This document shows positions 1 through 64,000 of a DNA stretch of 64,000 bases, one piece after another. Where the stretch lies: NCBI GenBank assembly GCA_035772405.1, contig JAYKKM010000143.1, forward strand, positions 1,827,501 through 1,891,500, written 5' to 3'. The notes beneath the pieces are model-generated. The model made no database searches and was not told the DNA's origin. It saw nothing but the letters and a program-made list of their open reading frames with translations. The DNA comes from Chrysogorgia sp. JL179-B06. Lineage: Eukaryota > Cnidaria > Anthozoa > Scleralcyonacea > Chrysogorgiidae. Every line of letters begins with the position of its first letter. The stretch's first letter is position 1. The translations under genes and the position numbers were made by a program.

Positions 1-1280
1 TCGCTGTTTTTTTGCTTTTTGTCCTCTTAAAAGCCCAAATATTCACAACCGTGATACAATAACTAAAAACTGACCCACCTTTTGGCTTTTATAAGGAACT
101 TTTTTTCTTTATTAAACCATCTCAACGAATTTTTGGCTCTCCGACAAAATTTTAAAGCTGTTTTCAACTCAGCGAGAAACCTTTCTTGATAACATTGCGC
201 ATGACGGAAGTATATGTGGCGGAAGTTCATTGCTTTCAATAATTCCATAATTTATTTACTGCCGATTATTATCTTGAATGTTTTGCTATATTATAAAACA
301 ACAAGACGCCCGCTAGGCGTTAACTCGGGCTACTTTTAGGGACATATGGCGCGCATATTGGCTGCGGAGATGGGTACGCATTGGTGGCATGTTAGACAGT
401 TGGAATTAGAAAACCCGCTCACTTGTCTTATATTACAAAGGATAATTATTAATGCATTGATTTCTGTAATCAGGCACTGAAGGGATTGTGCAGCGCTCGT
501 TTAAAGTGGGAAACTTTTAGAAGCAAGTTGGGCTTAGTGAGGACGAAGAAAAATCAGGCGTCTACACGCAGGCTAGCCACCCCCCCCCCCCCCCCCCCAA
601 TGCAGAACGAATATTTAACGTAAACACTAAATTTAATGTAAACACTAAACACGGCAATGCTATTTTTTCTAATATCTGTTCGATTGAAGGTCTTCGTGTT
701 TCAAAATTTATATAAAAATCAACGGCAATTATAAATTTATAATTATTTATAATTATATTATATATTTATAATTATTATTTATAATAAATATTTATAATTA
801 TTATATATTTATAATTATAAAATTATAAGATGATGTATGCATATAATTAAGATGATAATGCAAATAATTATAAGATGATGTAAAGTTATTTTTAAATAAC
901 TTTTTATAATTTTGTACTTTTTACTGCATGTTATGAGATATTTATTGTATTTGAGATGCTTAAAATAGCATAATCATTAAAGTGTTTATGAAACCAAATT
1001 TTAAACAGATTTTTCTTGCAAGATAGTTAGTTATAACCTTCTTCAGCACGATGCCGTTTTTGTTTAATAAAAACGATGAAGGAAATCATTGTATTGCACC
1101 TTTGTAATCGACCTACTCGAGCCAAAATTGTCCGCCATTTTGTGCGCGTCCAATACAGGGGCGTGACGTCACTGGTTGTGTATACATATTTATTCAGAGG
1201 AAACCCCGAATGAGCAACGGAGTGTAACGATAGCGTAGAAGTTGTAGAAAAGCGCAAAAAAAGGTCTTCGGGTAAATTCT
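1..1280. other. Non-coding flank, low-complexity
   Basis: I see no supportable gene here. The stretch holds a homopolymer of C at about 581-598 and a very AT-rich segment of reiterated ATTTATAATTAT-like words at about 720-890. Short ORFs in it have no recognisable content. Confidence 0.6.
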
Positions 1281-4200
1281 GTGTTCAGGAGGACCCCACA
1301 GTGTCAGTTGTAACAACAACTCAAAAACACAAGGAGTTTCCCTACATCTTTTTCCTCGAGACAAAGCAATTTGTAATCGATGGATTCGTTTCGTCCAGCG
1401 ACATCGAGCGAATTCGAAACCATCTAAGACATCAGTTCTTTGTTCGGTACATTTCCAGTCGTCTTTCTTCGAACAACGAGCAGATCTGAATCTGAAAGAC
1501 ACGTCAGATACCTCTTTATTTCGCGCGAGAAGATGGTTAAAAAAGGATGCAACTCCCACCATAGATTGCGCAGTGGTAGTTCAAGAAAATGTTGACACGT
1601 CCGCGCTTTAACGAAGTCGAAGAAGGTGAGTTAGAAAAAATTGTGGACGAAACTGTGGCTCACCTGGTAATGCCTAGGCTAAGGTTAATGTATTTTCCGT
1701 TTTCACAATTCTTATGCAGATTCTCCGTACTGCTCAGAAAGCAACCCTTACGCCAATTTTGTGCTCTGGACAGGCCAAAACCGAATCAAGTGAAACCTGT
1801 AGCGAACATGAGGTGTTGTCAAACGAGACAGTTAGCATTGCTTCTGTTCTGCCCGAGATTCTGCCTTGTCCATCTGAAACTGTCCAAGTCCCCGACCAAA
1901 ACAAATGTGACCAGTGTGAACTTTATATTCGCCGCTTGGAACAAGTTCAGGACTCCTGCAGAAAATACAAACAAAGACGCGCTGTCCTGGAAATGGAAGT
2001 TCGTCAGCTCAGAAAGGTCAACAAAGAGCTTCAAAAGGTAACGTGCATTGATACAGTATACAGTCAGTGGTCATGCGATGCTAATTTATAAACATCTGCA
2101 TATTTTGAAAACAATATATTTATAATATGTAAATCGTTTCGAAATATGCATAGCATGGCCAGTTGCTATGGCCAACTTCGCTACTGAATAGATCCCTACA
2201 CCTCCTACACATACTTTCTAATTTTAACTGTTGTTTATATCTTTCAGAGTGGAACCAGTTACCACATGTCATGATAGCCTAAGTTTATTGTTTTTCACAG
2301 TGCCTTGCTGGCACTTTTTTCCCTCTTCTGTTTTACTTGCAAAAAAGACAGTCCAAATGTTTCCATGGATAAGAATGGCACAATGGTGACAGTTCACCAA
2401 CACTGTAACTCATGCAAACATGGTTTTAAATGGAGAAGCCAGCCATTTATCATGGGAAAATACCCCGCAGGAAATATTTTTCTTAGTTTTTCTACACTTA
2501 TGGCTGGTGCCTCTATCAGCAAGTTACTTCTAGTTTTCAGGCACCTGAACTTGAGTGTGTATGGTGCAAGAACATTTTTTTACCACCAGAGTAGATTTCT
2601 TTTTCCCACCATTCTGAAACACTGGGAAACTTACCAATCTTCCATCATCAGCGAGATCAAAACCAGTGAAGATGTAATCTGGTCAGGAGATGGAAGATTC
2701 GACTCTATGGGCCATTCGGCAAAGTATGGAGTTTATACAATGCTTTGTTCACCAGCAACGAAAATTGTTCACTTCGAATTATTACAGGTACATTACAACT
2801 TACCATGATTCAAATAAACACCCTCCTTCAAATAAGTGCCCCCCGTCCTCTCTTGAATGGGACTATATGGTACTGTATGTAAATGATTACCCAGCTGATA
2901 AGAGCTACATGATAGATAATATTGCAGTATTTTCTCAAAAATAAAATAGGCACACCCTCCTAAATAAACACCCCCTCCTGAATAAGCACCCTTCAACCCC
3001 CCAAAATTAAATAAGGACCCTATAGGCACTTATTCCTATAACTATGGTAGTTCTGAGTAGCTGTTTATTGCTACTTCATTCTTTTCTCCATCCCTACATG
3101 TAGGCTAACCAAACTGGATCTAGCAATGCCATGGAGCTTAAAGGTGCCCAACTGAGCTTCAGTCACTTAAATGGTGCTGGCCTCAACATCAAGGTGTTTG
3201 TGTCTGACCGTCACAAAGGGATTGCCAAATGGATCAGAGAATGTCATCCTTCCACAACTCATTTCTACGATCAGTGGCACATTGCAAAGGGAGTAGTGAA
3301 CAAAATGTTGGCTGCAAGTAAGAAAAAGGATTGTGAAGTAATAGCAAAGTGGATAAAGGCAGTTAAAAATCACATGTACTGGTGTTCCACCTCAACAAAA
3401 CATGATCTTGGCAAAGTGGAAGTCTCTGTTGCAGCATATATCAAATGAGCACAAAGAACATCCTGATCCACTTTTCCAAGAATGTGCTCATGGTGATGAC
3501 ATTGAGCCCAGGCAATGGATAAAAAAGGTGTGTTGTTTGAATCTTTAACCCCCAAGGTAGACATTCAGAATTGTATTCTAGATATTGATATGCCTGCAGA
3601 TTCTATTTATTATATAATAATGAAGTATTCAAAACATTTGTTGACTTTTAGGTACAAAAGCATATGACAGTATGATGGAAATTTTAATGAAAAACTTTCT
3701 CCTAATGCAGAGACAAGCTGTTTGGAAGGTTTCCATTCAATCCTAAACTATTGGCATCCCAAGATGATATGCTTTTCGTGGCTTGGAACCTTTTGCAGGT
3801 ATAGTACCTCTCAATGAGAAAAGTTTGTATAATAAATATTTTCTTTTTGTTAAACTCCATGTTATGCTTTCCTAATAGGCATGTCTTGGCAAGCCTGTAT
3901 TTCAATGAGAATGTGAGAAGAAAGAAAAAGCAAAGAAAAGATGGAAAATATTATGTAAATGTTACATATCCTAAGTTTAAGATGGGTGAAGAGGTTGTTA
4001 GAGAAGTGGCTGAACCACCAACTTATGGTAGATTGCTATATTAAATAATAAACAATATATAAACTTATTGATTTCAAATACAGAACAGATTGTTGGCAAA
4101 ATTACTTTTGAAATATCCTTTTTAGGATATGTTGAAGAAATTAAAAAACTACTGGTCAGTACGACAAAAGAAGAGAGGTAAATTGTTAGAAATAGATACA

Positions 4201-4601
4201 AGATGAAAATCCCTGAGCCCCTGAGCCATCAGTTCCCTGATAGGCTTGCCAAGCACGATGCTATCAAACAACAATGTGAAAGAAAGCATACAAGAACAGA
4301 ACTTTTCCCTTCAGGTAAAGCAAGTAATTAATATTTTTAAATGATTCCAACAACAAACACAGAAATTTGTATATCATAATTAAATAATACTTGTTTCAAC
4401 GTTAAAACAAAACAACATTCCAATATAATTAAATGTACTTCTACAGAATCTGAACAATTGAGGCTAATGCAGCTGGAAAAATCACCATGCACTGGCAGTG
4501 AACCACCATTGAAAAGAAAGGCAAGGGAATGCAAGAAATGCCACAAGTCAATGAAGGGTCATCCAAAAATACATTGTCCTATAATAGCACATGATAAATA
4601 A
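1281..4601 (+). pseudogene. THAP-domain protein of a transposase-like family, multi-exon, decayed
   Basis: The first exon (about 1302-1625) encodes a THAP zinc-binding domain: VSCNNNSKTQGVSLHLFP, then an RWIRFVQ tryptophan segment, then SVLCSVHF. A following exon (about 1719-2037) is polar with a predicted coiled coil. Exon 2301-2787 carries a Cys-rich patch and the run WSGDGRFDSMGHSAKYG. After a GT/AG intron, exon 3104-3527 carries VSDRHKGIAKWI and HFYDQWHIAKG. Exons near 3714-3808, 3879-4026 and 4446-4601 follow, the last with a CKKC...H...C tail and a TAA. Most splice junctions look canonical. Breaks are visible: an in-frame TAA at 1609-1611, a frameshift near 3410, and another frameshift near 3690-3712. 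I recall this protein type as widespread in corals and fish. The acidic/His motifs suggest an RNase-H-like transposase core, but that is inference. It could instead be a live gene with misassembled exons; three breaks make a pseudogene likelier. Confidence 0.68.
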
Positions 4602-4911
4602 TACTTTTTATGTACCTATCATTGTTAAGCCTCGGACTGAGGCAGCTGGTAAAGCATTTGCATATTAACACAGTTTTGTTTACCAAGATACATGTATACT
4701 AGACAGTTGGGCAAGAAAAATTGTTCAAATTTAATCAAAATAGGCGAATATGTGGATATGCATCCAAGTTCTGCCCTGCAGTGCTTAACATTGATAGAGG
4801 CACATTAGTCAACACAGTTTTTCCCTTGAAAACAAGGACAGTTCATGTTTTGGTATTCCCATTTGATTTGTATATATCACAAAAGACAATATTATACAGT
4901 AATATAAAACG

Positions 4912-5761
4912 TCAGTCATCACAATCGGCTGCCGCACGTTCTTGCCATGATATATAGCCTTTTGACTCGTGGGTGAAGAATCTTGACCTTATGTTATGGT
5001 AGATGCAAGCAGACAAATGTCTTGTATTATCCCATCCCAAAGTGCCAAATAACCAACGAGCCAACCAACGATAAGACACGGCTCTGAGAAATCTAAAAGT
5101 AAGACAAACACCTTAAAATTACAATTTATCAACAAGTCAAATGAAAAATCTGTAAACAACACACATGTATAAAACGTGTTCAAATCAAAATTGGGATACT
5201 CACTTGTTTTCAGAATGATTCCCTTGCTTATAATACTTGCCGTCCCTATTCCGTAAGAGTGGGCCAGCCTGTAGAAGCACAGTACGGTGTGTCAAAGCAG
5301 CATAATCTGTGTGGTTCAATATGCAATCCACGTCAAGACCCAAAAACATAAATTTTCCGTACGCACCAATTTCGGAACAGCATCGAAATTCACGAACGCC
5401 AACCAAACGATCGACGTTACATTTTCCACATGTACACCTATAGATCAAACAAGAAATCGTTTTAGTTCTTTTCTATCGAAGAAATAAAATCGACGTATAC
5501 TGGTTCTTACCACTCATCCACAGGAACCAGACGTTTGAAACGTTGTTCCAAAACAGAAGGCAAAATACCATCTTCATCTTGTTCATCAACATGATCTGCA
5601 TCGTCCATATTGTCGCCATCTTTCGCTAAAGGTTCTCCTTGATAAGGTGCAAAATCTTGCCTGAACACAAAATGCGATTGATTATCCTCTACATCGCTTT
5701 CAGAAACGGCATCGCTTCTTCCCGACGCAGAATCGCTCGAAGAAACCTCGCTATCCGACAT
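4912..5761 (-). CDS. P2X7-C-terminal-like (P2X7C) domain protein, three exons, intact
   Basis: Spliced on the minus strand from 5761-5511, 5437-5204 and 5092-4912, giving 666 nt (221 residues plus TGA). Donors read GTAAG and GTGAG and acceptors read TAG, and the phases match across both introns. The N-terminal exon is acidic and Ser-rich (MSDSEVSSSDSASGRSD), ending VPVDEW. Exon 2 begins with a Cys cluster CTCGKC and contains VREFRCCSE and DCILNH. Exon 3 contains YRWLARWLFG and GWDNTR, then a short tail. These are the landmarks of the cytosolic ballast-like domain of P2X7 receptors. Many invertebrates encode it as a small stand-alone soluble protein without the ion channel. Function is unknown outside P2X7. 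No membrane segment is present. It converges with the THAP-type locus. No break was found, so this is probably a live host gene. Confidence 0.75.
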
Positions 5762-6210
5762 CGAAGCGTGATTAATTGATATAAACACCGAGGATTTGTT
5801 TACGGCTTAATATTATTTATCAAGACCGAAATTATCTTTAATATTATAACAAATTATGCCAATTTGGCATGTTTGATATATTTTTACAATTAAAATACAG
5901 ACATTCCTATTAATTTCTATTCGATTTTTCGGATACGTTTTTGATGCTAATTTTTCCTATATTTAGAAAGATATGTCAGTGAGCCCTGTACTGTAGTCGA
6001 TGTATTTTTACCATTTTTAGAACCATAAAACTATCTTATAACGCGCATCAAAATACAGGAAATGGTGTTTCAGAGACCCTAGGAATCCAAACATTTCCGA
6101 CGGATCATGCCACCAAACCTCCGTAGTTGTCTCTCACCCCTTGTTAACAATTTAAGACTACACCACTGGCTGAGATGATGAGATACTGTGTATAATATTT
6201 AACGCGTGTT

Positions 6211-6346
6211 ACAAGTCCGCGTTTTACATGTCCGCGTTTTACAAGTCCGCGTTTTACAAGTCCGCGTTTTACAAGTTCGCGTTTTACAAGTCCGCGTTTT
6301 ACAAGTCCAGTCCAGTCCACGAGTCCAGTCCAGTCCGCGTTTTACA
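6211..6346. repeat. 15-bp minisatellite
   Basis: About six copies of ACAAGTCCGCGTTTT with single-base variants run from 6211. They end in a compound AGTCC/AGTCCAGTCC stretch and one last partial unit. Because 15 is a multiple of 3, both strands look like repetitive short ORFs; these are not genes. Confidence 0.85.
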
Positions 6347-7665
6347 ATATGCCTATTTTTCTTGGGTGTTGTTGAATACGTAATTCTCGTTTTTAATTTA
6401 TAAACCACTGCAGTTGTTGTGTGAAATACCGTAAAAATATTTAAAAGAGAATAACATAATGGAGTGAAAAACCCCAAAACCTATACGCAGTCGTCGGCTT
6501 CGTCTTCACAATTTTACCATGAAAAAAAATCGCCCGGCTTGAAACTTACCAATAGTCAATTCTAAACCAAATTGCACTGCTTTTCCATCTCGCAAATACT
6601 GCTTGTTTTTTGCTAGGCACAAACACATACAGTATGATATACTCCTGGGTCATTTTTTGGCTCTATAACTCAACCAACAAACCACTGTACTTCGCTTGGA
6701 GACGAAAATGTGATATATGTTTTAACCCCAAAATCCTTGATTTTATGGAACAACGCGGGTAACTTGAAAACAATCAAAACCATTCAACCAGTATATGGAA
6801 TATTGAAATAGGACTAAAAAGAGAAATACAAACACACCCCAACAGCAATCTGATGCTCAGAATCAAAACCACATTAACATTTAAACGGAACTGACAAAAG
6901 TCTGAAAAGATGAAAAACCTGTCGAATCTTATTGAAATATATATTAAAGCTGCAGATCGAACGAAAATACCTGGCAAAGAAATGTTCAATAATAGATATT
7001 CATATAACTTATACCTTACCTTTTCAAAAACGGTTGCTGGGAAAACAATATCATTTACGCTTAAACGTTTTCGAATGTCTTGCTGCATGCACCGCGTCCA
7101 AAAACCTGATAAAAACCTGCTTTTTCATATCTGTAACTTCTCTTCACTCTTGAACAGGGTGTAATCAATAAGAAATTCAAACTATTGTTTATATTTATGT
7201 TTATTCCCGCCATGAACCAGACAAAACAAAAACGTCTTCGTTGCTTCGTCTTGGTTCTTGGCTTTCTGGCTTTGTGTTATGTCAATAGCTTTTTTATCCC
7301 CCCCCCCCCTGATGTTCGTATTTTATCTCCAAGACGTGATAGTTTGTTTATTTCTGATGTCCAATGAGATTGCATCACGAAATCTCAGATCGGTGTTAGG
7401 TGGATCCCGCATCGACAATTTGCTATTTTGAGTGTTTGTCGAACTGTTTAGTGTGTGAAGTTTAATTTAGTTGCCAACCTTTCCATATTATATGTACAAC
7501 ATCTACATACCGCGTCGCGCGAAGAGAAGTGTGGGGCGAGTTTTCGTTTCAGTCTCCTGTCGCTTGCAAAGCATTCACATTTGGGTTGCCTATGATATAA
7601 ACAAGGCATTCGTTCCCAACCCGCGATTTCCGGTCGAGTTCGATGAACATTAATATGCCTTTTCA
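6347..7665. other. Non-coding, no recognised gene
   Basis: Nothing supportable as a gene on either strand. A short poly-C run lies at about 7299-7309. Open frames of 60-100 codons here lack domains, good splice context or low-complexity explanations. Confidence 0.5.
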
Positions 7666-8065
7666 AATAGTTTTTTTGGTTAGGGTGAGTAATTTGGTTA
7701 GCTGGGTTTAGTATTTTGGTGATATTAGGATTAGCATTTCGTTGAATTGTAAAAGACTACCGCCTTACTGCTACCGTACGAATAGCCACTGCCTTCACTA
7801 CTTTCGCTCGAAACGTTGAATGTCTGTTGAATATCCATATGGAACATGTTAGGCCTACAGTAGATACAGGCCAGTGGGCCACAAGTTTAATATTATGTCT
7901 GTGGATAGGCTTGGACAATGCTGGTCCTAGGCTTGCAATGTAAAATACAGCTTATATTGGATTATATTGACATAATTGGGTATGTTGACATATGTCAATA
8001 ATGTCAGCAGAAATTGTTAGGGATTGAACAACTAGCGAGTACTATGTCAGCTAGATCATCCACAC
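7666..8065. repeat. Dispersed repeat, partner copies at 41.16-41.35 and 42.33-42.47 kb
   Basis: The segment around 7680-7790 (GGTTAGGGT..., CATTTCGTTGAATTGT, CGTACGAATAGCC) recurs in reverse complement at about 42,335-42,460. The segment around 7850-8060 (GTTAGGCCTACAG, CAGTGGGCCACAA, TACAGCTTAT, GGGTATGTTGACA, GCTAGATCAT) recurs in reverse complement at about 41,195-41,345. This looks like two copies of one non-autonomous element in opposite orientation, each with internal changes. Its class is not determined. Confidence 0.6.
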
Positions 8066-8414
8066 TTGAATTAGATATTTTTACCACTTTAGCAAGAAAA
8101 ATCCCTTGCCCTGCTGTGCAATGTTGTTCCTAATTGCAAGAAACCACTTTTGGTTCAATTTTCTGTGTAGAAATTAACATTGAAATGGGCCGGGGAATAA
8201 ACAAAAAACACTATATTTAAAAAGACTAACGGGACATATGTCATCCTGAATATAGATTATATATGTGCATTTAATATTATGAAAGCAATAGAGGTTTTCC
8301 GGCAGAATAAGAGGTTTGTCAATTTTTTTGGAACCGGTATACACATAGTCTGACAACACTCTGGGATTGGGAAAAGTTTAGGCATTATTAATAATAATAA
8401 AAATAACAAGAATA

Positions 8415-8785
8415 ATACCATGGTTGTCTCAATTTCTTTTGTCTTTTCAGGTTGAATTAATAACTAAATTACTAATTTGGATTAATTTATACAATCTAGA
8501 GGTCGTATTAGAACTAATACAACCTTGAATGACGTCATGAGAGTTAGTATTAGCTTCTTCTCACCTGGCATGCAAATTTGATATATAACATGAAATCTCG
8601 ACAACCATGGTATTACAAAGTAATATCATGGCAATGAGGTGTATTAGATGTTAAACCGCCCGCTTGATTCGGGTCATTAAGTAAAATTCCTTCGGGCCTG
8701 CGGCCCTCAGGAATTTTACTTAATGACCCTCATCGAGCGGGCGGTTTAACAGCTAATACACCTCACTACCATGATATTACTTATA
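8415..8785. repeat. Nested foldback/MITE-like palindromes
   Basis: ATACCATGGTTGTC at about 8416 is answered by GACAACCATGGTAT at about 8602-8615, a short inverted-repeat pair. Directly abutting is a long palindrome centred near 8700: ATGAGGTGTATTAGATGTTAAACCGCCCGC at about 8634 is mirrored by the reverse complement ending near 8768. Arms are about 60-70 bp with a short GGCCTGCGGCC centre. No coding capacity. Confidence 0.75.
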
Positions 8786-9294
8786 ATAATACAATACAAT
8801 TAATACAGGATAGCCTGTTCAATGCTAACACTGGTATTGATGGGTCCTGTTTCCTAATAAATTACAATTATTATTTATTACAAATATAAATTTATTACAC
8901 ATATTCATATACATGTATATGTACAATATGTTACAAAAACTAATTATAACTTGAAAGTTGTATAAATCCTACAAATGCAGTATATTTGTCAATTAAGTCA
9001 ATAGATAATGCTCCTACATGTATGCAATGAACAGATTCATTGAGATTAAAATTGTTCTTTAGAAATGGTGGTAAAATGCATTCAAGACATTTCTTAACTA
9101 GCATATGCTACCAATCCTAGACTTAGGAAAGATTAGAATCTCTAATATGTCTTATTAAAACCAAATTGACGCCTATACATTTGCACTATATGCACCCCTA
9201 GACATTTGAATAATAAAGAGGATGCACTTTCTTCCTTCATTCTTTAACAGCCTTTGGTATGGCAAGCCAAACTGGACAAAAGTGTGTCGAGAAT

Positions 9295-9470
9295 ATTAAG
9301 CGATGGTCGAGTTGCATATGCGATAGGTGAGAAAAGTATACGATAGACGAGAATAATACTATGCGATAGTTGAGAATAATGAACGACAGTCGAGAATGTT
9401 AACCGGTAGTCGAGAATTCCATACGTATGTCGAGAATTCCATACGTATGTCGAGATTTCTGACTGTCGTA
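9295..9470. repeat. Degenerate approx. 22-bp tandem repeat (GTCGAGAAT...)
   Basis: At least eight imperfect units of the form (T)GTCGAGAATnnnATACG(A/T) follow one another, the last two nearly identical (CATACGTATGTCGAGA). The array lies just upstream of the transposase-like gene at 9683. Confidence 0.65.
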
Positions 9471-9682
9471 CTGCTCAGCGGATCTAAATAGATTGTCTGC
9501 TGTACTTCATGTAGTGACTTCATGTTTGTAGCTGTCATGGCGGATGTCGAAGAATTAAGGGACTTTCTTCAAAGTGTTAAAACTCTGTTTGACCGAAGTC
9601 TACGATCGTTTCAGAATAAAGACACAATTGGTGCGGAACACTGTAAGAACAAACTGGAAAACTATATTTCTATATTATAGCT

Positions 9683-11011
9683 ATGTCCATGGCTGTATCC
9701 GAAAACGTCGTGACAAATAATTCAACAGCTGATCAAACTAGTATGTCTGTTTTACTGTCAGACTTGATTAATGGTATGGAAAACGAGCACGTAGAGCTAT
9801 CGCAAGTTGTGGAAACTTATCCAGCGCAAAACATGACGAATTTTCCTTCTACATTGTCTAGCACAGGTGGTAGACCTGCCTTCAAAATAACCAAGGTGCA
9901 AATCGAACAATTGAGAGACACTGGAATGAAGTGGGAAGCAATTGCAAAATTTGTAGGTATATCGGAAAGAACTCTACAGAGAAGAAGAGTAGAGTTTGGG
10001 ATTGATTCAACTTTCTCAGAAATAAGTGACACAGATCTGGACCGACAAATCACAGAAATCCTACAATTAACACCATATAGTGGAGAATCCTATGTCAGAG
10101 GCAGCTTGAAGGAAAGGCAAGTCCATGTTCAAAGAGCACGAGTGAGAGAAAGTCTTCGCCGTGTGGATCCAGTTGGTTGAAGTATTCGGAAAAGATATGC
10201 GATCTGTCGTCGTGTGTATAATGTTCGAGGCCCTAACTACTTATGGCATATTGATTCCAACCATAAGTTGATATCCCAGAGGTTGGTAATTCATGGTTGC
10301 ATAGATGGCTTTAGTCGACTGGTCATCTATTTACACTGCTGCACAAACAACAGGGCTGACACGGTGCTACATTATTTCCAAAGTGGAGTCCAGCAATTTG
10401 GTTTACCATCTCGAGTAAGAGGTGACCATGGTGTCGAAAATGTGGATGTGGCACGTTTTATGGTGGAGAATAGAGGGACAGACAGAGGGAGTTTTATCGC
10501 AAGGAGAAGCGTCCACAACCAACGCATAGAACGATTATGGGCAGAAGTGAACAGAGTACTGTCAGCACTTTACAAAGACTTGTTTGAATTTTTGGGGGAT
10601 AATGAATTGCTAGATTCTCTTAATGAAGTGGAACTATTTGCACTTCATTATGTGTACCTCCCACGTATCAATGCATCTCTGGCAGAGTTTCAAAGACAAT
10701 GGAATCATCATGGTATTAGAACGGCAAACCATCAAACACCGTTAGCACTATGGCATACTAACCTTCTAAGTAGTCCTGATGGTCCAGTTGTTATCAATCA
10801 GGCATCGTATGGAATTGATTATGATGGCCCTGTTTCCGACATTGTTACAGGCAATAACATTATTGTGCCTATCTCTGATATAGAACTTAGCGAAGACCAG
10901 CATTGCCATCTTCAACAAAGCGTTGATCCTCTTGAAGATGATGGCAATAATGGCATTGAGCATTACTTAAAGACAGTGGACATTTTAAAAGGTTATTTCA
11001 CTTCTGAATGA
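9683..11011 (+). pseudogene. DDE integrase-core (rve-type) protein, transposon-derived, one nonsense codon
   Basis: One reading frame runs from ATG 9683 to TGA 11,011, interrupted only by TGA at 10,178-10,180. The N-terminal part has a helix-turn-helix-like region (ITKVQIEQLRDTGMKWEAIA, then FVGISERTLQRRRVEFGI). The C-terminal part is an RNase-H-fold integrase core with [12 protein letters not shown] (first Asp), [14 protein letters not shown] (second Asp) and [15 protein letters not shown] (Glu), followed by a conserved WNHHGIRTA segment. Large single-gene families of this kind occur in cnidarians, molluscs and echinoderms, and I recall them annotated only as integrase core proteins. A separate short ATG frame at 9538-9681 (MADVEELRDFLQSVK) resembles the family's usual N-terminus but lies in another frame and ends in TAG, so it may be a lost or spliced first exon. 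The stop sits where a CGA arginine would give TGA by CpG deamination (inference). Confidence 0.75.
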
Positions 11012-11074
11012 CTTTTAGTTTGGGTAACTGTAGCTTACAAACATTAACTTCTTAATAATTGTTATTATTATACA

Positions 11075-11300
11075 TTCAAAATGTATTCTCCCTTTTGATT
11101 GGTTAACAAGCCCTGGCTCATTCTCAATATCCTGTGGCCGTTATGTAATTCCAGCTTATGACGTGCTCTGCGTGCAATAATTGTTTTTTTGGATCGAAGT
11201 TACGTCCAAAAAAACATTATTGCACGCAGTAGTGCCCAAGCTCCCAACGCTGTCAGCGGCTCGTATCGAAATGCGCTGGAAAATTTGCGAAAATGCTAAG
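11075..11300. repeat. Dispersed repeat with terminal hairpin, related to 17.29-17.46 kb
   Basis: TTATACATTCAAAATGTATTCTC and the following GATTGGTTAAC...ATTCTCAAT stretch match 17,295-17,375 with scattered differences. A hairpin, CTGCGTGCAATAAT...ATTATTGCACGCAG, occupies about 11,168-11,231. Class unknown. Confidence 0.5.
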
Positions 11301-11384
11301 AAAAATGGCCTACAGTAGATTATTTTCGCTTGGGAATCTTTTCTGCCAGTCGTAGCTTGCTTTCCTGTTCTTTTGTCTTGGAAT

Positions 11385-12670
11385 GTATAATAAAAAAATT
11401 ATTGGATTCAGCTTACGCACAATATTTAACAATTATTCACCGAAGTGGAAGTGAATAGTGGTGGATATTTACCGAGACGCCAAGCGTCGAGGTAAATATC
11501 CACCACTATTCACTGACACTGAGGTGAATAATTGTTTTAGCATATAACAAAACAAATTGATAAAAATTAGGTAAATTTCGGTTAGTTTCATTATAATTTA
11601 GCCAGGAATTGTTGTGAAACGCAAGGCAAGACTAAATTCTCCCAAGGTGGCAACTCCATATATGGAGTTGTTTATCAGTTTTGACAAGCTGACAGCTGCC
11701 GGTCGTTTTGAAAACCTTTCGAAGTTGGATCAAAGTAAGGCAAAAACCACTGGATTTTTAGCTCAAAGGAAATATTTTAATACTGTACATGGGAAAACCT
11801 TAGGACAAAGGAGAACTAATGAATTCTGGGTGAGTAAACGAGTTGTTCTTTGCAAAAGATGAGTTATATAAGCGTTTTTATTTCGGTCAGTGCAGTGACA
11901 ATGTTTCATGTGTTTAGTCGTTGAATTTCCTTCAATTTATAAAGAATTTCTGTGGGTGTTTAGTGTTATAAAATCGGTAGTATGTTTCCCATGTCATTTG
12001 TTTAGTATTCAGTTCATTACTCGCCAGTTTCTTGGGCAGTGTATCGCGGTAATCTTTACGGCCGATACCGTACTATTAAATTCTTTAAGTTTTGCTTGGT
12101 TTTTGATGTAACTGAAATGATTTTTAATGTTTGTAAATGTTATTAAATTCTATATGAAAGGCAATTCAAATTGTCTCATAAACTATATCTAGGCAATATC
12201 GATTTATGAACTACGGAGTACACTTTTCCAAAGAAAACAGTTCGTTCAATCGAGTTTGTTTTTGGAGCACATTTATTTCGCTGTTCTGCGGGTTTTTGAG
12301 CACTTTCTATTCTCTCTTTGCAAATTGTTTTTCATAAATATTGCGTAAAATAATTGCCCTACATACAGTAATTGTTTTCTACCTTCCTGCTTTTACCAAT
12401 TTCTTGCATTACGTAAAAAAAAAGTCGTTCAAGAGAAGGACACCATGTTGTTTTGTTTTGCGAAACAGTGAATAGTGCAGGATATCCCGAGCTAGAGGAA
12501 CCAATCAGATTGCGCGAAAAGCACTATTCACTGTTTTGGTATATGCAAACAAGAATTATTCAGACCTCGGTCAATATTATCCGCCTCAGACTCGCTTCGG
12601 CGGATAACATTGGCCTCGGTCTGAATAATTATTGATATCATGCTAAGCCTCATCCAATAATTGTTTATTG
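11385..12670 (+). mobile_element. Non-autonomous TIR element (copy A) with subterminal hairpins
   Basis: The left end (ATTATTGGATTCAGC...ATATTTAACAATTATTCAC) is mirrored at the right end (GAATAATTATTGATATCATGCTAAGCCTCATCCAATAATTG). Just inside the left end is a palindrome of about 110 bp (ACAATTATTCACC...GGTGAATAATTGT, 11,429-11,537). A second palindrome at about 12,555-12,635 pairs GAATTATTCAGACCTCGG with CCTCGGTCTGAATAATTATT. Between them a fragment at about 11,605-11,850 (LNSPKVATPYMELFIS, GFLAQRKYFNTVHGK) is open for about 80 codons. A second copy lies in reverse at 34,960-35,815. Fragment function is unknown. Confidence 0.6.
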
Positions 12671-13340
12671 TACACCATTCCAATGGGCAAGGGGACAACA
12701 TTGCATTTGGCACTGCAAATAGGAATTAACCAGAATAAGGTACTAAGCGCACCAAGCATTTGCCGGTGAGCAAAAATGTAATTTTGAAATGTGCCTGCAA
12801 AAAATTTAAAATATATTGCATTTTACTGCAAATTTTGACTTGCGATTGATTCTGTCTTGATTGAGATTAACAAACAGCTGGTAATGATTTTGGATGACTT
12901 TGTGATAGCCTGCAACTGATTTGGGCTGGTTTGAATAGCTTGTTAGAAATAAAAAAGTCATATAGAGGTACAATAACAAGCATGTTCAATGTAAACAACA
13001 TTGTACCTATTTAAAGTAGCCAAATCTCATCAAAAGTAGTGCACCCGTGCCCTTTAATAAAAGCTAAAAGTAAATAGAATTAAAACTAAACTTGAAATTA
13101 GATAGTTGTTGTAAAGGCGGTGTAGCGTACTAGTGTAGTAGTCTGTAACAACTAAGCAATTAAAACAATATGTACAGTTACAACAGCATGGTTTATCGAA
13201 TACCATACCATGAACGTATCGTTACATTTCCCAACAAAACAAGAACAACTAAGTGATATACTGTCTAGAACTATGTAGTCATGTAGATACTAGATATAAT
13301 ACCATTTCATATGCTGGCACTACCAGTCTGTAATGGGCTG
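12671..13340. other. Non-coding, no recognised gene
   Basis: I see no gene, repeat array or RNA here. It is the 3' flank of the HECT-like locus, which is read leftward from 14.4 kb. Confidence 0.5.
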
Positions 13341-14393
13341 TTACACAATGTCAAATGACCATGCCATGTCTTCTCTCATAATGCTTGATAACTCTGCAGC
13401 AAGTTCAGTAAAGCATTGATATGTGGTAGGAAGTTCTAATAACGGCCCACATGTGTGCACAAGAGGTCGTCGCCCCAAACCATCCAATGAAGTAAAGGTT
13501 ACTTCAATGGAATCACATGATAAAACATTGCTTCCAGTGACAAAATGCAGGAATCTTTCTAGAGCTTTTCCTTCCAAGGATTTAACATATCTCTTTGGAT
13601 GACCCATGGCTTGCCTATCAGCATCGTTGGTTGCGTTGGCCCTAAACAGCTTGTTAACCTTCTTAGATGTTGGACTCTTTCTTTCGTAAAGATCTGCCAC
13701 TCCTGTTGGTGTTTGGAAGGTAGGATCAGAGCCGCTTTGCAGACATGCCAAAATTGGTGTCCAACAATTTGAGATGTACCGTGGCTTCTGAATTAACTCC
13801 TGGTGGGCAAGTTCAAAGATGATTGACTCTACATTTTCTGGTGTTGGTACTTTATGGCAATTCCACATTGAAAGAAAATCCAAGATATCTTCGTCTTCAG
13901 GGTTGAACTCCTTGCTTATGAGCATGTCTAGAATCTTTCGATCTCCAGCTACATAACAGCGAAATGATTCTAGAAGCATTTGTTTGTCGACACTCTCCTC
14001 ACCAAACAAACAGCAAATGACAAACAACTGGGACAGCTGCAGGGGGAAGTAGTCGGCTCTTTTATAACCATATACAATGACTCTGGCAATTGATTCCCAT
14101 TCTGGCTTTTGCAGGTCATGTCTAATATGCGGTGTTTTCTCCGTCCCTCCTATGCTCACAGATGTAAAAAATTATTGCCAGAAATGGGTCAGAACATCGC
14201 GCAAGACACCTTGTCCTACCCCTACTTCATTGTTGCCATTGGCATTTATTACCGTAGCATTGAGCACATAATTGAATATATTAGAACCCATAAATATATC
14301 AATAATATCTCGCAGGATATTTGTTCGGTACACCGAGACTTCCTTGATTTCAGCCAAATCATTCGTTGGTCCGGGCCAGGCCAATGATTCTGA
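13341..14393 (-). pseudogene. HECT-like E3 ubiquitin-ligase domain, one in-frame stop
   Basis: A minus-strand frame from about 14,393 to the stop at 13,341 reads through one TAA at 14,172-14,174 (just after THFWQ). N-lobe-like landmarks are RTNILRDIIDIF and a GVGQGVLRDVLTHFW segment, then PHIRHDLQKPEW and YFPLQLSQLF. The C-terminal lobe has FLHFVTGSNVLSCDSIEVTF and RRPLVHTCGPLLELP. That Cys fits the HECT catalytic position (LPxAHTC in classical members), though the usual Phe-Asn after it is replaced by Gly-Pro. HECT enzymes transfer ubiquitin through this cysteine. Cnidarians have many divergent G2E3-like copies. A possible acceptor (CAG) precedes the frame at about 14,394, so upstream exons probably existed. 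None is visible, and the next 900 bp are a foldback repeat. A lone downstream start (GTG at 14,159) is unlikely. Confidence 0.65.
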
Positions 14394-14649
14394 ACTTTCA
14401 TTGGTAGGGACTATTAAAAAATAGATTATGTCAATAAACTACAATAGTAACTATTTTTACTCTTTTTACAAGTTTAGGTATAGCAAACCGCAATTTTCCT
14501 AAACGAAAAACAATTGTCAACTCAAACAAGACAAAATCTAGTTGTTCTTCGTTGCAGGGTTTTATTGTATACTATATATTACCAGGTAGGACATCTGATT
14601 GGACATCTATATCCATTGCTGATTGTTCCACGGATGACGACAGTGGTTC

Positions 14650-15331
14650 CATATGAGGTGCCATTCCCGCCAAAATTAAGCACTGTACAATTTATAAAAT
14701 GCAGCCTACAACTTCATAAAATGCAGCTGCAATTTATAAAATGCAGCCTACAATTTTATAAAATGCAGCTACAATTTATAAAATGCAGCGTACAACTTTA
14801 TAAAATGCAGCCTACAATTTTATAAAATGCAGCCTACAATTTTATAAAATGTAGCTACAATTTATAAAATGCAGCCTACAACTTTATAAAATGCAGCCTA
14901 CAATTTTATAAAATGCAGCCACAAACCACTGGAATTGTTAAAGCATTGTAAGCAGTAAATTATGAGATGAGGATTAGGATCTTAGGATTAGGATTTACTG
15001 CTTACAATGCTTTAACAATGCATTGTAAGCAGTAAATTATTGGATTGTAATCAACCCCAAAACAACAAAGATCCTAACCCTAACCCCCTAATTAAGGCAG
15101 CATTTTATAAAGTTGTAGGCTGTATTTTATAAATTGTAGCTGCATTTTATAAAATTGTAGGCTGCATTTTATAAAGTTGTAGGCTGCATTTTATAAATTG
15201 TAGCTGCATTTTATAAAATTGTAGGCTGCATTTTATAAATTGCAGCTGCATTTTATAGAGTTGTAGGCTGCATTTTATAAATTGAAGAGTGCTTAATTTT
15301 GGCGGGAATGGCACCTCATAGTTCCACAGAT
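14650..15331. mobile_element. Foldback element with minisatellite arms
   Basis: The ends ATGAGGTGCCATTCCCGCC (about 14,654) and GGCGGGAATGGCACCTCAT (about 15,300-15,318) are exact inverted repeats. Each continues inward through AAAATTAAGCACT and then many units of about 20-22 bp, TTATAAAATGCAGCCTACAA on the left and the reverse complement on the right. The centre holds two copies of CATTGTAAGCAGTAAATTAT and a short telomere-like CCTAACCCTAACCCCCTAA at about 15,073-15,091. Short similar words, GTTCCAC(G/A)GATGACG, flank both sides at about 14,626 and 15,331. Confidence 0.8.
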
Positions 15332-15334
15332 GAC

Positions 15335-17761
15335 GTTGATGGCTGTTCGAGCTGTGGATTTTCTAAAATGCCTTCTTCTTCCACTTCTTCCATAACTAAT
15401 TAAGAAAAGAACTGATGAGGCTGCCATACTTTCTTAAGCAATTTCATCACAAAGCGGTACACGTGATGGCATGCCTCTATTTTTTACCCTCACAGAACAA
15501 TTTAGTACATTATTTACACTTTGAATTTGAAAATAAGAAAGTACAGTAGCTAATACTCTACTCTGCCATGCTCTGTTTTTGTTACAATAATTACCAGATA
15601 TTTAAGCAATACCACAAAAACATTAAAAAGGAACATATTAAGGTCTATTGGTTAACCATGAGTGTGCCAGGGTAGTGTTTATTTTCTAAATGGATATTTC
15701 AAGAAATGTATCTCCCTGAAATATGAATTAAAAAAATCGTATTCTTTCTGGCCTCCAAACCTTTGATTTAAACAATTTGTACACCCCGTCCCCCCCCCCC
15801 CCTCCCTCCCCCCCCCCCCCCCCCCCCCCACACACACAGTACACAATACCTTAGTATCAGGCCACCTGCACAGGGTTTCCCCCTGAAAAATTTAACTTCA
15901 TCCGGTGTTTGTAAAATAACGAATTCAAGTAGGTGCACCAGGGCTTATTGTGCTTTAATGGGTTAAAGGAGCACCAGTAAAACCAACACCTAGGTCTTAG
16001 TTGATGCAATGTTAATACAGGTCATAGATGTAAACGTAGGTCTAAGTTATTAGGTAATTTATGTAAAGCGCTTTAGAATGTACATATATTCGTAGATTTA
16101 GTGCTATATAAATGCATTATCATTATCATATTTATCTAAAAAAATGCATACCATGTAGACTTTCACCTTGAGTTTCCTCCTGCAAAAATACACATTACTT
16201 AATTATTAGTTAATATATAACTACAATTCTACAAACCTAATAATAAATGAACTCATAAAATATGTCAAATTGTACAGTACAATTATCTTTTTTTTTAATA
16301 GTTTTATCCATTTAGTTTTTGACATGTAGTGCAGTGTTTCTTATTTTATTCATTTAATATTTCATGAATGCCAAAACCAAACTACTTAAACAAATCAAGC
16401 TTATTCAAGACCTGGTTGTAATAAGCATGGCATGCTTGAAGCTCTTGAAGTGACGACCAATTAAAGCTCTTGTATTTGCCTTACTTTACATGCTTTTAGA
16501 CAAAGCTTTCAAACAATCCCCAGGTACAGTGCGAGGTCCTCCCCCGGAGAAGCCGATGACACACACATAAAGGATATCAACTCTTTTCAACCCTTTACAA
16601 AAGTAGAGATCTTTATCTCATCTTGTTGAAATCTACCAAGAAGTAATCATACCTGTGGTGCTACTTTCGTAGATGCTTCCATTATTTGTTTATTTGGCCT
16701 AATATAAACTGGCTTATTCTGAAAGAGGCGTTGCAGAATAATACCATCGATGCCGTGCTGCCCAGGTGCCAAAGCTGGTGGAACCAATGAGGTATGCATG
16801 GACATCAGTATTTCGATGTCCACACCTAAGTAAATAAATGGCGAGGACACTGGGGATTCGAGGGAGGGGTCAAAAATTTGCATTGGAAATTTCGAGGGGA
16901 AGGGGCCTGGTTAAAATATAAAACTCCAAGAGGTGTATGACAACAATTGTGAGAATTGAGGGGGTGCACTGCCCGAAACAGGCTGGAATCCCAGGGGACC
17001 CATTGGTAATGGCACTTTTGCAGTAGCATTTACGTTTTTAAAAAAACGTTTGTCATACTTTGGTGTCTTTTTATACTACTGAGTTGATTATTTCATGAAT
17101 CACAAGGTCGGTGAGAGGGGGTGCAAAATGCCCGGGACCTTGCAAGGGGCCCGGCCACATCGCCACGTCAATCACTTGTGACTGGTGTATTCTGCAGACC
17201 AATGAAATGTTGCAACCATTATGCGTACCTACCGGTAACACGAAGTACCCGTTCATCTCAACACTGTTCCCCAATTCCGCTGGCTAAAAGCATTTATTAT
17301 ACATTCAAACTTCATTCTCGTTTCTTATCGGTCAACATACTCCAGTGAATTCTCAATCTCTGGCAGGTGCGACCTCATTTCTGTTGAATACTGTGAATTA
17401 TTGCACGTAGGTGTCCAAAACAAAAATTATTGAACGCTGATGACGTCACTAGGACCAACCGCGCGAAAATTACAAAATAAAAAAATAGGTACGCAACGCG
17501 TTCACGTGTCTGATGACATGAGACATGCAGCTTAAAATATGAACTACAAAAATAGAAACACGATTATTGTAAATACAATATATTATCGAGATAACAGCGT
17601 GTTATATATTATCAAGGCTACTAGCTACATTGCAATTACTTTACAGAATATCCGTGCATGTTGATCCAAACACGCGGGATGTTGCGAGATTTGAGAAAAG
17701 CATAAAAACTTAGATTAGATTTTGGTTGAATATCCAGATTTTAGTTGAATATCCAGATTTT
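15335..17761. other. Non-coding spacer with repeats
   Basis: No gene is supportable. A poly-C/CT stretch lies at about 15,785-15,829. GTAAAGCGCTTTAGAATG...GCTATATAAATGCATTATCATTAT at about 16,064-16,128 resembles the 3' tail common to L2/CR1-like LINEs and their SINEs (recollection, weak). The repeat related to 11.08 kb is at 17,290-17,460. Just before the Polinton, at 17,710-17,767, the unit ATTTTGGTTGAATATCCAG is repeated about three times. Confidence 0.5.
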
Positions 17762-17767
17762 GGTTGA
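17762..17767. repeat. Left target-site duplication GGTTGA
   Basis: The six bases GGTTGA immediately precede the terminus AGTAGTATAGAAAG. The same six follow CTTTCTATACTACT at 34,764-34,769. Six base pairs is the characteristic duplication size of Maverick/Polinton integration. Confidence 0.9.
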
Positions 17768-17868
17768 AGTAGTATAGAAAGTGGGGCTACCAGCGCATTT
17801 TTCCATTTTTTCATGCTTCGCAATCAAAATTGAAAAAGTTCGCTGTTAACCCCACTTTCGAGACTACT
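17768..17868. repeat. Left terminal inverted repeat, folds as hairpin
   Basis: Within 101 bp, AGTAGTATAGAAAGTGGGGCTACCAGCG is answered by the inverted CGCTGTTAACCCCACTTTCGAGACTACT. The middle (CATTTTTCCATTTTTTCATGC...GCTTCGCAATCAAAATTGAAAAAG) also partly pairs. The outer about 45 bp match the outer end of the right terminus in inverted orientation with few differences. Confidence 0.85.
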
Positions 17869-17973
17869 AAAACGATACGAAATAAAATTCGTTAAACAAG
17901 ACAAAATAAAATTCGTTAAGTGAAACAAAATAAATTAGACTCGAAAACCACCACGCGTTTCAGGAGTAGTTTT

Positions 17974-18291
17974 TCAAGCACTAGCGCGTAGAAGCTGCAA
18001 CTCTATTTTGCAACTGGCCATCCTTTTCCCAAGTACAGAATGTTTAAACTCCTCGTCTATTTCCTTACGTTCTAAGCTACTCTTAGCGAATAGTTGTCGT
18101 TTGAGCTTTCTAATCTGATAGGTGAATAACAAATGTTTGTTGAGTCTCGCTATCTTTTCCTCTACTGATTCCAAACGTTCTACGCTACTCTCCATGGCTC
18201 CAGTGCTCATTACTGTGTATGAGCGCTGGAGCCTTGGAGAGTAGTGTAGGACACGGCGATACAAGGACGGTTTTCCAGAAGTCATATCCAT
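17974..18291 (-). CDS. Hypothetical small coiled-coil protein (Polinton)
   Basis: A 105-residue frame starting ATG 18,291. I do not recognise it. The middle third (VERLESVEEKIARLNKHLL, IRKLKRQLFAKSSLERKEID) has heptad-like spacing of Leu/Ile with many Lys/Arg/Glu, suggesting a basic coiled coil. No membrane segment, Cys pairs or signal peptide. It is the outermost gene on the left, about 105 bp inside the terminal hairpin, and reads toward the terminus. Unlike the other genes there is no clear TATAGTATA box directly before its start, so expression is uncertain. Lowest-confidence gene of the element. Confidence 0.5.
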   Translation of the reverse strand: MDMTSGKPSLYRRVLHYSPRLQRSYTVMSTGAMESSVERLESVEEKIARLNKHLLFTYQIRKLKRQLFAKSSLERKEIDEEFKHSVLGKRMASCKIELQLLRASA

Positions 18292-18648
18292 TAGGAATCT
18301 ACACGATTTGGAATAGTGTGTGGTTTAGCCGTGTGGACCTACGTTCGCTAACCAAAATTTGATTCACTTAAATACTATAAAATGAGTGTATAACTTACTA
18401 TGGGTGTGGTGGCTTGCGGGGTTAATCGTTGTGCACACTCACTAAGGGCGTTCGAATCACGAGTTGGACTTGTTTTCCCAGTCCATTACACTTATCCATG
18501 CGAGTGACACAGCTGTGTCGTTTGTTACGCAATCTAAGACAATGTATCCGGAAAAAGTGACACAGCTGTGTCGTTTGTCACACATTCCGTCTTGAAGAAC
18601 ATAGTAGTGTGATACATCGTCTTCGACTCGCTTCCGCTAATATTGTAA
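18292..18648. other. Intergenic segment of the Polinton
   Basis: No gene. It holds two copies of GTGACACAGCTGTGTCGTTTGT (about 18,506 and 18,557), each with an inner palindrome GACACAGCTGTGTC. The copies are 51 bp apart and could be a binding site or leftover duplication. Confidence 0.55.
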
Positions 18649-19197
18649 TTAGATAGCACTGTCTCCTTCATTCAGGGGTTCCCCCTCGGGGATTTCCCCT
18701 CTAGACATATGGCTAAACACGTGTTTACTAGTTGTTAGTCCACCCGATAACAACCCTAAACAAGGGAGGTAGGGGGATACGTATGATATGAACTTCTCTA
18801 CATCTCTTTTAAGTAGTTGATCAGTGATCAACTCTTTTTCTAGCTTTTCAGGTGATTCAATAGCGTTGAACCCTCCTAACGCGTGGGCGAACTTGCTTAT
18901 TAAAAGGTCACAGAGAAACACGTTCGCTTTCTCCATTCTTTTTACCTCCCATTCTTCGTAGATCTTGTTGATGACTTTATCTGAAGCCTTTTTGAGATAA
19001 GTGGTGGATTTATCTATCTCACCATCCTCTGAGAGTCTTCTTAGTTCGTCTCGTTTCTTGTCTACGTCAGTTTGTGGAGTGTCGTCGGCTTGTGGTATGT
19101 TGGTTTGCGACTCATCGATCACTTCCTGTTCTGCTTCTCGTATGTCTTCAATTAGTTCATCAATTGTATCAGTATTTTTTGTCTTGCGTTTTGGCAT
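18649..19197 (-). CDS. Hypothetical charged protein (Polinton)
   Basis: 182 residues from ATG 19,197. The N-terminus is basic (MPKRKTKNTD), then an acidic Glu/Asp-rich stretch of about 60 residues, then a mixed helical region (DKVINKIYEEWEVKRMEKANVF) and a moderately hydrophobic C-terminal part (FISYVSPYLPCLGLLSGG). I do not recognise a family. It overlaps the 3' side of no gene; its own start lies inside the end of the packaging-ATPase frame (29-nt overlap). A TATAGTATA box (ATCGTATAGTATAGGGC on the minus strand) precedes the ATG by 4 nt. Its place next to ATPase and capsid genes suggests a virion or assembly role (inference). Confidence 0.7.
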   Translation of the reverse strand: MPKRKTKNTDTIDELIEDIREAEQEVIDESQTNIPQADDTPQTDVDKKRDELRRLSEDGEIDKSTTYLKKASDKVINKIYEEWEVKRMEKANVFLCDLLISKFAHALGGFNAIESPEKLEKELITDQLLKRDVEKFISYVSPYLPCLGLLSGGLTTSKHVFSHMSRGEIPEGEPLNEGDSAI

Positions 19198-19822
19198 GCC
19201 CTATACTATACGATGTGTTTTGTTTTTGCGGAATGACTATTTCGTACGAGTACGGGTGTCTTAGAAATATCTCCAATCTTGCGTACTCGTTGTCTTTCAA
19301 CTGTTTTATTATTTTCTGAATCTCCACTTTATCAACTCCGTTGAGATAATCGTCTACGATAATTTTCATATCGTTTCTGTTAGGGTTGTAGAATGTTACT
19401 AACTTTGAGATGTTTTCGCGGTATGGTTTACTAATTGAGGTTAGTTGTTGTGTTATGACTATTGTGGATAGGTTGTAGTGTCTAGCGCTAAAGGCTAGTT
19501 TAACTAGTTCGCTTGTTCTGTTTTTAACATCCTGCCCACTAGCACAATCATCTAATATTATTAGTGAGTTGGTGCCTTTATAAATGTCAGTCACGTATTT
19601 GAGAATTACGTCGACCTTGTCCTGCTCACACTGTATAGCTATGAAGTCTGGATCTCTCAAGTATTTCCACTCTGTGTACGTTTTGTTCCATTCAAATGTT
19701 GGACACATAAGAATGATGAAATCGAAGTGATTCATGTAGTCTTTCTCTATCATATCCAAGAGGTGGTACGTTTTACCACAGGCTGTCATACCAACAATTA
19801 GCATGTTGAAAGGTGTTTTCAT
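19169..19822 (-). CDS. FtsK/HerA-type genome packaging ATPase (Polinton)
   Basis: From ATG 19,822 the protein is 217 residues. The upstream ATG at 19,864 is open but lies inside the capsid gene, whereas 19,822 follows directly on the element's promoter-like box (ATATAGTATTCTAT). Walker A is GMTACGKT at about residues 11-18. Walker B is SLIILDDCASG near residue 95-105. A downstream STIVITQQLTSISKPYRENISKL segment is typical of the sensor/Arg region of this ATPase family. Such proteins pump double-stranded DNA into icosahedral capsids and are one of the core morphogenesis genes of Polintons and related viruses. Length is normal for the family. It sits immediately downstream of the major capsid gene, a common pairing. 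The frame is intact. Confidence 0.9.
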   Translation of the reverse strand: MKTPFNMLIVGMTACGKTYHLLDMIEKDYMNHFDFIILMCPTFEWNKTYTEWKYLRDPDFIAIQCEQDKVDVILKYVTDIYKGTNSLIILDDCASGQDVKNRTSELVKLAFSARHYNLSTIVITQQLTSISKPYRENISKLVTFYNPNRNDMKIIVDDYLNGVDKVEIQKIIKQLKDNEYARLEIFLRHPYSYEIVIPQKQNTSYSIGHAKTQDKKY

Positions 19823-19838
19823 ATAGAATACTATATGT

Positions 19839-21071
19839 TTAGTACTGGATTGATTGTAGATCATTGTTGATGAGGTTTACAAGACCGTCGGAGAGTACGA
19901 ATATTCTACACATGACGTTCGCTACTGTGGCTTCTTTAGTGATTTCCATCAGTATTCCTGACTGGGTGTTCACGATCTTCTTTCCAGTTGCAACCTTATC
20001 GTTGTCTTCGATAGACCTAAGGTCAACGACCAAAGCGAAACCGTCTTTGTAAAACTTTTGGACAGTCATATGGTCATAGTTTAGTTGTCCAAATAGTCTT
20101 TTCGCTTCTCCCCATAGTCTTGATTTAGGTATTCCTTGACTGTATACCATATTTGGCACGCCTTCTATGGTGAGTTTGACTGACTCTATGTTTGGGTAGA
20201 CGAAGTCTTCACTATCAGTTCTTGTTTTATTTGTGAAGAGTAGAACGACAGCTTTCATAGATTTTCTCGGCAGGTTAATATTCTCGTTTACGAGTGTGAT
20301 TCCTTTATCCCACTCCACAGTCTTCATCAGTGTGACGTGTTCGTATGATAGAGACCTACCGGACGCGTATAGAGATGACACTTCGTCAGCAATCTCTTGA
20401 CTCTCGATAGTTTCGTACTCTAACTCGAGATTCTCTAACGTATAGCCAGCCACGGCTGATCCAGATTGAGCCACCATAATATCAGACGCTTTAGGGAGTG
20501 TGATTATATACCTGAAATTGTTGTTCATGTTGTATGGTGCGTATAGACCATGATCTTCTAGAATCTTGTCTATTTGAATCTTTTGTTTAGTGTCATGGAC
20601 GGAGAACATCAGACCATCACTAACTTTTTGTGTGTCTCCACTGGCTGCACCACTGTCGTCCTTCGAGATTAACTTTCGAAGGTTCTCGTTTGCTATACCA
20701 TATTCGACCATCTGGTCTCGCTCACTGCTAGATTTCCAGAGGTCTTTATACGTACCGATTACGCTCTCACCACTGTTGTCGTACACAGTCTCACCTGCTA
20801 GTTTTACCACCAGTCTCTCGAGTAGTAGTCTCGAGAGGTTGTTAAGAAACCATGATTTCGCGTTCGAACTCTTAAAGTCGAATAGAAGATGGAGACTAGA
20901 GGGTACCAAACAAGTGTTACCCTTTGTTTTGGGGATGTCGATGTACAACTCTTCCCCTGGATTGGCTTTGTTGGGGTTTAGTGTTACAACGTGACGGGTT
21001 CTTGCGCCTTTAATAGAAGATATTCCGCGACGTCTATATCCAGGAAGCAACTCTCTCTCATTAGTGTTCAT
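19839..21071 (-). CDS. Probable major capsid protein (double jelly-roll hexon type)
   Basis: 410 residues from ATG 21,071, preceded on the minus strand by GTTATAGTATAGT touching the start codon. Beta-rich, without membrane segments. Landmarks I associate with cnidarian Polinton/adintovirus capsids are an early GEELYIDIPKTKGNTCLVPSSL, then KSWFLNNLSRLLLERLVVKLAG, a central FRYIITLPKASDIM, SYEHVTLMKT, and a C-terminal RIFVLSDGLVNLI. Size is short of the 450-600 residues often seen, so it is at the small end. Neighbour order (capsid then ATPase) supports the call, which rests on recollection of family sequence and context and not on a computed alignment. Structural modelling would settle whether two jelly-roll folds are present. 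Confidence 0.75.
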   Translation of the reverse strand: MNTNERELLPGYRRRGISSIKGARTRHVVTLNPNKANPGEELYIDIPKTKGNTCLVPSSLHLLFDFKSSNAKSWFLNNLSRLLLERLVVKLAGETVYDNSGESVIGTYKDLWKSSSERDQMVEYGIANENLRKLISKDDSGAASGDTQKVSDGLMFSVHDTKQKIQIDKILEDHGLYAPYNMNNNFRYIITLPKASDIMVAQSGSAVAGYTLENLELEYETIESQEIADEVSSLYASGRSLSYEHVTLMKTVEWDKGITLVNENINLPRKSMKAVVLLFTNKTRTDSEDFVYPNIESVKLTIEGVPNMVYSQGIPKSRLWGEAKRLFGQLNYDHMTVQKFYKDGFALVVDLRSIEDNDKVATGKKIVNTQSGILMEITKEATVANVMCRIFVLSDGLVNLINNDLQSIQY

Positions 21072-21086
21072 ACTATACTATAACAC
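21072..21086 (-). promoter_or_regulatory. TATAGTATA-type start-proximal box before capsid gene
   Basis: On the minus strand TTATAGTATAGT runs straight into ATG 21,071. Comparable boxes precede most genes of the element: before 19,197, 19,822, 22,507, 28,483, 28,800, 29,673 and 30,302, among others. Read as a probable element-specific promoter, since the spacing to the start codon is only 0-24 nt. Confidence 0.65.
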
Positions 21087-21091
21087 ATGTT

Positions 21092-22507
21092 TTATTTCCT
21101 CTGTTTGTACTGATCGTAGACGAACCAAGCTAGTGCTATCGCTAGGATCCATAAATTAGATGCTAACCAAGATATACCTGCAGATCCCCACTTCAGCGCA
21201 GTCGCCACCACGTTTAGCAGTCCAGCTAGTAGAGGACCAGCCTTTGTGGCTAGATTAGTTATAGCTTTTCCTAATTTCCCAAGTGCTTGACCACCTTTGA
21301 AGACAACACTTCTAGCGGATATTATGATTGTAGTGATAAAAGAGGCTATGGTTATTCCCATAGCTGAAGCACCCAACCAGTTTTCCTTAAACCACTCCTT
21401 TATTTTTTGTAACCGAGTGATGTCCTCTTCTTGTTCTTCTCTAACAGTCTCTAGTTCCAATTGGTGTAAGGTTCGAACCTTAGCTATCTCGAGACCTGTC
21501 AATCGCTCATACAATTCTGCCCTCTTTACGGGACTGTGTTCCTCTCTATTCATATCGTCTGCAGTCTTGTCAATAGCGTCCTGAAAATGGTCGGCTTGTG
21601 CTTTTAGAAATAGTGGTCTAGTGTCTGGATCGATTGTATCACTTGGATTTAGAGCACCTTTTAACTCACGATTTTCTTCTTCTGTTAAACCAAACACGTT
21701 ATCGTAGTTCACTTCTGTTCTAATTACTGGGAAGTCACTTGAAACTGTGGTGTCTTCGTTTTCTGTAACGTCAGTTGTGGTGTTTCCTGTAACGTTAGTT
21801 GAGGTGCCAGGGATTTGTTCAACTAACTGCTTGAACTGCTCAATCGCACTTTTACTTCTACTGTCTTTACTGTAGATCAAACCATTTTTTCCAGGTTTTA
21901 GAATTAGTCTAGGTTTCAAATACTCACCGTCTTCGTTTATCGGTTTGAAAAGAATAGAACCTGAGGGTGTCACGTACGACCTATTAACTATATTCCTTGA
22001 CATATCATCATTACTGAGTTTCTTGTTATAAAGTTTACGTATTTTCAAACCTATTAGATCAGTTCTTTTTATACCATTTCTTACCAACTTTTTGTTGAGT
22101 TCGTTTAGTTCTTTCAGTCTTCTTTCGATTTCGATAGCGTCTTCGAAAGCTAAATCAAAACTCTCATCGTGGACGTCACCATATGTTACCGTATCATCAA
22201 ACACTACTGCTGAGGCATTAGTGGTGGTTCCTTTACTAGTTATTAACACTGTTCCGTCGTCATTGTCTACGAACGACGTCTCCGCATGTCTGATTCTGTC
22301 TTGTACTCTGAGATCTATAACTCTAGTCTCTAACTCATGTTTCACCCTGGTGATTCTGCTATGTATGTCACTAAGATCTTGCGTTATCCCATATTCCTCG
22401 ACTACATCATTGAGTCGGTTGAGTTCGCTTTTTAACTGTTCGTCCGTATACTTCTCAAAATCATTACGATCTTGCATTTCGATTTCATCGAACCCTCCTT
22501 CAGCCAT
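21092..22507 (-). CDS. Probable virion membrane-associated protein, coiled coil plus hydrophobic tail
   Basis: 471 residues from ATG 22,507 (box TAATATATA before it). The first about 120 residues are charged and helical (KYTDEQLKSELNRLNDVVEE). A central block contains SGSILFKPINEDGEYLKPRL. Residues about 285-365 are again helical (ADHFQDAIDKTADDMNREEH). The last about 100 residues hold two or three hydrophobic helices (LGASAMGITIASFITTIIIS, LAGLLNVVATALKWGSAGIS, NLWILAIALAWFVYDQ). I recall similar tails in cnidarian Polintons but no assigned function. The layout fits a minor capsid or membrane-active entry protein, analogous in position but not shown homologous to adenovirus internal proteins. 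It lies between integrase and major capsid. Confidence 0.65.
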   Translation of the reverse strand: MAEGGFDEIEMQDRNDFEKYTDEQLKSELNRLNDVVEEYGITQDLSDIHSRITRVKHELETRVIDLRVQDRIRHAETSFVDNDDGTVLITSKGTTTNASAVVFDDTVTYGDVHDESFDLAFEDAIEIERRLKELNELNKKLVRNGIKRTDLIGLKIRKLYNKKLSNDDMSRNIVNRSYVTPSGSILFKPINEDGEYLKPRLILKPGKNGLIYSKDSRSKSAIEQFKQLVEQIPGTSTNVTGNTTTDVTENEDTTVSSDFPVIRTEVNYDNVFGLTEEENRELKGALNPSDTIDPDTRPLFLKAQADHFQDAIDKTADDMNREEHSPVKRAELYERLTGLEIAKVRTLHQLELETVREEQEEDITRLQKIKEWFKENWLGASAMGITIASFITTIIISARSVVFKGGQALGKLGKAITNLATKAGPLLAGLLNVVATALKWGSAGISWLASNLWILAIALAWFVYDQYKQRK

Positions 22508-22513
22508 TATATA

Positions 22514-23593
22514 TTACTCAATGTTTTGAATATCAATCTCTGGTATCCATGAGTTGTGTTTACTATCATAACCAAGCCACTTAACTAAAACCATCTTTTT
22601 ACCCTTAACCTTCTTTCTCTTCACTATCTTCTCAACTTTATATACATCGTCTTTTTTATCAACAGCTGACAACTCTTCCTCATAAAACTTACCGATGATG
22701 AGTTCCCCCTCGTGGTCCTCTATCTCGTACACGGTAGGGTCACCACGTATGACCTTTGACACTTTAAATAGCTCCTCGGTGAAGTTAGCCTCGTACCCCT
22801 TCGCGAATATGCTTTTGTACTTTGATATCCTGACTGTCTCACCTACTTTGAATTTTGGTAGTGGGTAGTCACCGAAATGGTGTCCAAACAATGTCGTCCA
22901 TACTTCGTTTTCGTTTTTCTTACTAACGTCTTTAGGTTTCATTAGAATAGTACTGTGTTTGGTATTGTTGTAATTCTCAACGAGCTGGTCTAAAATGTCT
23001 ATCCACTTGTACGTTCCTTTACTATAGAAGTACTTCCACATAGACGTCTTGAGTGTTCTGTTAAATCGTTCCACGACTGCTGCCTTTTTATCAGAGTTCG
23101 TGCTGAAGTACTTCACGTTGTGTTTATCCAACAGATCCTTCACACCAACGTTGTAGAATTCCTTACCGTCGTCAAACTGAACCAGCTTTGGATACTCACC
23201 AAATCTAACCTTAGCCTTCTCCAGTAACTTTGCGACAGCCTTAGTCATGTTTTCTGTGTCTTTCCTGTAGACAGGTATGGTAAAGGCATACCTACTAAGG
23301 ATCTCAGTGGCTGTTAGTATCCAGTAGTACCCATTGTTCTTGTGCTTGTACTTACCCATATCGACCAAGTCCATCTGTATCTGCTCACCAAGATAGTCAA
23401 CAAACGTTTGTCTAAACTTGTGTTTCTTAACAACTGGTTTGTACCTGGTGTACGTGTCTTGAGATTTTAGCCAATCCTTTATCTTTGCCCTACTAACACT
23501 TAGTCCATCTTCCAACGCTCTTTGGTACAGTCTCTCAGCAGACTGGTAACCAGTTGATGGGTTGTAGTAAATATCTCTTAGTTCTTGCTCCAT
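22514..23593 (-). CDS. Retroviral-type integrase with C-terminal chromodomain
   Basis: 359 residues from ATG 23,593; the in-frame GTG at 23,599 overlaps the preceding stop and is not needed. An N-terminal HTH-like region (YQRALEDGLSVSRAKIKDWL) is followed by the rve core. The first Asp is in IQMDLVDMGKYKHKNNGYYW, the second in KLVQFDDGKEFYN, the Glu in KKAAVVERFNRTLKTSMWKYF. Then comes an SH3-like region (FKVGETVRISKYKSIFAKGY). The last about 45 residues form a chromodomain (YKVEKIVKRKK... LVKWLGYDSKHNSWIPEIDI). This is the Polinton integrase that makes 6-bp duplications; the chromodomain probably steers insertion to histone marks. All catalytic residues are present and the frame is intact. 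It is central here and not end-proximal. Confidence 0.95.
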   Translation of the reverse strand: MEQELRDIYYNPSTGYQSAERLYQRALEDGLSVSRAKIKDWLKSQDTYTRYKPVVKKHKFRQTFVDYLGEQIQMDLVDMGKYKHKNNGYYWILTATEILSRYAFTIPVYRKDTENMTKAVAKLLEKAKVRFGEYPKLVQFDDGKEFYNVGVKDLLDKHNVKYFSTNSDKKAAVVERFNRTLKTSMWKYFYSKGTYKWIDILDQLVENYNNTKHSTILMKPKDVSKKNENEVWTTLFGHHFGDYPLPKFKVGETVRISKYKSIFAKGYEANFTEELFKVSKVIRGDPTVYEIEDHEGELIIGKFYEEELSAVDKKDDVYKVEKIVKRKKVKGKKMVLVKWLGYDSKHNSWIPEIDIQNIE

Positions 23594-23598
23594 ATACA

Positions 23599-24243
23599 CT
23601 ACATGATATGTAAATCTAACAGCACCTTACCAACGTTAACACTGTTATCGTCCTGATCTGTTATCTTGAACTCTAGTTGGTTGATGACTCCTTTGTTTAT
23701 TGGGATTTTCGACCCAACACCAAAATGTTGTACAGAACCCTTTAATGTCTGTGTGCTAGTTATTGGCAGTACTGCGATACAATCACTTTTGCTACCATTA
23801 ACTATGTTATTAGATCTGTCCACGATACTAGACGTTACTTGTATGTATTTCAGTCCTCTGTTAACGTTAACAACGTTGGGACTGGTTTTTGTGGTGGCTA
23901 TTGTAGTGGTTTCGTCAAACCCTAAAAGTTGTCCAAATTTAAACAGTTCTATTTGTTGATCAGTTGTTATCGTACACGTCGAGTCATATCTGTTAGCTAC
24001 TAGCTTGACGTCTCCTAACTCTTTCAAGTCGTCGGCGATCATTTTAAAGGTGTGGTACCCAGGACTAAAAATGTGGTCACTACTGTCGTAAGTTATCTTG
24101 TTGTTATCTGTGGTTACGTTAACGTAATCCCAAAAGATGGTTGCCTCCTTCACTAGTAAGTGAGGGTCTAAGTTAGTTGCTAGAGTTGACTCTGGTAGGT
24201 CTACAGTTTTCGTTGAACCACTAATCAATACTACCACTCTCAT
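23599..24243 (-). CDS. Probable minor capsid (penton, single jelly-roll) protein
   Basis: 214 residues from ATG 24,243, stop overlapping the start region of the integrase frame. Sequence is dominated by short beta-prone stretches with few charges. The C-terminus is KGVINQLEFKITDQDDNSVN followed by VGKVLLDLHIM, a shape I associate with the penton-type minor capsid of Polintons. No membrane or coiled-coil segment. It shares a 17-bp divergent start region with the rightward gene at 24,261. Identification is from context, length (about 200-250 residues is normal) and remembered family pattern; a structure prediction would be decisive. Confidence 0.65.
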   Translation of the reverse strand: MRVVVLISGSTKTVDLPESTLATNLDPHLLVKEATIFWDYVNVTTDNNKITYDSSDHIFSPGYHTFKMIADDLKELGDVKLVANRYDSTCTITTDQQIELFKFGQLLGFDETTTIATTKTSPNVVNVNRGLKYIQVTSSIVDRSNNIVNGSKSDCIAVLPITSTQTLKGSVQHFGVGSKIPINKGVINQLEFKITDQDDNSVNVGKVLLDLHIM

Positions 24244-24260
24244 ATAACGTACGGTATGTT
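24244..24260. promoter_or_regulatory. Divergent promoter region between leftward and rightward gene blocks
   Basis: Only 17 bp (ATAACGTACGGTATGTT) separate ATG 24,243 (minus) from ATG 24,261 (plus). It contains the near-palindrome AACGTACGGTATGTT and an ATATAA-like box facing leftward. This is the point where transcription direction switches. Confidence 0.55.
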
Positions 24261-24827
24261 ATGATGGATGCTTTCAAAAGAAAGTATCCTTATGCTGACA
24301 AGAATAGGTTTTTTCTTGACGTTGACGACAATATGCATATGCATATATTCTTCGTGACGAAAACTAATATTGGTGACGTTAGTGTAGACTCGAGTAGGTT
24401 TAAGAGTAATCCAGAGTACACTAAGTATCTAACGATAAACAAACCAATGATAGTTAACCAGAAAGAGATAGCTAACGCTGTACGTGTGGCTAAGATGAAT
24501 CTAGTGAAAAAGTACCCTCACATCACTTTGAGCAAGTTCGAGTTCGATCCAACTGACTCACAAGATGGTGAGGTTAATGGCGTTGACATATATTTTAGAA
24601 ACAACGACATCATAAGCACTAACATAACTAGTGATACCTTCAAAAACGACAAGAGTATGTGGGTTTGGTTACACAACAACAAGTCTCCAAAAGGTCACGA
24701 CGACAAGTTTCCAGAAATATGGCTATCTGGTGGAACTATCCAACCATTATCAAAAGGTCGCAAGAACCACTGGGGACTTTGGGATGGCTATCCAACGGAA
24801 AAACGTATTGAACTACCCAGTGAATAA
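24261..24827 (+). CDS. Hypothetical protein (Polinton)
   Basis: 188 residues from ATG 24,261 (a second ATG follows at once). Acidic and aromatic-rich, with MHMHIFFVTKTNIGD early, IANAVRVAKMNLVKKYPHI in the middle and SMWVWLHNNKSPKGHDDKF, HWGLWDGYPTEKRIE late. I do not recognise it. No membrane, coiled-coil or zinc motif is seen, and there is no Cys at all, so it is not the missing cysteine protease. Its 3' end overlaps the next gene by 44 nt in another frame, suggesting co-transcription. A structural or regulatory role is open. Confidence 0.65.
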   Translation: MMDAFKRKYPYADKNRFFLDVDDNMHMHIFFVTKTNIGDVSVDSSRFKSNPEYTKYLTINKPMIVNQKEIANAVRVAKMNLVKKYPHITLSKFEFDPTDSQDGEVNGVDIYFRNNDIISTNITSDTFKNDKSMWVWLHNNKSPKGHDDKFPEIWLSGGTIQPLSKGRKNHWGLWDGYPTEKRIELPSE

Positions 24828-25893
24828 CTTTAGAGTATTCGTTAATCGAAAGAGCTACTTTCTCTCAAAGCTACCAATATTACAAATCACCACTTCAAAG
24901 ACAAAGTCAAAGTGGGACGACAACGAGAGCTACTATAGAGTCGTGTTTGCAACATATTGTGCAAGTTTCTGTTGTGGAGTGTCGTTACAACACTTATCAC
25001 CCTCACAAGAAGTTCACCCTGTTATCACAAGTGTGATGAGGTTCCATCTGTACTTTACCATCAGAAGACTTCTCAGAAGGATGGAAGGTGGTGAGAGTAT
25101 GAGATCGATAAGTAGAGAGTTCGATGCTGGAGAATTGTATGGTAAGACAGACAAGATTCCTAAAAAACATTACTACCAGGGTAAAGTCCTTGCTGATGGT
25201 ACGACAGGTGAGGAGAGAGTCTTCACGATTAACGACGTTAAGAACGACTACAAACGATACGTTCCTCTGGTGTCGAATGGTTTCACCAACATTGGGAGAC
25301 AATACCTAAACCAGTCTATAGAAGCCTTTGTTTACTCCACACTTGGTGCACAAGCGAGGACACGTGTGTCAGTCGTTGGTGATTCAGCAGGTAGTCTAGA
25401 GACTCAACAAGAGTTCCGCAAGTTGGTGGAGGACAGTGTTATAAACTACGACGTTTCAACGTGGATTCTCAACATGAACAAGTCGATTAAAGACACTAAC
25501 GTTGTCCAAAACCTTGCACTGTCACCGTCTACGTGGTTAATGCCGAGTAACGTTGTAATCCTCAAGAACAAAATCGCTGGGTACAACAACCTATTGAAGA
25601 CTGCCACGCAGAGTATGAAGTTTGGAGTAAACAGTGGGTTAAACTACACGGAAACGACAGAGGTCAAGAAAGTACACCAAGAAGGTGGAGAGCATCTGGA
25701 GACACTCGATAAACCAAAGGTGACACACCGTCTGACATCAAACGTGACACATCAGGAGACACTCGACAAACCAAAGGTGACACACCGTCTGGAGGCATCA
25801 AAGGCGTCACCAGGTGACAACACTACAGAGTTGGGGCTAGTTCTAGTGGTTTCTGCTGTGTCTGGCTATTTAGTGAGCAAATATGTGTTATAA
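24784..25893 (+). CDS. Conserved Polinton protein of unknown function with C-terminal membrane anchor
   Basis: Start chosen at ATG 24,784 (369 residues). The longer frame back to 24,631 lies wholly inside the preceding gene. Landmarks: FRVFVNRKSYFLSK near the start, VMRFHLYFTIRRLLRRMEGG around residue 80-100, YLNQSIEAFVYSTLGAQART, DVSTWILNMNKSIKDTN and ALSPSTWLMPSNVVILKNKI. Near the C-terminus a 12-residue unit ETLDKPKVTHRL occurs twice, then a single hydrophobic helix (LGLVLVVSAVSGYLVSKYVL). I recall this type in cnidarian Polintons without a known role. The anchor and position next to the penton-like gene suggest a virion component (inference). Confidence 0.7.
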   Translation: MAIQRKNVLNYPVNNFRVFVNRKSYFLSKLPILQITTSKTKSKWDDNESYYRVVFATYCASFCCGVSLQHLSPSQEVHPVITSVMRFHLYFTIRRLLRRMEGGESMRSISREFDAGELYGKTDKIPKKHYYQGKVLADGTTGEERVFTINDVKNDYKRYVPLVSNGFTNIGRQYLNQSIEAFVYSTLGAQARTRVSVVGDSAGSLETQQEFRKLVEDSVINYDVSTWILNMNKSIKDTNVVQNLALSPSTWLMPSNVVILKNKIAGYNNLLKTATQSMKFGVNSGLNYTETTEVKKVHQEGGEHLETLDKPKVTHRLTSNVTHQETLDKPKVTHRLEASKASPGDNTTELGLVLVVSAVSGYLVSKYVL

Positions 25894-25897
25894 CATA

Positions 25898-26842
25898 ATG
25901 AGTCTAAGCTATGGGTTTGAGGACAGAGACTACGAGAGTGACAAAATACTAAGAAGAGCGAAGAGACATCTAGACAGTGACCCTAAATTAAGCGTGAGCG
26001 GTGGGAGGATGTCTGGAGATATAGACATGGCGCTAAAGACACTAAAAAACATAGCAGATCCAGTTGACGATTTGGATGCTATCAGTAAAAAAGTATTAGA
26101 GTTAGTATATTTACCACAATACTTTAAGACGCAGTCCTATAACGTCCTATTTGATTTTGACACCACGAGACACGCCGCAAGCGTGGTACTCCACATCCAT
26201 ACAAACAAAGTGAAAGCCATTGGAGACGTGTTAGTACAAAACGACCCAACGTACGGTCCTGTTATTGATACTAACAATGGTCGCAGATTCCTGGCTCCTA
26301 TACTCTGGACTCCTTTCCCACTTGAAGTTGGGATGCACTTTAACTGTCCACGTATGCAATACTGTGATATATCCATTTTTGTGGTAGTGAGGTTAGCTAA
26401 TAGGGTATCTACGACAGATTGGGAGACGATTGTGTCAAACGACGACGGATCGCATGACAAATACATAGGGTACAAAGGAGGTAAGACTGACAAACTGTCG
26501 TATGGTGGTGGCGATCCAGTAAAGGAGTACACATGCACAATCCCAAATAACATCGACACCACTGAGACACATATGATATCAATACATTGGCAGATGGATA
26601 ACTCCCATGTTAGGGTCAACAACATAAAGTCAGCAGACTCAGACTTCACAGCTAACTACAGAGAGATAGGATCTCCTTATGGAACTATATTTGGAACACA
26701 TCGACCAGAATTGCTAATCGCACCCTACAAATACCCATCTTTGATAGAGTTTTACGGTATTAAAATCATCTCTGGTTATATGACAAACCGAGACATAATA
26801 TTAGTTGGTAGAGATATGATGAAGGAATATGATGTGAGCTAA
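25898..26842 (+). CDS. Fibre-like attachment protein candidate
   Basis: Start taken at ATG 25,898 (314 residues); ATG 25,883 is in frame but lies before the preceding stop, and 25,898 follows the box TTATAACATA. The N-terminal part has VSGGRMSGDIDMALKTLKNI and ADPVDDLDAISKKVLELVY. This matches the short repeat motif (MxGxIDMxxxxIxNLxDP...DAxxKxYV) that forms shafts or head-binding segments in phage tail fibres. The C-terminal 200 residues are beta-rich, ending LIEFYGIKIISGYMTNRDII, compatible with a lectin-like jelly-roll knob. Together this is the layout of a receptor-binding fibre. The link is by motif, not alignment; the knob type is unknown. Confidence 0.65.
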   Translation: MSLSYGFEDRDYESDKILRRAKRHLDSDPKLSVSGGRMSGDIDMALKTLKNIADPVDDLDAISKKVLELVYLPQYFKTQSYNVLFDFDTTRHAASVVLHIHTNKVKAIGDVLVQNDPTYGPVIDTNNGRRFLAPILWTPFPLEVGMHFNCPRMQYCDISIFVVVRLANRVSTTDWETIVSNDDGSHDKYIGYKGGKTDKLSYGGGDPVKEYTCTIPNNIDTTETHMISIHWQMDNSHVRVNNIKSADSDFTANYREIGSPYGTIFGTHRPELLIAPYKYPSLIEFYGIKIISGYMTNRDIILVGRDMMKEYDVS

Positions 26843-26847
26843 GATAT

Positions 26848-27364
26848 ATGAGGAAGAAGTCAGTTGTTGTTTTCAATCACATATCAAAGGATATGTCAGA
26901 GGAAGAGGTTCTAGAGCTCAAACGCTTGTACGCGTACTACCACAAACTAGAAGCCTGTTACAAATGGAAATACAAGAGGTTGAAGAAAATTAAACTATCG
27001 TTAAACATGACTAGCATAGGGTTAACAACAGTAGGGATTATAGCTGGATCGATAACCGCTAACCCTCTAATCATTGCTTGTATTAGTGGTCCTGGTGTGG
27101 TCATCCAAGGCTACTTGGCTAAATCCAATCTGACGAGTAGAGTGGAGCATTGTAAGTTTGCACACACTAGCTATAAAAAAGATACTGACACAACTAAGAT
27201 CGTATCTTAGAGGTCTTCCTTACAACGAGTCAATGTTCCTCTCAGACGTTAAAGTGTTGGACGATAATGTGACTGACTTATGCCCACCAATTAATGGAAT
27301 GGTGAAAAGGTACAATAAAATATATGACGAGACACAAGGGGGGTCCGATTCAGACCCCCTTTAA
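26848..27364 (+). pseudogene. Small membrane protein gene, split by a frameshift
   Basis: ATG 26,848 opens a 120-codon frame: a basic helical N-terminus (LKRLYAYYHKLEACYKWKYK) and a hydrophobic pair of segments (LTTVGIIAGSITANPLIIAC, ISGPGVVIQGYLA). It stops at 27,208-27,210. A second frame overlapping it continues to TAA 27,362-27,364 (LRSYLRGLPYNE, DNVTDLCPPINGMVKRYNK) and lacks an ATG. The two overlap at an A6 run at about 27,175-27,181, which is the likely site of the frame change. I recall the joined layout from other cnidarian Polintons. Explanations are a real one-base indel, an assembly error in a homopolymer, or slippage during expression. Function unknown. Confidence 0.6.
27336..27363. 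terminator. GC-rich hairpin at end of structural block
   Basis: AAGGGGGGTC and GACCCCCTT flank a 7-nt loop at the very end of the small membrane-protein frame, followed by TTTAAAC. It is by far the most GC-rich hairpin in the region and precedes 270 bp without genes, so a transcription-ending or RNA-end function is plausible but unproven. Confidence 0.4.
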
Positions 27365-27632
27365 ACACGGAGTCAGCTATTCTTAAAAAATAACTGCTAC
27401 TTTGAAGACGACAATTAAGATGTCCTAATAACATGTAAATATTAGTAAAATATTAAGACACTACATGTGACCCCCTACTGATAGTATGTTTGTGATAGAT
27501 AGAAGGGTCACTTTGACCAAGGTCCCAAAACGGGGGGTTGGTCAGATCACGCGTTTGCACTATTAAGTGGTTACTTTCCTAAAATGACTACTATTTAAAC
27601 ATAAAAATAAAACATGTGGTATATTATAGGTG
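27365..27632. other. Intergenic segment of the Polinton
   Basis: No gene. It ends in the promoter-like TATATTATAGGTG directly before ATG 27,633, and contains GGTCCCAAAACGGGGGGTTGG-type G/C runs at about 27,520-27,541. Confidence 0.5.
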
Positions 27633-28367
27633 ATGAGTCTCACTAAAATATTCAGAAATAACGACATGTCTGTCACTGCTATAAAAGATGGAGATAATAT
27701 TTGGTTCTATGGAAAAGAGGTAGCTGAAATCTTAGGATATAAGAGATCATATAAGGCTATAACAGACCACGTGGCAGACGATGAGAAAATAAAGGTCCAA
27801 GTATCAAGGTCATATTTTGGAACCTTGGTCAAAAGTATGGTTTGGCAAATAAATGAGAGTGGTTTGTATAGACTAATATTCTCATCTAAGTTAGAGTCAG
27901 CTGAGACTTTTAGGAAATGGGTATTCACAGAAGTCCTACCATCTATTAGAAAGACGGGTCAGTACACACAACATAACCAACTATCGATTATGAATGAGAC
28001 AGATTTACACTACGACATTGTGAAGTACATTAGAGATTACCACCCAACAATAGTCATCCCAGGGTTGGGAGAGTACCAAGACACATCTACTAAAAGAATA
28101 GATGGATGGAAGAAGGGTTACAGTGGTGGACAACCAGATTTGATAGTTCCACAACTACACAAGAGATACAATGGTTTTGCTATAGAGTTCAAAACACCGA
28201 AAGGTAATGGGGTTATTAGGAATAACCAGGTGAGGATATTAAGGAGACTAAGATCACAAGGGTACAACACGTTACTATCCTCAGACCAACATGAGATAAT
28301 ACATTTCATAGAAACATATATGAGAGACTCCAGAGTTCTATGTGAGTACTGCAACAGGAGATTTTAA
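27633..28367 (+). CDS. Bro-N domain fused to a VRR-NUC/PD-(D/E)XK-like nuclease
   Basis: 244 residues from ATG 27,633. Residues 1-100 form a Bro-N DNA-binding domain: IFRNNDMSVTAIKDGDNIWF, YGKEVAEILGYKR, then NESGLYRLIFSSKLESAETF, RKWVFTEVLPSIRKTGQY. The C-terminal half has a nuclease signature: YSGGQPDLIVPQL (Pro-Asp), FAIEFKTPKGNG (Glu-x-Lys) and NNQVRILRRLRSQGYNTLL (conserved Gln helix). It ends CEYCNRRF, a possible zinc hook. Bro-N proteins occur in baculoviruses, poxviruses, phages and large-virus relatives; VRR-NUC-type nucleases cut branched or single-stranded DNA. A fusion suggests DNA-guided cleavage in replication, recombination or competition (inference). The gene stands alone with its own box (TATATTATA). 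Confidence 0.8.
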   Translation: MSLTKIFRNNDMSVTAIKDGDNIWFYGKEVAEILGYKRSYKAITDHVADDEKIKVQVSRSYFGTLVKSMVWQINESGLYRLIFSSKLESAETFRKWVFTEVLPSIRKTGQYTQHNQLSIMNETDLHYDIVKYIRDYHPTIVIPGLGEYQDTSTKRIDGWKKGYSGGQPDLIVPQLHKRYNGFAIEFKTPKGNGVIRNNQVRILRRLRSQGYNTLLSSDQHEIIHFIETYMRDSRVLCEYCNRRF

Positions 28368-28482
28368 GAGTGAAACCACACTGTCTAATCACCAAAGATA
28401 CTTTCATCGAATACTCTATCTATGAGATAATCTGTGAGATGACTGTGAGGTCATCTATAACAAGACACCACATATAGTATAG

Positions 28483-28782
28483 ATGACTGACAGTGAGTCC
28501 GTACCTATTATAACGTCGACAACAAGGACCAAAGACCCTAAGAGAGTAGAGGCAGGCAAACGCTTGGCTGCCATATCTAAAGCAGCTAAAGAGAGGAAGA
28601 TGAGAGAGAGAGTGATAAGTGAGGACGATAGTTTTAACTATGGATACATCATAGGCACTATAGGAGTGGTAATAGCCGCTGGTTCACTATATTACACGAT
28701 TAGTCAAGACAAACAAGTAGTGACTGAAGAGCCTAAGAACGTCGTTATAAAACCACCACGTAAACTCGACAGCTTCGATTAA
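28483..28782 (+). CDS. Small single-pass membrane protein (Polinton)
   Basis: 99 residues from ATG 28,483, which directly follows CATATAGTATAG. The first half is polar and basic (TKDPKRVEAGKRLAAISKAA, KERKMRERV). Then one hydrophobic helix follows (YGYIIGTIGVVIAAGSLYYT) and a short cytosolic-type tail. No signal peptide. I recall short proteins with the DPKRVEAGKRLA motif in other cnidarian Polintons, without known function. It opens a run of tiny genes that may encode an inner membrane or virion membrane set (inference). Confidence 0.65.
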   Translation: MTDSESVPIITSTTRTKDPKRVEAGKRLAAISKAAKERKMRERVISEDDSFNYGYIIGTIGVVIAAGSLYYTISQDKQVVTEEPKNVVIKPPRKLDSFD

Positions 28783-28799
28783 AACATATCGTATAATAT

Positions 28800-29033
28800 A
28801 TGGCATCAATAGACAGAAAAGAACTGATGAACGAGCTATACGACGCAGCCCTCGTGACTGCTGGAGCCGTAGCTGTATCCATGGCATCAAAGAAAGTACT
28901 AAAAGAACCGTTAGGCACCCCTGAATCAGTGAAGGGCACCCTCAAGCTAGCGACTGCTGTAGGTGTCTCAACGCTACTCGTTAAGTGGGCACAGAGTAAG
29001 AAATACTTACCTATTGACCCGTTCTCAAAATAA
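28800..29033 (+). CDS. Small hydrophobic protein (Polinton)
   Basis: 77 residues from ATG 28,800 preceded by ATATCGTATAATAT. Two weakly hydrophobic helices (DAALVTAGAVAVSMASKKVL and TLKLATAVGVSTLLVKWAQS) joined by a polar hinge, ending LPIDPFSK. No recognised family. Size, spacing (17 bp after the previous stop) and its own start-proximal box support a real gene. Confidence 0.6.
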   Translation: MASIDRKELMNELYDAALVTAGAVAVSMASKKVLKEPLGTPESVKGTLKLATAVGVSTLLVKWAQSKKYLPIDPFSK

Positions 29034-29049
29034 TCTAACGTAATACATA

Positions 29050-29466
29050 ATGGCTAGCTTGGTAGCAGGTGGGTTGTTCAACGCTATAGCATTCGCAGGA
29101 GCTGGATTTCTATTCAGTAAGCTAAACCATACCGGCTACGAGGTAGAGATAAAGAGACACAACAAAGCATTGGAGAGTCTTGCAAGAGCGAAAGAAAAGT
29201 TCTACGAGAACGAAATTCGTCAGAGAGACAAAATTCAGGAATTGAGACAACAACTGTCAGATGCTAACGCAGATATAAACGACACTAACCACGCTCTGGA
29301 CCAACTAAGACAAGTACTGACGATACAGTATGGTGGGAAGACATTTAGTAAAGAGCCTGAGTTGTCAGACTATTACAAACCATCAGATGAGATGAAAGAA
29401 TACCAAACGGTATTCGTTGGAGTTGTTGGGATACCCATCGGTTACTTAATATATAGAGTAGTATAA
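29050..29466 (+). CDS. Membrane plus coiled-coil protein (Polinton)
   Basis: 138 residues from ATG 29,050 (box AACGTAATACATA). A hydrophobic N-terminal helix (VAGGLFNAIAFAGAGFLFSK) is followed by about 70 residues of strong coiled coil (HNKALESLARAKEKFYENEI, RQRDKIQELRQQLSDANADI). The C-terminal helix is hydrophobic (TVFVGVVGIPIGYLIYRVV). Two anchors with a coiled coil between suggest a membrane scaffold or spanin-like bridge shape, but no family is recognised. Its stop TAA overlaps the next ATG (TAATG). Confidence 0.6.
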   Translation: MASLVAGGLFNAIAFAGAGFLFSKLNHTGYEVEIKRHNKALESLARAKEKFYENEIRQRDKIQELRQQLSDANADINDTNHALDQLRQVLTIQYGGKTFSKEPELSDYYKPSDEMKEYQTVFVGVVGIPIGYLIYRVV

Positions 29467-29642
29467 TGAGCACTACTTTGAAGGAGATGGCTATGGAATT
29501 TAATAAAAAGCATGACTCGACAGAGACACTACAAACTCGTCAGATAGAAAAGTTGGAACAACTACTATCAGACGCTCTAAAACAGGTCGCAACAATAAAA
29601 TGTGAGTGGGAGACACTCAACCACAAAGTTACTACACTATAG
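29466..29642 (+). CDS. Tiny coiled-coil protein (Polinton)
   Basis: A 58-residue frame whose ATG overlaps the previous stop (TAATG). Sequence is helical and charged, beginning MSTTLKEMAMEFNKKHD, then QIEKLEQLLSDALKQVATIK, ending at TAG 29,640-29,642. The leucine/isoleucine spacing fits a short coiled coil that could pair with its neighbour. Too short for confident homology; supported by the TAATG overlap and by the boxed next gene starting 30 bp later. Confidence 0.55.
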   Translation: MSTTLKEMAMEFNKKHDSTETLQTRQIEKLEQLLSDALKQVATIKCEWETLNHKVTTL

Positions 29643-29672
29643 TCTAAAGGTATATATAGTATAGTAACTTAG

Positions 29673-30302
29673 ATGGTTGACGAACGTACAATGAGAATGT
29701 TCTACGCTGGGTATACATTGGATGAGATTGCATCAAAAAAGTGGAGTGGTACTACACTAGGGTACACATTGGACGAGATCAAGAATGGAATTAAGGACGC
29801 AAGACCAAAAAAGTGGTACGACACCACATACTGTTACGAGTGTAGTAACCACAGAACCCTAATCGAAGATGGTGTATTTAGTTGTAACAAGTGTGGAGAG
29901 ACTACCTACGGACGTGTGAGGAACTTTGTACCTAACATTTGGATGTACAAGAAATCGGCTCATAGTTACAGTAAGTGGTTAGGGAGAATGTTGACTAGTA
30001 AAAGACTAGTTAACGAGAGTGACATACCAACAGTGGTCTGTGATTTTATAGAGATAATATGGTCTCTTAAAAGAAACAAACTGATTGTCAAGAACGTATC
30101 GAAATATATTTTCTATGTCGTAAGAATATGCTCTAGAAAAGGTATAGAGTTGAGAGGTAGTCTTAACGACCTCAAACCTGGTAAGGTCAAGGCACGATTC
30201 GAGTATAACCTGTATAGTGTAGTATACAAGGATCTAGGTTGGGATGGGAGAGGAGACCCATACTACAATGAGTGGGTAAATAAAATATATAGTAATATAT
30301 AA
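29673..30302 (+). CDS. VLTF3-like late transcription factor (zinc ribbon)
   Basis: 209 residues from ATG 29,673, 12 nt after TATATATAGTATAG. The N-terminus has a duplicated segment (GYTLDEIASKKWSGTT / GYTLDEIKNGIKD). A zinc ribbon follows: CYECSNHRTLIEDGVFSCNKCG at about residues 53-74. Then come a YKKSAHSYSKWLGRML helix, a DIPTVVCDFIEI segment and a C-terminal FEYNLYSVVYKDLGW. This order matches the poxvirus late transcription factor VLTF3-like family found in large DNA viruses and some Polintons. It would activate late (virion) promoters, plausibly the TATAGTATA boxes in this element (inference). Ribbon cysteines are complete. Confidence 0.65.
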   Translation: MVDERTMRMFYAGYTLDEIASKKWSGTTLGYTLDEIKNGIKDARPKKWYDTTYCYECSNHRTLIEDGVFSCNKCGETTYGRVRNFVPNIWMYKKSAHSYSKWLGRMLTSKRLVNESDIPTVVCDFIEIIWSLKRNKLIVKNVSKYIFYVVRICSRKGIELRGSLNDLKPGKVKARFEYNLYSVVYKDLGWDGRGDPYYNEWVNKIYSNI

Positions 30303-30481
30303 TGGCAAGACCAAGAATTTACGAAACCAAAGAAGAAGCTTTAATAGCAGCCAGAGCGCAAACCAAAGAGTGGATGAGAACTCATAAGTGGGTGTGTGAG
30401 ACATGCGACCAGTCATACCACGTGACCTCTAAATATAAACACATCAAGACTAGAAAACATTTGAGAAACCTAAGCAGCTAG
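30302..30481 (+). CDS. Small C2H2-type zinc finger protein (Polinton)
   Basis: 59 residues; ATG overlaps the previous stop (TAATG) and is preceded by ATATAGTAATATA. The N-terminus MARPRIYETKEEALIAARAQ is helical. The C-terminal half, VCETCDQSYHVTSKYKHIK then TRKHL, fits a U1-like C2H2 finger (Cys-x2-Cys ... His-x5-His). Its TAG at 30,479-30,481 overlaps the polymerase stop on the other strand, the two genes sharing a CTAG tail-to-tail. I recall similar short fingers in cnidarian Polintons. Probably binds nucleic acid. Confidence 0.65.
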   Translation: MARPRIYETKEEALIAARAQTKEWMRTHKWVCETCDQSYHVTSKYKHIKTRKHLRNLSS

Positions 30482-33400
30482 TTCCGAACTATTTTGTGAT
30501 GTCCATACGCATAGCTAGATACACCGTCTGGTCGTATGAATCGCTTGTCATCAAAGCAGCTCAATGATATCTTATTTATTTCATAGCTTCCTAGTCGGTG
30601 GCTCTTGCTTCGAATAGTTTTAATTATGTGAGACATTTGCTCACCATTTGCCAGGACACTTTTATAGTTGTCATGTCTTATGTTATTTCTCACAACGCTC
30701 TTCTTAACACCTTTAGCAGTCTTCCCACCTTTTCCATCCTCTTTCACGTAACTATACATTTTTGACCTTAAACCAACATACTCAACGACAGGGACTCCAA
30801 ACGTCTCGTCCTTCATTTTACCAATGACCTTCTTGTTAGTTGAGTCGAAGTAGGGAGATGACTTGTCATATCCACTAAAGTCGAACACTTCTTTGTTAGC
30901 GTACATGTCTTTGTACACATTCTCCGTCTCGATCTCGTACATTAGGCTATCTGTGTCTGTGAATAGTAGTTTGGCTTTGTTGCCATACTTCTTTTTAATG
31001 TTATTGTAGTGGAAGTCATATACCAATGTCTTCGACAGGTCTAGAATACACATACCCACATATGCTGGTCTATTTAGAGTTAGTGTCTCTTTGATCTTGT
31101 GAACTGCTACCAAGTTATTGTCAAATATCTTACTGCTCACAAAGGTTGGTTTTGACGTTAGTTTCTTCAGTTTTTTCTTGTCTGTTACCAACTCCACATT
31201 CACACGCTTTCGTAGATTCTCCATAGTCTTTCCAAATACACTATTGTTCATAAGTTTGAAAAAGTCTTTCTCAAAGTCATTCTTTGCTTTGGTTCTCTTG
31301 TCCGTGTTAAAGTCAATATATTGCTTAAGCCATGGTGACTGATCGAATTGAAGTACTCTATGTACCTTCTTAACATTCATTCCCAAACTCATATATAATT
31401 GTAGGTTTCTATAATGAACTACGTACTTAGTCTTGTCGTTTAGGTTAGGTACAAGTTTTGCAACCTCTCCCACAGATATCTTAAACTTATCTTGGATTGT
31501 CTTACAATAGTTTGACAACATATCACTACTCACTTTCATCCTCTCAGGAGCTAAAGGATAGTCGTTATGTATATCATGCAAACCCTCTGGATACTCTAAA
31601 TCAACCTCAAGTATCAACCCTTTGTCTGATTCGTTGTTATACTTGTCTAGGTCATTCACGTCAAAACCCTCGACCCACTCAAACCCACCAGTCGGTAGAT
31701 ACTGAGACATAGCCCAACCATAAAGGTTATTAGCATCTAGATATAATATGTATTTCGATGACTCGCTACTATCGTAGTCCTTCATATATTTGTTATTGGC
31801 CTTACCATATCTATGTGTAATACAAGAGACACCACCTCGCATTCCTTTCTCAATAAACTGAAACATATCAATGTTAGTCATCAACGTTAGTTCCACTCCC
31901 GTCATCTTTAGAGCAGCGTCCCACGATAGTCCAGGTGACGTGAAGTAATGACAAGGATCTAGTTGATAGTACTGCTTACACGTCCTTCTGAAGTTCTCGA
32001 ACACGTCAGCCAGTAGTAATACATCAGACTTTAGGTATAGGTCGTGGTACCCACCCATACTCTCCACACCCATTGTCTCCCACACTTCTTGAGCGTGCTC
32101 ATAGTCTGTGTCTGACACATGCTCATCGTTTAGGATGCTGTAGAAACTCTCCTTTGGTGGTAACTCAAGTTCGTTAAACTTGTCGAAACTATCCATATAG
32201 TCATATGGGTACACACCTTTTCGTGACACCAACTCTAACTCCTTACCTTGAAACAGTTCAGACGTGTACTTGAGACAGTCCTTTGGTAGGTTGTTCACTA
32301 GGTCGGCTAGACTAGAGCTCATGAATTGAAAACTATCTAGAAACACTAGATGTTTACCTAACATGAATGCCATATATTTCTCCATATTATTTGGTATGAC
32401 ATTGATTTTCAGACCTATCTTACCTATCTCTTGCATTATGAAGTGGCTGTCGTACCCTCTTAGATTATGAAATATGACAGGTATCTTATCAGTCAGTCTA
32501 TAGTTCCTATTACATAACTGATGTGCTGAACCTCTATATTTACCAGTGACATGACAATGATCTCTAACTCTCACGTCTTTACGCCTATACTCCCCACCAC
32601 AAATATGACACTTAGTCGCTTCCTTGAAGTTAACCTTATCAGCCGTGGTCATCACCATGTCCTTATTAAAATGTTCCTTTCTAACTTTCTTGCAGTATTT
32701 AACCTCCTCTAACATCTTTTTCATGAACTTCTTAACTGCTTTCTGACCTCGAAACATCTCTACTGGTTTACTATATTTATCATCGTAACAGCACACTACT
32801 TTGTATCCATACCCACAGTCCGTGTGTCTTTGGTACTCGCTAGTGTACGATCCTGTGAGTGGTGTAACGTTGTCGACCTTCTCTGTGATAGCCTCGAAGT
32901 CTGCGTATATTACAAACGGTACTTCTAATTGTTTGTGGTAATTTACGTACTCAAGAATGCTATCTTCTTCGACTGGCATCTTGATCGCTTGCTTACCATT
33001 TACCACCATACAAACCTCCTTGTGATTCTCTAGAATCTCATTGGTAGTAAAACACTGAAGACAGTACCTACAGAAATTCTTGCGACATTTATGATTAGAC
33101 TGACCGCACATAAACCTACCAAAGTCTTTGATGTACACGTAGTGTCGTTTAGCATCATTCGTTATTAGCAGCAGGTCCATATGATCCTCACACTTCTCCT
33201 CAGAAACGTAGATAGGGAATGGCTGCTTGTCCTCATACCCAAACACGCTGATGCTAATATCATTCTGCCTCTCTATCTTTTTGTACTGTTTCGTATCCAC
33301 TGGAAATCTCACTCCTTCATAATTGACAGAACCTACGTTCTTCTTGTGCTTCGACACTCTTTGCGGATCCTTTCCTACAGGACATTTGTGTAACACGTGA

Positions 33401-34719
33401 CACCACATGAAACACTTGTCATCTTCATTCTTTATATTAATCAAACCTTTCGACGCGTTCCTCAACTCCTCTGGTAGCTCAATATAACTCGATCCTTTAA
33501 GAGGTTTATACACTACCACATTAATATAGTGATCACTAACACTGTCCACAACCCACCCAGACCCTTCTGACAACCACACAGCTATACGATTTACTATCTC
33601 CTCACTAGCTTGTCTTGTAGTCCCACTAATATCAACACTACTAGTCACTGTCTTGACTACACTGTTGAAGAAGGCTGTTTTAAACACAGACTCTCCGTTA
33701 CCAATTTGTTTCTCTAGAGTCACTTTCAGTGTCTCGGAAAACTTTAAACCTTTCAGTCTCTCTAACTCTTTCTGTAAAGCCAAGCCCACTACTTCTCTAG
33801 TCTTGACTAGTTGTTTTAGTGGATCCTTATTGTCGATCACCTTAACACTATACGACTTGGTGTACCCTTTGAGAGCAACTTTCCTTTGTACTACAGTAGG
33901 ACGTTTCATCTTAGCAATAAGGTTAGTGATTCTCTTATACTCTCTGTCTGAGACCTCCTGACTTAATCGTGACCTCTTAACATATCGTCTAAGATCGCGT
34001 CTAGCCTCTCGAATCTTTCTGACCTCCCTAACTCTGGTGACTCTACTAATAACATTCTCTCTAGACACCCTTCTAATAAGGTCCATCCACTTATACCCTA
34101 ATGCTTTAGCGTCAGCTAGATAACCAGACATCCTCTTTAGAAAACTCATCTTAACATTCGGCATAACTAAGTTACCAGAACCTATAGCAGGACCACGTGC
34201 ACCACTACGAGCGACATTACCATCCACAATAGGGTTACGTTTACTCTCAGACATTTTCACACGAGTCGTTTTATTATTTAATATAGCTAAGTCCTTAGAC
34301 CTTTTCATGCGAGTCGTTTTATTATTTAATATAGTTAAGTCCTTAGACCCTTCCGAATCACGAACCCCACTCAACTCGTGACCTGAAATAAAGTCCATAT
34401 CAGGATCACGTGTAATATCACTTGACACAGTCTTGCTATGAGCGACATCCTCACCCACAGCGGCCCCACGTCTAGACACCTCACTCTGTAGCCCACTAGC
34501 TGACACACGTCTCTGACTCCCCAAACCACGCGACACATCGTCTATTAGTAGTCTCGAAAGTGGGGCTAACGGCGAACTTTTTCCATTTGAATGTCTCAAC
34601 TTCTCTGGAGAACCAAGCACTTTTTCCGTTTTTGGGTTCCACATATTTACTCGAAAGTTACATGTGGAATCCAAAAACGAAAAAAGTGCTGCGTTCTCCA
34701 GAGAAAAAAGTTGAGACAT
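30478..34719 (-). CDS. polB: Protein-primed family-B DNA polymerase (Polinton polB)
   Basis: 1,413 residues, the longest frame in the window. Residues 1-65 are encoded by the right terminal hairpin, so the true start (ATG 34,719 or an internal Met) is uncertain. The first about 450 residues are basic and unassigned, with a 17-residue direct repeat (SKDL(T/A)ILNNKTTR) near 125-155. A Cys/His cluster sits at about 540-570. Exo I YADFEAI is near 605, a zinc/HNH-like insert (CHICGG...DHCHVTGKYRG...CN) near 704-737, Exo II (HNLRGYDSHF) near 751 and Exo III (YLKSDVLLLADVF) near 895. Polymerase motifs are A (LDANNLYGWAM) near 995, B (KLMNNSVFGKTMEN) near 1156 and C (FTDTDSL) near 1254. All catalytic residues are present. 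It would copy the element from a terminal protein primer, using both termini. Confidence 0.95.
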   Translation of the reverse strand: MSQLFSLENAALFSFLDSTCNFRVNMWNPKTEKVLGSPEKLRHSNGKSSPLAPLSRLLIDDVSRGLGSQRRVSASGLQSEVSRRGAAVGEDVAHSKTVSSDITRDPDMDFISGHELSGVRDSEGSKDLTILNNKTTRMKRSKDLAILNNKTTRVKMSESKRNPIVDGNVARSGARGPAIGSGNLVMPNVKMSFLKRMSGYLADAKALGYKWMDLIRRVSRENVISRVTRVREVRKIREARRDLRRYVKRSRLSQEVSDREYKRITNLIAKMKRPTVVQRKVALKGYTKSYSVKVIDNKDPLKQLVKTREVVGLALQKELERLKGLKFSETLKVTLEKQIGNGESVFKTAFFNSVVKTVTSSVDISGTTRQASEEIVNRIAVWLSEGSGWVVDSVSDHYINVVVYKPLKGSSYIELPEELRNASKGLINIKNEDDKCFMWCHVLHKCPVGKDPQRVSKHKKNVGSVNYEGVRFPVDTKQYKKIERQNDISISVFGYEDKQPFPIYVSEEKCEDHMDLLLITNDAKRHYVYIKDFGRFMCGQSNHKCRKNFCRYCLQCFTTNEILENHKEVCMVVNGKQAIKMPVEEDSILEYVNYHKQLEVPFVIYADFEAITEKVDNVTPLTGSYTSEYQRHTDCGYGYKVVCCYDDKYSKPVEMFRGQKAVKKFMKKMLEEVKYCKKVRKEHFNKDMVMTTADKVNFKEATKCHICGGEYRRKDVRVRDHCHVTGKYRGSAHQLCNRNYRLTDKIPVIFHNLRGYDSHFIMQEIGKIGLKINVIPNNMEKYMAFMLGKHLVFLDSFQFMSSSLADLVNNLPKDCLKYTSELFQGKELELVSRKGVYPYDYMDSFDKFNELELPPKESFYSILNDEHVSDTDYEHAQEVWETMGVESMGGYHDLYLKSDVLLLADVFENFRRTCKQYYQLDPCHYFTSPGLSWDAALKMTGVELTLMTNIDMFQFIEKGMRGGVSCITHRYGKANNKYMKDYDSSESSKYILYLDANNLYGWAMSQYLPTGGFEWVEGFDVNDLDKYNNESDKGLILEVDLEYPEGLHDIHNDYPLAPERMKVSSDMLSNYCKTIQDKFKISVGEVAKLVPNLNDKTKYVVHYRNLQLYMSLGMNVKKVHRVLQFDQSPWLKQYIDFNTDKRTKAKNDFEKDFFKLMNNSVFGKTMENLRKRVNVELVTDKKKLKKLTSKPTFVSSKIFDNNLVAVHKIKETLTLNRPAYVGMCILDLSKTLVYDFHYNNIKKKYGNKAKLLFTDTDSLMYEIETENVYKDMYANKEVFDFSGYDKSSPYFDSTNKKVIGKMKDETFGVPVVEYVGLRSKMYSYVKEDGKGGKTAKGVKKSVVRNNIRHDNYKSVLANGEQMSHIIKTIRSKSHRLGSYEINKISLSCFDDKRFIRPDGVSSYAYGHHKIVRN

Positions 34720-34763
34720 GAAAAATGGAAAAATGCGCCGGTAGCCCCACTTTCTATACTACT
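34547..34763. repeat. Right terminal inverted repeat, long hairpin
   Basis: AGTAGTCTCGAAAGTGGGGCTAACGGCG (34,547 on) and CGCCGGTAGCCCCACTTTCTATACTACT (to 34,763) pair almost fully. The inner sequence continues the palindrome: TCTCAACTTCTCTGGAGAAC and GTTCTCCAGAGAAAAAAGTTG, CACTTTTTCCGTTTTTGG and CCAAAAACGAAAAAAGTG. Total 217 bp against 101 bp on the left, so the right hairpin has an extra inner stem. The polymerase ATG (34,719) lies inside it. Confidence 0.85.
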
Positions 34764-34769
34764 GGTTGA
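34764..34769. repeat. Right target-site duplication GGTTGA
   Basis: GGTTGA follows CTTTCTATACTACT directly and then continues ATATCCAGATTTTGGTT, the same local tandem unit seen left of the element. Confidence 0.9.
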
Positions 34770-34959
34770 ATATCCAGATTTTGGTTAATATCCAGGCTTG
34801 CGTTTCACGTGTGGACAGAGTCTGCTTTCGCAGACTAGCGTTTCTATAAGTGTGAAGTTATCTCAGAATTTGCTCACTGAATATATAGTCACCCGGTAAC
34901 AATGGGTGTGGAAACTCAATTGAACGAACTGACTGTTGCCAGTCTTTCTTCAAATATTT

Positions 34960-35815
34960 AGAAAGAAAAGTGTACTCCGTAGTTCATATATCGATATTCG
35001 CCTTTATATAGTTTGAGACAATTTGAATTGCCGTTCATATATAATTTAATAACATTCATAAACATTAAAAATCATTTCAGTTACAACAAAAACCAACCAA
35101 AACTTAAAGAATTAGTACGGTTTCGGCCATAAAGATTTACCGCGATACACTGCTCAAGAAACTGGCGAGTAATGAGCTGAATACTAAACAAATTACCTGG
35201 AAAACATACTACCGACTTTGTAACAGTAACACCCTCAGAAAATCTTTATAAATTAAAGGAAATTCAACGACCAAACACATGAAACATCGTCACTGCACTG
35301 ACCGAAATAAAAACGCTTATATAGTACTCATCTTTTGAAAAGAACAACTGTCGTTGTTCTCACTGACCCAGAATTCATTAGTTATCCTTTGTCCTCAGGT
35401 TTTCCCATGTACAGTATTAAAATATTTCCTTTGAGCTAAAATCCATTGGTCATTAGCCTTACTGTGATCCAACTTCGAAAGGTTTTTAAAACGACCGGCT
35501 TCTGTCAGCCTGTCAAAACTGGTAAACAACTCCAAATATGGAGTTGCCACCTTGGGAGAATTTAGTTTTGCCTTGCGTTTCGCAAAAATTCCTGGCTAGA
35601 TTATAATGAAACTAACCGAAATTTACTTAATTTTTATCAATTTGTTTTGGTATATGCTAAAACAATTATTCACCTCAGTGTCAGTGAATAGCGGTTGGAA
35701 ATTTTTAACTCGACGCTTCGCGTCTCGGTAAATATCCACCACTATTCACTTCCACTTCGGTGAATAATTGTTAAATATCATGCTCAGCCTCATCCAATAA
35801 TTGTTTATTATGCTG
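34960..35815 (-). mobile_element. Non-autonomous TIR element (copy B), reverse of 11.4-12.2 kb
   Basis: The run from GTGTACTCCGTAGTTCAT (about 34,970) through GCAACTCC/GGAGTTGCCACC (about 35,540) to CAATTATTCACC...GGTGAATAATTGTTAAATATCATGC (about 35,660-35,800) is the reverse complement of copy A with scattered substitutions and small indels. The inner frame (PKVATPYMEL-type) is disrupted in this copy. It ends CTCAGCCTCATCCAATAATTG, as copy A does. It sits about 200 bp from the Polinton and is unrelated to it. Confidence 0.65.
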
Positions 35816-35929
35816 TACCGTTACTACCATATACAATAACATTATAAAGGTATGATACTTGCAATTAAGGGATCATTCATACATCATCTCATGGAAATTT
35901 AGGGGAGGGGTAGACATGTCAGTCCTGGG

Positions 35930-36290
35930 GCCCGGGTTTTGCTCTCGCCGGCCTTGATGAATCATCAAAGTGTGAGACAAGTACTGTAATTTCTTTCTTA
36001 GTGATTTATGGTAGAAACAGCAGTAAACTTCCCCACTGTTCTGTTCAGTGCAGGTACTGCACCCAAAAATTTAAAAGTTTATGCTATTTAGTTTGATGTC
36101 CAAAATGGAAGAATTAAATTCAAACAACACAAAGCTCTGCAAATCTATTCAGTTTTGAAAATAAATGGGCTAATACCTAATTCAAGAACTACAGTACTGT
36201 ATTACAGTAGTAAATTAGCAACTACGCTATAAAAGTTTCAAACAGTAAGCGGGCGAGGGGTGTTGCGTATAACGTATTTCTAGTAACTGT
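35930..36290 (+). repeat. Dispersed repeat, direct partner at 43.30-43.64 kb
   Basis: GTGTGAGACAAGTA...GTAGAAACAGCAGTA, TTCAGTGCAGGTACTG, ACAACACAAAGCTCT, GCAACTACGCTATAAAAGTTT and ACGTATTTCTAGT occur in the same order and spacing at 43,328-43,640. Non-coding; likely a SINE or short DNA element. Confidence 0.7.
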
Positions 36291-37340
36291 AGTGGAATGT
36301 TGCAGCGGGAACGGCCGCAAGAAAATGTTCCCGCTGGTGCCGAGGTATTTTGTTTAAGGGCACTGTACTAAGGAGTCACGAATGTTTTTATTACGGCGAA
36401 AAGATACCAAATGGTTATCGGCTAACGTCTCAGGATTATTTTGTAAAATGTGAAAATTCCGATTGATAATATTTTTAACTTTAAAATTGAAAGGATGAAA
36501 TGTTAAAACTAAAGTAATTTTGTTGTTTGAAACTTGTTCCAAAGGTGGTTCAAGGCCATCTAAAGGTTGGTAGGGTAACCACGTTGAACAAAAAAACAAT
36601 TTCCATTGGCATTGCTTTGGCTTGAAAATCTTAGTCGTCGCTACATAAGCGGCGAAGACGCAAGAATTGAGAATAAGGGATGGATTGCTTAGTGTGGTTG
36701 GGATGAGAAGATGAAAATAGAAGATAACTATGGGAGTCAGTAGGCTTGTACGAGAACGACGGTCTAAATATCAAGGAACGACACACACTAGGTCTCGCTG
36801 ATTTCCCACGTGAACATGAACTGCTCTAAAAGGACACGTGAGCATGACGCTGTTCCTAAACAGTCATCGATAAATCTGCCGAAGAAATCAGGCAAGGCTG
36901 GGCCCCTGTATTGTTCAAAGATCTGTTTTTCAACATAACCATAGTTATATTTCAAGTATATTTCCGTCACGTTGTAATTTCATCATATACATTTTCAATG
37001 GTTGATGTGCTGAGTGTTATCATAACTCCGTTACTATTTCGTCCCTAATTAAACGTGGATGGCCCCAAATTGTGGTAAATTCCCTGGCACATCGGTATGA
37101 TCTTCGAATAAAACTTCAGTGGTTGCGTGATTACACTCTGAAGCTCTTAATTCCTCTGGGAATCCTATATTTGCTGTCGTATGCAAATCCGAACTCAAAG
37201 ACGCGAAATTAGCATTTTGGCTTTGCTGGTCGTTGTTGTTTTGATTTTTATCTTCGTCATTTTCTTCATTAGAAATTATGTTTACGGCTACGTGATGTCT
37301 GCCTGGGTCTCTTTCGTCAATGTCTATCGTCCTTATGCTT
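36291..37340. other. Non-coding, no recognised gene
   Basis: Nothing supportable. The frame at 37,049-37,471 (minus) is acidic and Asn-rich in its second half (NEENDEDKNQNNNDQQSQN) and may be a tail of the following degenerate gene read in another frame, but I cannot support it. Confidence 0.4.
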
Positions 37341-37349
37341 GCTGTGCAA

Positions 37350-38570
37350 TCACGGCACGTTCTTGCATTTTTTCCAACCTTTCCAACCTTTCCAATCTCG
37401 TAGGTTTTGGCTCTTAAATTCAAGGTGTCCATATCCTCTCTCGTCCCATATAGTCCAGTCATCGAAGCCATGCTTACGGCAGGTGCACCTCGCGTTGGAG
37501 CAATCAGTCGCGCAGTTACACTGGATCATCTTCAGCAAATACTTTTGTGCAGCAGGCAAGTCAGTCGTGACGGAAAGCACTTTACCGCTGCTCAACTTCG
37601 TACCCCGGTCTTCAAGTGACATCCTTTCATCTCGGCCCTGCCATTGCTTCACCTGCAGGAACACCCTGAAGCTGTGGTGTCTAGCTGCTGACGACGTTGG
37701 GGGCAGGTTCTACGGTTGCACCTGACGACCTATAGTAACGGGACGCTCTGCAGCAGACTCCACGCCGGCTGTTTTCACTATAAGAACGTCAGCATCGCCC
37801 TCTGCTTGGATGGCGTGACAGCCAACTTCCTGTAAAAAGCGGCGCACCATGGTGATAAACCGCTTCTTGTTCTCCGCGTTTCACAAAAGGAATCTTTTTA
37901 TCATATATTAGATATTTGATTTGTATTTCTACACTTCCTACGCAGCACAACACGTTTTATGACTAATTTGGATCTTTGTTATCGTTACTTTCATCTCATC
38001 TGAGAAAGTTACGGTCGCGCTCTTTGTAGAGGGTTTGTTTTCCTAGCTATCGAACACAACTACTGTTTGGTTTCCATACTTTTTCAGCACGTATTGGCAG
38101 TATATGCGGCACAGCTCTTGGTATATGTGACTTGGCGTGGGGTGCTATCCCACGCCAAGTGTTTTCCTAACCCTAACCGCCCGCCTTCAATTGGTGCGTG
38201 AAACATAACGATATATAACCTGGCGTGGCCAAGGGCCATAAAGGACATACTGGACGTTGCCTGATCGGCTTGACTTTGCACCGGATGATAGTTAATTTGC
38301 CCTGTACAAAGCATCTGCAAGCATTGCCTTTTGAGGCTGGCGTATGGTCATAGGAGTATCAAAAAGTGGCGCTGGGTGGCTGCACAGTTTGTATCTGAAG
38401 ACATCTTCTAAGTCATCGGTGTTATTGCAAGCGAAGACCAGCCGTTGGAATAAAAGTTGTGGTCCACGTTTACTCTGTCGTCGTCTATTCTTATTGATGA
38501 CCCTGTTGTAAGGGCAGTACCAGATTGCTGAGTATGTGTCAACTGACTTCCCGGTCATTGAAGACAAATT
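37350..38570 (-). pseudogene. Fragments of a Cys-rich transposon-associated protein
   Basis: Minus-strand pieces in order: about 38,567-38,292 (PQLLFQRLVFACNNTDDLED, FRYKLCSHPAPLFDTPMTIR), a scrap near 37,800 (an AIQAEGDADVLIV-like reading, seen in a third frame) and 37,710-37,350 (PTSSAARHHSFRVFLQVKQW, VTTDLPAAQKYLLKMI, then CNCATDCSNARCTCRKHG). The CxCxxxCxxxRCxCxKxG ending after a VTTDLPAAP-type stretch is familiar from very abundant cnidarian repeat proteins with a nuclease-like front half. Here the frames shift, segments are missing, and the tail runs into a DWKGWKGW low-complexity end. Clearly decayed; the biochemical role is not established. Confidence 0.6.
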
Positions 38571-40020
38571 ATTTTAGCCCGAGAGATAGAGAGAGATAGT
38601 ATTGACACCAGTCGTGATGTTCTTGGGGGGACTGGATCTCAGAATTACAATGTCACCGTCCATGTCGCGCTTGTGTCTGGACTTCGTCACATCTTTGTTT
38701 TGCTCACTGGAGTTGTACTGGACACCTGTCAGCTCTTGCATGTCGCAGTTGGTCTCAGCTCATGCTGGCAGCCTGGTGAACCGTTTTTGTTCTGTCATAC
38801 CAAACAAGGTCGGTCGATAACCCTGCCCATAAGCGCTCGCTCCATGGTAACCAGATACGAATTATTGGCAGACGTCATAAATAGGTTGTGACCGGATGTA
38901 CAACTGTAGCAAAGTAAGGCAACAGCTGTGATACCACTTGCAGGTGCAGCTCCCAGTTCGCGGTGCGTTTAGTTTTGATAAATATGCGCAGTATGTCTAC
39001 CATTTCCATATACTGTAACCAGAGTGCGGCTGTTCGACATGGCAACTTTAATTACTGTTATCTCGTTCTTTCAAACGCGATCTCGGATTTTGTTGAGAAC
39101 ATCTGACGTACTGATTTCTTTTGCGGTTTTCTTATTCTCCGTGTGTCTCCTCTCTTACCTTGGTTTACACTTTCACTGCCTTTAAGGGTGAGGGAAATTC
39201 CGTCGTTATGAACACTTTGTTTGCAAATTCATGCCCAATGGTTACACTGCTCGTCATTTTCAAGATCTTTTTTGTCTATAAATAACACCAATACTCAGTC
39301 ACGATATTGTGTCTGTATTCACTTTGAAACACAATTCGACAGCTATATGGTTATTTAGACTTCAGAAATAATATCCAAACGTATTTTAGTTATTTAGGGG
39401 TTACTTACCAAAATAGAAAAATAGCAAGGATTGAATATTTCAAGGAACTGTTCTTCGAGAATAAACACCAACCTGTAGCATGATTTAAATAAGATATTTG
39501 TGTGAAACAAAAGGTTTCTCGGTGTCGTCGTGTTTCTTCTTTAGGCACAACAATATTTTTATTTATTCTATTACTTTTTTGATTTTTTAAGAAGTATCAA
39601 TTTGAACTTTTTAGGCTAAGAACTTAACCTCGTTGCGTTCTGTGAGCAAAGGCGACAATTACGGTTATGCGTGTATTGATGTCCGGCTCCATTTGTACAG
39701 TCCAGACCTTTAAATAACCACACGTAGCCCAAGCTATAAACAAAATTCCCTGACAATTCCCTGATATTGATTTCTCAGCCTTGACAGTGTATTCCGGGCA
39801 AAAAAGCCTTGAACGTTTTAGGTACATGTATAATATTGCATTTCACAGAAAATTGATAAATAATTTGGCTAGCCTCGTTTCCATGCAGTCGAAAAACCGA
39901 TACTCAACTGCTCCAAATAAATCCCTTTTTCGACATGTTGCCGCAAAGGGATTCTTGGGGACTTTTGATGTTATAAATGAATAATGTCGGAGTCTAAAAC
40001 CGTTGACATTTCTTCTGTGG
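38571..40020. other. Non-coding, no recognised gene
   Basis: No gene or repeat array identified; isolated frames of 60-80 codons lack recognisable content. The segment at 38,600-38,890 may extend the preceding decayed gene upstream but shows no landmark I can name. Confidence 0.4.
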
Positions 40021-40029
40021 GAATTTGTT

Positions 40030-40235
40030 CCAGGTTGACCATATTTTATTCGTAAAATGACTGGACTAATAGATCTTTCATCACTTCGATATAGCCTTTC
40101 TTTCTGCCGTTCTCGTTACATGGTGGGTTTTGTGATGTTATCATTTCCTTTGCCATTCGCTTGCACTCAAGGACATCACTGTTCATTTGCTCTGTCCATT
40201 TCGTTTTCTTCGGTTTTCTCGACATAAGTTTTCCG
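40030..40235 (-). pseudogene. Fragment related to the 40.53-40.95 kb ORF
   Basis: Minus-strand reading from about 40,230 gives KPKKTKWTEQMNSDVLECKR, then NPPCNENGRKKGYIEVMKDL. The 40,954-40,529 frame has the same layout (NNKIQWTDKMNDDLLECKQK, NPPRFDSGRKKGYMAVMKDL). The fragment stops being similar after KDL. This is a diverged partial paralogue in tandem, same strand. Confidence 0.55.
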
Positions 40236-40395
40236 AGATTATATCTCCGTCGTTTGATTTGGTGGATAAAAGTCTCTAGCCAGATTGCCTGCGAACTTCT
40301 ATATACGATGAATTTGGAAAGCCGGTAGCTCCGTGTCTCGGGTTGATTTTCTCTTACGTTCTGCAGGAGTGACGAAAAACACGTCTAACTCCCTC

Positions 40396-40429
<34 letters not shown>

Positions 40430-40432
40430 GTT
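40396..40432. repeat. (TTA)n microsatellite
   Basis: About 10 units of TTA/ATT. A second run, (ATT)n with interruptions, lies at about 40,984-41,042. Confidence 0.9.
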
Positions 40433-40528
40433 AATTAATTAGCCAGCTCAACACACTCTGGCCCTTGCATCCACCCACCAACTCTTGCTGGGCGGTAACC
40501 GAGTTGCACATGATCCCGTTGTGTCCCA

Positions 40529-40954
40529 CTACTCTGTCTGTACCACCCCGCCAAGCACCTTCCTTATTATTGTTTCCCCTTCAAAGAGCACCTTCCTCTG
40601 CATTGTGCTTATTATTCCAATCACACTTTCCTCATCTCCAATAATCTTTTTCACTGCTGTTGTTGCCTTCTCAATACCACCTCCCAGGCATCCGATTATT
40701 ACTGGGACCTCGAGTCTCTGAGCCTGGTCGCGAAGATTCTGACCGGACAAACCAAGCCCGTTATACCCTATTGTTTCCCACAGATCTTTCATTACAGCCA
40801 TGTAGCCTTTTTTCCTTCCCGAGTCAAATCGCGGAGGGTTGCTCGACTTAGTCGATACAAGAGCTTTCTGCTTGCATTCTAGTAAATCATCATTCATTTT
40901 ATCCGTCCATTGAATCTTGTTATTCATTTTTCGCCGTGTTCCTGTCGAGGCCAT
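40529..40954 (-). CDS. Retroelement-associated N-terminal domain ORF (Myb/SANT-like), partial
   Basis: 141 residues from ATG 40,954 (MASTGTRRKMNNK). A tryptophan-containing front (IQWTDKMNDDLLECKQKALV) and RKKGYMAVMKDLWETIGYNGLG, then LSGQNLRDQAQRLE, then a less conserved tail (VIGIISTMQRKVLFEGETII). I associate this with the protein region ahead of reverse transcriptase in some cnidarian non-LTR elements, but no RT is found nearby. It could be a Myb/SANT-like DNA-binding domain. Frame is open; probably a 5' fragment of a mobile element and not a host gene. Confidence 0.45.
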   Translation of the reverse strand: MASTGTRRKMNNKIQWTDKMNDDLLECKQKALVSTKSSNPPRFDSGRKKGYMAVMKDLWETIGYNGLGLSGQNLRDQAQRLEVPVIIGCLGGGIEKATTAVKKIIGDEESVIGIISTMQRKVLFEGETIIRKVLGGVVQTE

Positions 40955-41159
40955 GACAGCGCCGTCTCTCTCGCCGTCTCTCTTATTATTATTATTATTA
41001 ATACTAATAATAATAATTTAACAATAATACTAATAATAATAATGCCTAATGCAGATTGCAGATCCACTGTACCAAATTTGCCATGTAACAAAGCATATAT
41101 ATGGCATTGTGTACTATAGTATCTAAATTATATCACCATGCACATATATATTATAATCT

Positions 41160-42475
41160 ATATTCGGGTTGCCATGCCTAGTCTGCTTGTCGACAATGAT
41201 CTAGCTAACACAGTACTTAGTAGTGTCAACATACCCAATGTGAACATAATAATAATAAGCTGTATTTTACATTGACAGATCGTGACATAATAAATTGTGA
41301 CCCACTAGGCCAACTAAGTAACTGTAGGTCTAACATGTTCCATAATGGATGGAGTACTGTAAACACAGATTATATATCGAATATGTGCCAGTATACAAAA
41401 CATGGACGTCAAGAATATATCGTCAGAAACATATATCATAAAAAATTATAATGTATCATAAAAAATTATAACCTTATTGCCAGTGACGGCCTCTAACCAT
41501 TGAGCCATCGAGATTCAGATGGAGAGAGGTTACAATGATGTACTGTCCTAATGATATATGTACTGCCTATGTAGCAGTTACTATATATATCAGTAATGAT
41601 TGGGTGTGTTAATATATACACTGCTGTAGCTGCATTTAGGCAGACATATATCAATAGAATCAGTACATCAATGTAAGCTTCACTCGCCATCTGAGTCTTG
41701 GTAGCTCAATGGTCAGTGTCCGGGACACAGAATCATTATTCTGAGGATATGAGCTTGCTTGACAATCATCCATGTACTGTATCGTCTGTTTCCCCCGAGC
41801 TCTCCCCAGATTATTCACTACAGCAGTGTATATATTAACACTGACAAGTATACAGTAATGCTTGTTTATTGCTACAAAATTGTAGGCCAGGCCTAGGTCA
41901 TATAAGCATAGCAATAGTATGCATGTTTTTTCACCCTAAACTACTGTATATATAGGCTAATTATCAAGCATAGTATTTATAATTTCAATAAAATAATAAA
42001 CATACTGTACATACAATTCCAAAATTTGTACTACCACTTACTATTCTGCAGTATTATAAAGAACAAATGGTATATATTTTAAACTGCATGGATTTAATTC
42101 CAACTGTCAAAATATTATACATTATATGTTTTGAAAATTGAAAATTCTAAACATTCAAAACATTACACACCTTCAAATTTTTCCAAATCTCTCTGTTAAG
42201 TATTTCAAAATGTGTCTATTAGATTTCGAGCAAATACACAATACAGTGTACAATTATTTAAATTAAATTAAAATTAGCGAGTCAAGTAAAGTCAAAAATA
42301 AATTAAACGATAAAGTGAAGCACTGAACTGAAGGTAATGGCTATTCGTACGGTAGCCGTACGACGCTATAGTCTCTTAGAATTCAACGAAATGCTGGTAA
42401 ATATCACCAAAATCCTAACCCTAATCCTAACCAAATTACTGACCCTAGTAAACCAAAAAAACTGTGCAGAAAAGG
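41160..42475. repeat. Dispersed repeat copy, reverse of 7.67-8.07 kb, with AT-rich spacer
   Basis: Sequences at 41,195-41,345 and at 42,335-42,460 are reverse-complement matches to 8,060-7,850 and 7,790-7,680. The 1 kb between them is AT-rich and not present in the other copy. Telomere-like CCTAACCCTAATCCTAACC occurs at about 42,414-42,432. No gene supported; short frames at 41.5-41.9 kb are not convincing. Confidence 0.5.
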
Positions 42476-42789
42476 CAAATTAATTGCTCAACACAGACCG
42501 GTGAGTTGGTGACAATGTATTTACCTTTTACTTGTGCCTGTCTTTGATTATCTTGTCCTTCAACACTACAGTTTCGGCATGAAATCAGCTGATAATATCT
42601 ATAGTAATGTTTGTTAAAAACAAACATTACTGCATCCGATGATTTTGTGCAATCATGTATTTGTGCAATCATGTGACGGTTGCAATTTAAATATTAATTC
42701 AAATGCAGAGGTCTCCCAATCAGCTTCTGTCTATATATAGTTACCAGGGCCAAATTTCCCGATGCCGCGCATGAGGACGGTTGATCATA

Positions 42790-43223
<434 letters not shown>

Positions 43224-43299
43224 AAATAAATCCGATCCGAGATCAGGATCCCCCCTTGCAAACGCCGGTCGATATTAGCACCTTCGGTCTTCGACCGGC

Positions 43300-43645
43300 G
43301 CTTCACGCCGGGCGAGGGGATCAATAGTGTGAGACAAGTAATTTATTTCTTGGTGATTGATGGTAGAAACGGTAGTAGACTTCTCCACGTATTATGTTCA
43401 GTGCAGGTACTGAACCCAAAAATTAAAAAGTTTGGGCTATTTAATAGTTATTTAGCTTTATGTCATATGAAACAATTAAATTCAGACAACACAAAGCTCT
43501 CCGAGACATCTATTCAGTTTAAATGGCAAACGAATGGGCTATTATTATATATAAGTAAAATAACTATTGTAAGCAACTACGCTATAAAGGTTTGAAACAG
43601 TAAGCAAACGAGCGGTTGTTGCGTACACGTATTTCTAGTTGCAGC
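43300..43645 (+). repeat. Dispersed repeat, direct partner at 35.93-36.29 kb
   Basis: Same ordered words as 35,945-36,280 with substitutions and small indels. It is preceded at 43,255-43,320 by a GC-rich hairpin (GCCGGTCGA...TCGACCGGC). Confidence 0.7.
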
Positions 43646-44348
43646 TTTGACTCCGTGTTGCTTGGGTTTTTCTAACCTCTTTCGTACTAGATATTTTGTT
43701 TGTCCTGTCGCTTTCTTACTCCACACTAATGGAGCGTGTATGAACACAACATTCCTTTCCCCGCAAAGATCCTATATTTTTTCACAATGAGCCTCACGAA
43801 AGTTTCGGGGTCGACATTAAACGTCTCATAGCAATTGTTGGTCAGAGAAATGTCAAGATTGTCATCATTTTTCGTGTAGTACATTTTCTTGTCCATATCT
43901 TTCGACTTGTCTACGCTGATAAATTGTTGTAGTACAGTTTATCAGCCGGGTCGCCGTATATTGAACATTTTAGCCGTTCATTGTTTACAAAATTATTACA
44001 CACACTTTGAAGAACACATTCGATGAGTTTGGTTCATAATAACCCGCCTTTAATGATTTTAATGATTTCTTGTGACACAAAGTTAAAGGAATGTCGTGCT
44101 CATGTGAGCAGACATGAGTGGAGAGAAAGTAAGAGGCACAAATAAATTTTGCGACGGAAGCTCGCTTTGTGTTTGGAAAAGAATTAATACGTCTTTTTCT
44201 CAAAAATATCTGCTTTTATTGTTTGACTTTCAAAAAAGAACGGAAAGAATTTATATATCTTTTAAATTAAATGATCGAAAGCAATATTTGTTACTTTCTA
44301 TTTAAGTTGTTGTATTTTATTTTAATACTTTTTGATTGATTGTTTTAG

Positions 44349-44913
44349 TATTGACTGTGATAGTAAGTCTTGAAGTCTCAAACCTGCCAAAGTTGTTTGA
44401 ACAAGAATTTGATCAAACATTAATGACATACTCAGTAATGCTGACATTTGCTCTATTTATCACTGTCTTTGGAACTTTGGGTCTTCTGCTCGTGTTGATA
44501 AGTGCTGCCTATGCTATTCATAAAAAGATGGTTGCCTGTCTTAAAAGAGCTCCTACATCATTCTTTGTCACAAATCCAGTTGGTCGCATAATGAACCGCT
44601 TCTCACAAGACATCAACAACTTGGACGAGCTGCTACCAAATTATTTTATTAAGTTTTGCCAGAATATATCACCAACGTTAGCAAGCCTTGTTTTGGCGCC
44701 CATGGCAAATATCATTTTAATTCCCCTCACTCTTGTATCTACTGTTGGACTGTACTTTATCTCCAGATTTTATCTTCACTCTGCCATGGATCTCAAACGT
44801 TTGATGTCAATAGCTGCTAGTCCATTGTATTCTCATTTTTCTAACACCATGGAAGGAGTTAGAACTATTCGTGTTCATAACAGACAGAGAGAATTCACAG
44901 ATGATGTTTACAG
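44349..44913 (+). CDS. ABCC/MRP-type ABC transporter, exon in second transmembrane domain
   Basis: The exon is bounded by TTTTAG acceptor and AG|GTAGG donor. It encodes several membrane helices (TYSVMLTFALFITVFGTLGL, LLVLISAAYAIHKKMVACL), then the intracellular-loop hallmark of the family (RAPTSFFVTNPVGRIMNRFS, QDINNLDELLPNYF), more helices and FSNTMEGVRTIRVHNRQREF. These are typical of the C-terminal half of MRP4-like ABCC exporters, which pump organic anions and cyclic nucleotides across the plasma membrane. The reading frame is open and phase 2 at the donor, matching the exon at 51,619. Nucleotide-binding domains are not in this window. It could be a live gene with very long introns or an isolated fragment. 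Confidence 0.8.
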
Positions 44914-45779
44914 GTAGGATTAACATTTTAATATTAGAGACACATTATTAATCACTGTTTATACATAGTTTGTAATTTCCGGACAGACACAAGTTCGACT
45001 GTAAAATTAAGTAGATTTCTAATTTCTAAAATTTTATTACTAAATTTATTACTCTCGTAATATTATACTCATTCAGATGTCGCACGTATACAGTAACTAA
45101 CGAAACGTTACTAAACTTTCTGAGGTTTTAGTAACCGCTGCAGGTTGTAGTTTTTGCAATTTTTTAGCCGTAAATAATACTTATATCACCATGGGAATCC
45201 GACTGTAGTAAAGTTGGGGGCGGTTTTGAATATTTCCAGGGGAGGGCCGGGCTGATAAATCTATTGAATTGAAATTATTCATGAGGTTGATAACTAGTTA
45301 TCAATCTCATGAAATTATTCATGAGGTTAATTACTAGTTATCAACCTATAAATCCACTGACAGATTATTCAGCCCGATTCTTCCCTAAAAATATTCAAAA
45401 CTGCTGTGACTTAAAACGTTAACAGATATTTGATAAATTAACACAACAAAAAAATACAACATGTTTTGCATTACAACTGACATAGAAATGTAGAAACATC
45501 AATCAATATCTTTGCTACAAATGATAGTAATAATGAATCTCATTACCGACAATCTCTCTCGCTTTTTACGCTGTAAAAATTATAAAAATGTCTTTGTCTG
45601 ACTCCGCCATGCTTCTGCAAGAGCATGCAATTGATCAATTACGAAAATAATTGGGAAAATAATTAGGAAAACCCAAGAGACCGGCTATTATCATTCTGAG
45701 TATTCCACATTAATTTAATTAAAAACGCCTTGAAAGAAACTCAGCTCACACTACGTTTAAAAAATACAAAATTATTTTC

Positions 45780-46375
45780 AGAATACTTCACCAATATAAG
45801 GCGGTTATATACCCTAGACCTCGGTATTTAAAGTGCCCCTAACCTCAAATTTTTTTATTATCTTATTTGGAAGAACTTTTAAAATGATAAAGCAACTTCG
45901 TTTGAAGATTTTCACTTCTTCGCTTTCTTTTTGAGATATATCAGTTTGTTTTGATATGCAAATATCTGGAATTTCGTCACACATGCATAATGAGTTATCA
46001 GAGTATGTTATATATCTTTGCGTTCATGAAATAAAAACACTAAAGTGTGAATAACACGTGTGTGCGTTTCTCCCACAACACCAAACTTCTTGATTTTAAA
46101 GGATTTCGTTCGAGAATGAAAGAGATATACACATTTCTCCAATAAGTCATTATGCATGTGTGACGAAATTCCATACATTTGCATATCAATCAAACAAACT
46201 GATATATCTCAAAAAGAAAGCAAAGAAACGAAAATCTTCAAAAGAAGTTACTTCATAATTTTAAAAGTTCTTCCAAACAAGACAATAAAACATTTTGAGG
46301 TTATGGGCACTTTAAGCGATATATCAATCCTCGGGATTCGCCCTCGGGTTGATATATCGCTTAAACACCTTGGTC
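45780..46375. mobile_element. MITE-like foldback element
   Basis: The left part (AAGTGCCCCTAACCTCAAA, GAAGAACTTTTAAAAT, TTTTTGAGATATATCAGTTTGTTT, GAAATTTCGTCACACATGCAT-like) reappears inverted at about 46,150-46,315. A terminal palindrome GCGATATATCAA...TTGATATATCGC lies at 46,316-46,363. Arms are about 180 bp with 85-90 percent match by eye; spacer about 140 bp. No coding capacity. Confidence 0.75.
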
Positions 46376-47053
46376 ACGGCATATAACCTATACATAACTA
46401 CATCGTTTCCTCGAGAATGTTTGCATATGTATTAATAAATGTTTGTAATTTTTAATTTTGAAGAAAAACTATAGTGTAGAAATCTTTAGGGTAAACGTTT
46501 GCATTGAAACATTTCACATTAAGCATATGTATCGGTGATCGCATGGGGCCGAGTAAAATTGAGGTTTAATTTCGTTCGAATTCGAGTTCGGCTAACCGGA
46601 CGAATTAGAGAACTGAAAAAGCAGGTCTAGTTTGTTACCTGCCCTGTTCCAAACTTCCACGTTACCGTGTAAATACCGGAATTGGTCTTGTTTTTGCATT
46701 GGATAGCGCGGTAGATGATTGGGTATGAGAAGAGTATTGTTATCATAGGGACAGTACATTAAAGAGATTCACAAAAAAACTTCCTTACTGGAAGCAATGA
46801 CTTGGTTAATTCAATTAACCATTCATGTGCATGATAACAAAAACTCGCAGGTCTACAATTCGTCCGATACCATGTAAACACTTCAAAACAGATGACCGGA
46901 AAATGACCGGTCCCGCGTGTAAACGGGTGGAACCGGACAGGTCTCGAATTCGTCCGGACTGTAAACGTAGTCTAAAATGACAAGCCATGATTTTTAATTT
47001 TTTTAATTTTCTATTAAGAAAAAGTTATCTATATCATAAGAATATTAAAAGTT

Positions 47054-47206
47054 GTCGCCAGGATATTATAGTTTAATCACAAAATACATAAAACAAAATG
47101 ACTTTCAACTCCTGACTCTTTCGCTTGGCACTCCATTTCCCGCCTTCGAGAGTCTCTATATATCACGTGTTCTACACTTTACATTGATTACATGACGTTC
47201 TTCACA
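47054..47206 (-). repeat. 3' LTR of BEL/Pao element
   Basis: Matches 50,978-51,201 (ATATTATAGTTTAATCACAAAATACAT, CTTTCGCTTGGCACTC, TCCCGCCTTCGAGAGTCTCTATAT, TCACGTGTTCTACACTT, ATGACGTTCTTCACA) except for an insertion present only in the other LTR. The outermost bases (left side) diverge. Confidence 0.8.
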
Positions 47207-47258
47207 GTGCCGGGGTTATCACCCTCGGTGAGCAAACTAATTATGAAATTTAAACAAA

Positions 47259-50200
47259 TTATTTAACTATTGGCAGTCCTTTTCGCTTCATTTCTCCTAC
47301 TACGGCTGCCTTTCGTTTCGGCCTTCCCTTGTTCGTCGGCTTGTCGGCTTCAGCAAGACTATCAGTCATTGAATTAACTTCCTTAATCTCACGTTTGCTA
47401 CTTATTACCAGGTGTTGAATTGGTCTTCGTAGATAGACAAACTTTTTGCCTTCTTTTTTTAACACTCTTACTTTCGCTGATCTAACAACATTGTCCTGAC
47501 TTGGGAGAAGTTCTTCCACCATGGCTAGCTTCCAGAAATACGTGGAGTACTTTCCCGCTTAAGAACAACTACGTCTCCGACCGATATCGTCTCACAGCCA
47601 TGCAGGGCTTGCGTCTTTGAAGATTCTCTTAAACTCAACAAATATTCCTTTCGCCACTGATTTGTAAAGTTTCGTAGAAGTTGATTTTGATGCTTGGCTC
47701 GTCTTGTTAATGACTTGTTCGTACTAACGATCTCGAAATTATTGTCATGTGGAGTATTCGCAATTCTTCGTCCATAGATGAGACATGATGGAGTTAGAGG
47801 ATAAGAAATACCTTCTTCGTCATCGCAGATGTACGTAACTGGACGGTTATTTAGGGTCGCCTCGATTTCTACCAACAGTGTGCGCAATTCCTCAAAGGAC
47901 AATGAGGTTATCCATATAGCTTTCTTTAAACAACGTTTCGTGCTCTGAATTAGGCGTTCCCAGAACCACCCATGCCACGGCGCTCGTTCGGCTTTCGTAA
48001 TGAATTCCAAAGTGACACCCGTATTTGTGAGGTAGCGTTGTACTCTTTCTGCACGAGAGATTGTGACCAGTTGTTTGGCAGCAGCCTTGAACGTTTTTGC
48101 ATTGTCAGAAATTAGTTTCTTTGGAAGTCCTCGGCGGCTAGCGAAACGTCGAAACGATTGTAAGAACGTATCAGTCGATAAGTTCCTTACCAATTCTAAA
48201 TGAACTGCTCTTGTTGAAGCACACGTATATAGGCAGACATACGATTTTTCCATTCCATCCCCCTCTTTCGTCAATAAGGGACCAGTAAAATCAAGGCCCG
48301 CGTTGGTAAACGATGGTTCGTCGCTCACTCGGCTGATTGTTAACGGTGGGACTTTTGGGGGTAGTAAACGATTTTCCTTCGTGTCTCTTGCATTTAATGC
48401 ACTTTCTCACCAACCGCTTCACAAACTCTCGTCCCCGTAAAACCCAATAGGTTTCTCGAACACAGTTAAGTGTCTCTTTAATCCCGTTGTGGTGAACAAC
48501 TTCGTGGCTATTTCGAATGATCTGCAAGTCAGTGAAATGGTGTCGGGATGGCAGAAGGATCGGTTTCTTAGCATCGGTTAGTACGGTAGAATTTTGTAAA
48601 CGTCCCTCGCAACGGATTAACTCATTGTCGTCTAGAAACAGTCCCAGTTGATTGATTAGTGGTTTTGGTACGCCTTGCTTGGTCTTTAAACGTTGAATTA
48701 CTTCGGGAAATGCAGTTGCTTGAATTCGTCCGATCCAAATGATTTCCGCTTCTTTTAGGTTGTCAGTGGTCAATATCGATGACGTCTTACTCTGGTTATC
48801 GCTTCTCTGGCGTTTCAATTTCTTGATAAATTGTAGAATAAGAGCTGTAACTCGGAGAAGTTTCGTCATGGTACTGTATTTGCTACAATCTACGATCATT
48901 TCCACCTTGGCTTTCGGGAACGGAACGTTGGTTACGGTTATAAGAATATGTGTAACTAGAGGAGGAATCTTGACGGTTTCTCTCATCGCTGTTTCGTTAA
49001 CCAAATTCGTTGGATAAGGTGATTTAGGCACTTTTTTGATTTTTGATTTAGGCCACTTTTCTTGAGGACCTTTCAGGAATTTCGATCCATGGAGCCAAGT
49101 TTCGTTTGATGCAAGCACAAGTCCAGAACAACCACGCGATGGTAAATCAGCAACGTTGATTTCACCAGGGCAAAAGTTCCACTGATATTCATTTGTTAGT
49201 TGTCGTATTTCATTGACGCGGCGTTGAACATACTGTTTCCATGATTTTACGTTTTTTATCCAGCACAGTGTTGTGTACGAATCAGTCCAGAGGAATACTT
49301 CATGTTTGTTGACGACTGTGGAGATGGAAGTCAAGATGGAATAAACCAATCTGGCCAATATGTTCGCTCCAAGTAACTCTAATCTTGGAATAGTTTGTCT
49401 TTTTAAGGGCGCTACTCTCATTTTCGACGCTACCATGTTCACTTCGACAGTTCCATCCTTGTATTCTGTTCGCAGGTAAACAGCTGCGGCGTATGCCTTT
49501 TCGGAAGCATCGCAAAATCCGTGGATTTGTTGGCTTACAATTGTATCTTTAGAACGACTAAAGTAACAACGGGGTACTTGAATGGACTTTATGGCAGTAA
49601 GATTCTTCAGTAATGACTTCCACACAACTAACGACTTGCCCGCCAACTCCGTATCCCAGTCAACGTGGTCTGTGCATCATGTTGATGGTGAAGGGCGTTA
49701 GAATACCAATGGGATCAAATATCTTGGCGGAAAGTTTTAAAACGGATCTTTTGGTAGGAAGGAGAGATGCAGCATATGCCATTATTTCGGTAGGATCAAA
49801 GTAAAATTCATCATTTTCAACGTTCCAATTCAGACCAAGAATCTTCACGGATTTATCTTCTGTCGTTGCTGGAAGGCTTTCCTTTGTTTTCTTCAATGAC
49901 TGCTTGTCAGTCTTGTGCACGCAATTATCTTGTATATCTATGCGGCTTGTTATGCTGTCAATCAGCTTGGCAGGTTCATCTTTCTCTTGCTCGTCACTCA
50001 CAACTCTTTTTCGAAATGTCTTCGAATTGGAGGTCCATTTTCTCAACGTGAAACCTCCATCCTTCATGAGTGCTTGGGCTCTTTCGTAGACATCCAATGC
50101 GTCTTCGTCGTTTCGAGCTCCTCCAAAAGTCGTCCACGTAAAATGAATCATTCAACAGAGATACCATTTCAGGATCTTTCTCTCTATGCAAGTATAAGTG

Positions 50201-50620
50201 ACGTTGGATTACACTTCCCAAAATTGCTGGACTCGGAGTTAGACCGAATACGAGGCGTTGAAACTGGAATTTCCTTACGTTGTCAAACGAAAGGAATCTC
50301 AGCATACGTCGGTCGGTGGGCATTATCTGGATTTGATGAAACGTTTTCTCGATGTCAGCGACAATTCCCATCCGATATTCTCGGAACTTGATGATGGTAT
50401 CGAATAAAGTTAGGTACCAGATTAGGACTTTCTCCAGACTGTCCATCTGGGCTTGGCAGATCCATCAAAGACGACACGCAATTTTGTTGTCTGTTTATCT
50501 TCTATAACCACGGTGAGGTAAATAGTAGGCTACGTCCCTTCTTCACCGTCATCTTCGTCTGGAACTTCTTCGATTATGCCGCTTTCTAGTTGTCGTTTAA
50601 TGGTGCAGGTATCGTACTCG
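47259..50620 (-). pseudogene. BEL/Pao pol polyprotein (RT, RNase H, integrase), frameshifted
   Basis: Minus strand, order RT to IN. RT: DIEKTFHQIQI, FQRLVFGLTPSPAILGSVIQ, and the catalytic FYVDDF, in pieces between about 50,446 and 49,660. Pao-type RNase H: IHGFCDASEKAYAAAVYLR at about 49,530 with WTDSYTTLCWIKN. Integrase: a HHCC zinc region (HHNGIKETLNCVRE...CIKCKRHEG) near 48,450, then core residues TNAGLDFTGPL, LISDNAKTF and APWHGWFWERLIQ (Asp, Asp, Glu), then a DUF5641-type end (RAKHQNQLLRNFTNQWRKEY, VGDVVVLKRES). Breaks include frameshifts near 50,100, 49,650, 48,325 and 47,530. Protease and most of gag are missing. The element would copy through RNA and integrate as cDNA; this copy cannot encode its own proteins. 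Confidence 0.85.
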
Positions 50621-50875
50621 TGAAATAATTTCTTCGGATTCTTCGACATTTTTCTCGATATCTTTTAAGTCGCAAACTTCGAGAATTTCGTTATCAAGTC
50701 GCTTTACCACATCTAACTTTTCGTCTAGAAGGCCTTGTATTGTAGTCTGACGGTCACGATTTATTTGTTCTTCGTTCAAAAGTTCAGCCGCTTAGTATAT
50801 GTACTTGGTAATCACTCCTCGGTGCGCTGAACGGATGGCTCGTTTTCTTTGTATCGCTTGAGTTGCTTCGGTCAT
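50597..50875 (-). pseudogene. BEL/Pao gag N-terminal remnant
   Basis: ATG 50,875 opens MTEATQAIQRKRAIRSAHRG, reaching a stop near 50,795. The same frame resumes as LLNEEQINRDRQTTIQGLLD and LDNEILEVCDLKDIEKNVEE before running into the RT upstream region. A typical Pao gag is several hundred residues, so most of gag and all of protease appear deleted. Confidence 0.65.
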
Positions 50876-50934
50876 CTTTCAATCCACAGTGAAAGTGATC
50901 GTTGATCGTTTCTTCGGTTGGGCTCAAAATACAA

Positions 50935-50952
50935 GCCCCACGTTGGGCGCCA
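50935..50952 (-). promoter_or_regulatory. tRNA-Lys-type primer binding site
   Basis: On the minus strand TGGCGCCCAACGTGGGGC lies directly 3' of the LTR ending TTTATTACA. This is the classical 18-nt complement of the tRNA-Lys(CUU) 3' end used by several retroviruses and LTR elements. It fixes the inner edge of the 5' LTR. Confidence 0.85.
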
Positions 50953-51128
50953 TGTAATAAATACCAAGTCCCGTGGATAATATTATAGTTTAATCACAAA
51001 ATACATGAAACAAAATGCCTTTCAACTCATGACTCTTTCGCTTGGCACTCGATTTCCCGCCTTCGAGAGTCTCTATATTTGAATTTGTTGTAAGAGCATT
51101 GAGACTATTGTATAATGCTCCTAAAACG

Positions 51129-51163
<35 letters not shown>

Positions 51164-51201
51164 CACGTGTTCTACACTTCGATTACATGACGTTCTTCAC
51201 A
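50953..51201 (-). repeat. 5' LTR of BEL/Pao element, with an internal insertion
   Basis: TGTAATAAATACC...TTCTTCACA on the plus strand, that is TG...CA ended. It equals the left LTR plus an extra segment of about 85 bp (about 51,076-51,160) ending in (ATT)n, and lacks a few bases (CATT near 51,178). Confidence 0.8.
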
Positions 51202-51618
51202 TGCTGCTATAGCAACACCGAGACAACATTAACAATGTTGATATGTCATTAAATATTTGAAATTATTAAAGCAAAACATTTAATTTATTAGTCTCCAAAA
51301 GAAACATTTACAACATGCCTCTTGTATTAATGAGATTATATTTAAATATTTTGAGCTGGGCTCTTATCTTTATTTTGCATTTATTTAAACTCTCTCAAAG
51401 CATACTGGTAGTTCAAATCATACAATAATCCAAGATCGACTATTCTTATTCGTAAGTGCTTCTAATTTTAATTAATGGAATAAGTTGTTCTTAATTTACC
51501 TTTCAGATTAATTTTGTAGGATATCCATGATTTATCCTCTCAAAAACATCCAAATAAAATTTCTAAATGTCATATTGATGATTTTATCACAATAACATTC
51601 TCGTTTTCTTTATTTCAG

Positions 51619-51764
51619 TCATATTGACAGTCACGATCAAGCCTTGTTCGCTTACTACACAGCAGTGCGCTGGTTTTCAAATACTTTGGATATTTCGTGC
51701 GTCGTATATACAGCTATCGTCAGTGCTGTTGTTGTTTTTTCAATAACAGATTCTTCCAATGTTG
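51619..51764 (+). CDS. ABCC/MRP-type ABC transporter, next exon
   Basis: Starts after TTTATTTCAG and continues the phase of the exon ending at 44,913: [20 protein letters not shown], then [20 protein letters not shown], ending near DSSN. A donor GTTTGT follows at 51,765; without it the frame would stop at TAG 51,771-51,773. The content (IDxxxxAxFxxxTAxRWFxxxLD) is the usual continuation of the second ABCC membrane domain. No further exon was found in the remaining 12 kb, which is repeat. Confidence 0.78.
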
Positions 51765-51831
51765 GTTTGTAGCTCACTCTTCTATCTTTGTTCCCACAAT
51801 ATATCTTACCAATATATAATATTAATAATAA

Positions 51832-52021
<190 letters not shown>

Positions 52022-52118
52022 AAAAAGTTTTTTTGCAAATACTGTTGGCAGAGTGCTCAATGAAACTAGTCCAGAGCATTACTAGGTAAAAGTAAAGGAT
52101 ACGAAAGTTTTCACTTAA

Positions 52119-52156
52119 GCATTTTAATTACTGTTCAGTTTCGTGCACATGATGTA

Positions 52157-52180
<24 letters not shown>
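52119..52180 (-). ncRNA. Hammerhead ribozyme, Penelope-element type
   Basis: Minus strand, 62 nt. Stem I 5' strand GCATTTAGAC, then the core CTGATGA, stem II GTGCA / TGCAC around an 11-nt loop, then GAAA, a short stem III ACT / AGT with loop GAAC (its A belongs to GAAA), the unpaired A at the cleavage position, and the stem I 3' strand ATTAAAATGC. Stem I pairs over ten positions with two mismatches in exact register. The core nucleotides required for hammerhead folding are all present. Hammerheads are known in the repeats of Penelope-like retroelements, and Penelope sequence lies next to it. The partner copy at 53,260 is cut off by a TA repeat after the first stem II strand. Confidence 0.7.
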
Positions 52181-53435
<1,255 letters not shown>

Positions 53436-53544
53436 CAATCTACAGACTTTAGATGAAGAGAGGATTTATTAATGGTCAAATATATGTATATGAAAATTTG
53501 CCTCCCGTATATATATATAATATAATATATATATATATATATTT

Positions 53545-55575
53545 ATATATCGAGTGTTGGAATACATACATTTTAAGACCAAACCGGGACCAGTTGCGAA
53601 AAATGCAACTTCAAGGCCTTCCGGCTGGAATTGAACCCGCGCGACCCTGCGATGCTAGTGCAGTGCTCTGACCACTGAGCTATATGGAAGCCGTTGCCGA
53701 GAGCCTAGTCACGAGTTCTGTATATATGGTGGTAATGCCGGGATAAGACTCTGGGTATATTATAGGTAATATTTGGCATTTCACTCGATCAAACTATACA
53801 TGTTGAAAGGATTTATGGTGAAGGAAAATTTCGAGTGTTGGAATACATACATTTTAAGACCAAACCGGGACCAGTTGCGAAAAATGCAACTTCAAGGCCT
53901 TCCGGCTGGAATTGAACCCGCGACCCTGCGATGCTAGTGCAGTGCTCTGACCACTGAGCTACGGAAGCCGTTGCCGAGAGCCTAGTCACGAGTTCTGTAT
54001 ATATGGTGGTAATGCCAGGATAAGATTCTGGGTATATTATAGGTAATATTTGACATTTCACTCGATCAAACTACATGTTGAAAGGATTTATGGTGAAGGA
54101 AAATTTCGAGTGTTGGAATACATACATTTTAAGACCAAACCGGGACCAGTTGCGAAAAATGCAACTTCAAGGCCTTCCGGCTGGAATTGAACCCGCGACC
54201 CTGCGATGCTAGTGCAGTGCTCTGACCACTGAGCTACGGAAGCCGTTGCCGAGAGCCTAGTCACGAGTTCTGTATATATGGTGGTAATGCCAGGATAAGA
54301 TTCTGGGTATATTATAGGTAATATTTGACATTTCACTCGATCAAACTACATGTTGAAAGGATTTATGGTGAAGGAAAATTTCGAGTGTTGGAATACATAC
54401 ATTTTAAGACCAAACCGGGACCAGTTGCGAAAAATGCAACTTCAAGGCCTTCCGGCTGGAATTGAACCCGCGACCCTGCGATGCTAGTGCAGTGCTCTGA
54501 CCACTGAGCTACGGAAGCCGTTGCCGAGAGCCTAGTCACGAGTTCTCTATATATGGTGGTAATGCCGGGATAAGATTCTTCGTATATTATAGGTAATATT
54601 TGGCATTTCACTCGATCAAACTACATGTTGAAAGGATTTATGGTGAAGGAAAATTTCGAGTGTTGGAATACATACATTTTAAGACCAAACCGGGACCAGT
54701 TGCGTAAAATGCAACTTCAAGGCCTTCCGGCTGGAATTGAACCCGCGACCCTGCGATGCTGTGGTAATGCCCGGATAAGATTCTATATTTGGCATTTCAC
54801 TCGATCAAACTACATGTTGAAAGGATTTTTGGTGAAGGAAAATTTCGAGTGTTGGAATACATACATTTTAAGACCAAACCGGGACCAGTTGCGAAAAATG
54901 CAACTTCAAGGCCTTCCGGCTAGAATTGAACCCGCGACCCTGCGATGCTAGTGCAGTGCTCTGACCACTGAGCTACGGAAGCCGTTGCCGAGTCACGAGT
55001 TCTGTATATATGGTGGTAATGCCGGGATAAGATTCTGGGTATATTATAGGTAATATTTGGCATTTCACTCGATCAAACTACATGTTGAAAGGATTTATGG
55101 TGAAGGAAAATTTCGAGTGTTGGAATACATATACATTTTAAGACCAAACCGGGACCAGTTGCGAAAAATGCAACTTCAAGGCCTTCCGGCTGGAATTGAA
55201 CCCGCGCGACCCTGCGATGCTAATGCAGTGCTCTGACCACTGAGCTACGGAAGCCGTTGCCGAGAGCCTAGTCACGAGTTCTGTATATATGGTGGTAATG
55301 CCGGGATAAGATTCTGGGTATATTATAGGTAATATTTGGCATTTCACTCGATCAAACTACATGTTGAAAGGATTTATGGTGAAGGAAAATTTCGAGTGTT
55401 GGAATACATACATTTTAAGACCAAACCGGGACCATTTGCGAAAAATGCAACTTCAAGGTATTCCGGCTGGAATTGAACCCGCGACCCTGCGATGCTAGTG
55501 CAGTGCTCTGACCACTGAGCTACGGAAGCCGTTGCCGAGAGCCTATAGTCACGAGTTCTGTATATATGGTGGGTA
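53545..55575 (-). repeat. Tandem array of tRNA-Ala-like units (SINE-like), minus orientation
   Basis: Eight head-to-tail units, near 275 bp each (two shortened), start near 53,550, 53,828, 54,104, 54,379, 54,655, 54,847, 55,115 and 55,395. Each contains, on the minus strand, GGCTTCCGTAGCTCAGTGGT, an AGC anticodon-like loop (CTAGCAT) and GGGTTCAATTCC: pol III A and B boxes in a tRNA-Ala-like fold. A constant tail follows (TTGCATTTTTCGCAACTGGT..., CAACATGTAGTTTGATCGAG...). The 82-codon frames in successive units are nearly identical but contain no known domain; they follow from the repeat. Confidence 0.88.
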
Positions 55576-56202
55576 TATTATAACTCGTGGGTATATTAGA
55601 ACTCGTGACTAGGCTCTCGGCAACGGCTTCCGTAGCTCAGTGGTCAGAGTACAAGACTAGCATCGCAGGGTCGCGGGTTCAATTCCAGCCGGAAGGCCTT
55701 GAAGTTGCATTTTTCGCAACTGGTCCCGGTTTGGTCTTAAAATGTATGTATTCCAACACTCGATATTTTCCTTCACCATAAATCCTTTCAACATGTAGTT
55801 TGATCGAGTGAAATGCCAAATATTACCTATAATATACGTCCCATAATCTTATCCCGGCATTACCACCATAGACTAGGCTCTCGGCAACGGCTTCCGTAGC
55901 TCAGTGGTCAGAGCACTGCACTAGCATCGCAGGGTCGCGCGGGTTCAATTCCAGCCGGAAGGCCTTGAAGTTGCATTTTTCGCAACTGGTCCCGGTTTGG
56001 TCTTAAAATGTATGTATTCCAACACTCGATATTTTCCTTCACCATAAATCCTTTCAACATGTAGTTTGATCGAGTGAAATGCCAAATATTACCTATAATA
56101 TACCCATAATCTTATCCCGGCATTACCACCATAGACTAGGCTCTCGGCAACGGCTTCCGTAGCTCAGTGGTCAGAGCACTGCACTAGCATCGCAGGGTCG
56201 CG
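55576..56202 (+). repeat. Inverted continuation of the tRNA-Ala-like array, interrupted by the small Polinton-class element
   Basis: At about 55,580 the array flips orientation. Two full plus-strand units follow (tRNA-like parts at about 55,625-55,700 and 55,889-55,964). A third is cut at GGGTCGCG (56,202) and resumes after the inserted element at 62,605. In the second, the T-arm carries two extra bases (GCGCGGG). Confidence 0.85.
56197..56202. repeat. Target-site duplication GTCGCG, left
   Basis: GTCGCG precedes AGTAGTAGG; the same six bases follow TACCTACT at 62,605-62,610. In intact array units the site reads CAGGGTCGCGGGTTCAA once. Confidence 0.9.
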
Positions 56203-56425
56203 AGTAGTAGGTAACAACCCCCCCCCCCCCCATATAGCTCCCAAAGGGATGCCGCCGCGCGCTGATTGGTCGAGCAACGCGCGTCATGCTGAGCGGGACG
56301 CACAGCCGCCGGGACTCACGCGTGACGCACAGCCGCCGGGACTCACGCGTGACGCACAGCCGCCGGCACTCACGCGAGACGTACAGCCACCGTGACGAGC
56401 GCGTGACGAACGGAAGTCATTGGCT
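56203..56425. repeat. Left terminal inverted repeat of small element
   Basis: Matches 62,455-62,604 inverted. It includes a GC-rich tandem of about 25 bp (GACGCACAGCCGCCGGGACTCACGCGT, three to four units), present as about three units on the right. Confidence 0.8.
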
Positions 56426-57526
56426 ATAATTATGTAGCGAATATAAGCTATACTAGGTTACCTGCAAGGTAGGGAATGCTGCGGGAGTCGTTTTAACTGC
56501 ACTGGATTACGTTAGGGAAATAGAGGGTACCAAGGGACTATTAGGGGGTAGGGTGTTTTGTAATTTAACTTTATATCAACCGCAAAAAATAGTTTTAAAA
56601 CTCTGCCTTTATAAACTGGCAGAGGACCGCGTGATATGGAAATCTGAAAATTAAAATACCAAACCACAAATGAGCATATAGCAGAAAACAATTACATGAG
56701 GTCAAACAAAATACAAAAAGGCAACTAACAAAACCAGTACCTCCCAAGTGGTACCACATAAACAGTGATAAACATTCAACAGACAATGAGACAACAGAAA
56801 CCGCGTATGGAAATTTACTAGTAATAGACTAATCGACGGTGAAAATAGCGAAGAAGCAATCAAGTGAATACAATCGTAATTATGAATCAACAAAAGAATA
56901 AAATAATTACCTTTTATTATAAAACCTTTCAAGAGCAAAATTTGCACGTGTATGAACGACGCAGAAAGAACAAAGAACGGAAATACCGAAACCTAAGGCA
57001 AGGCGATGACGCAGAAAGAACAAAGACCGGAAAGGTTACCCAACACCAAATCTGTCAATCTCCCGGCAAAGAACAAAGACCGGAAAGGTTACCCAACACC
57101 AAATCTGTCAATCTCCCGGCAGACGGAGTATTGTCGTGATCTAAGTTAGTACCAAATGCCTCAAAAAAATGTTTACCTCGCAAATAGCACTTAGGAGGCA
57201 AAGCAGCAAGCAATGTCTTGCGAAATTGTGCTGAAATGCAAAATTCAATGGCGCTGTGGGGGTACTACGAGGTAATGCGCAGCACCAACTGCGCACGACC
57301 ACAATTCCATGCGCTTGATGTTTTGAGATAAAAATCCCCATAGTACACAAATTAGATCTGCTGCGTCCGCTCGCTCGCTTCAGGCTCGCTCGCTACCGCA
57401 GCAATAAGCCCAGTGATAAAAAATGTTGGACGTGTATCGCCTTCCGTCTATACGTTACTCCATTATCACTTGGCTTACTTGCTTTAGGAGACGTGTTTTG
57501 AAACTGAGCGATCATTGTTGTTTATT
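56426..57526. other. Left-specific non-coding part of the small element
   Basis: No gene recognised. It contains two tandem copies of a 51-bp unit (AGAACAAAGACCGGAAAGGTTACCCAACACC..., about 57,017-57,120). Confidence 0.5.
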
Positions 57527-57955
57527 ATGGCTTTCCAAAGAGATTTTTCTAAACTCTCCGTACCTACTGACTTTGGAGATGTGGAAAAAATTCTGAACCG
57601 CCGTCAAAAGCTGATTGAACATCTATTATTAAAATGTTATGCAGAAGAAATTTCAATCGTCATTTCTACTTTGGTGTTGGAAAATTGTGAAGGCTGTCGT
57701 ATTAAGCATTCGTCTCAAAGACAACACGATTGCCTAATGATGGAAGACGACCAGAAAATGTGGTTGTACTTTGACAACGCTTTGGAAAAACTGTCGGAGG
57801 CAAAGATTGTCGAGGCTTTCATAAACAGTTTACGAAACGTCAGGCCAACTGTGAACGGTCTTGAACTATTGAAGTATACATGTCAAGACTGGAGAACACT
57901 GCTTTGCGCAAAGAATAGAGGACTTATTAAACGCCAGACACTTGCATGCATGTAA
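57527..57955 (+). CDS. Unknown conserved-looking protein of the small element
   Basis: 142 residues from ATG 57,527; the in-frame upstream codons are non-ATG. Mostly helical: MAFQRDFSKLSVPTDFGDVE, then EKILNRRQKLIEHLLLKCYA. A Cys/His patch (ENCEGCRIKHSSQRQHDCLM) could bind zinc. Next come QKMWLYFDNALEKLSEAKIV and LLKYTCQDWRTLLCAKNRGL. I have a weak recollection of such proteins repeated in coral genomes; no function is known. The frame is intact in an element with otherwise broken genes, and its closeness to the left end suggests it matters to the element. Start is preceded by an AT-poor leader, so no TATAGTATA box here. Confidence 0.6.
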   Translation: MAFQRDFSKLSVPTDFGDVEKILNRRQKLIEHLLLKCYAEEISIVISTLVLENCEGCRIKHSSQRQHDCLMMEDDQKMWLYFDNALEKLSEAKIVEAFINSLRNVRPTVNGLELLKYTCQDWRTLLCAKNRGLIKRQTLACM

Positions 57956-58298
57956 TAATAATTAACATTCGCAATCATGTGATAATAATTAACATTGTTA
58001 TTTGAAATAAAGTTGATTGGAATTATTTGACAAGTTATTTTGTTTCATATCCTTTAAATACATGAAGTATGGACAAATGTGTGACTGTCGAAAGAGTCTT
58101 AGACGAAATCGAACGAGTAATCTAGTCGAACGATTCACCTTATATTGACACGATTACAGTATATATTATTTATGTCGAGATACCGAACGGTGGTGTGCGA
58201 TCACGTTCGTTTTCTCCCCGTAGACAAATAGCGCCAGTTTATATTAACTAGATAAATTGGGATTAATGAAAAGCAACGTCTAAAAATACCATCACGCA

Positions 58299-58600
58299 AT
58301 GTCGCAATCTAATGACAAAGTGGACAAACCCCCGCAATCTCTGTCTCGTTCGTCGCAAAAGGCCAAATCGATGAACGCTATCTATACATTACAGATTATC
58401 GAAGGCCATTGGCGAACTTGCTTACGAATTGCGCGAAAAAGCCAGCATTCCACGACATTTCAAAGCAATTTGGGCGACTAAATAAACATCGTCTCAAATG
58501 TCTCGATGGACACTTATTTGGGCCCGGAAGCGTCTAAACGCATTAACGCCCACGATAACCAATTGCGATGTAAGCATGGGGGACTCAAATTAATAACAAG
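58299..58600 (+). pseudogene. Small-element accessory gene, frameshifted (left-arm copy)
   Basis: ATG 58,299 opens MSQSNDKVDKPPQSLSRSSQ, KAKSMNAIYTLQII, then the natural-looking continuation (AIGELAYELREKASIPRHFK) is in a different frame. A third segment (KQRLKCLDGHLFGP-type) is in another. The right arm carries the reverse copy at about 61,770-62,075 with the same three-part layout and different breaks. Unknown function. Confidence 0.5.
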
Positions 58601-58935
58601 AACCGCGCTTATAAAAGCTCGATGGTAATGCAGAGCCAATACTTTACTTCCAGTGTTTCACCGTAGTTTCTTGCGTTTACTGTATTGGATAGTTTACCGG
58701 GTGGAGGGATGTTTATGGGTACTCTGGGGTATTGCGGGGTACTTGTAGTCCTCTTTTTGTCTTAAATAGTCATCCTATTGTCCTAAATAGTCCTCCTGTA
58801 GTCCTAAATAGTCCTCATATTGTCCTAAATAACGGGTATGGGAGTGGCCTCAGCATTAAGTCATATTTGTGGAACGGGATGTTCCGAGACAGATATAGAG
58901 TTTAAAAAGTATTTATTTCAATTCAAATGTTTATA

Positions 58936-59358
58936 TCAATAAGGTCGGCTTCTCAGGAAATAGCGATACTTGGGTAATCTAATTTTTGTTGGATTATGAG
59001 GTTCATTCCGTGGAATTTGCGTAATGTAATGGTCACTTTCATGCGAGTCTTCGTCCGAAGCATTAAACGAATTTTGGTATTCATCATTGTCTTGCCGATC
59101 ACGGTTTTCTATTTCTTCAGATTCTTCGTCTTCATCAGGGTCTCTTTCATCTGAATCACTTTCGTCCACAACAGTATCATCTACATCTTCTCTTTCATCT
59201 GAATCACTTTCATCCACATCGGTGTCACCAATGTGCCAGTATCGTCCCGGATGCTCAACTGTGCGAGGCGGCGTTAAAAAATAATCCTCAGGTGAATCAG
59301 AAATCGCTGGGGGATATGACGGACTTTGTTGCTCTGAAGCAACCACAATATTTTGCAT
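58936..59358 (-). CDS. Acidic-tail protein fragment (left-arm copy)
   Basis: 140 codons ending at TGA-type stop near 58,936. The sequence is MQNIVVASEQQSPSYPPAIS, FLTPPRTVEHPGRYWH, a Ser/Asp/Glu tandem (DVDESDSDEREDVDDTVV repeated once), and a basic end (KIRLPKYRYFLRSRPY). It equals the end of the Gln-rich gene downstream of the ATPase on the other arm, here cut off from its front by the inverted duplication. The in-frame ATG is probably internal. Role unknown; acidic low-complexity tails occur in chromatin and capsid-packaging proteins. Confidence 0.55.
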   Translation of the reverse strand: MQNIVVASEQQSPSYPPAISDSPEDYFLTPPRTVEHPGRYWHIGDTDVDESDSDEREDVDDTVVDESDSDERDPDEDEESEEIENRDRQDNDEYQNSFNASDEDSHESDHYITQIPRNEPHNPTKIRLPKYRYFLRSRPY

Positions 59359-59374
59359 GGGTTGAACCGAGTTG

Positions 59375-59778
59375 GGATGATCTTTGATCAGGGATGATCT
59401 CTGAGGGATGATCTCTGATCAGGGATGATCATTGATCAGGGATGATCATTGATCAGGGATGATCTCTGAGGGATGATCTTTGATCAGGGATGATCTCTGA
59501 GGGATGATCTCTGAGGGATGATCTCTGAGGGATGATCTCTGAGGGATGATCTCTGAGGGATGATATTTGATCAGGGATGATCTCTGATCAGGGATGATCA
59601 TTGATCAGGGATAATCATTGATCAGGGATGATCATTGATCAGGGATAATCTCTGAGGGATGATCTTTGATCAGGGATGATCTCTGAGGGATGATCTTTGA
59701 TCAGGGACGATCTCTGATCAGGGATGATCGTTGATCAGGGATGATCGTTGATCAGGGATGATCGTTGATCAGGAATGA
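59375..59778. repeat. GATCAGGGATGATC minisatellite
   Basis: About 25 units alternating (TG)ATCAGGGATGATC(T/A)(C/T)T and GAGGGATGATCTCT, full of GATC sites and the palindrome TGATCA. It marks the junction between the left arm and the unique centre. Confidence 0.9.
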
Positions 59779-59857
59779 TGTCAGGAAACTGAACAGGTTA
59801 AATACACTAACTAATGTTTTAAGCGTTCGTTATGTTGCTGCCCTTTACCAAGAGAAC

Positions 59858-60709
59858 ATGTCCTACGCCTGTCATATATGCGAAAAGAACTTCACGATAC
59901 GAAGTAATTTAAAGCGTCATACAAAGAATATGCATGGGGAGAAACAATCGACTCGACCCACATCCCTTGCCAATGGTTTGACAATCATGCAGCATCCGTT
60001 TACCTGCATTGTAGCTGGATGCACCCAGAGTGGTAAGACTGCTTGGGTAAGAAATATTTTGGAAAACGCTCAAGCAACCATCAGTCCCCCTCCTGAACGT
60101 ATCATTTGGTGCTATGGACAATGGCAACCCATGTACTTGGATATGATCACAACTATACCAGGCATTGAGTTTAAAGAGGGTATACCCTCTGGCTCTGACA
60201 TTGACAAAAAGGACTTTTTAGATGTCTCTGAACGCAACCTCATCGTCCTCGACGATCTTATGGCTCAGTCAGGGGGAGATAAACGCATAGCCGACCTATT
60301 CACAAAGGGTAGTCATCATCGGAATCTATCTGTCATCTACATTGTTCAGAATATATTTCATAAAGGCAAGGAAACCAGAAATATCAGCCTCAACGTCCAC
60401 TATATCGTACTATTCAAATCTCCAGGAGACAGGCAACAAATCTCCGTATTAGCGCGCCAAGTCAACCCTGGCCATGTTCAGGAGTTTATGAAAAGTTACG
60501 AGGACTCAGCGACAAAGCGTCCACACGGATATCTCATGCTTGATCTAAAACCGACTACCGATGATCAACATCGATTAAAAACGAATGTGCTACCAGATGA
60601 AAATACCTCTGATCAACAAGTTCTGGACCATTATATTCGAAAGAGGGCATATAAACCTTCTATCACCGGTGATCAATATCAACTGAAAACGAACGTAAAG
60701 CCTGAATAA
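59858..60709 (+). CDS. DNA packaging ATPase with N-terminal C2H2 zinc finger
   Basis: Start set at ATG 59,858 (283 residues), since residues before it come from the minisatellite. A C2H2 finger (ACHICEKNFTIRSNLKRHTK) is followed by the ATPase: Walker A GCTQSGKT near residue 56-63, PPPERIIWCYGQWQPMY, Walker B LIVLDDLMAQSGGDKR near 130, HHRNLSVIYIVQNIFHKGKE, and ISLNVHYIVLFKSPGDRQQI, ending near PHGYLMLDLKPTT. The core motifs are complete, and this zinc-finger/ATPase pairing recurs in animal genomes (recollection). The relation to the ATPase of the 17-kb element is distant: only Walker motifs and general layout agree. TAA at 60,707-60,709 truncates a tail that continues in frame to 61,099. Confidence 0.85.
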   Translation: MSYACHICEKNFTIRSNLKRHTKNMHGEKQSTRPTSLANGLTIMQHPFTCIVAGCTQSGKTAWVRNILENAQATISPPPERIIWCYGQWQPMYLDMITTIPGIEFKEGIPSGSDIDKKDFLDVSERNLIVLDDLMAQSGGDKRIADLFTKGSHHRNLSVIYIVQNIFHKGKETRNISLNVHYIVLFKSPGDRQQISVLARQVNPGHVQEFMKSYEDSATKRPHGYLMLDLKPTTDDQHRLKTNVLPDENTSDQQVLDHYIRKRAYKPSITGDQYQLKTNVKPE

Positions 60710-61099
60710 AATACCGCGGGTCAACAGAACCTGGACCGCTATATTCGAAAGCCATCGTATCAACAACCACCCATCCTCAATGCTATGTACAACTCGGATC
60801 AACAGATGCATAATATTATGCATGCGCCTCAGTTAACACCATATGAAAAGAGTACGCTTTACTCGAATGAATTACACCGTTTCCAGACATTCCAAAATCA
60901 GCTACAAAATCAACATATTCAAAATAGTCATCAAAATCAGCATCAGAATCTGTTAACGAAAAGCCTATCGGTGGCCTCAAAGAAACAAAGTTCTGCTCAT
61001 GGGCCAGATCAACAATCAGATCAACCCATGCAAAATATTGTGGTTGCTTCAGAGCAACAAAGTCCGTCATTAATTTTTAACGCCGCCTCGCACAGTTGA
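60710..61099 (+). pseudogene. In-frame Gln-rich extension of the ATPase gene
   Basis: Same frame as the ATPase with only TAA 60,707-60,709 between. A module of about 40 residues seems duplicated across the stop (QVLDHYIRKRAYKPS before, QNLDRYIRKPSYQQPP after). Then Gln/His/Asn-rich sequence (FQTFQNQLQNQHIQNSHQNQ) runs to MQNIVVASEQQSPS and a frame break at about 61,070. Confidence 0.6.
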
Positions 61100-62262
61100 G
61101 CATCCGGGACGACACTGGCACACTGGTGAAACCGATGTGGATGAAAGTGATTCAGATGAAAGAGAAGATGTAGATGATACTGTTGTGGACGAAAGTGATT
61201 CAGATGAAAGAGACCCTGATGAAGACGAAGAATCTGAAGAAATAGAAAATCGTGATCGGCAAGACAATGATGAATACCAAAATTCGTTTAATGCTTCGGA
61301 CGAAGACTCGCATGAAAGTGACCATTACATTACGCAAATTCCACGGAATGAACCTCATAATCCAACAAAAATTAGATTACCCAAGTATCGCTATTTCCTG
61401 AGAAGCCGACCTTATTGATGTAAACATTTGAATTGAAATAAATACTTTTTAAACTCTATATCTGTCTCGGAACATCCCGTTCCACAAATATGACTTAATG
61501 CTGAGGCCACTCCCATACCCGTTATTTAGGACAATATGAGGACTATTTAGGACTACAGGAGGACTATTTAGGACAATAGGATGACTATTTAAGACTACAA
61601 GAGGACTACAAGTACCCCATAATACCCCCAGAGTACCCATAAACATCCCTCCACCCGGTAAACTATCCAATACGGTAAACGCAATAAACTACGATGAAAC
61701 ACTGTAAATAAAGTATTGGCTCTGTATTACCTTCAAGCATTTATAAGCACGGTTCTTGTTATTAATTTGAGTCACGCCATGCTTACATCGCAATGGTTGT
61801 CGTGGGCGAAAATATGTTTAGACGCTTCCGGCCCGAATAAATGTCCATCGAGACATTTGAGACGTTGTTTATTTTGTCGCCCAAATAGCTTTGAAACGTC
61901 GATACGGTGAGTGGAACGCTGACTTTTTCGCGCAATTCGTAAGCAAGTTCGCCAATGTCTTCGATAACCTTTAATCATACTTTAATGTATGGATAGCGTT
62001 CATCGTTTTGGCTGACAGAGATTGCGGGGGTTTGTCATTAGATTGCGACATTGCGTGATGGTATTTTTAGACGTTGCTTCTCATTAATCCCAATTTATCT
62101 AGTTAATATAAATCGGCGCTATTTGTCTAGGTTTGCGATCACGTTCGTTTTCTTCCCGTCCCACCGCTCGCCATCCCGACATAAATGCTGTAATCGAGAA
62201 CGTGTCGTTCGACTAGATCACTCGTTCGATTTCGTCTAAGACTCTTTCGACAGTCAGTCGCT
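61075..62262 (+). repeat. Right arm of internal inverted duplication
   Basis: Mirror of 58,079-59,360. It lacks a stretch of roughly 50 bp present in the left arm just after QSPS (left residues PAISDSPEDYF), which creates the frame break near 61,075-61,100. A broken accessory gene lies in it on the minus strand (about 62,075-61,770). Confidence 0.8.
61137..61418 (+). pseudogene. Acidic-tail segment (right-arm copy)
   Basis: 93 codons, DVDESDSDEREDVDDTVV repeated once then DPDEDEESEEIENRDRQD, NSFNASDEDSHESDH and KIRLPKYRYFLRSRPY, stop TGA near 61,416. Identical in sequence to the left-arm copy across this stretch. It is the natural C-terminal end of the ATPase/Gln-rich frame but is separated from it by the deletion near 61,075. 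Confidence 0.6.
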
Positions 62263-62454
62263 TTCTAGACATGAACGGCAGCGAAATGGGATACTCGAGT
62301 TGAGTCAAACTCATAATGAACCACACGACCAAGTAAATTAACAAGGACCTGGTATAAACGTTTCAGGACATTAGTTATACCCCGCACTTGCAAATCATTC
62401 AACTATTAAATAATTATTTACAAACACACAAAATGCGAGGGATTATTGCCAATA

Positions 62455-62604
62455 TGCGTGAGTCACGGCGGCTGTGCGTCCCGCGTGAGTCACGGCGGCT
62501 GTGCGTCACGCGTGAGTCACGCTCAGCATGACGTGCGTTGCTCGACCAATCAGCGCGCGGCGGCATCCCTTTGGGAGCTATATGGGGGGGGGGGGCTACC
62601 TACT
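62455..62604. repeat. Right terminal inverted repeat of small element
   Basis: GTGAGTCACGGCGGCTGTGCGTC tandem, then CATGACGTGCGTTGCTCGACC, CAGCGCGCGGCGGCATCCC, a G-run and TACCTACT. Mirror of 56,203-56,425. Confidence 0.8.
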
Positions 62605-62651
62605 GTCGCGGGTTCAATTCCAGCCGGAAGGCCTTGAAGATGCATTTTTCG

Positions 62652-62707
<56 letters not shown>

Positions 62708-62989
62708 CCTATAATATACCAGAATCTTATCCCGGCATTATCACCGTTATATGCAGGACTCGTGACTAGGCTCTCGGCAACGGCTTCCGTAGCTCAGTGT
62801 CAGAGCACTGCACTAGCATCGCAGGGTCGCGGGTTCAATTCCTGACCGGAAGGCCGCTAAGTTGCATTTTTCGCAACTGGTCCCGGTTAGGTCTTAAAAT
62901 GTATATATTTCCACACTCGAAATTTTCCTTCACCATAAATCCTTAGTACCTGTTGTTCAATCGAGTGAAATGCCCAATATTACCTATTA

Positions 62990-62990
<1 letters not shown>
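62605..62990 (+). repeat. tRNA-Ala-like array resumes, with (TA)n
   Basis: Begins GTCGCGGGTTCAATTCCAGCC, the exact continuation of the unit interrupted at 56,202, then is cut by (TA)n at 62,655-62,705. A further diverged unit follows at about 62,760-62,985; its A box lacks one base (CAGTGTCAGAG). Confidence 0.85.
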
Positions 62991-63016
<26 letters not shown>

Positions 63017-63022
<6 letters not shown>

Positions 63023-63190
63023 CAAAGTGAAAAGGTGGTAAACTGCCAATAATTTAGTGACGAGATACTGACGTTTCGAGCGGAGCCCTTCATCAGAGTA
63101 AGATCTTACTCTGATGAAGGGCTCCGCTCGAAACGTCAGTATCTCGTCACTAAATTCTTGGCAGTTTACCACCTTTTCACTTTGCTATAT
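63017..63190. repeat. Perfect-looking palindrome with hammerhead-like cores on both strands
   Basis: Arms of about 85 bp (AGCAAAGTGAAAAGGTGGTAAACTGCC and GGCAGTTTACCACCTTTTCACTTTGCT) meet at AAGATCTT near 63,104. Each strand reads TACT-CTGATGA-AGGGCTCCGCTC-GAAAC-GTC-AGTA (plus 63,107-63,141; minus 63,100-63,066). Stem I (TACT/AGTA) pairs perfectly, stem II is short and imperfect, and stem III is only two bases, as in Penelope hammerheads thought to act as dimers. Ribozyme activity is less certain than for 52,119. Confidence 0.6.
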
Positions 63191-63289
63191 ACACTTAACA
63201 CTGTCTAATGTATTGTCGCTAGTATCACGCTTTATGCGATCATCAGGCAACTGACAGATCGTGTTCCACTATTCTTAACATATACTGGC

Positions 63290-64000
63290 TATGACCTATG
63301 TCATTATGTTGATTTGGTGTCTAGTTACATGTCGGCACTTCGAGAAAAATTCTGATCGTTTGTTTAGGAAATGTTTCTTCTTTGCCTTCATTAAAAGTAA
63401 TTTCTCCTCCAGGCACAAATTGCATCTTTTCGACCCAGGTTTATATGCCGCAACTCGTTTGATTATAGACCACTTAATGCTGAAGTCTTTGCTCTCTTTC
63501 TTCAGATTCCAAACATGTTTGGACAATTCAGTGTCGTTTGAATATTTTATGTTTCGAAAAGACTTCAAGTGGTTTCCATATCTTTGCTTAAACTCGTTAG
63601 CTGTAATGCCGATGTAGCTTTTCCTTTCTCCGTTGTCTTTCGTTGTTGCGTCGGCCTGGTAAACGACGCTCTTTGTTAAGCATTTTCCAGTGGTTGGTCA
63701 TTCATCCGGTCGTCGACAATTGCATGTGCGGGTGTCGTGTTGTTTTGTTTAGCGTCTCGAGTCAGGATACGTTTGTTGTGTTTGTTAATAAATCTTTTCA
63801 TATTCCCCATCCAACTGTAACTTATTCGTACTGTGTGGCGGTTAAATAGTTTGTGTATTATGTTTCGCCGTCGTTTGTTTTGTGTTTGGGAATTCACGTT
63901 ACGTTGTGTTGGTTCGTATGTTAAGTTTGTGTTAAAGTTGCTTTGTTTGAGAGCGTCATTGTAAAGAGAGGAGGCTGCATGGAACGTTTCTTCGTCGCAC
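63290..64000 (-). pseudogene. Penelope-like retroelement, RT C-terminus plus GIY-YIG endonuclease, truncated by window end
   Basis: Minus strand from 64,000: AASSLYNDALKQSNFNTN, HKLFNRHTVRISYSWMGNMK (RT thumb region), then after an in-frame stop near 63,700 a Cys-containing linker (GKCLTKSVVYQADATTKD). The endonuclease follows: KSYIGITANEFKQRYGNHLK, YSNDTELSKHVWNLKKESKD, RCNLCLEEKLLLMKAKKKHF, NKRSEFFSKCRHVTRHQ. Part of the RT/linker region (the usual FNPPxSxNV stretch) is missing. The 3' flank leads to the palindrome at 63,017-63,190, as expected for this element type. Related to, but clearly diverged from, the copy at 52.7 kb. Confidence 0.8.

What the first reader, a model, noticed from the sequence alone, without database searches (positions are those of the whole stretch)
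56203..62604. Small (6.4 kb) Polinton-class element with ATPase but no polymerase, integrase or capsid
Termini AGTAGTAGG.../...CCTACT, long inverted repeats and a 6-bp GTCGCG duplication define exact ends. The neighbouring array units show the empty site. Content is a zinc-finger packaging ATPase, an unknown 142-residue gene and acidic-tail genes. A packaging ATPase without capsid genes suggests a satellite-like strategy: packaging its own DNA into another element's particle. This is my best candidate for an undescribed system.
Basis: partly seen in the sequence, partly recalled or inferred. Interest (0 to 1): 0.82.

Follow-up and report, generated by a model that had tools for sequence, protein, structure and literature searches.

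The report
Mini-Polintons carrying only a packaging motor
This 6.4-kb DNA element belongs to a large family of small mobile elements in this animal genome that keep a virus-type DNA-packaging motor gene but seem to have no genes for copying, inserting or wrapping themselves, so they probably live as parasites (satellites) of complete virus-like Polintons.

Summary
Confirmed: a 6402-bp element at 56203-62604 with AGTAG.../...CTACT ends, nested inverted repeats and an exact GTCGCG duplication in a tRNA-Ala array. It is not a one-off: of the window plus 20 fetched ATPase loci, 13 elements (12 independent insertions) have both ends and exact 6-bp duplications, 4.7-9.1 kb, 17-100% covered by their own inverted repeats. 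The A32-type zinc-finger ATPase has at least 143 places, 35 with open frames of 499 aa or more. dN/dS of its core is 0.14-0.18 in four comparisons between subfamilies (intervals below 0.32). None of the 143 lies within 25 kb of 150 capsid-like places or 30 kb of 76 PolB places (capped lists). One end is 94% identical over 144 bp to a 14.8-kb Polinton whose ATPase is only 43% identical. The one 'longer copy' is nested. Best reading: a trans-mobilised Polinton satellite lineage with its own packaging motor. Packaging into helper capsids is inferred, not shown. Corrections: the 'acidic-tail genes' are the (duplicated) 3' end of the ATPase gene, and the window's own ATPase gene is broken.

The parts
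56197..56202 (.). left target-site duplication GTCGCG (inside a tRNA-Ala gene of the array)
   Evidence: tRNA array
62605..62610 (.). right target-site duplication GTCGCG
56203..56396 (+). left terminal inverted repeat, begins AGTAGTAGG + C-run, GC-rich 27-bp repeats
   Evidence: 83.9-85.3% identical to the ends of the C186 Polinton
62456..62604 (-). right terminal inverted repeat
   Evidence: [quoted passage not shown]
57527..57955 (+). 142-aa ORF of unknown function; 57 public relatives (GCxIxHPSQRQHxCLM motif); present at both ends in L011
58082..59370 (+). left inner arm, inverted copy of the right arm
   Evidence: pairs I1-I3, I6, I11, I13, I16, I21
61016..62256 (-). right inner arm
58936..59358 (-). 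140-aa acidic ORF: inverted duplicate of the 3' end of the ATPase gene (ends YFLRSRPY)
59374..59779 (.). 17/31-bp GATC-rich tandem repeat just upstream of the ATPase
59858..60709 (+). zinc-finger + A32/FtsK-type packaging ATPase, 283 aa here (truncated; 484-536 aa in intact relatives)
60785..61099 (+). 104-aa ORF: middle part of the same ATPase gene after the stop
61069..61420 (+). acidic C-terminal part of the ATPase gene, in another frame in this copy

Best explanation
The element is a member of a family of Polinton satellites. Shown: Polinton-type ends and 6-bp duplications at many sites; no polymerase or integrase frame recognised in the copies read; an A32-type ATPase whose core is under purifying selection between subfamilies and which was not found beside capsid-like or PolB genes; and, for the window copy, ends alike to those of a capsid-bearing type of Polinton (94% at one end, 84-85% at the other). 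Inferred: the integrase and protein-primed polymerase of such Polintons act on the satellite's ends in trans, so it replicates as linear DNA (which would also explain the palindromes, as copy-back products) and inserts with a 6-bp duplication. Inferred and least sure: the zinc-finger ATPase recognises the satellite's own ends and threads satellite DNA into helper capsids in competition with the helper's motor, which is why this gene is kept.
For: 13 of 21 examined loci delimited with exact 6-bp TSDs, 12 different insertions. ATPase: 143 places, 35 with an open frame of 499 aa or more and no stop. dN/dS of the core 0.14-0.18 in four comparisons between window, L014 and L017 types, bootstrap intervals 0.08-0.31. 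0 of 143 within 25 kb of 150 capsid-like places, whereas 90 of those 150 have the other ATPase type within 6 kb. 0 of 143 within 30 kb of 76 PolB places. Terminal repeat 94% identical over 144 bp to a 14.8-kb Polinton whose ATPase is 43% identical. Elements with long open PolB frames exist in the genome. A32/IVa2 profile matches point to packaging.
Against: No evidence for particles, packaged DNA, expression or zinc-finger binding to the ends. Behind the core, the ATPase gene shows no constraint in two pairs (L009-L011: 13 nonsynonymous to 4 synonymous; L017-L024: 8 to 2). Within the window's own subfamily core dN/dS (0.29-0.38) is weak: one of the three intervals reaches 1.36. The 142-aa gene shows no selection within the subfamily (7 nonsynonymous to 1 synonymous change, window against L010). 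Only one Polinton with near-identical ends was read; its polymerase half is degenerate, and its capsid genes are named from recalled resemblance, with no convincing match in Pfam, PDB or PHROGs. Of the 40 best matches to the window's left end, 16 lie within 16 kb of the window-type ATPase, 2 (both ends of the C186 element) near the C186-type ATPase and 0 near PolB, so shared ends with a helper rest on one element. By chance alone 0.82 window-type places would be expected within 15 kb of a capsid-like place, so 0 shows lack of linkage, not avoidance. Broken copies and an arm-bearing copy without the ATPase (L033) exist; whether they moved after the loss is not known.
Confidence: 0.58

Rival explanations
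1. Ordinary non-autonomous deletion and fold-back derivatives of Polintons. The ATPase is a hitch-hiking relic; its low dN/dS was built up in a full-length ancestor that carried this ATPase and is now lost or unsampled, and the copies spread passively through their ends.
For: Arm-bearing copy without the ATPase, L033; many broken copies (window copy itself); no constraint seen behind the core in two pairs; ends shared with a full Polinton; fold-back structure is typical of defective derivatives (recalled).
Against: No full-length parent found: 0 of 143 places near 150 capsid-like or 76 PolB places; the end-matching Polinton has a 43%-identical ATPase; three subfamilies (window, L014, L017 types), in whose fetched stretches no capsid or polymerase frame was recognised, keep the ATPase core with dN/dS about 0.15 at dS 0.2-0.5.
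Confidence: 0.26
2. The ATPase-bearing minis are interfering elements or a host-tolerated defence: the ATPase acts as a decoy or dominant-negative motor that blocks packaging of full Polintons rather than packaging its own DNA.
For: The same facts: a conserved motor without capsid genes, and ends shared with a helper type.
Against: Spread by many insertions suits a selfish satellite; 12 independent ones were delimited.
Confidence: 0.1
3. The window-type ATPase does belong to a capsid-bearing Polinton, but one whose capsid and polymerase are too divergent or too low in the ranked lists to have been listed, or which lives in a different host.
For: All genome lists are capped at the best-scored candidates, and not all 219 PolB matches were listed; only one capsid type was used as query.
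Against: In the 13 delimited copies the recurrent ORFs of 90 aa or more besides the ATPase are small (105-240 aa) or low-complexity; L011 also holds retroelement-like frames. Of the stretches fetched, the only long element with this ATPase was the nested one.
Confidence: 0.12

Closest known systems
Polintons / Mavericks (Polintoviricetes)
   Same: long terminal inverted repeats, 6-bp duplications and AG...CT ends (the last two recalled as Polinton hallmarks), A32/FtsK-type packaging ATPase; one end 94% identical over 144 bp to a 14.8-kb Polinton of the same genome
   Different: 4.7-9.1 kb instead of the 15-20 kb stated in PMC4028283 (passage read); no polymerase or integrase frame recognised; the ATPase is a separate lineage, 43% identical to that of the end-matching Polinton. 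Polintons without a recognisable capsid gene are known: that paper found intact or split ones in more than 80% (passage)
Phage satellites (PICI/SaPI and the like)
   Same: small element, no capsid genes, keeps a packaging component, presumed helper; search listing with abstract openings only, the rest recalled
   Different: eukaryotic, A32-type ATPase instead of a small terminase (recalled); packaging not shown
Transpovirons
   Same: recalled: linear elements of about 7 kb with long inverted repeats that travel in particles of other viruses
   Different: many encode a pPolB-helicase (abstract passage of PMC11071308), not a packaging ATPase alone; protist hosts (recalled); not compared by any search
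Defective adenovirus genomes with inverted end duplications
   Same: protein-primed linear DNA can give symmetric fold-back genomes (recalled); PMC5033970 passages say only that incomplete particles hold left-end DNA
   Different: those are transient and not inherited; these are inherited, multi-copy and keep a selected gene
Tlr elements of Tetrahymena
   Same: relatives of Polintons that lack pPolB but keep the ATPase; passages of PMC4028283
   Different: Tlr keep integrase, capsid and penton genes (same passages)

Membership tests
Polinton / Maverick | 6-bp target-site duplication and AG...CT ends with long inverted repeats | tested here: met
   that these are Polinton hallmarks is recalled
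Polinton / Maverick | packaging ATPase of the A32/FtsK group | tested here: met
   (Pox_A32 above cut-off)
Polinton / Maverick | protein-primed DNA polymerase B | tested here: not met
   no ORF in the element is large enough; 0 of 143 ATPase places within 30 kb of 76 listed PolB places
Polinton / Maverick | retroviral-type integrase | tested here: not met
   none among the window element's ORFs (Pfam on its 4 main ORFs); in the other loci judged by eye from the ORF list only
Polinton / Maverick | capsid proteins and protease | tested here: not met
   none recognised in the element; 0 of 143 ATPase places within 25 kb of 150 capsid-like places; the capsid name of the query is recalled
Non-autonomous DNA transposon | ends shared with an autonomous partner | tested here: inconclusive
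   93.8% over 144 bp to the C186 Polinton, but that copy's polymerase half is degenerate, so the partner is not shown to be autonomous
Non-autonomous DNA transposon | no conserved coding capacity | tested here: not met
   ATPase core dN/dS 0.14-0.18 between subfamilies; 35 of 143 places with open frames of 499 aa or more
Satellite virus / phage-satellite-like element | encodes its own packaging component | tested here: met
   by homology only
Satellite virus / phage-satellite-like element | packaged in particles of a helper | not testable with these tools
   needs nuclease-protected DNA
Virophage / Polinton-like virus | major capsid gene | tested here: not met

The most novel reading that the evidence does not exclude
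These are the eukaryotic counterpart of phage satellites: an inherited lineage of small, often palindromic Polinton parasites that has lost nearly everything except its own packaging motor, with which it redirects helper capsids to its own genome, so that helper and satellite share terminal repeats while their motors have diverged.
Probability: 0.33. Interest if true: 0.9.

Novelty: new variant of a known kind. Interest (0 to 1): 0.72.

Why it matters
Polinton particles had not been observed as of 2021 (abstract openings of PMC8097293 and PMC7805220 in the listings). A multi-copy satellite that keeps a DNA-packaging motor would be indirect evidence that Polinton-type capsids are made and filled in this animal, and gives a direct test: look for protected satellite DNA. 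It would also extend capsid-stealing satellites with their own motor from phages to animals. Six searches of the paper library on Polinton derivatives and relatives, judged from titles and abstract openings, showed no description of ATPase-only Polintons, and a search for six phrasings of mini- or non-autonomous Polintons or Mavericks found 0 papers. Repbase and most subscription journals were not searchable.

Tried and rejected
Longer autonomous version: C274 82332-109114 has the right ends and a matching TATAGC duplication at 26.8 kb and contains a window-type ATPase, but it holds a second element (related to the PolB element L031/L032, with its own inverted repeats, 80-84% identical, and AGTAGTAAT ends) inserted in the zinc-finger part of the ATPase gene. 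Rejected as a longer version. The duplication of the inner insertion is only 5 of 6 bases clear.

tRNA targeting: the window element sits in the T-arm of a tRNA-Ala gene, and L025 sits in a unit of the same array; the other 10 independent insertions delimited do not lie in that unit, though L019 has one about 0.6 kb away and L009 one about 2.5 kb away. A preference cannot be judged without the array's genome-wide share.

Viral contigs: three IMG/VR scans (ATPase, ATPase alignment, capsid-like protein) found no relative. Structure: the ATPase model was poor (pLDDT 54.8) and was not searched; the 142-aa model (73.0) had no significant PDB match (best E 2.7). The PDB sequence search of the ATPase alignment matched by its zinc finger in the 60 rows listed of 198. 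dN/dS of the 142-aa gene is uninformative. Rows dropped before the count: 8 of the 21 loci examined (L013-L016, L023, L024, L027, L028) were not counted as delimited because one or both ends were not resolved; L015 has a 5-of-6 duplication. L009 and L010 are counted as one insertion because they share flanks. The TATATA duplication of L019 lies in a TA repeat and proves little.

Full report
WHAT IS THERE. The element runs from 56203 to 62604 (6402 bp), flanked by GTCGCG on both sides, and interrupts a tRNA-Ala(AGC) gene in a tandem array whose other units show the empty site. Its ends read AGTAGTAGG + C-run and, on the other strand, AGTAGGTAG + C-run. Behind about 150-190 bp of terminal repeat lies an asymmetric left segment with the 142-aa ORF, then two long arms that are inverted copies of one another (58082-59370 and 61016-62256; pieces 84-98% complementary), a GATC-rich minisatellite, and the ATPase. 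The 283-aa ORF matches Pox_A32 above the curated cut-off and Adeno_IVa2 at it. In intact relatives (L009, L011, L017 and others) the same gene is one frame of 484-536 aa with a tail ending in LRSRPY; public relatives end alike. The 'acidic-tail genes' are therefore its 3' end, once in the right arm and once, inverted, in the left. The window copy is interrupted by a stop at 60707-60709 and a later frame change.

A FAMILY, NOT A SINGLE DELETION. The genome (781 Mb, 522 contigs) has 143 scored places for this ATPase, a lower bound; 35 of 143 have an open frame of at least 499 aa and no internal stop, 30 of these in a closely similar set at 80-81% identity to the window. I fetched 20 of these loci, 10 kb each. 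With the window, 13 of 21 have both ends and exact 6-bp duplications, at 12 different target sites, because L009 and L010 share flanks: AAAGTG, GATACC, CACATA, TGGGTT, GATGTG, TATATA (in a TA repeat), CTCACT, CACGAG, CATATA, CATGTT, CACGCG, GTCGCG. Lengths are 4699-9109 bp. Inverted-repeat coverage is 17-100%: L026 is one 9.1-kb palindrome with two ATPase copies, and L014 (ends unresolved) has a 6.5-kb palindrome at 99%. Copies of the L017 type add a 105-aa and a 240-aa gene; the latter resembles a frame next to the ATPase in the C186 Polinton. L021 and L025 carry a distant 160-aa relative of the 142-aa gene. The extra length of L011 includes reverse-transcriptase-like frames (name recalled).

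SELECTION. Nei-Gojobori estimates on the ATPase core, from ORFs as they stand (the window's 283-aa ORF and some truncated ones included): window against L014, dN/dS 0.18 (bootstrap 0.10-0.31); L009 against L014, 0.14 (0.08-0.24); L009 against L017, 0.17 (0.11-0.24); L014 against L017, 0.15 (0.10-0.22). Comparisons with L028 (0.09-0.10) are near saturation in dS and one interval failed (0.05-9.00). Within the window's own subfamily the values are 0.29-0.38; one of three intervals (0.14-1.36) does not exclude neutrality. Behind the core there is little or no sign of constraint in L009-L011 (13 nonsynonymous, 4 synonymous) and L017-L024 (8, 2), and some in L017-L018, L017-L025 and L018-L025 (1-2 nonsynonymous, 3-4 synonymous), all on few changes. 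In the L014 and L017 stretches I recognised no capsid or polymerase frame (ORF list, by eye, no profile search), so the simplest reading is that selection acted on minis. Selection in a lost full-length ancestor is the main alternative.

HELPERS. PolB (PF03175) has 219 matches, not all listed, many in long open frames. One such element (L031/L032) has an A32-type ATPase and a DNA_pol_B_2 match at 1.2e-52. A second Polinton type, C186:1199012-1213800 (L029/L030, 14.8 kb, TGCGTG duplication on both sides), carries capsid-like, penton-like and protease-like frames (names recalled; Pfam, PDB and PHROGs gave no convincing match), a GRF zinc ribbon and its own ATPase; its left half is degenerate. 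Its ends match the window's right terminal repeat at 93.8% over 144 bp and 93.4% over 136 bp, better than the window's two ends match each other (85.9% over 156 bp); they match the window's left repeat at 83.9-85.3%. Yet its ATPase is 43% identical to the window's, against 79.6-95.4% for the mini copies compared (L009, L014, L017, L019). The tree puts the C186 and L031 ATPases on long branches outside the mini group, but the tool warns that long branches meet. Of the 40 best places for the window's left end, 16 lie within 16 kb of a window-type ATPase, 2 (both ends of C186) of a C186-type ATPase, 0 of PolB: near-identical ends in a capsid-bearing element rest on one element.

ARE THE MISSING GENES EVER LINKED TO THIS ATPASE? 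Of 150 capsid-like places, 90 have the C186-type ATPase within 6 kb; 0 have the window-type ATPase within 25 kb; and 0 of 143 window-type places have a capsid-like place within 25 kb (chance expectation within 15 kb 0.82, so this is lack of linkage, not avoidance). Of 143, 0 lie within 30 kb of 76 PolB places taken from the listed rows; the nearest is 43 kb away. Two of 143 (both in C378, the two ATPase copies of element L022) lie about 20 kb from a C186-type ATPase, outside the 7.3-kb element. All lists are capped by the tool, so this is strong but not exhaustive. The 26.8-kb copy on C274 is a mini with another Polinton-like element inserted in its ATPase gene. An arm-bearing copy without the ATPase, L033, also exists; its right end is not recognisable.

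HOW IT MOST LIKELY WORKS. Shown: Polinton-type insertion at many sites, no polymerase or integrase frame recognised, an A32-type ATPase with a selected core, and ends alike to those of one capsid-bearing element. Inferred: integrase and polymerase act in trans on shared ends; linear, protein-primed replication gives copy-back palindromes; the ATPase, with its own zinc finger, directs satellite DNA into helper capsids. The last step is the weakest.

KNOWN OR NEW. The parts are known (Polintons, non-autonomous derivatives, phage satellites). A eukaryotic lineage reduced to ends plus its own packaging motor was not found in seven paper searches (titles and abstract openings seen; passages read in PMC4028283, PMC11071308, PMC2871265, PMC6431247 and PMC5033970). 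I file it as a new variant of a known kind. The host is probably a cnidarian: the only organisms named in the listed public hits are Oculina patagonica and Paramuricea clavata; this is an inference.

Noticed in passing
53550-56202 and 62605-62855: Tandem array of about 266-279-bp units, each with a tRNA-Ala(AGC) gene, 9 recognised by ARAGORN, in both orientations. A second mini-element (L025) is inserted in a unit of the same array elsewhere in the genome, so 2 of 12 independent insertions hit it.
   Followed up: partly
L026 457-9565; L014 2384-8840; L022 1545-8842: Kilobase palindromes (L026 and L014 near-perfect) in which the ATPase gene is present twice, head to head; possible products of linear-DNA copy-back replication.
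   Followed up: partly
L034-L036 (G000:C274:82332-109114): A Polinton-like element with its own inverted repeats nested inside the zinc-finger part of a mini-element's ATPase gene.
   Followed up: yes
G000:C66:850131-896365: Five identical-scoring C186-type ATPase places spaced about 11.1-11.5 kb apart on one strand, suggesting a tandem array of an element or locus.
   Followed up: no
L009 and L010 (G000:C64, about 255 kb apart): The same mini-element insertion with the same flanks in two places: probably a segmental duplication.
   Followed up: partly
14686-14924 and 15095-15284: Two tandem arrays of a 21/22-bp unit (TACAATTTATAAAATGCAGCC) in opposite orientation about 170 bp apart.
   Followed up: no
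L017 5929-6246 and relatives: A 105-aa protein with a C-terminal RGGGFL hydrophobic tail in the L017-type minis; 25 public relatives, one named record from Paramuricea clavata.
   Followed up: partly
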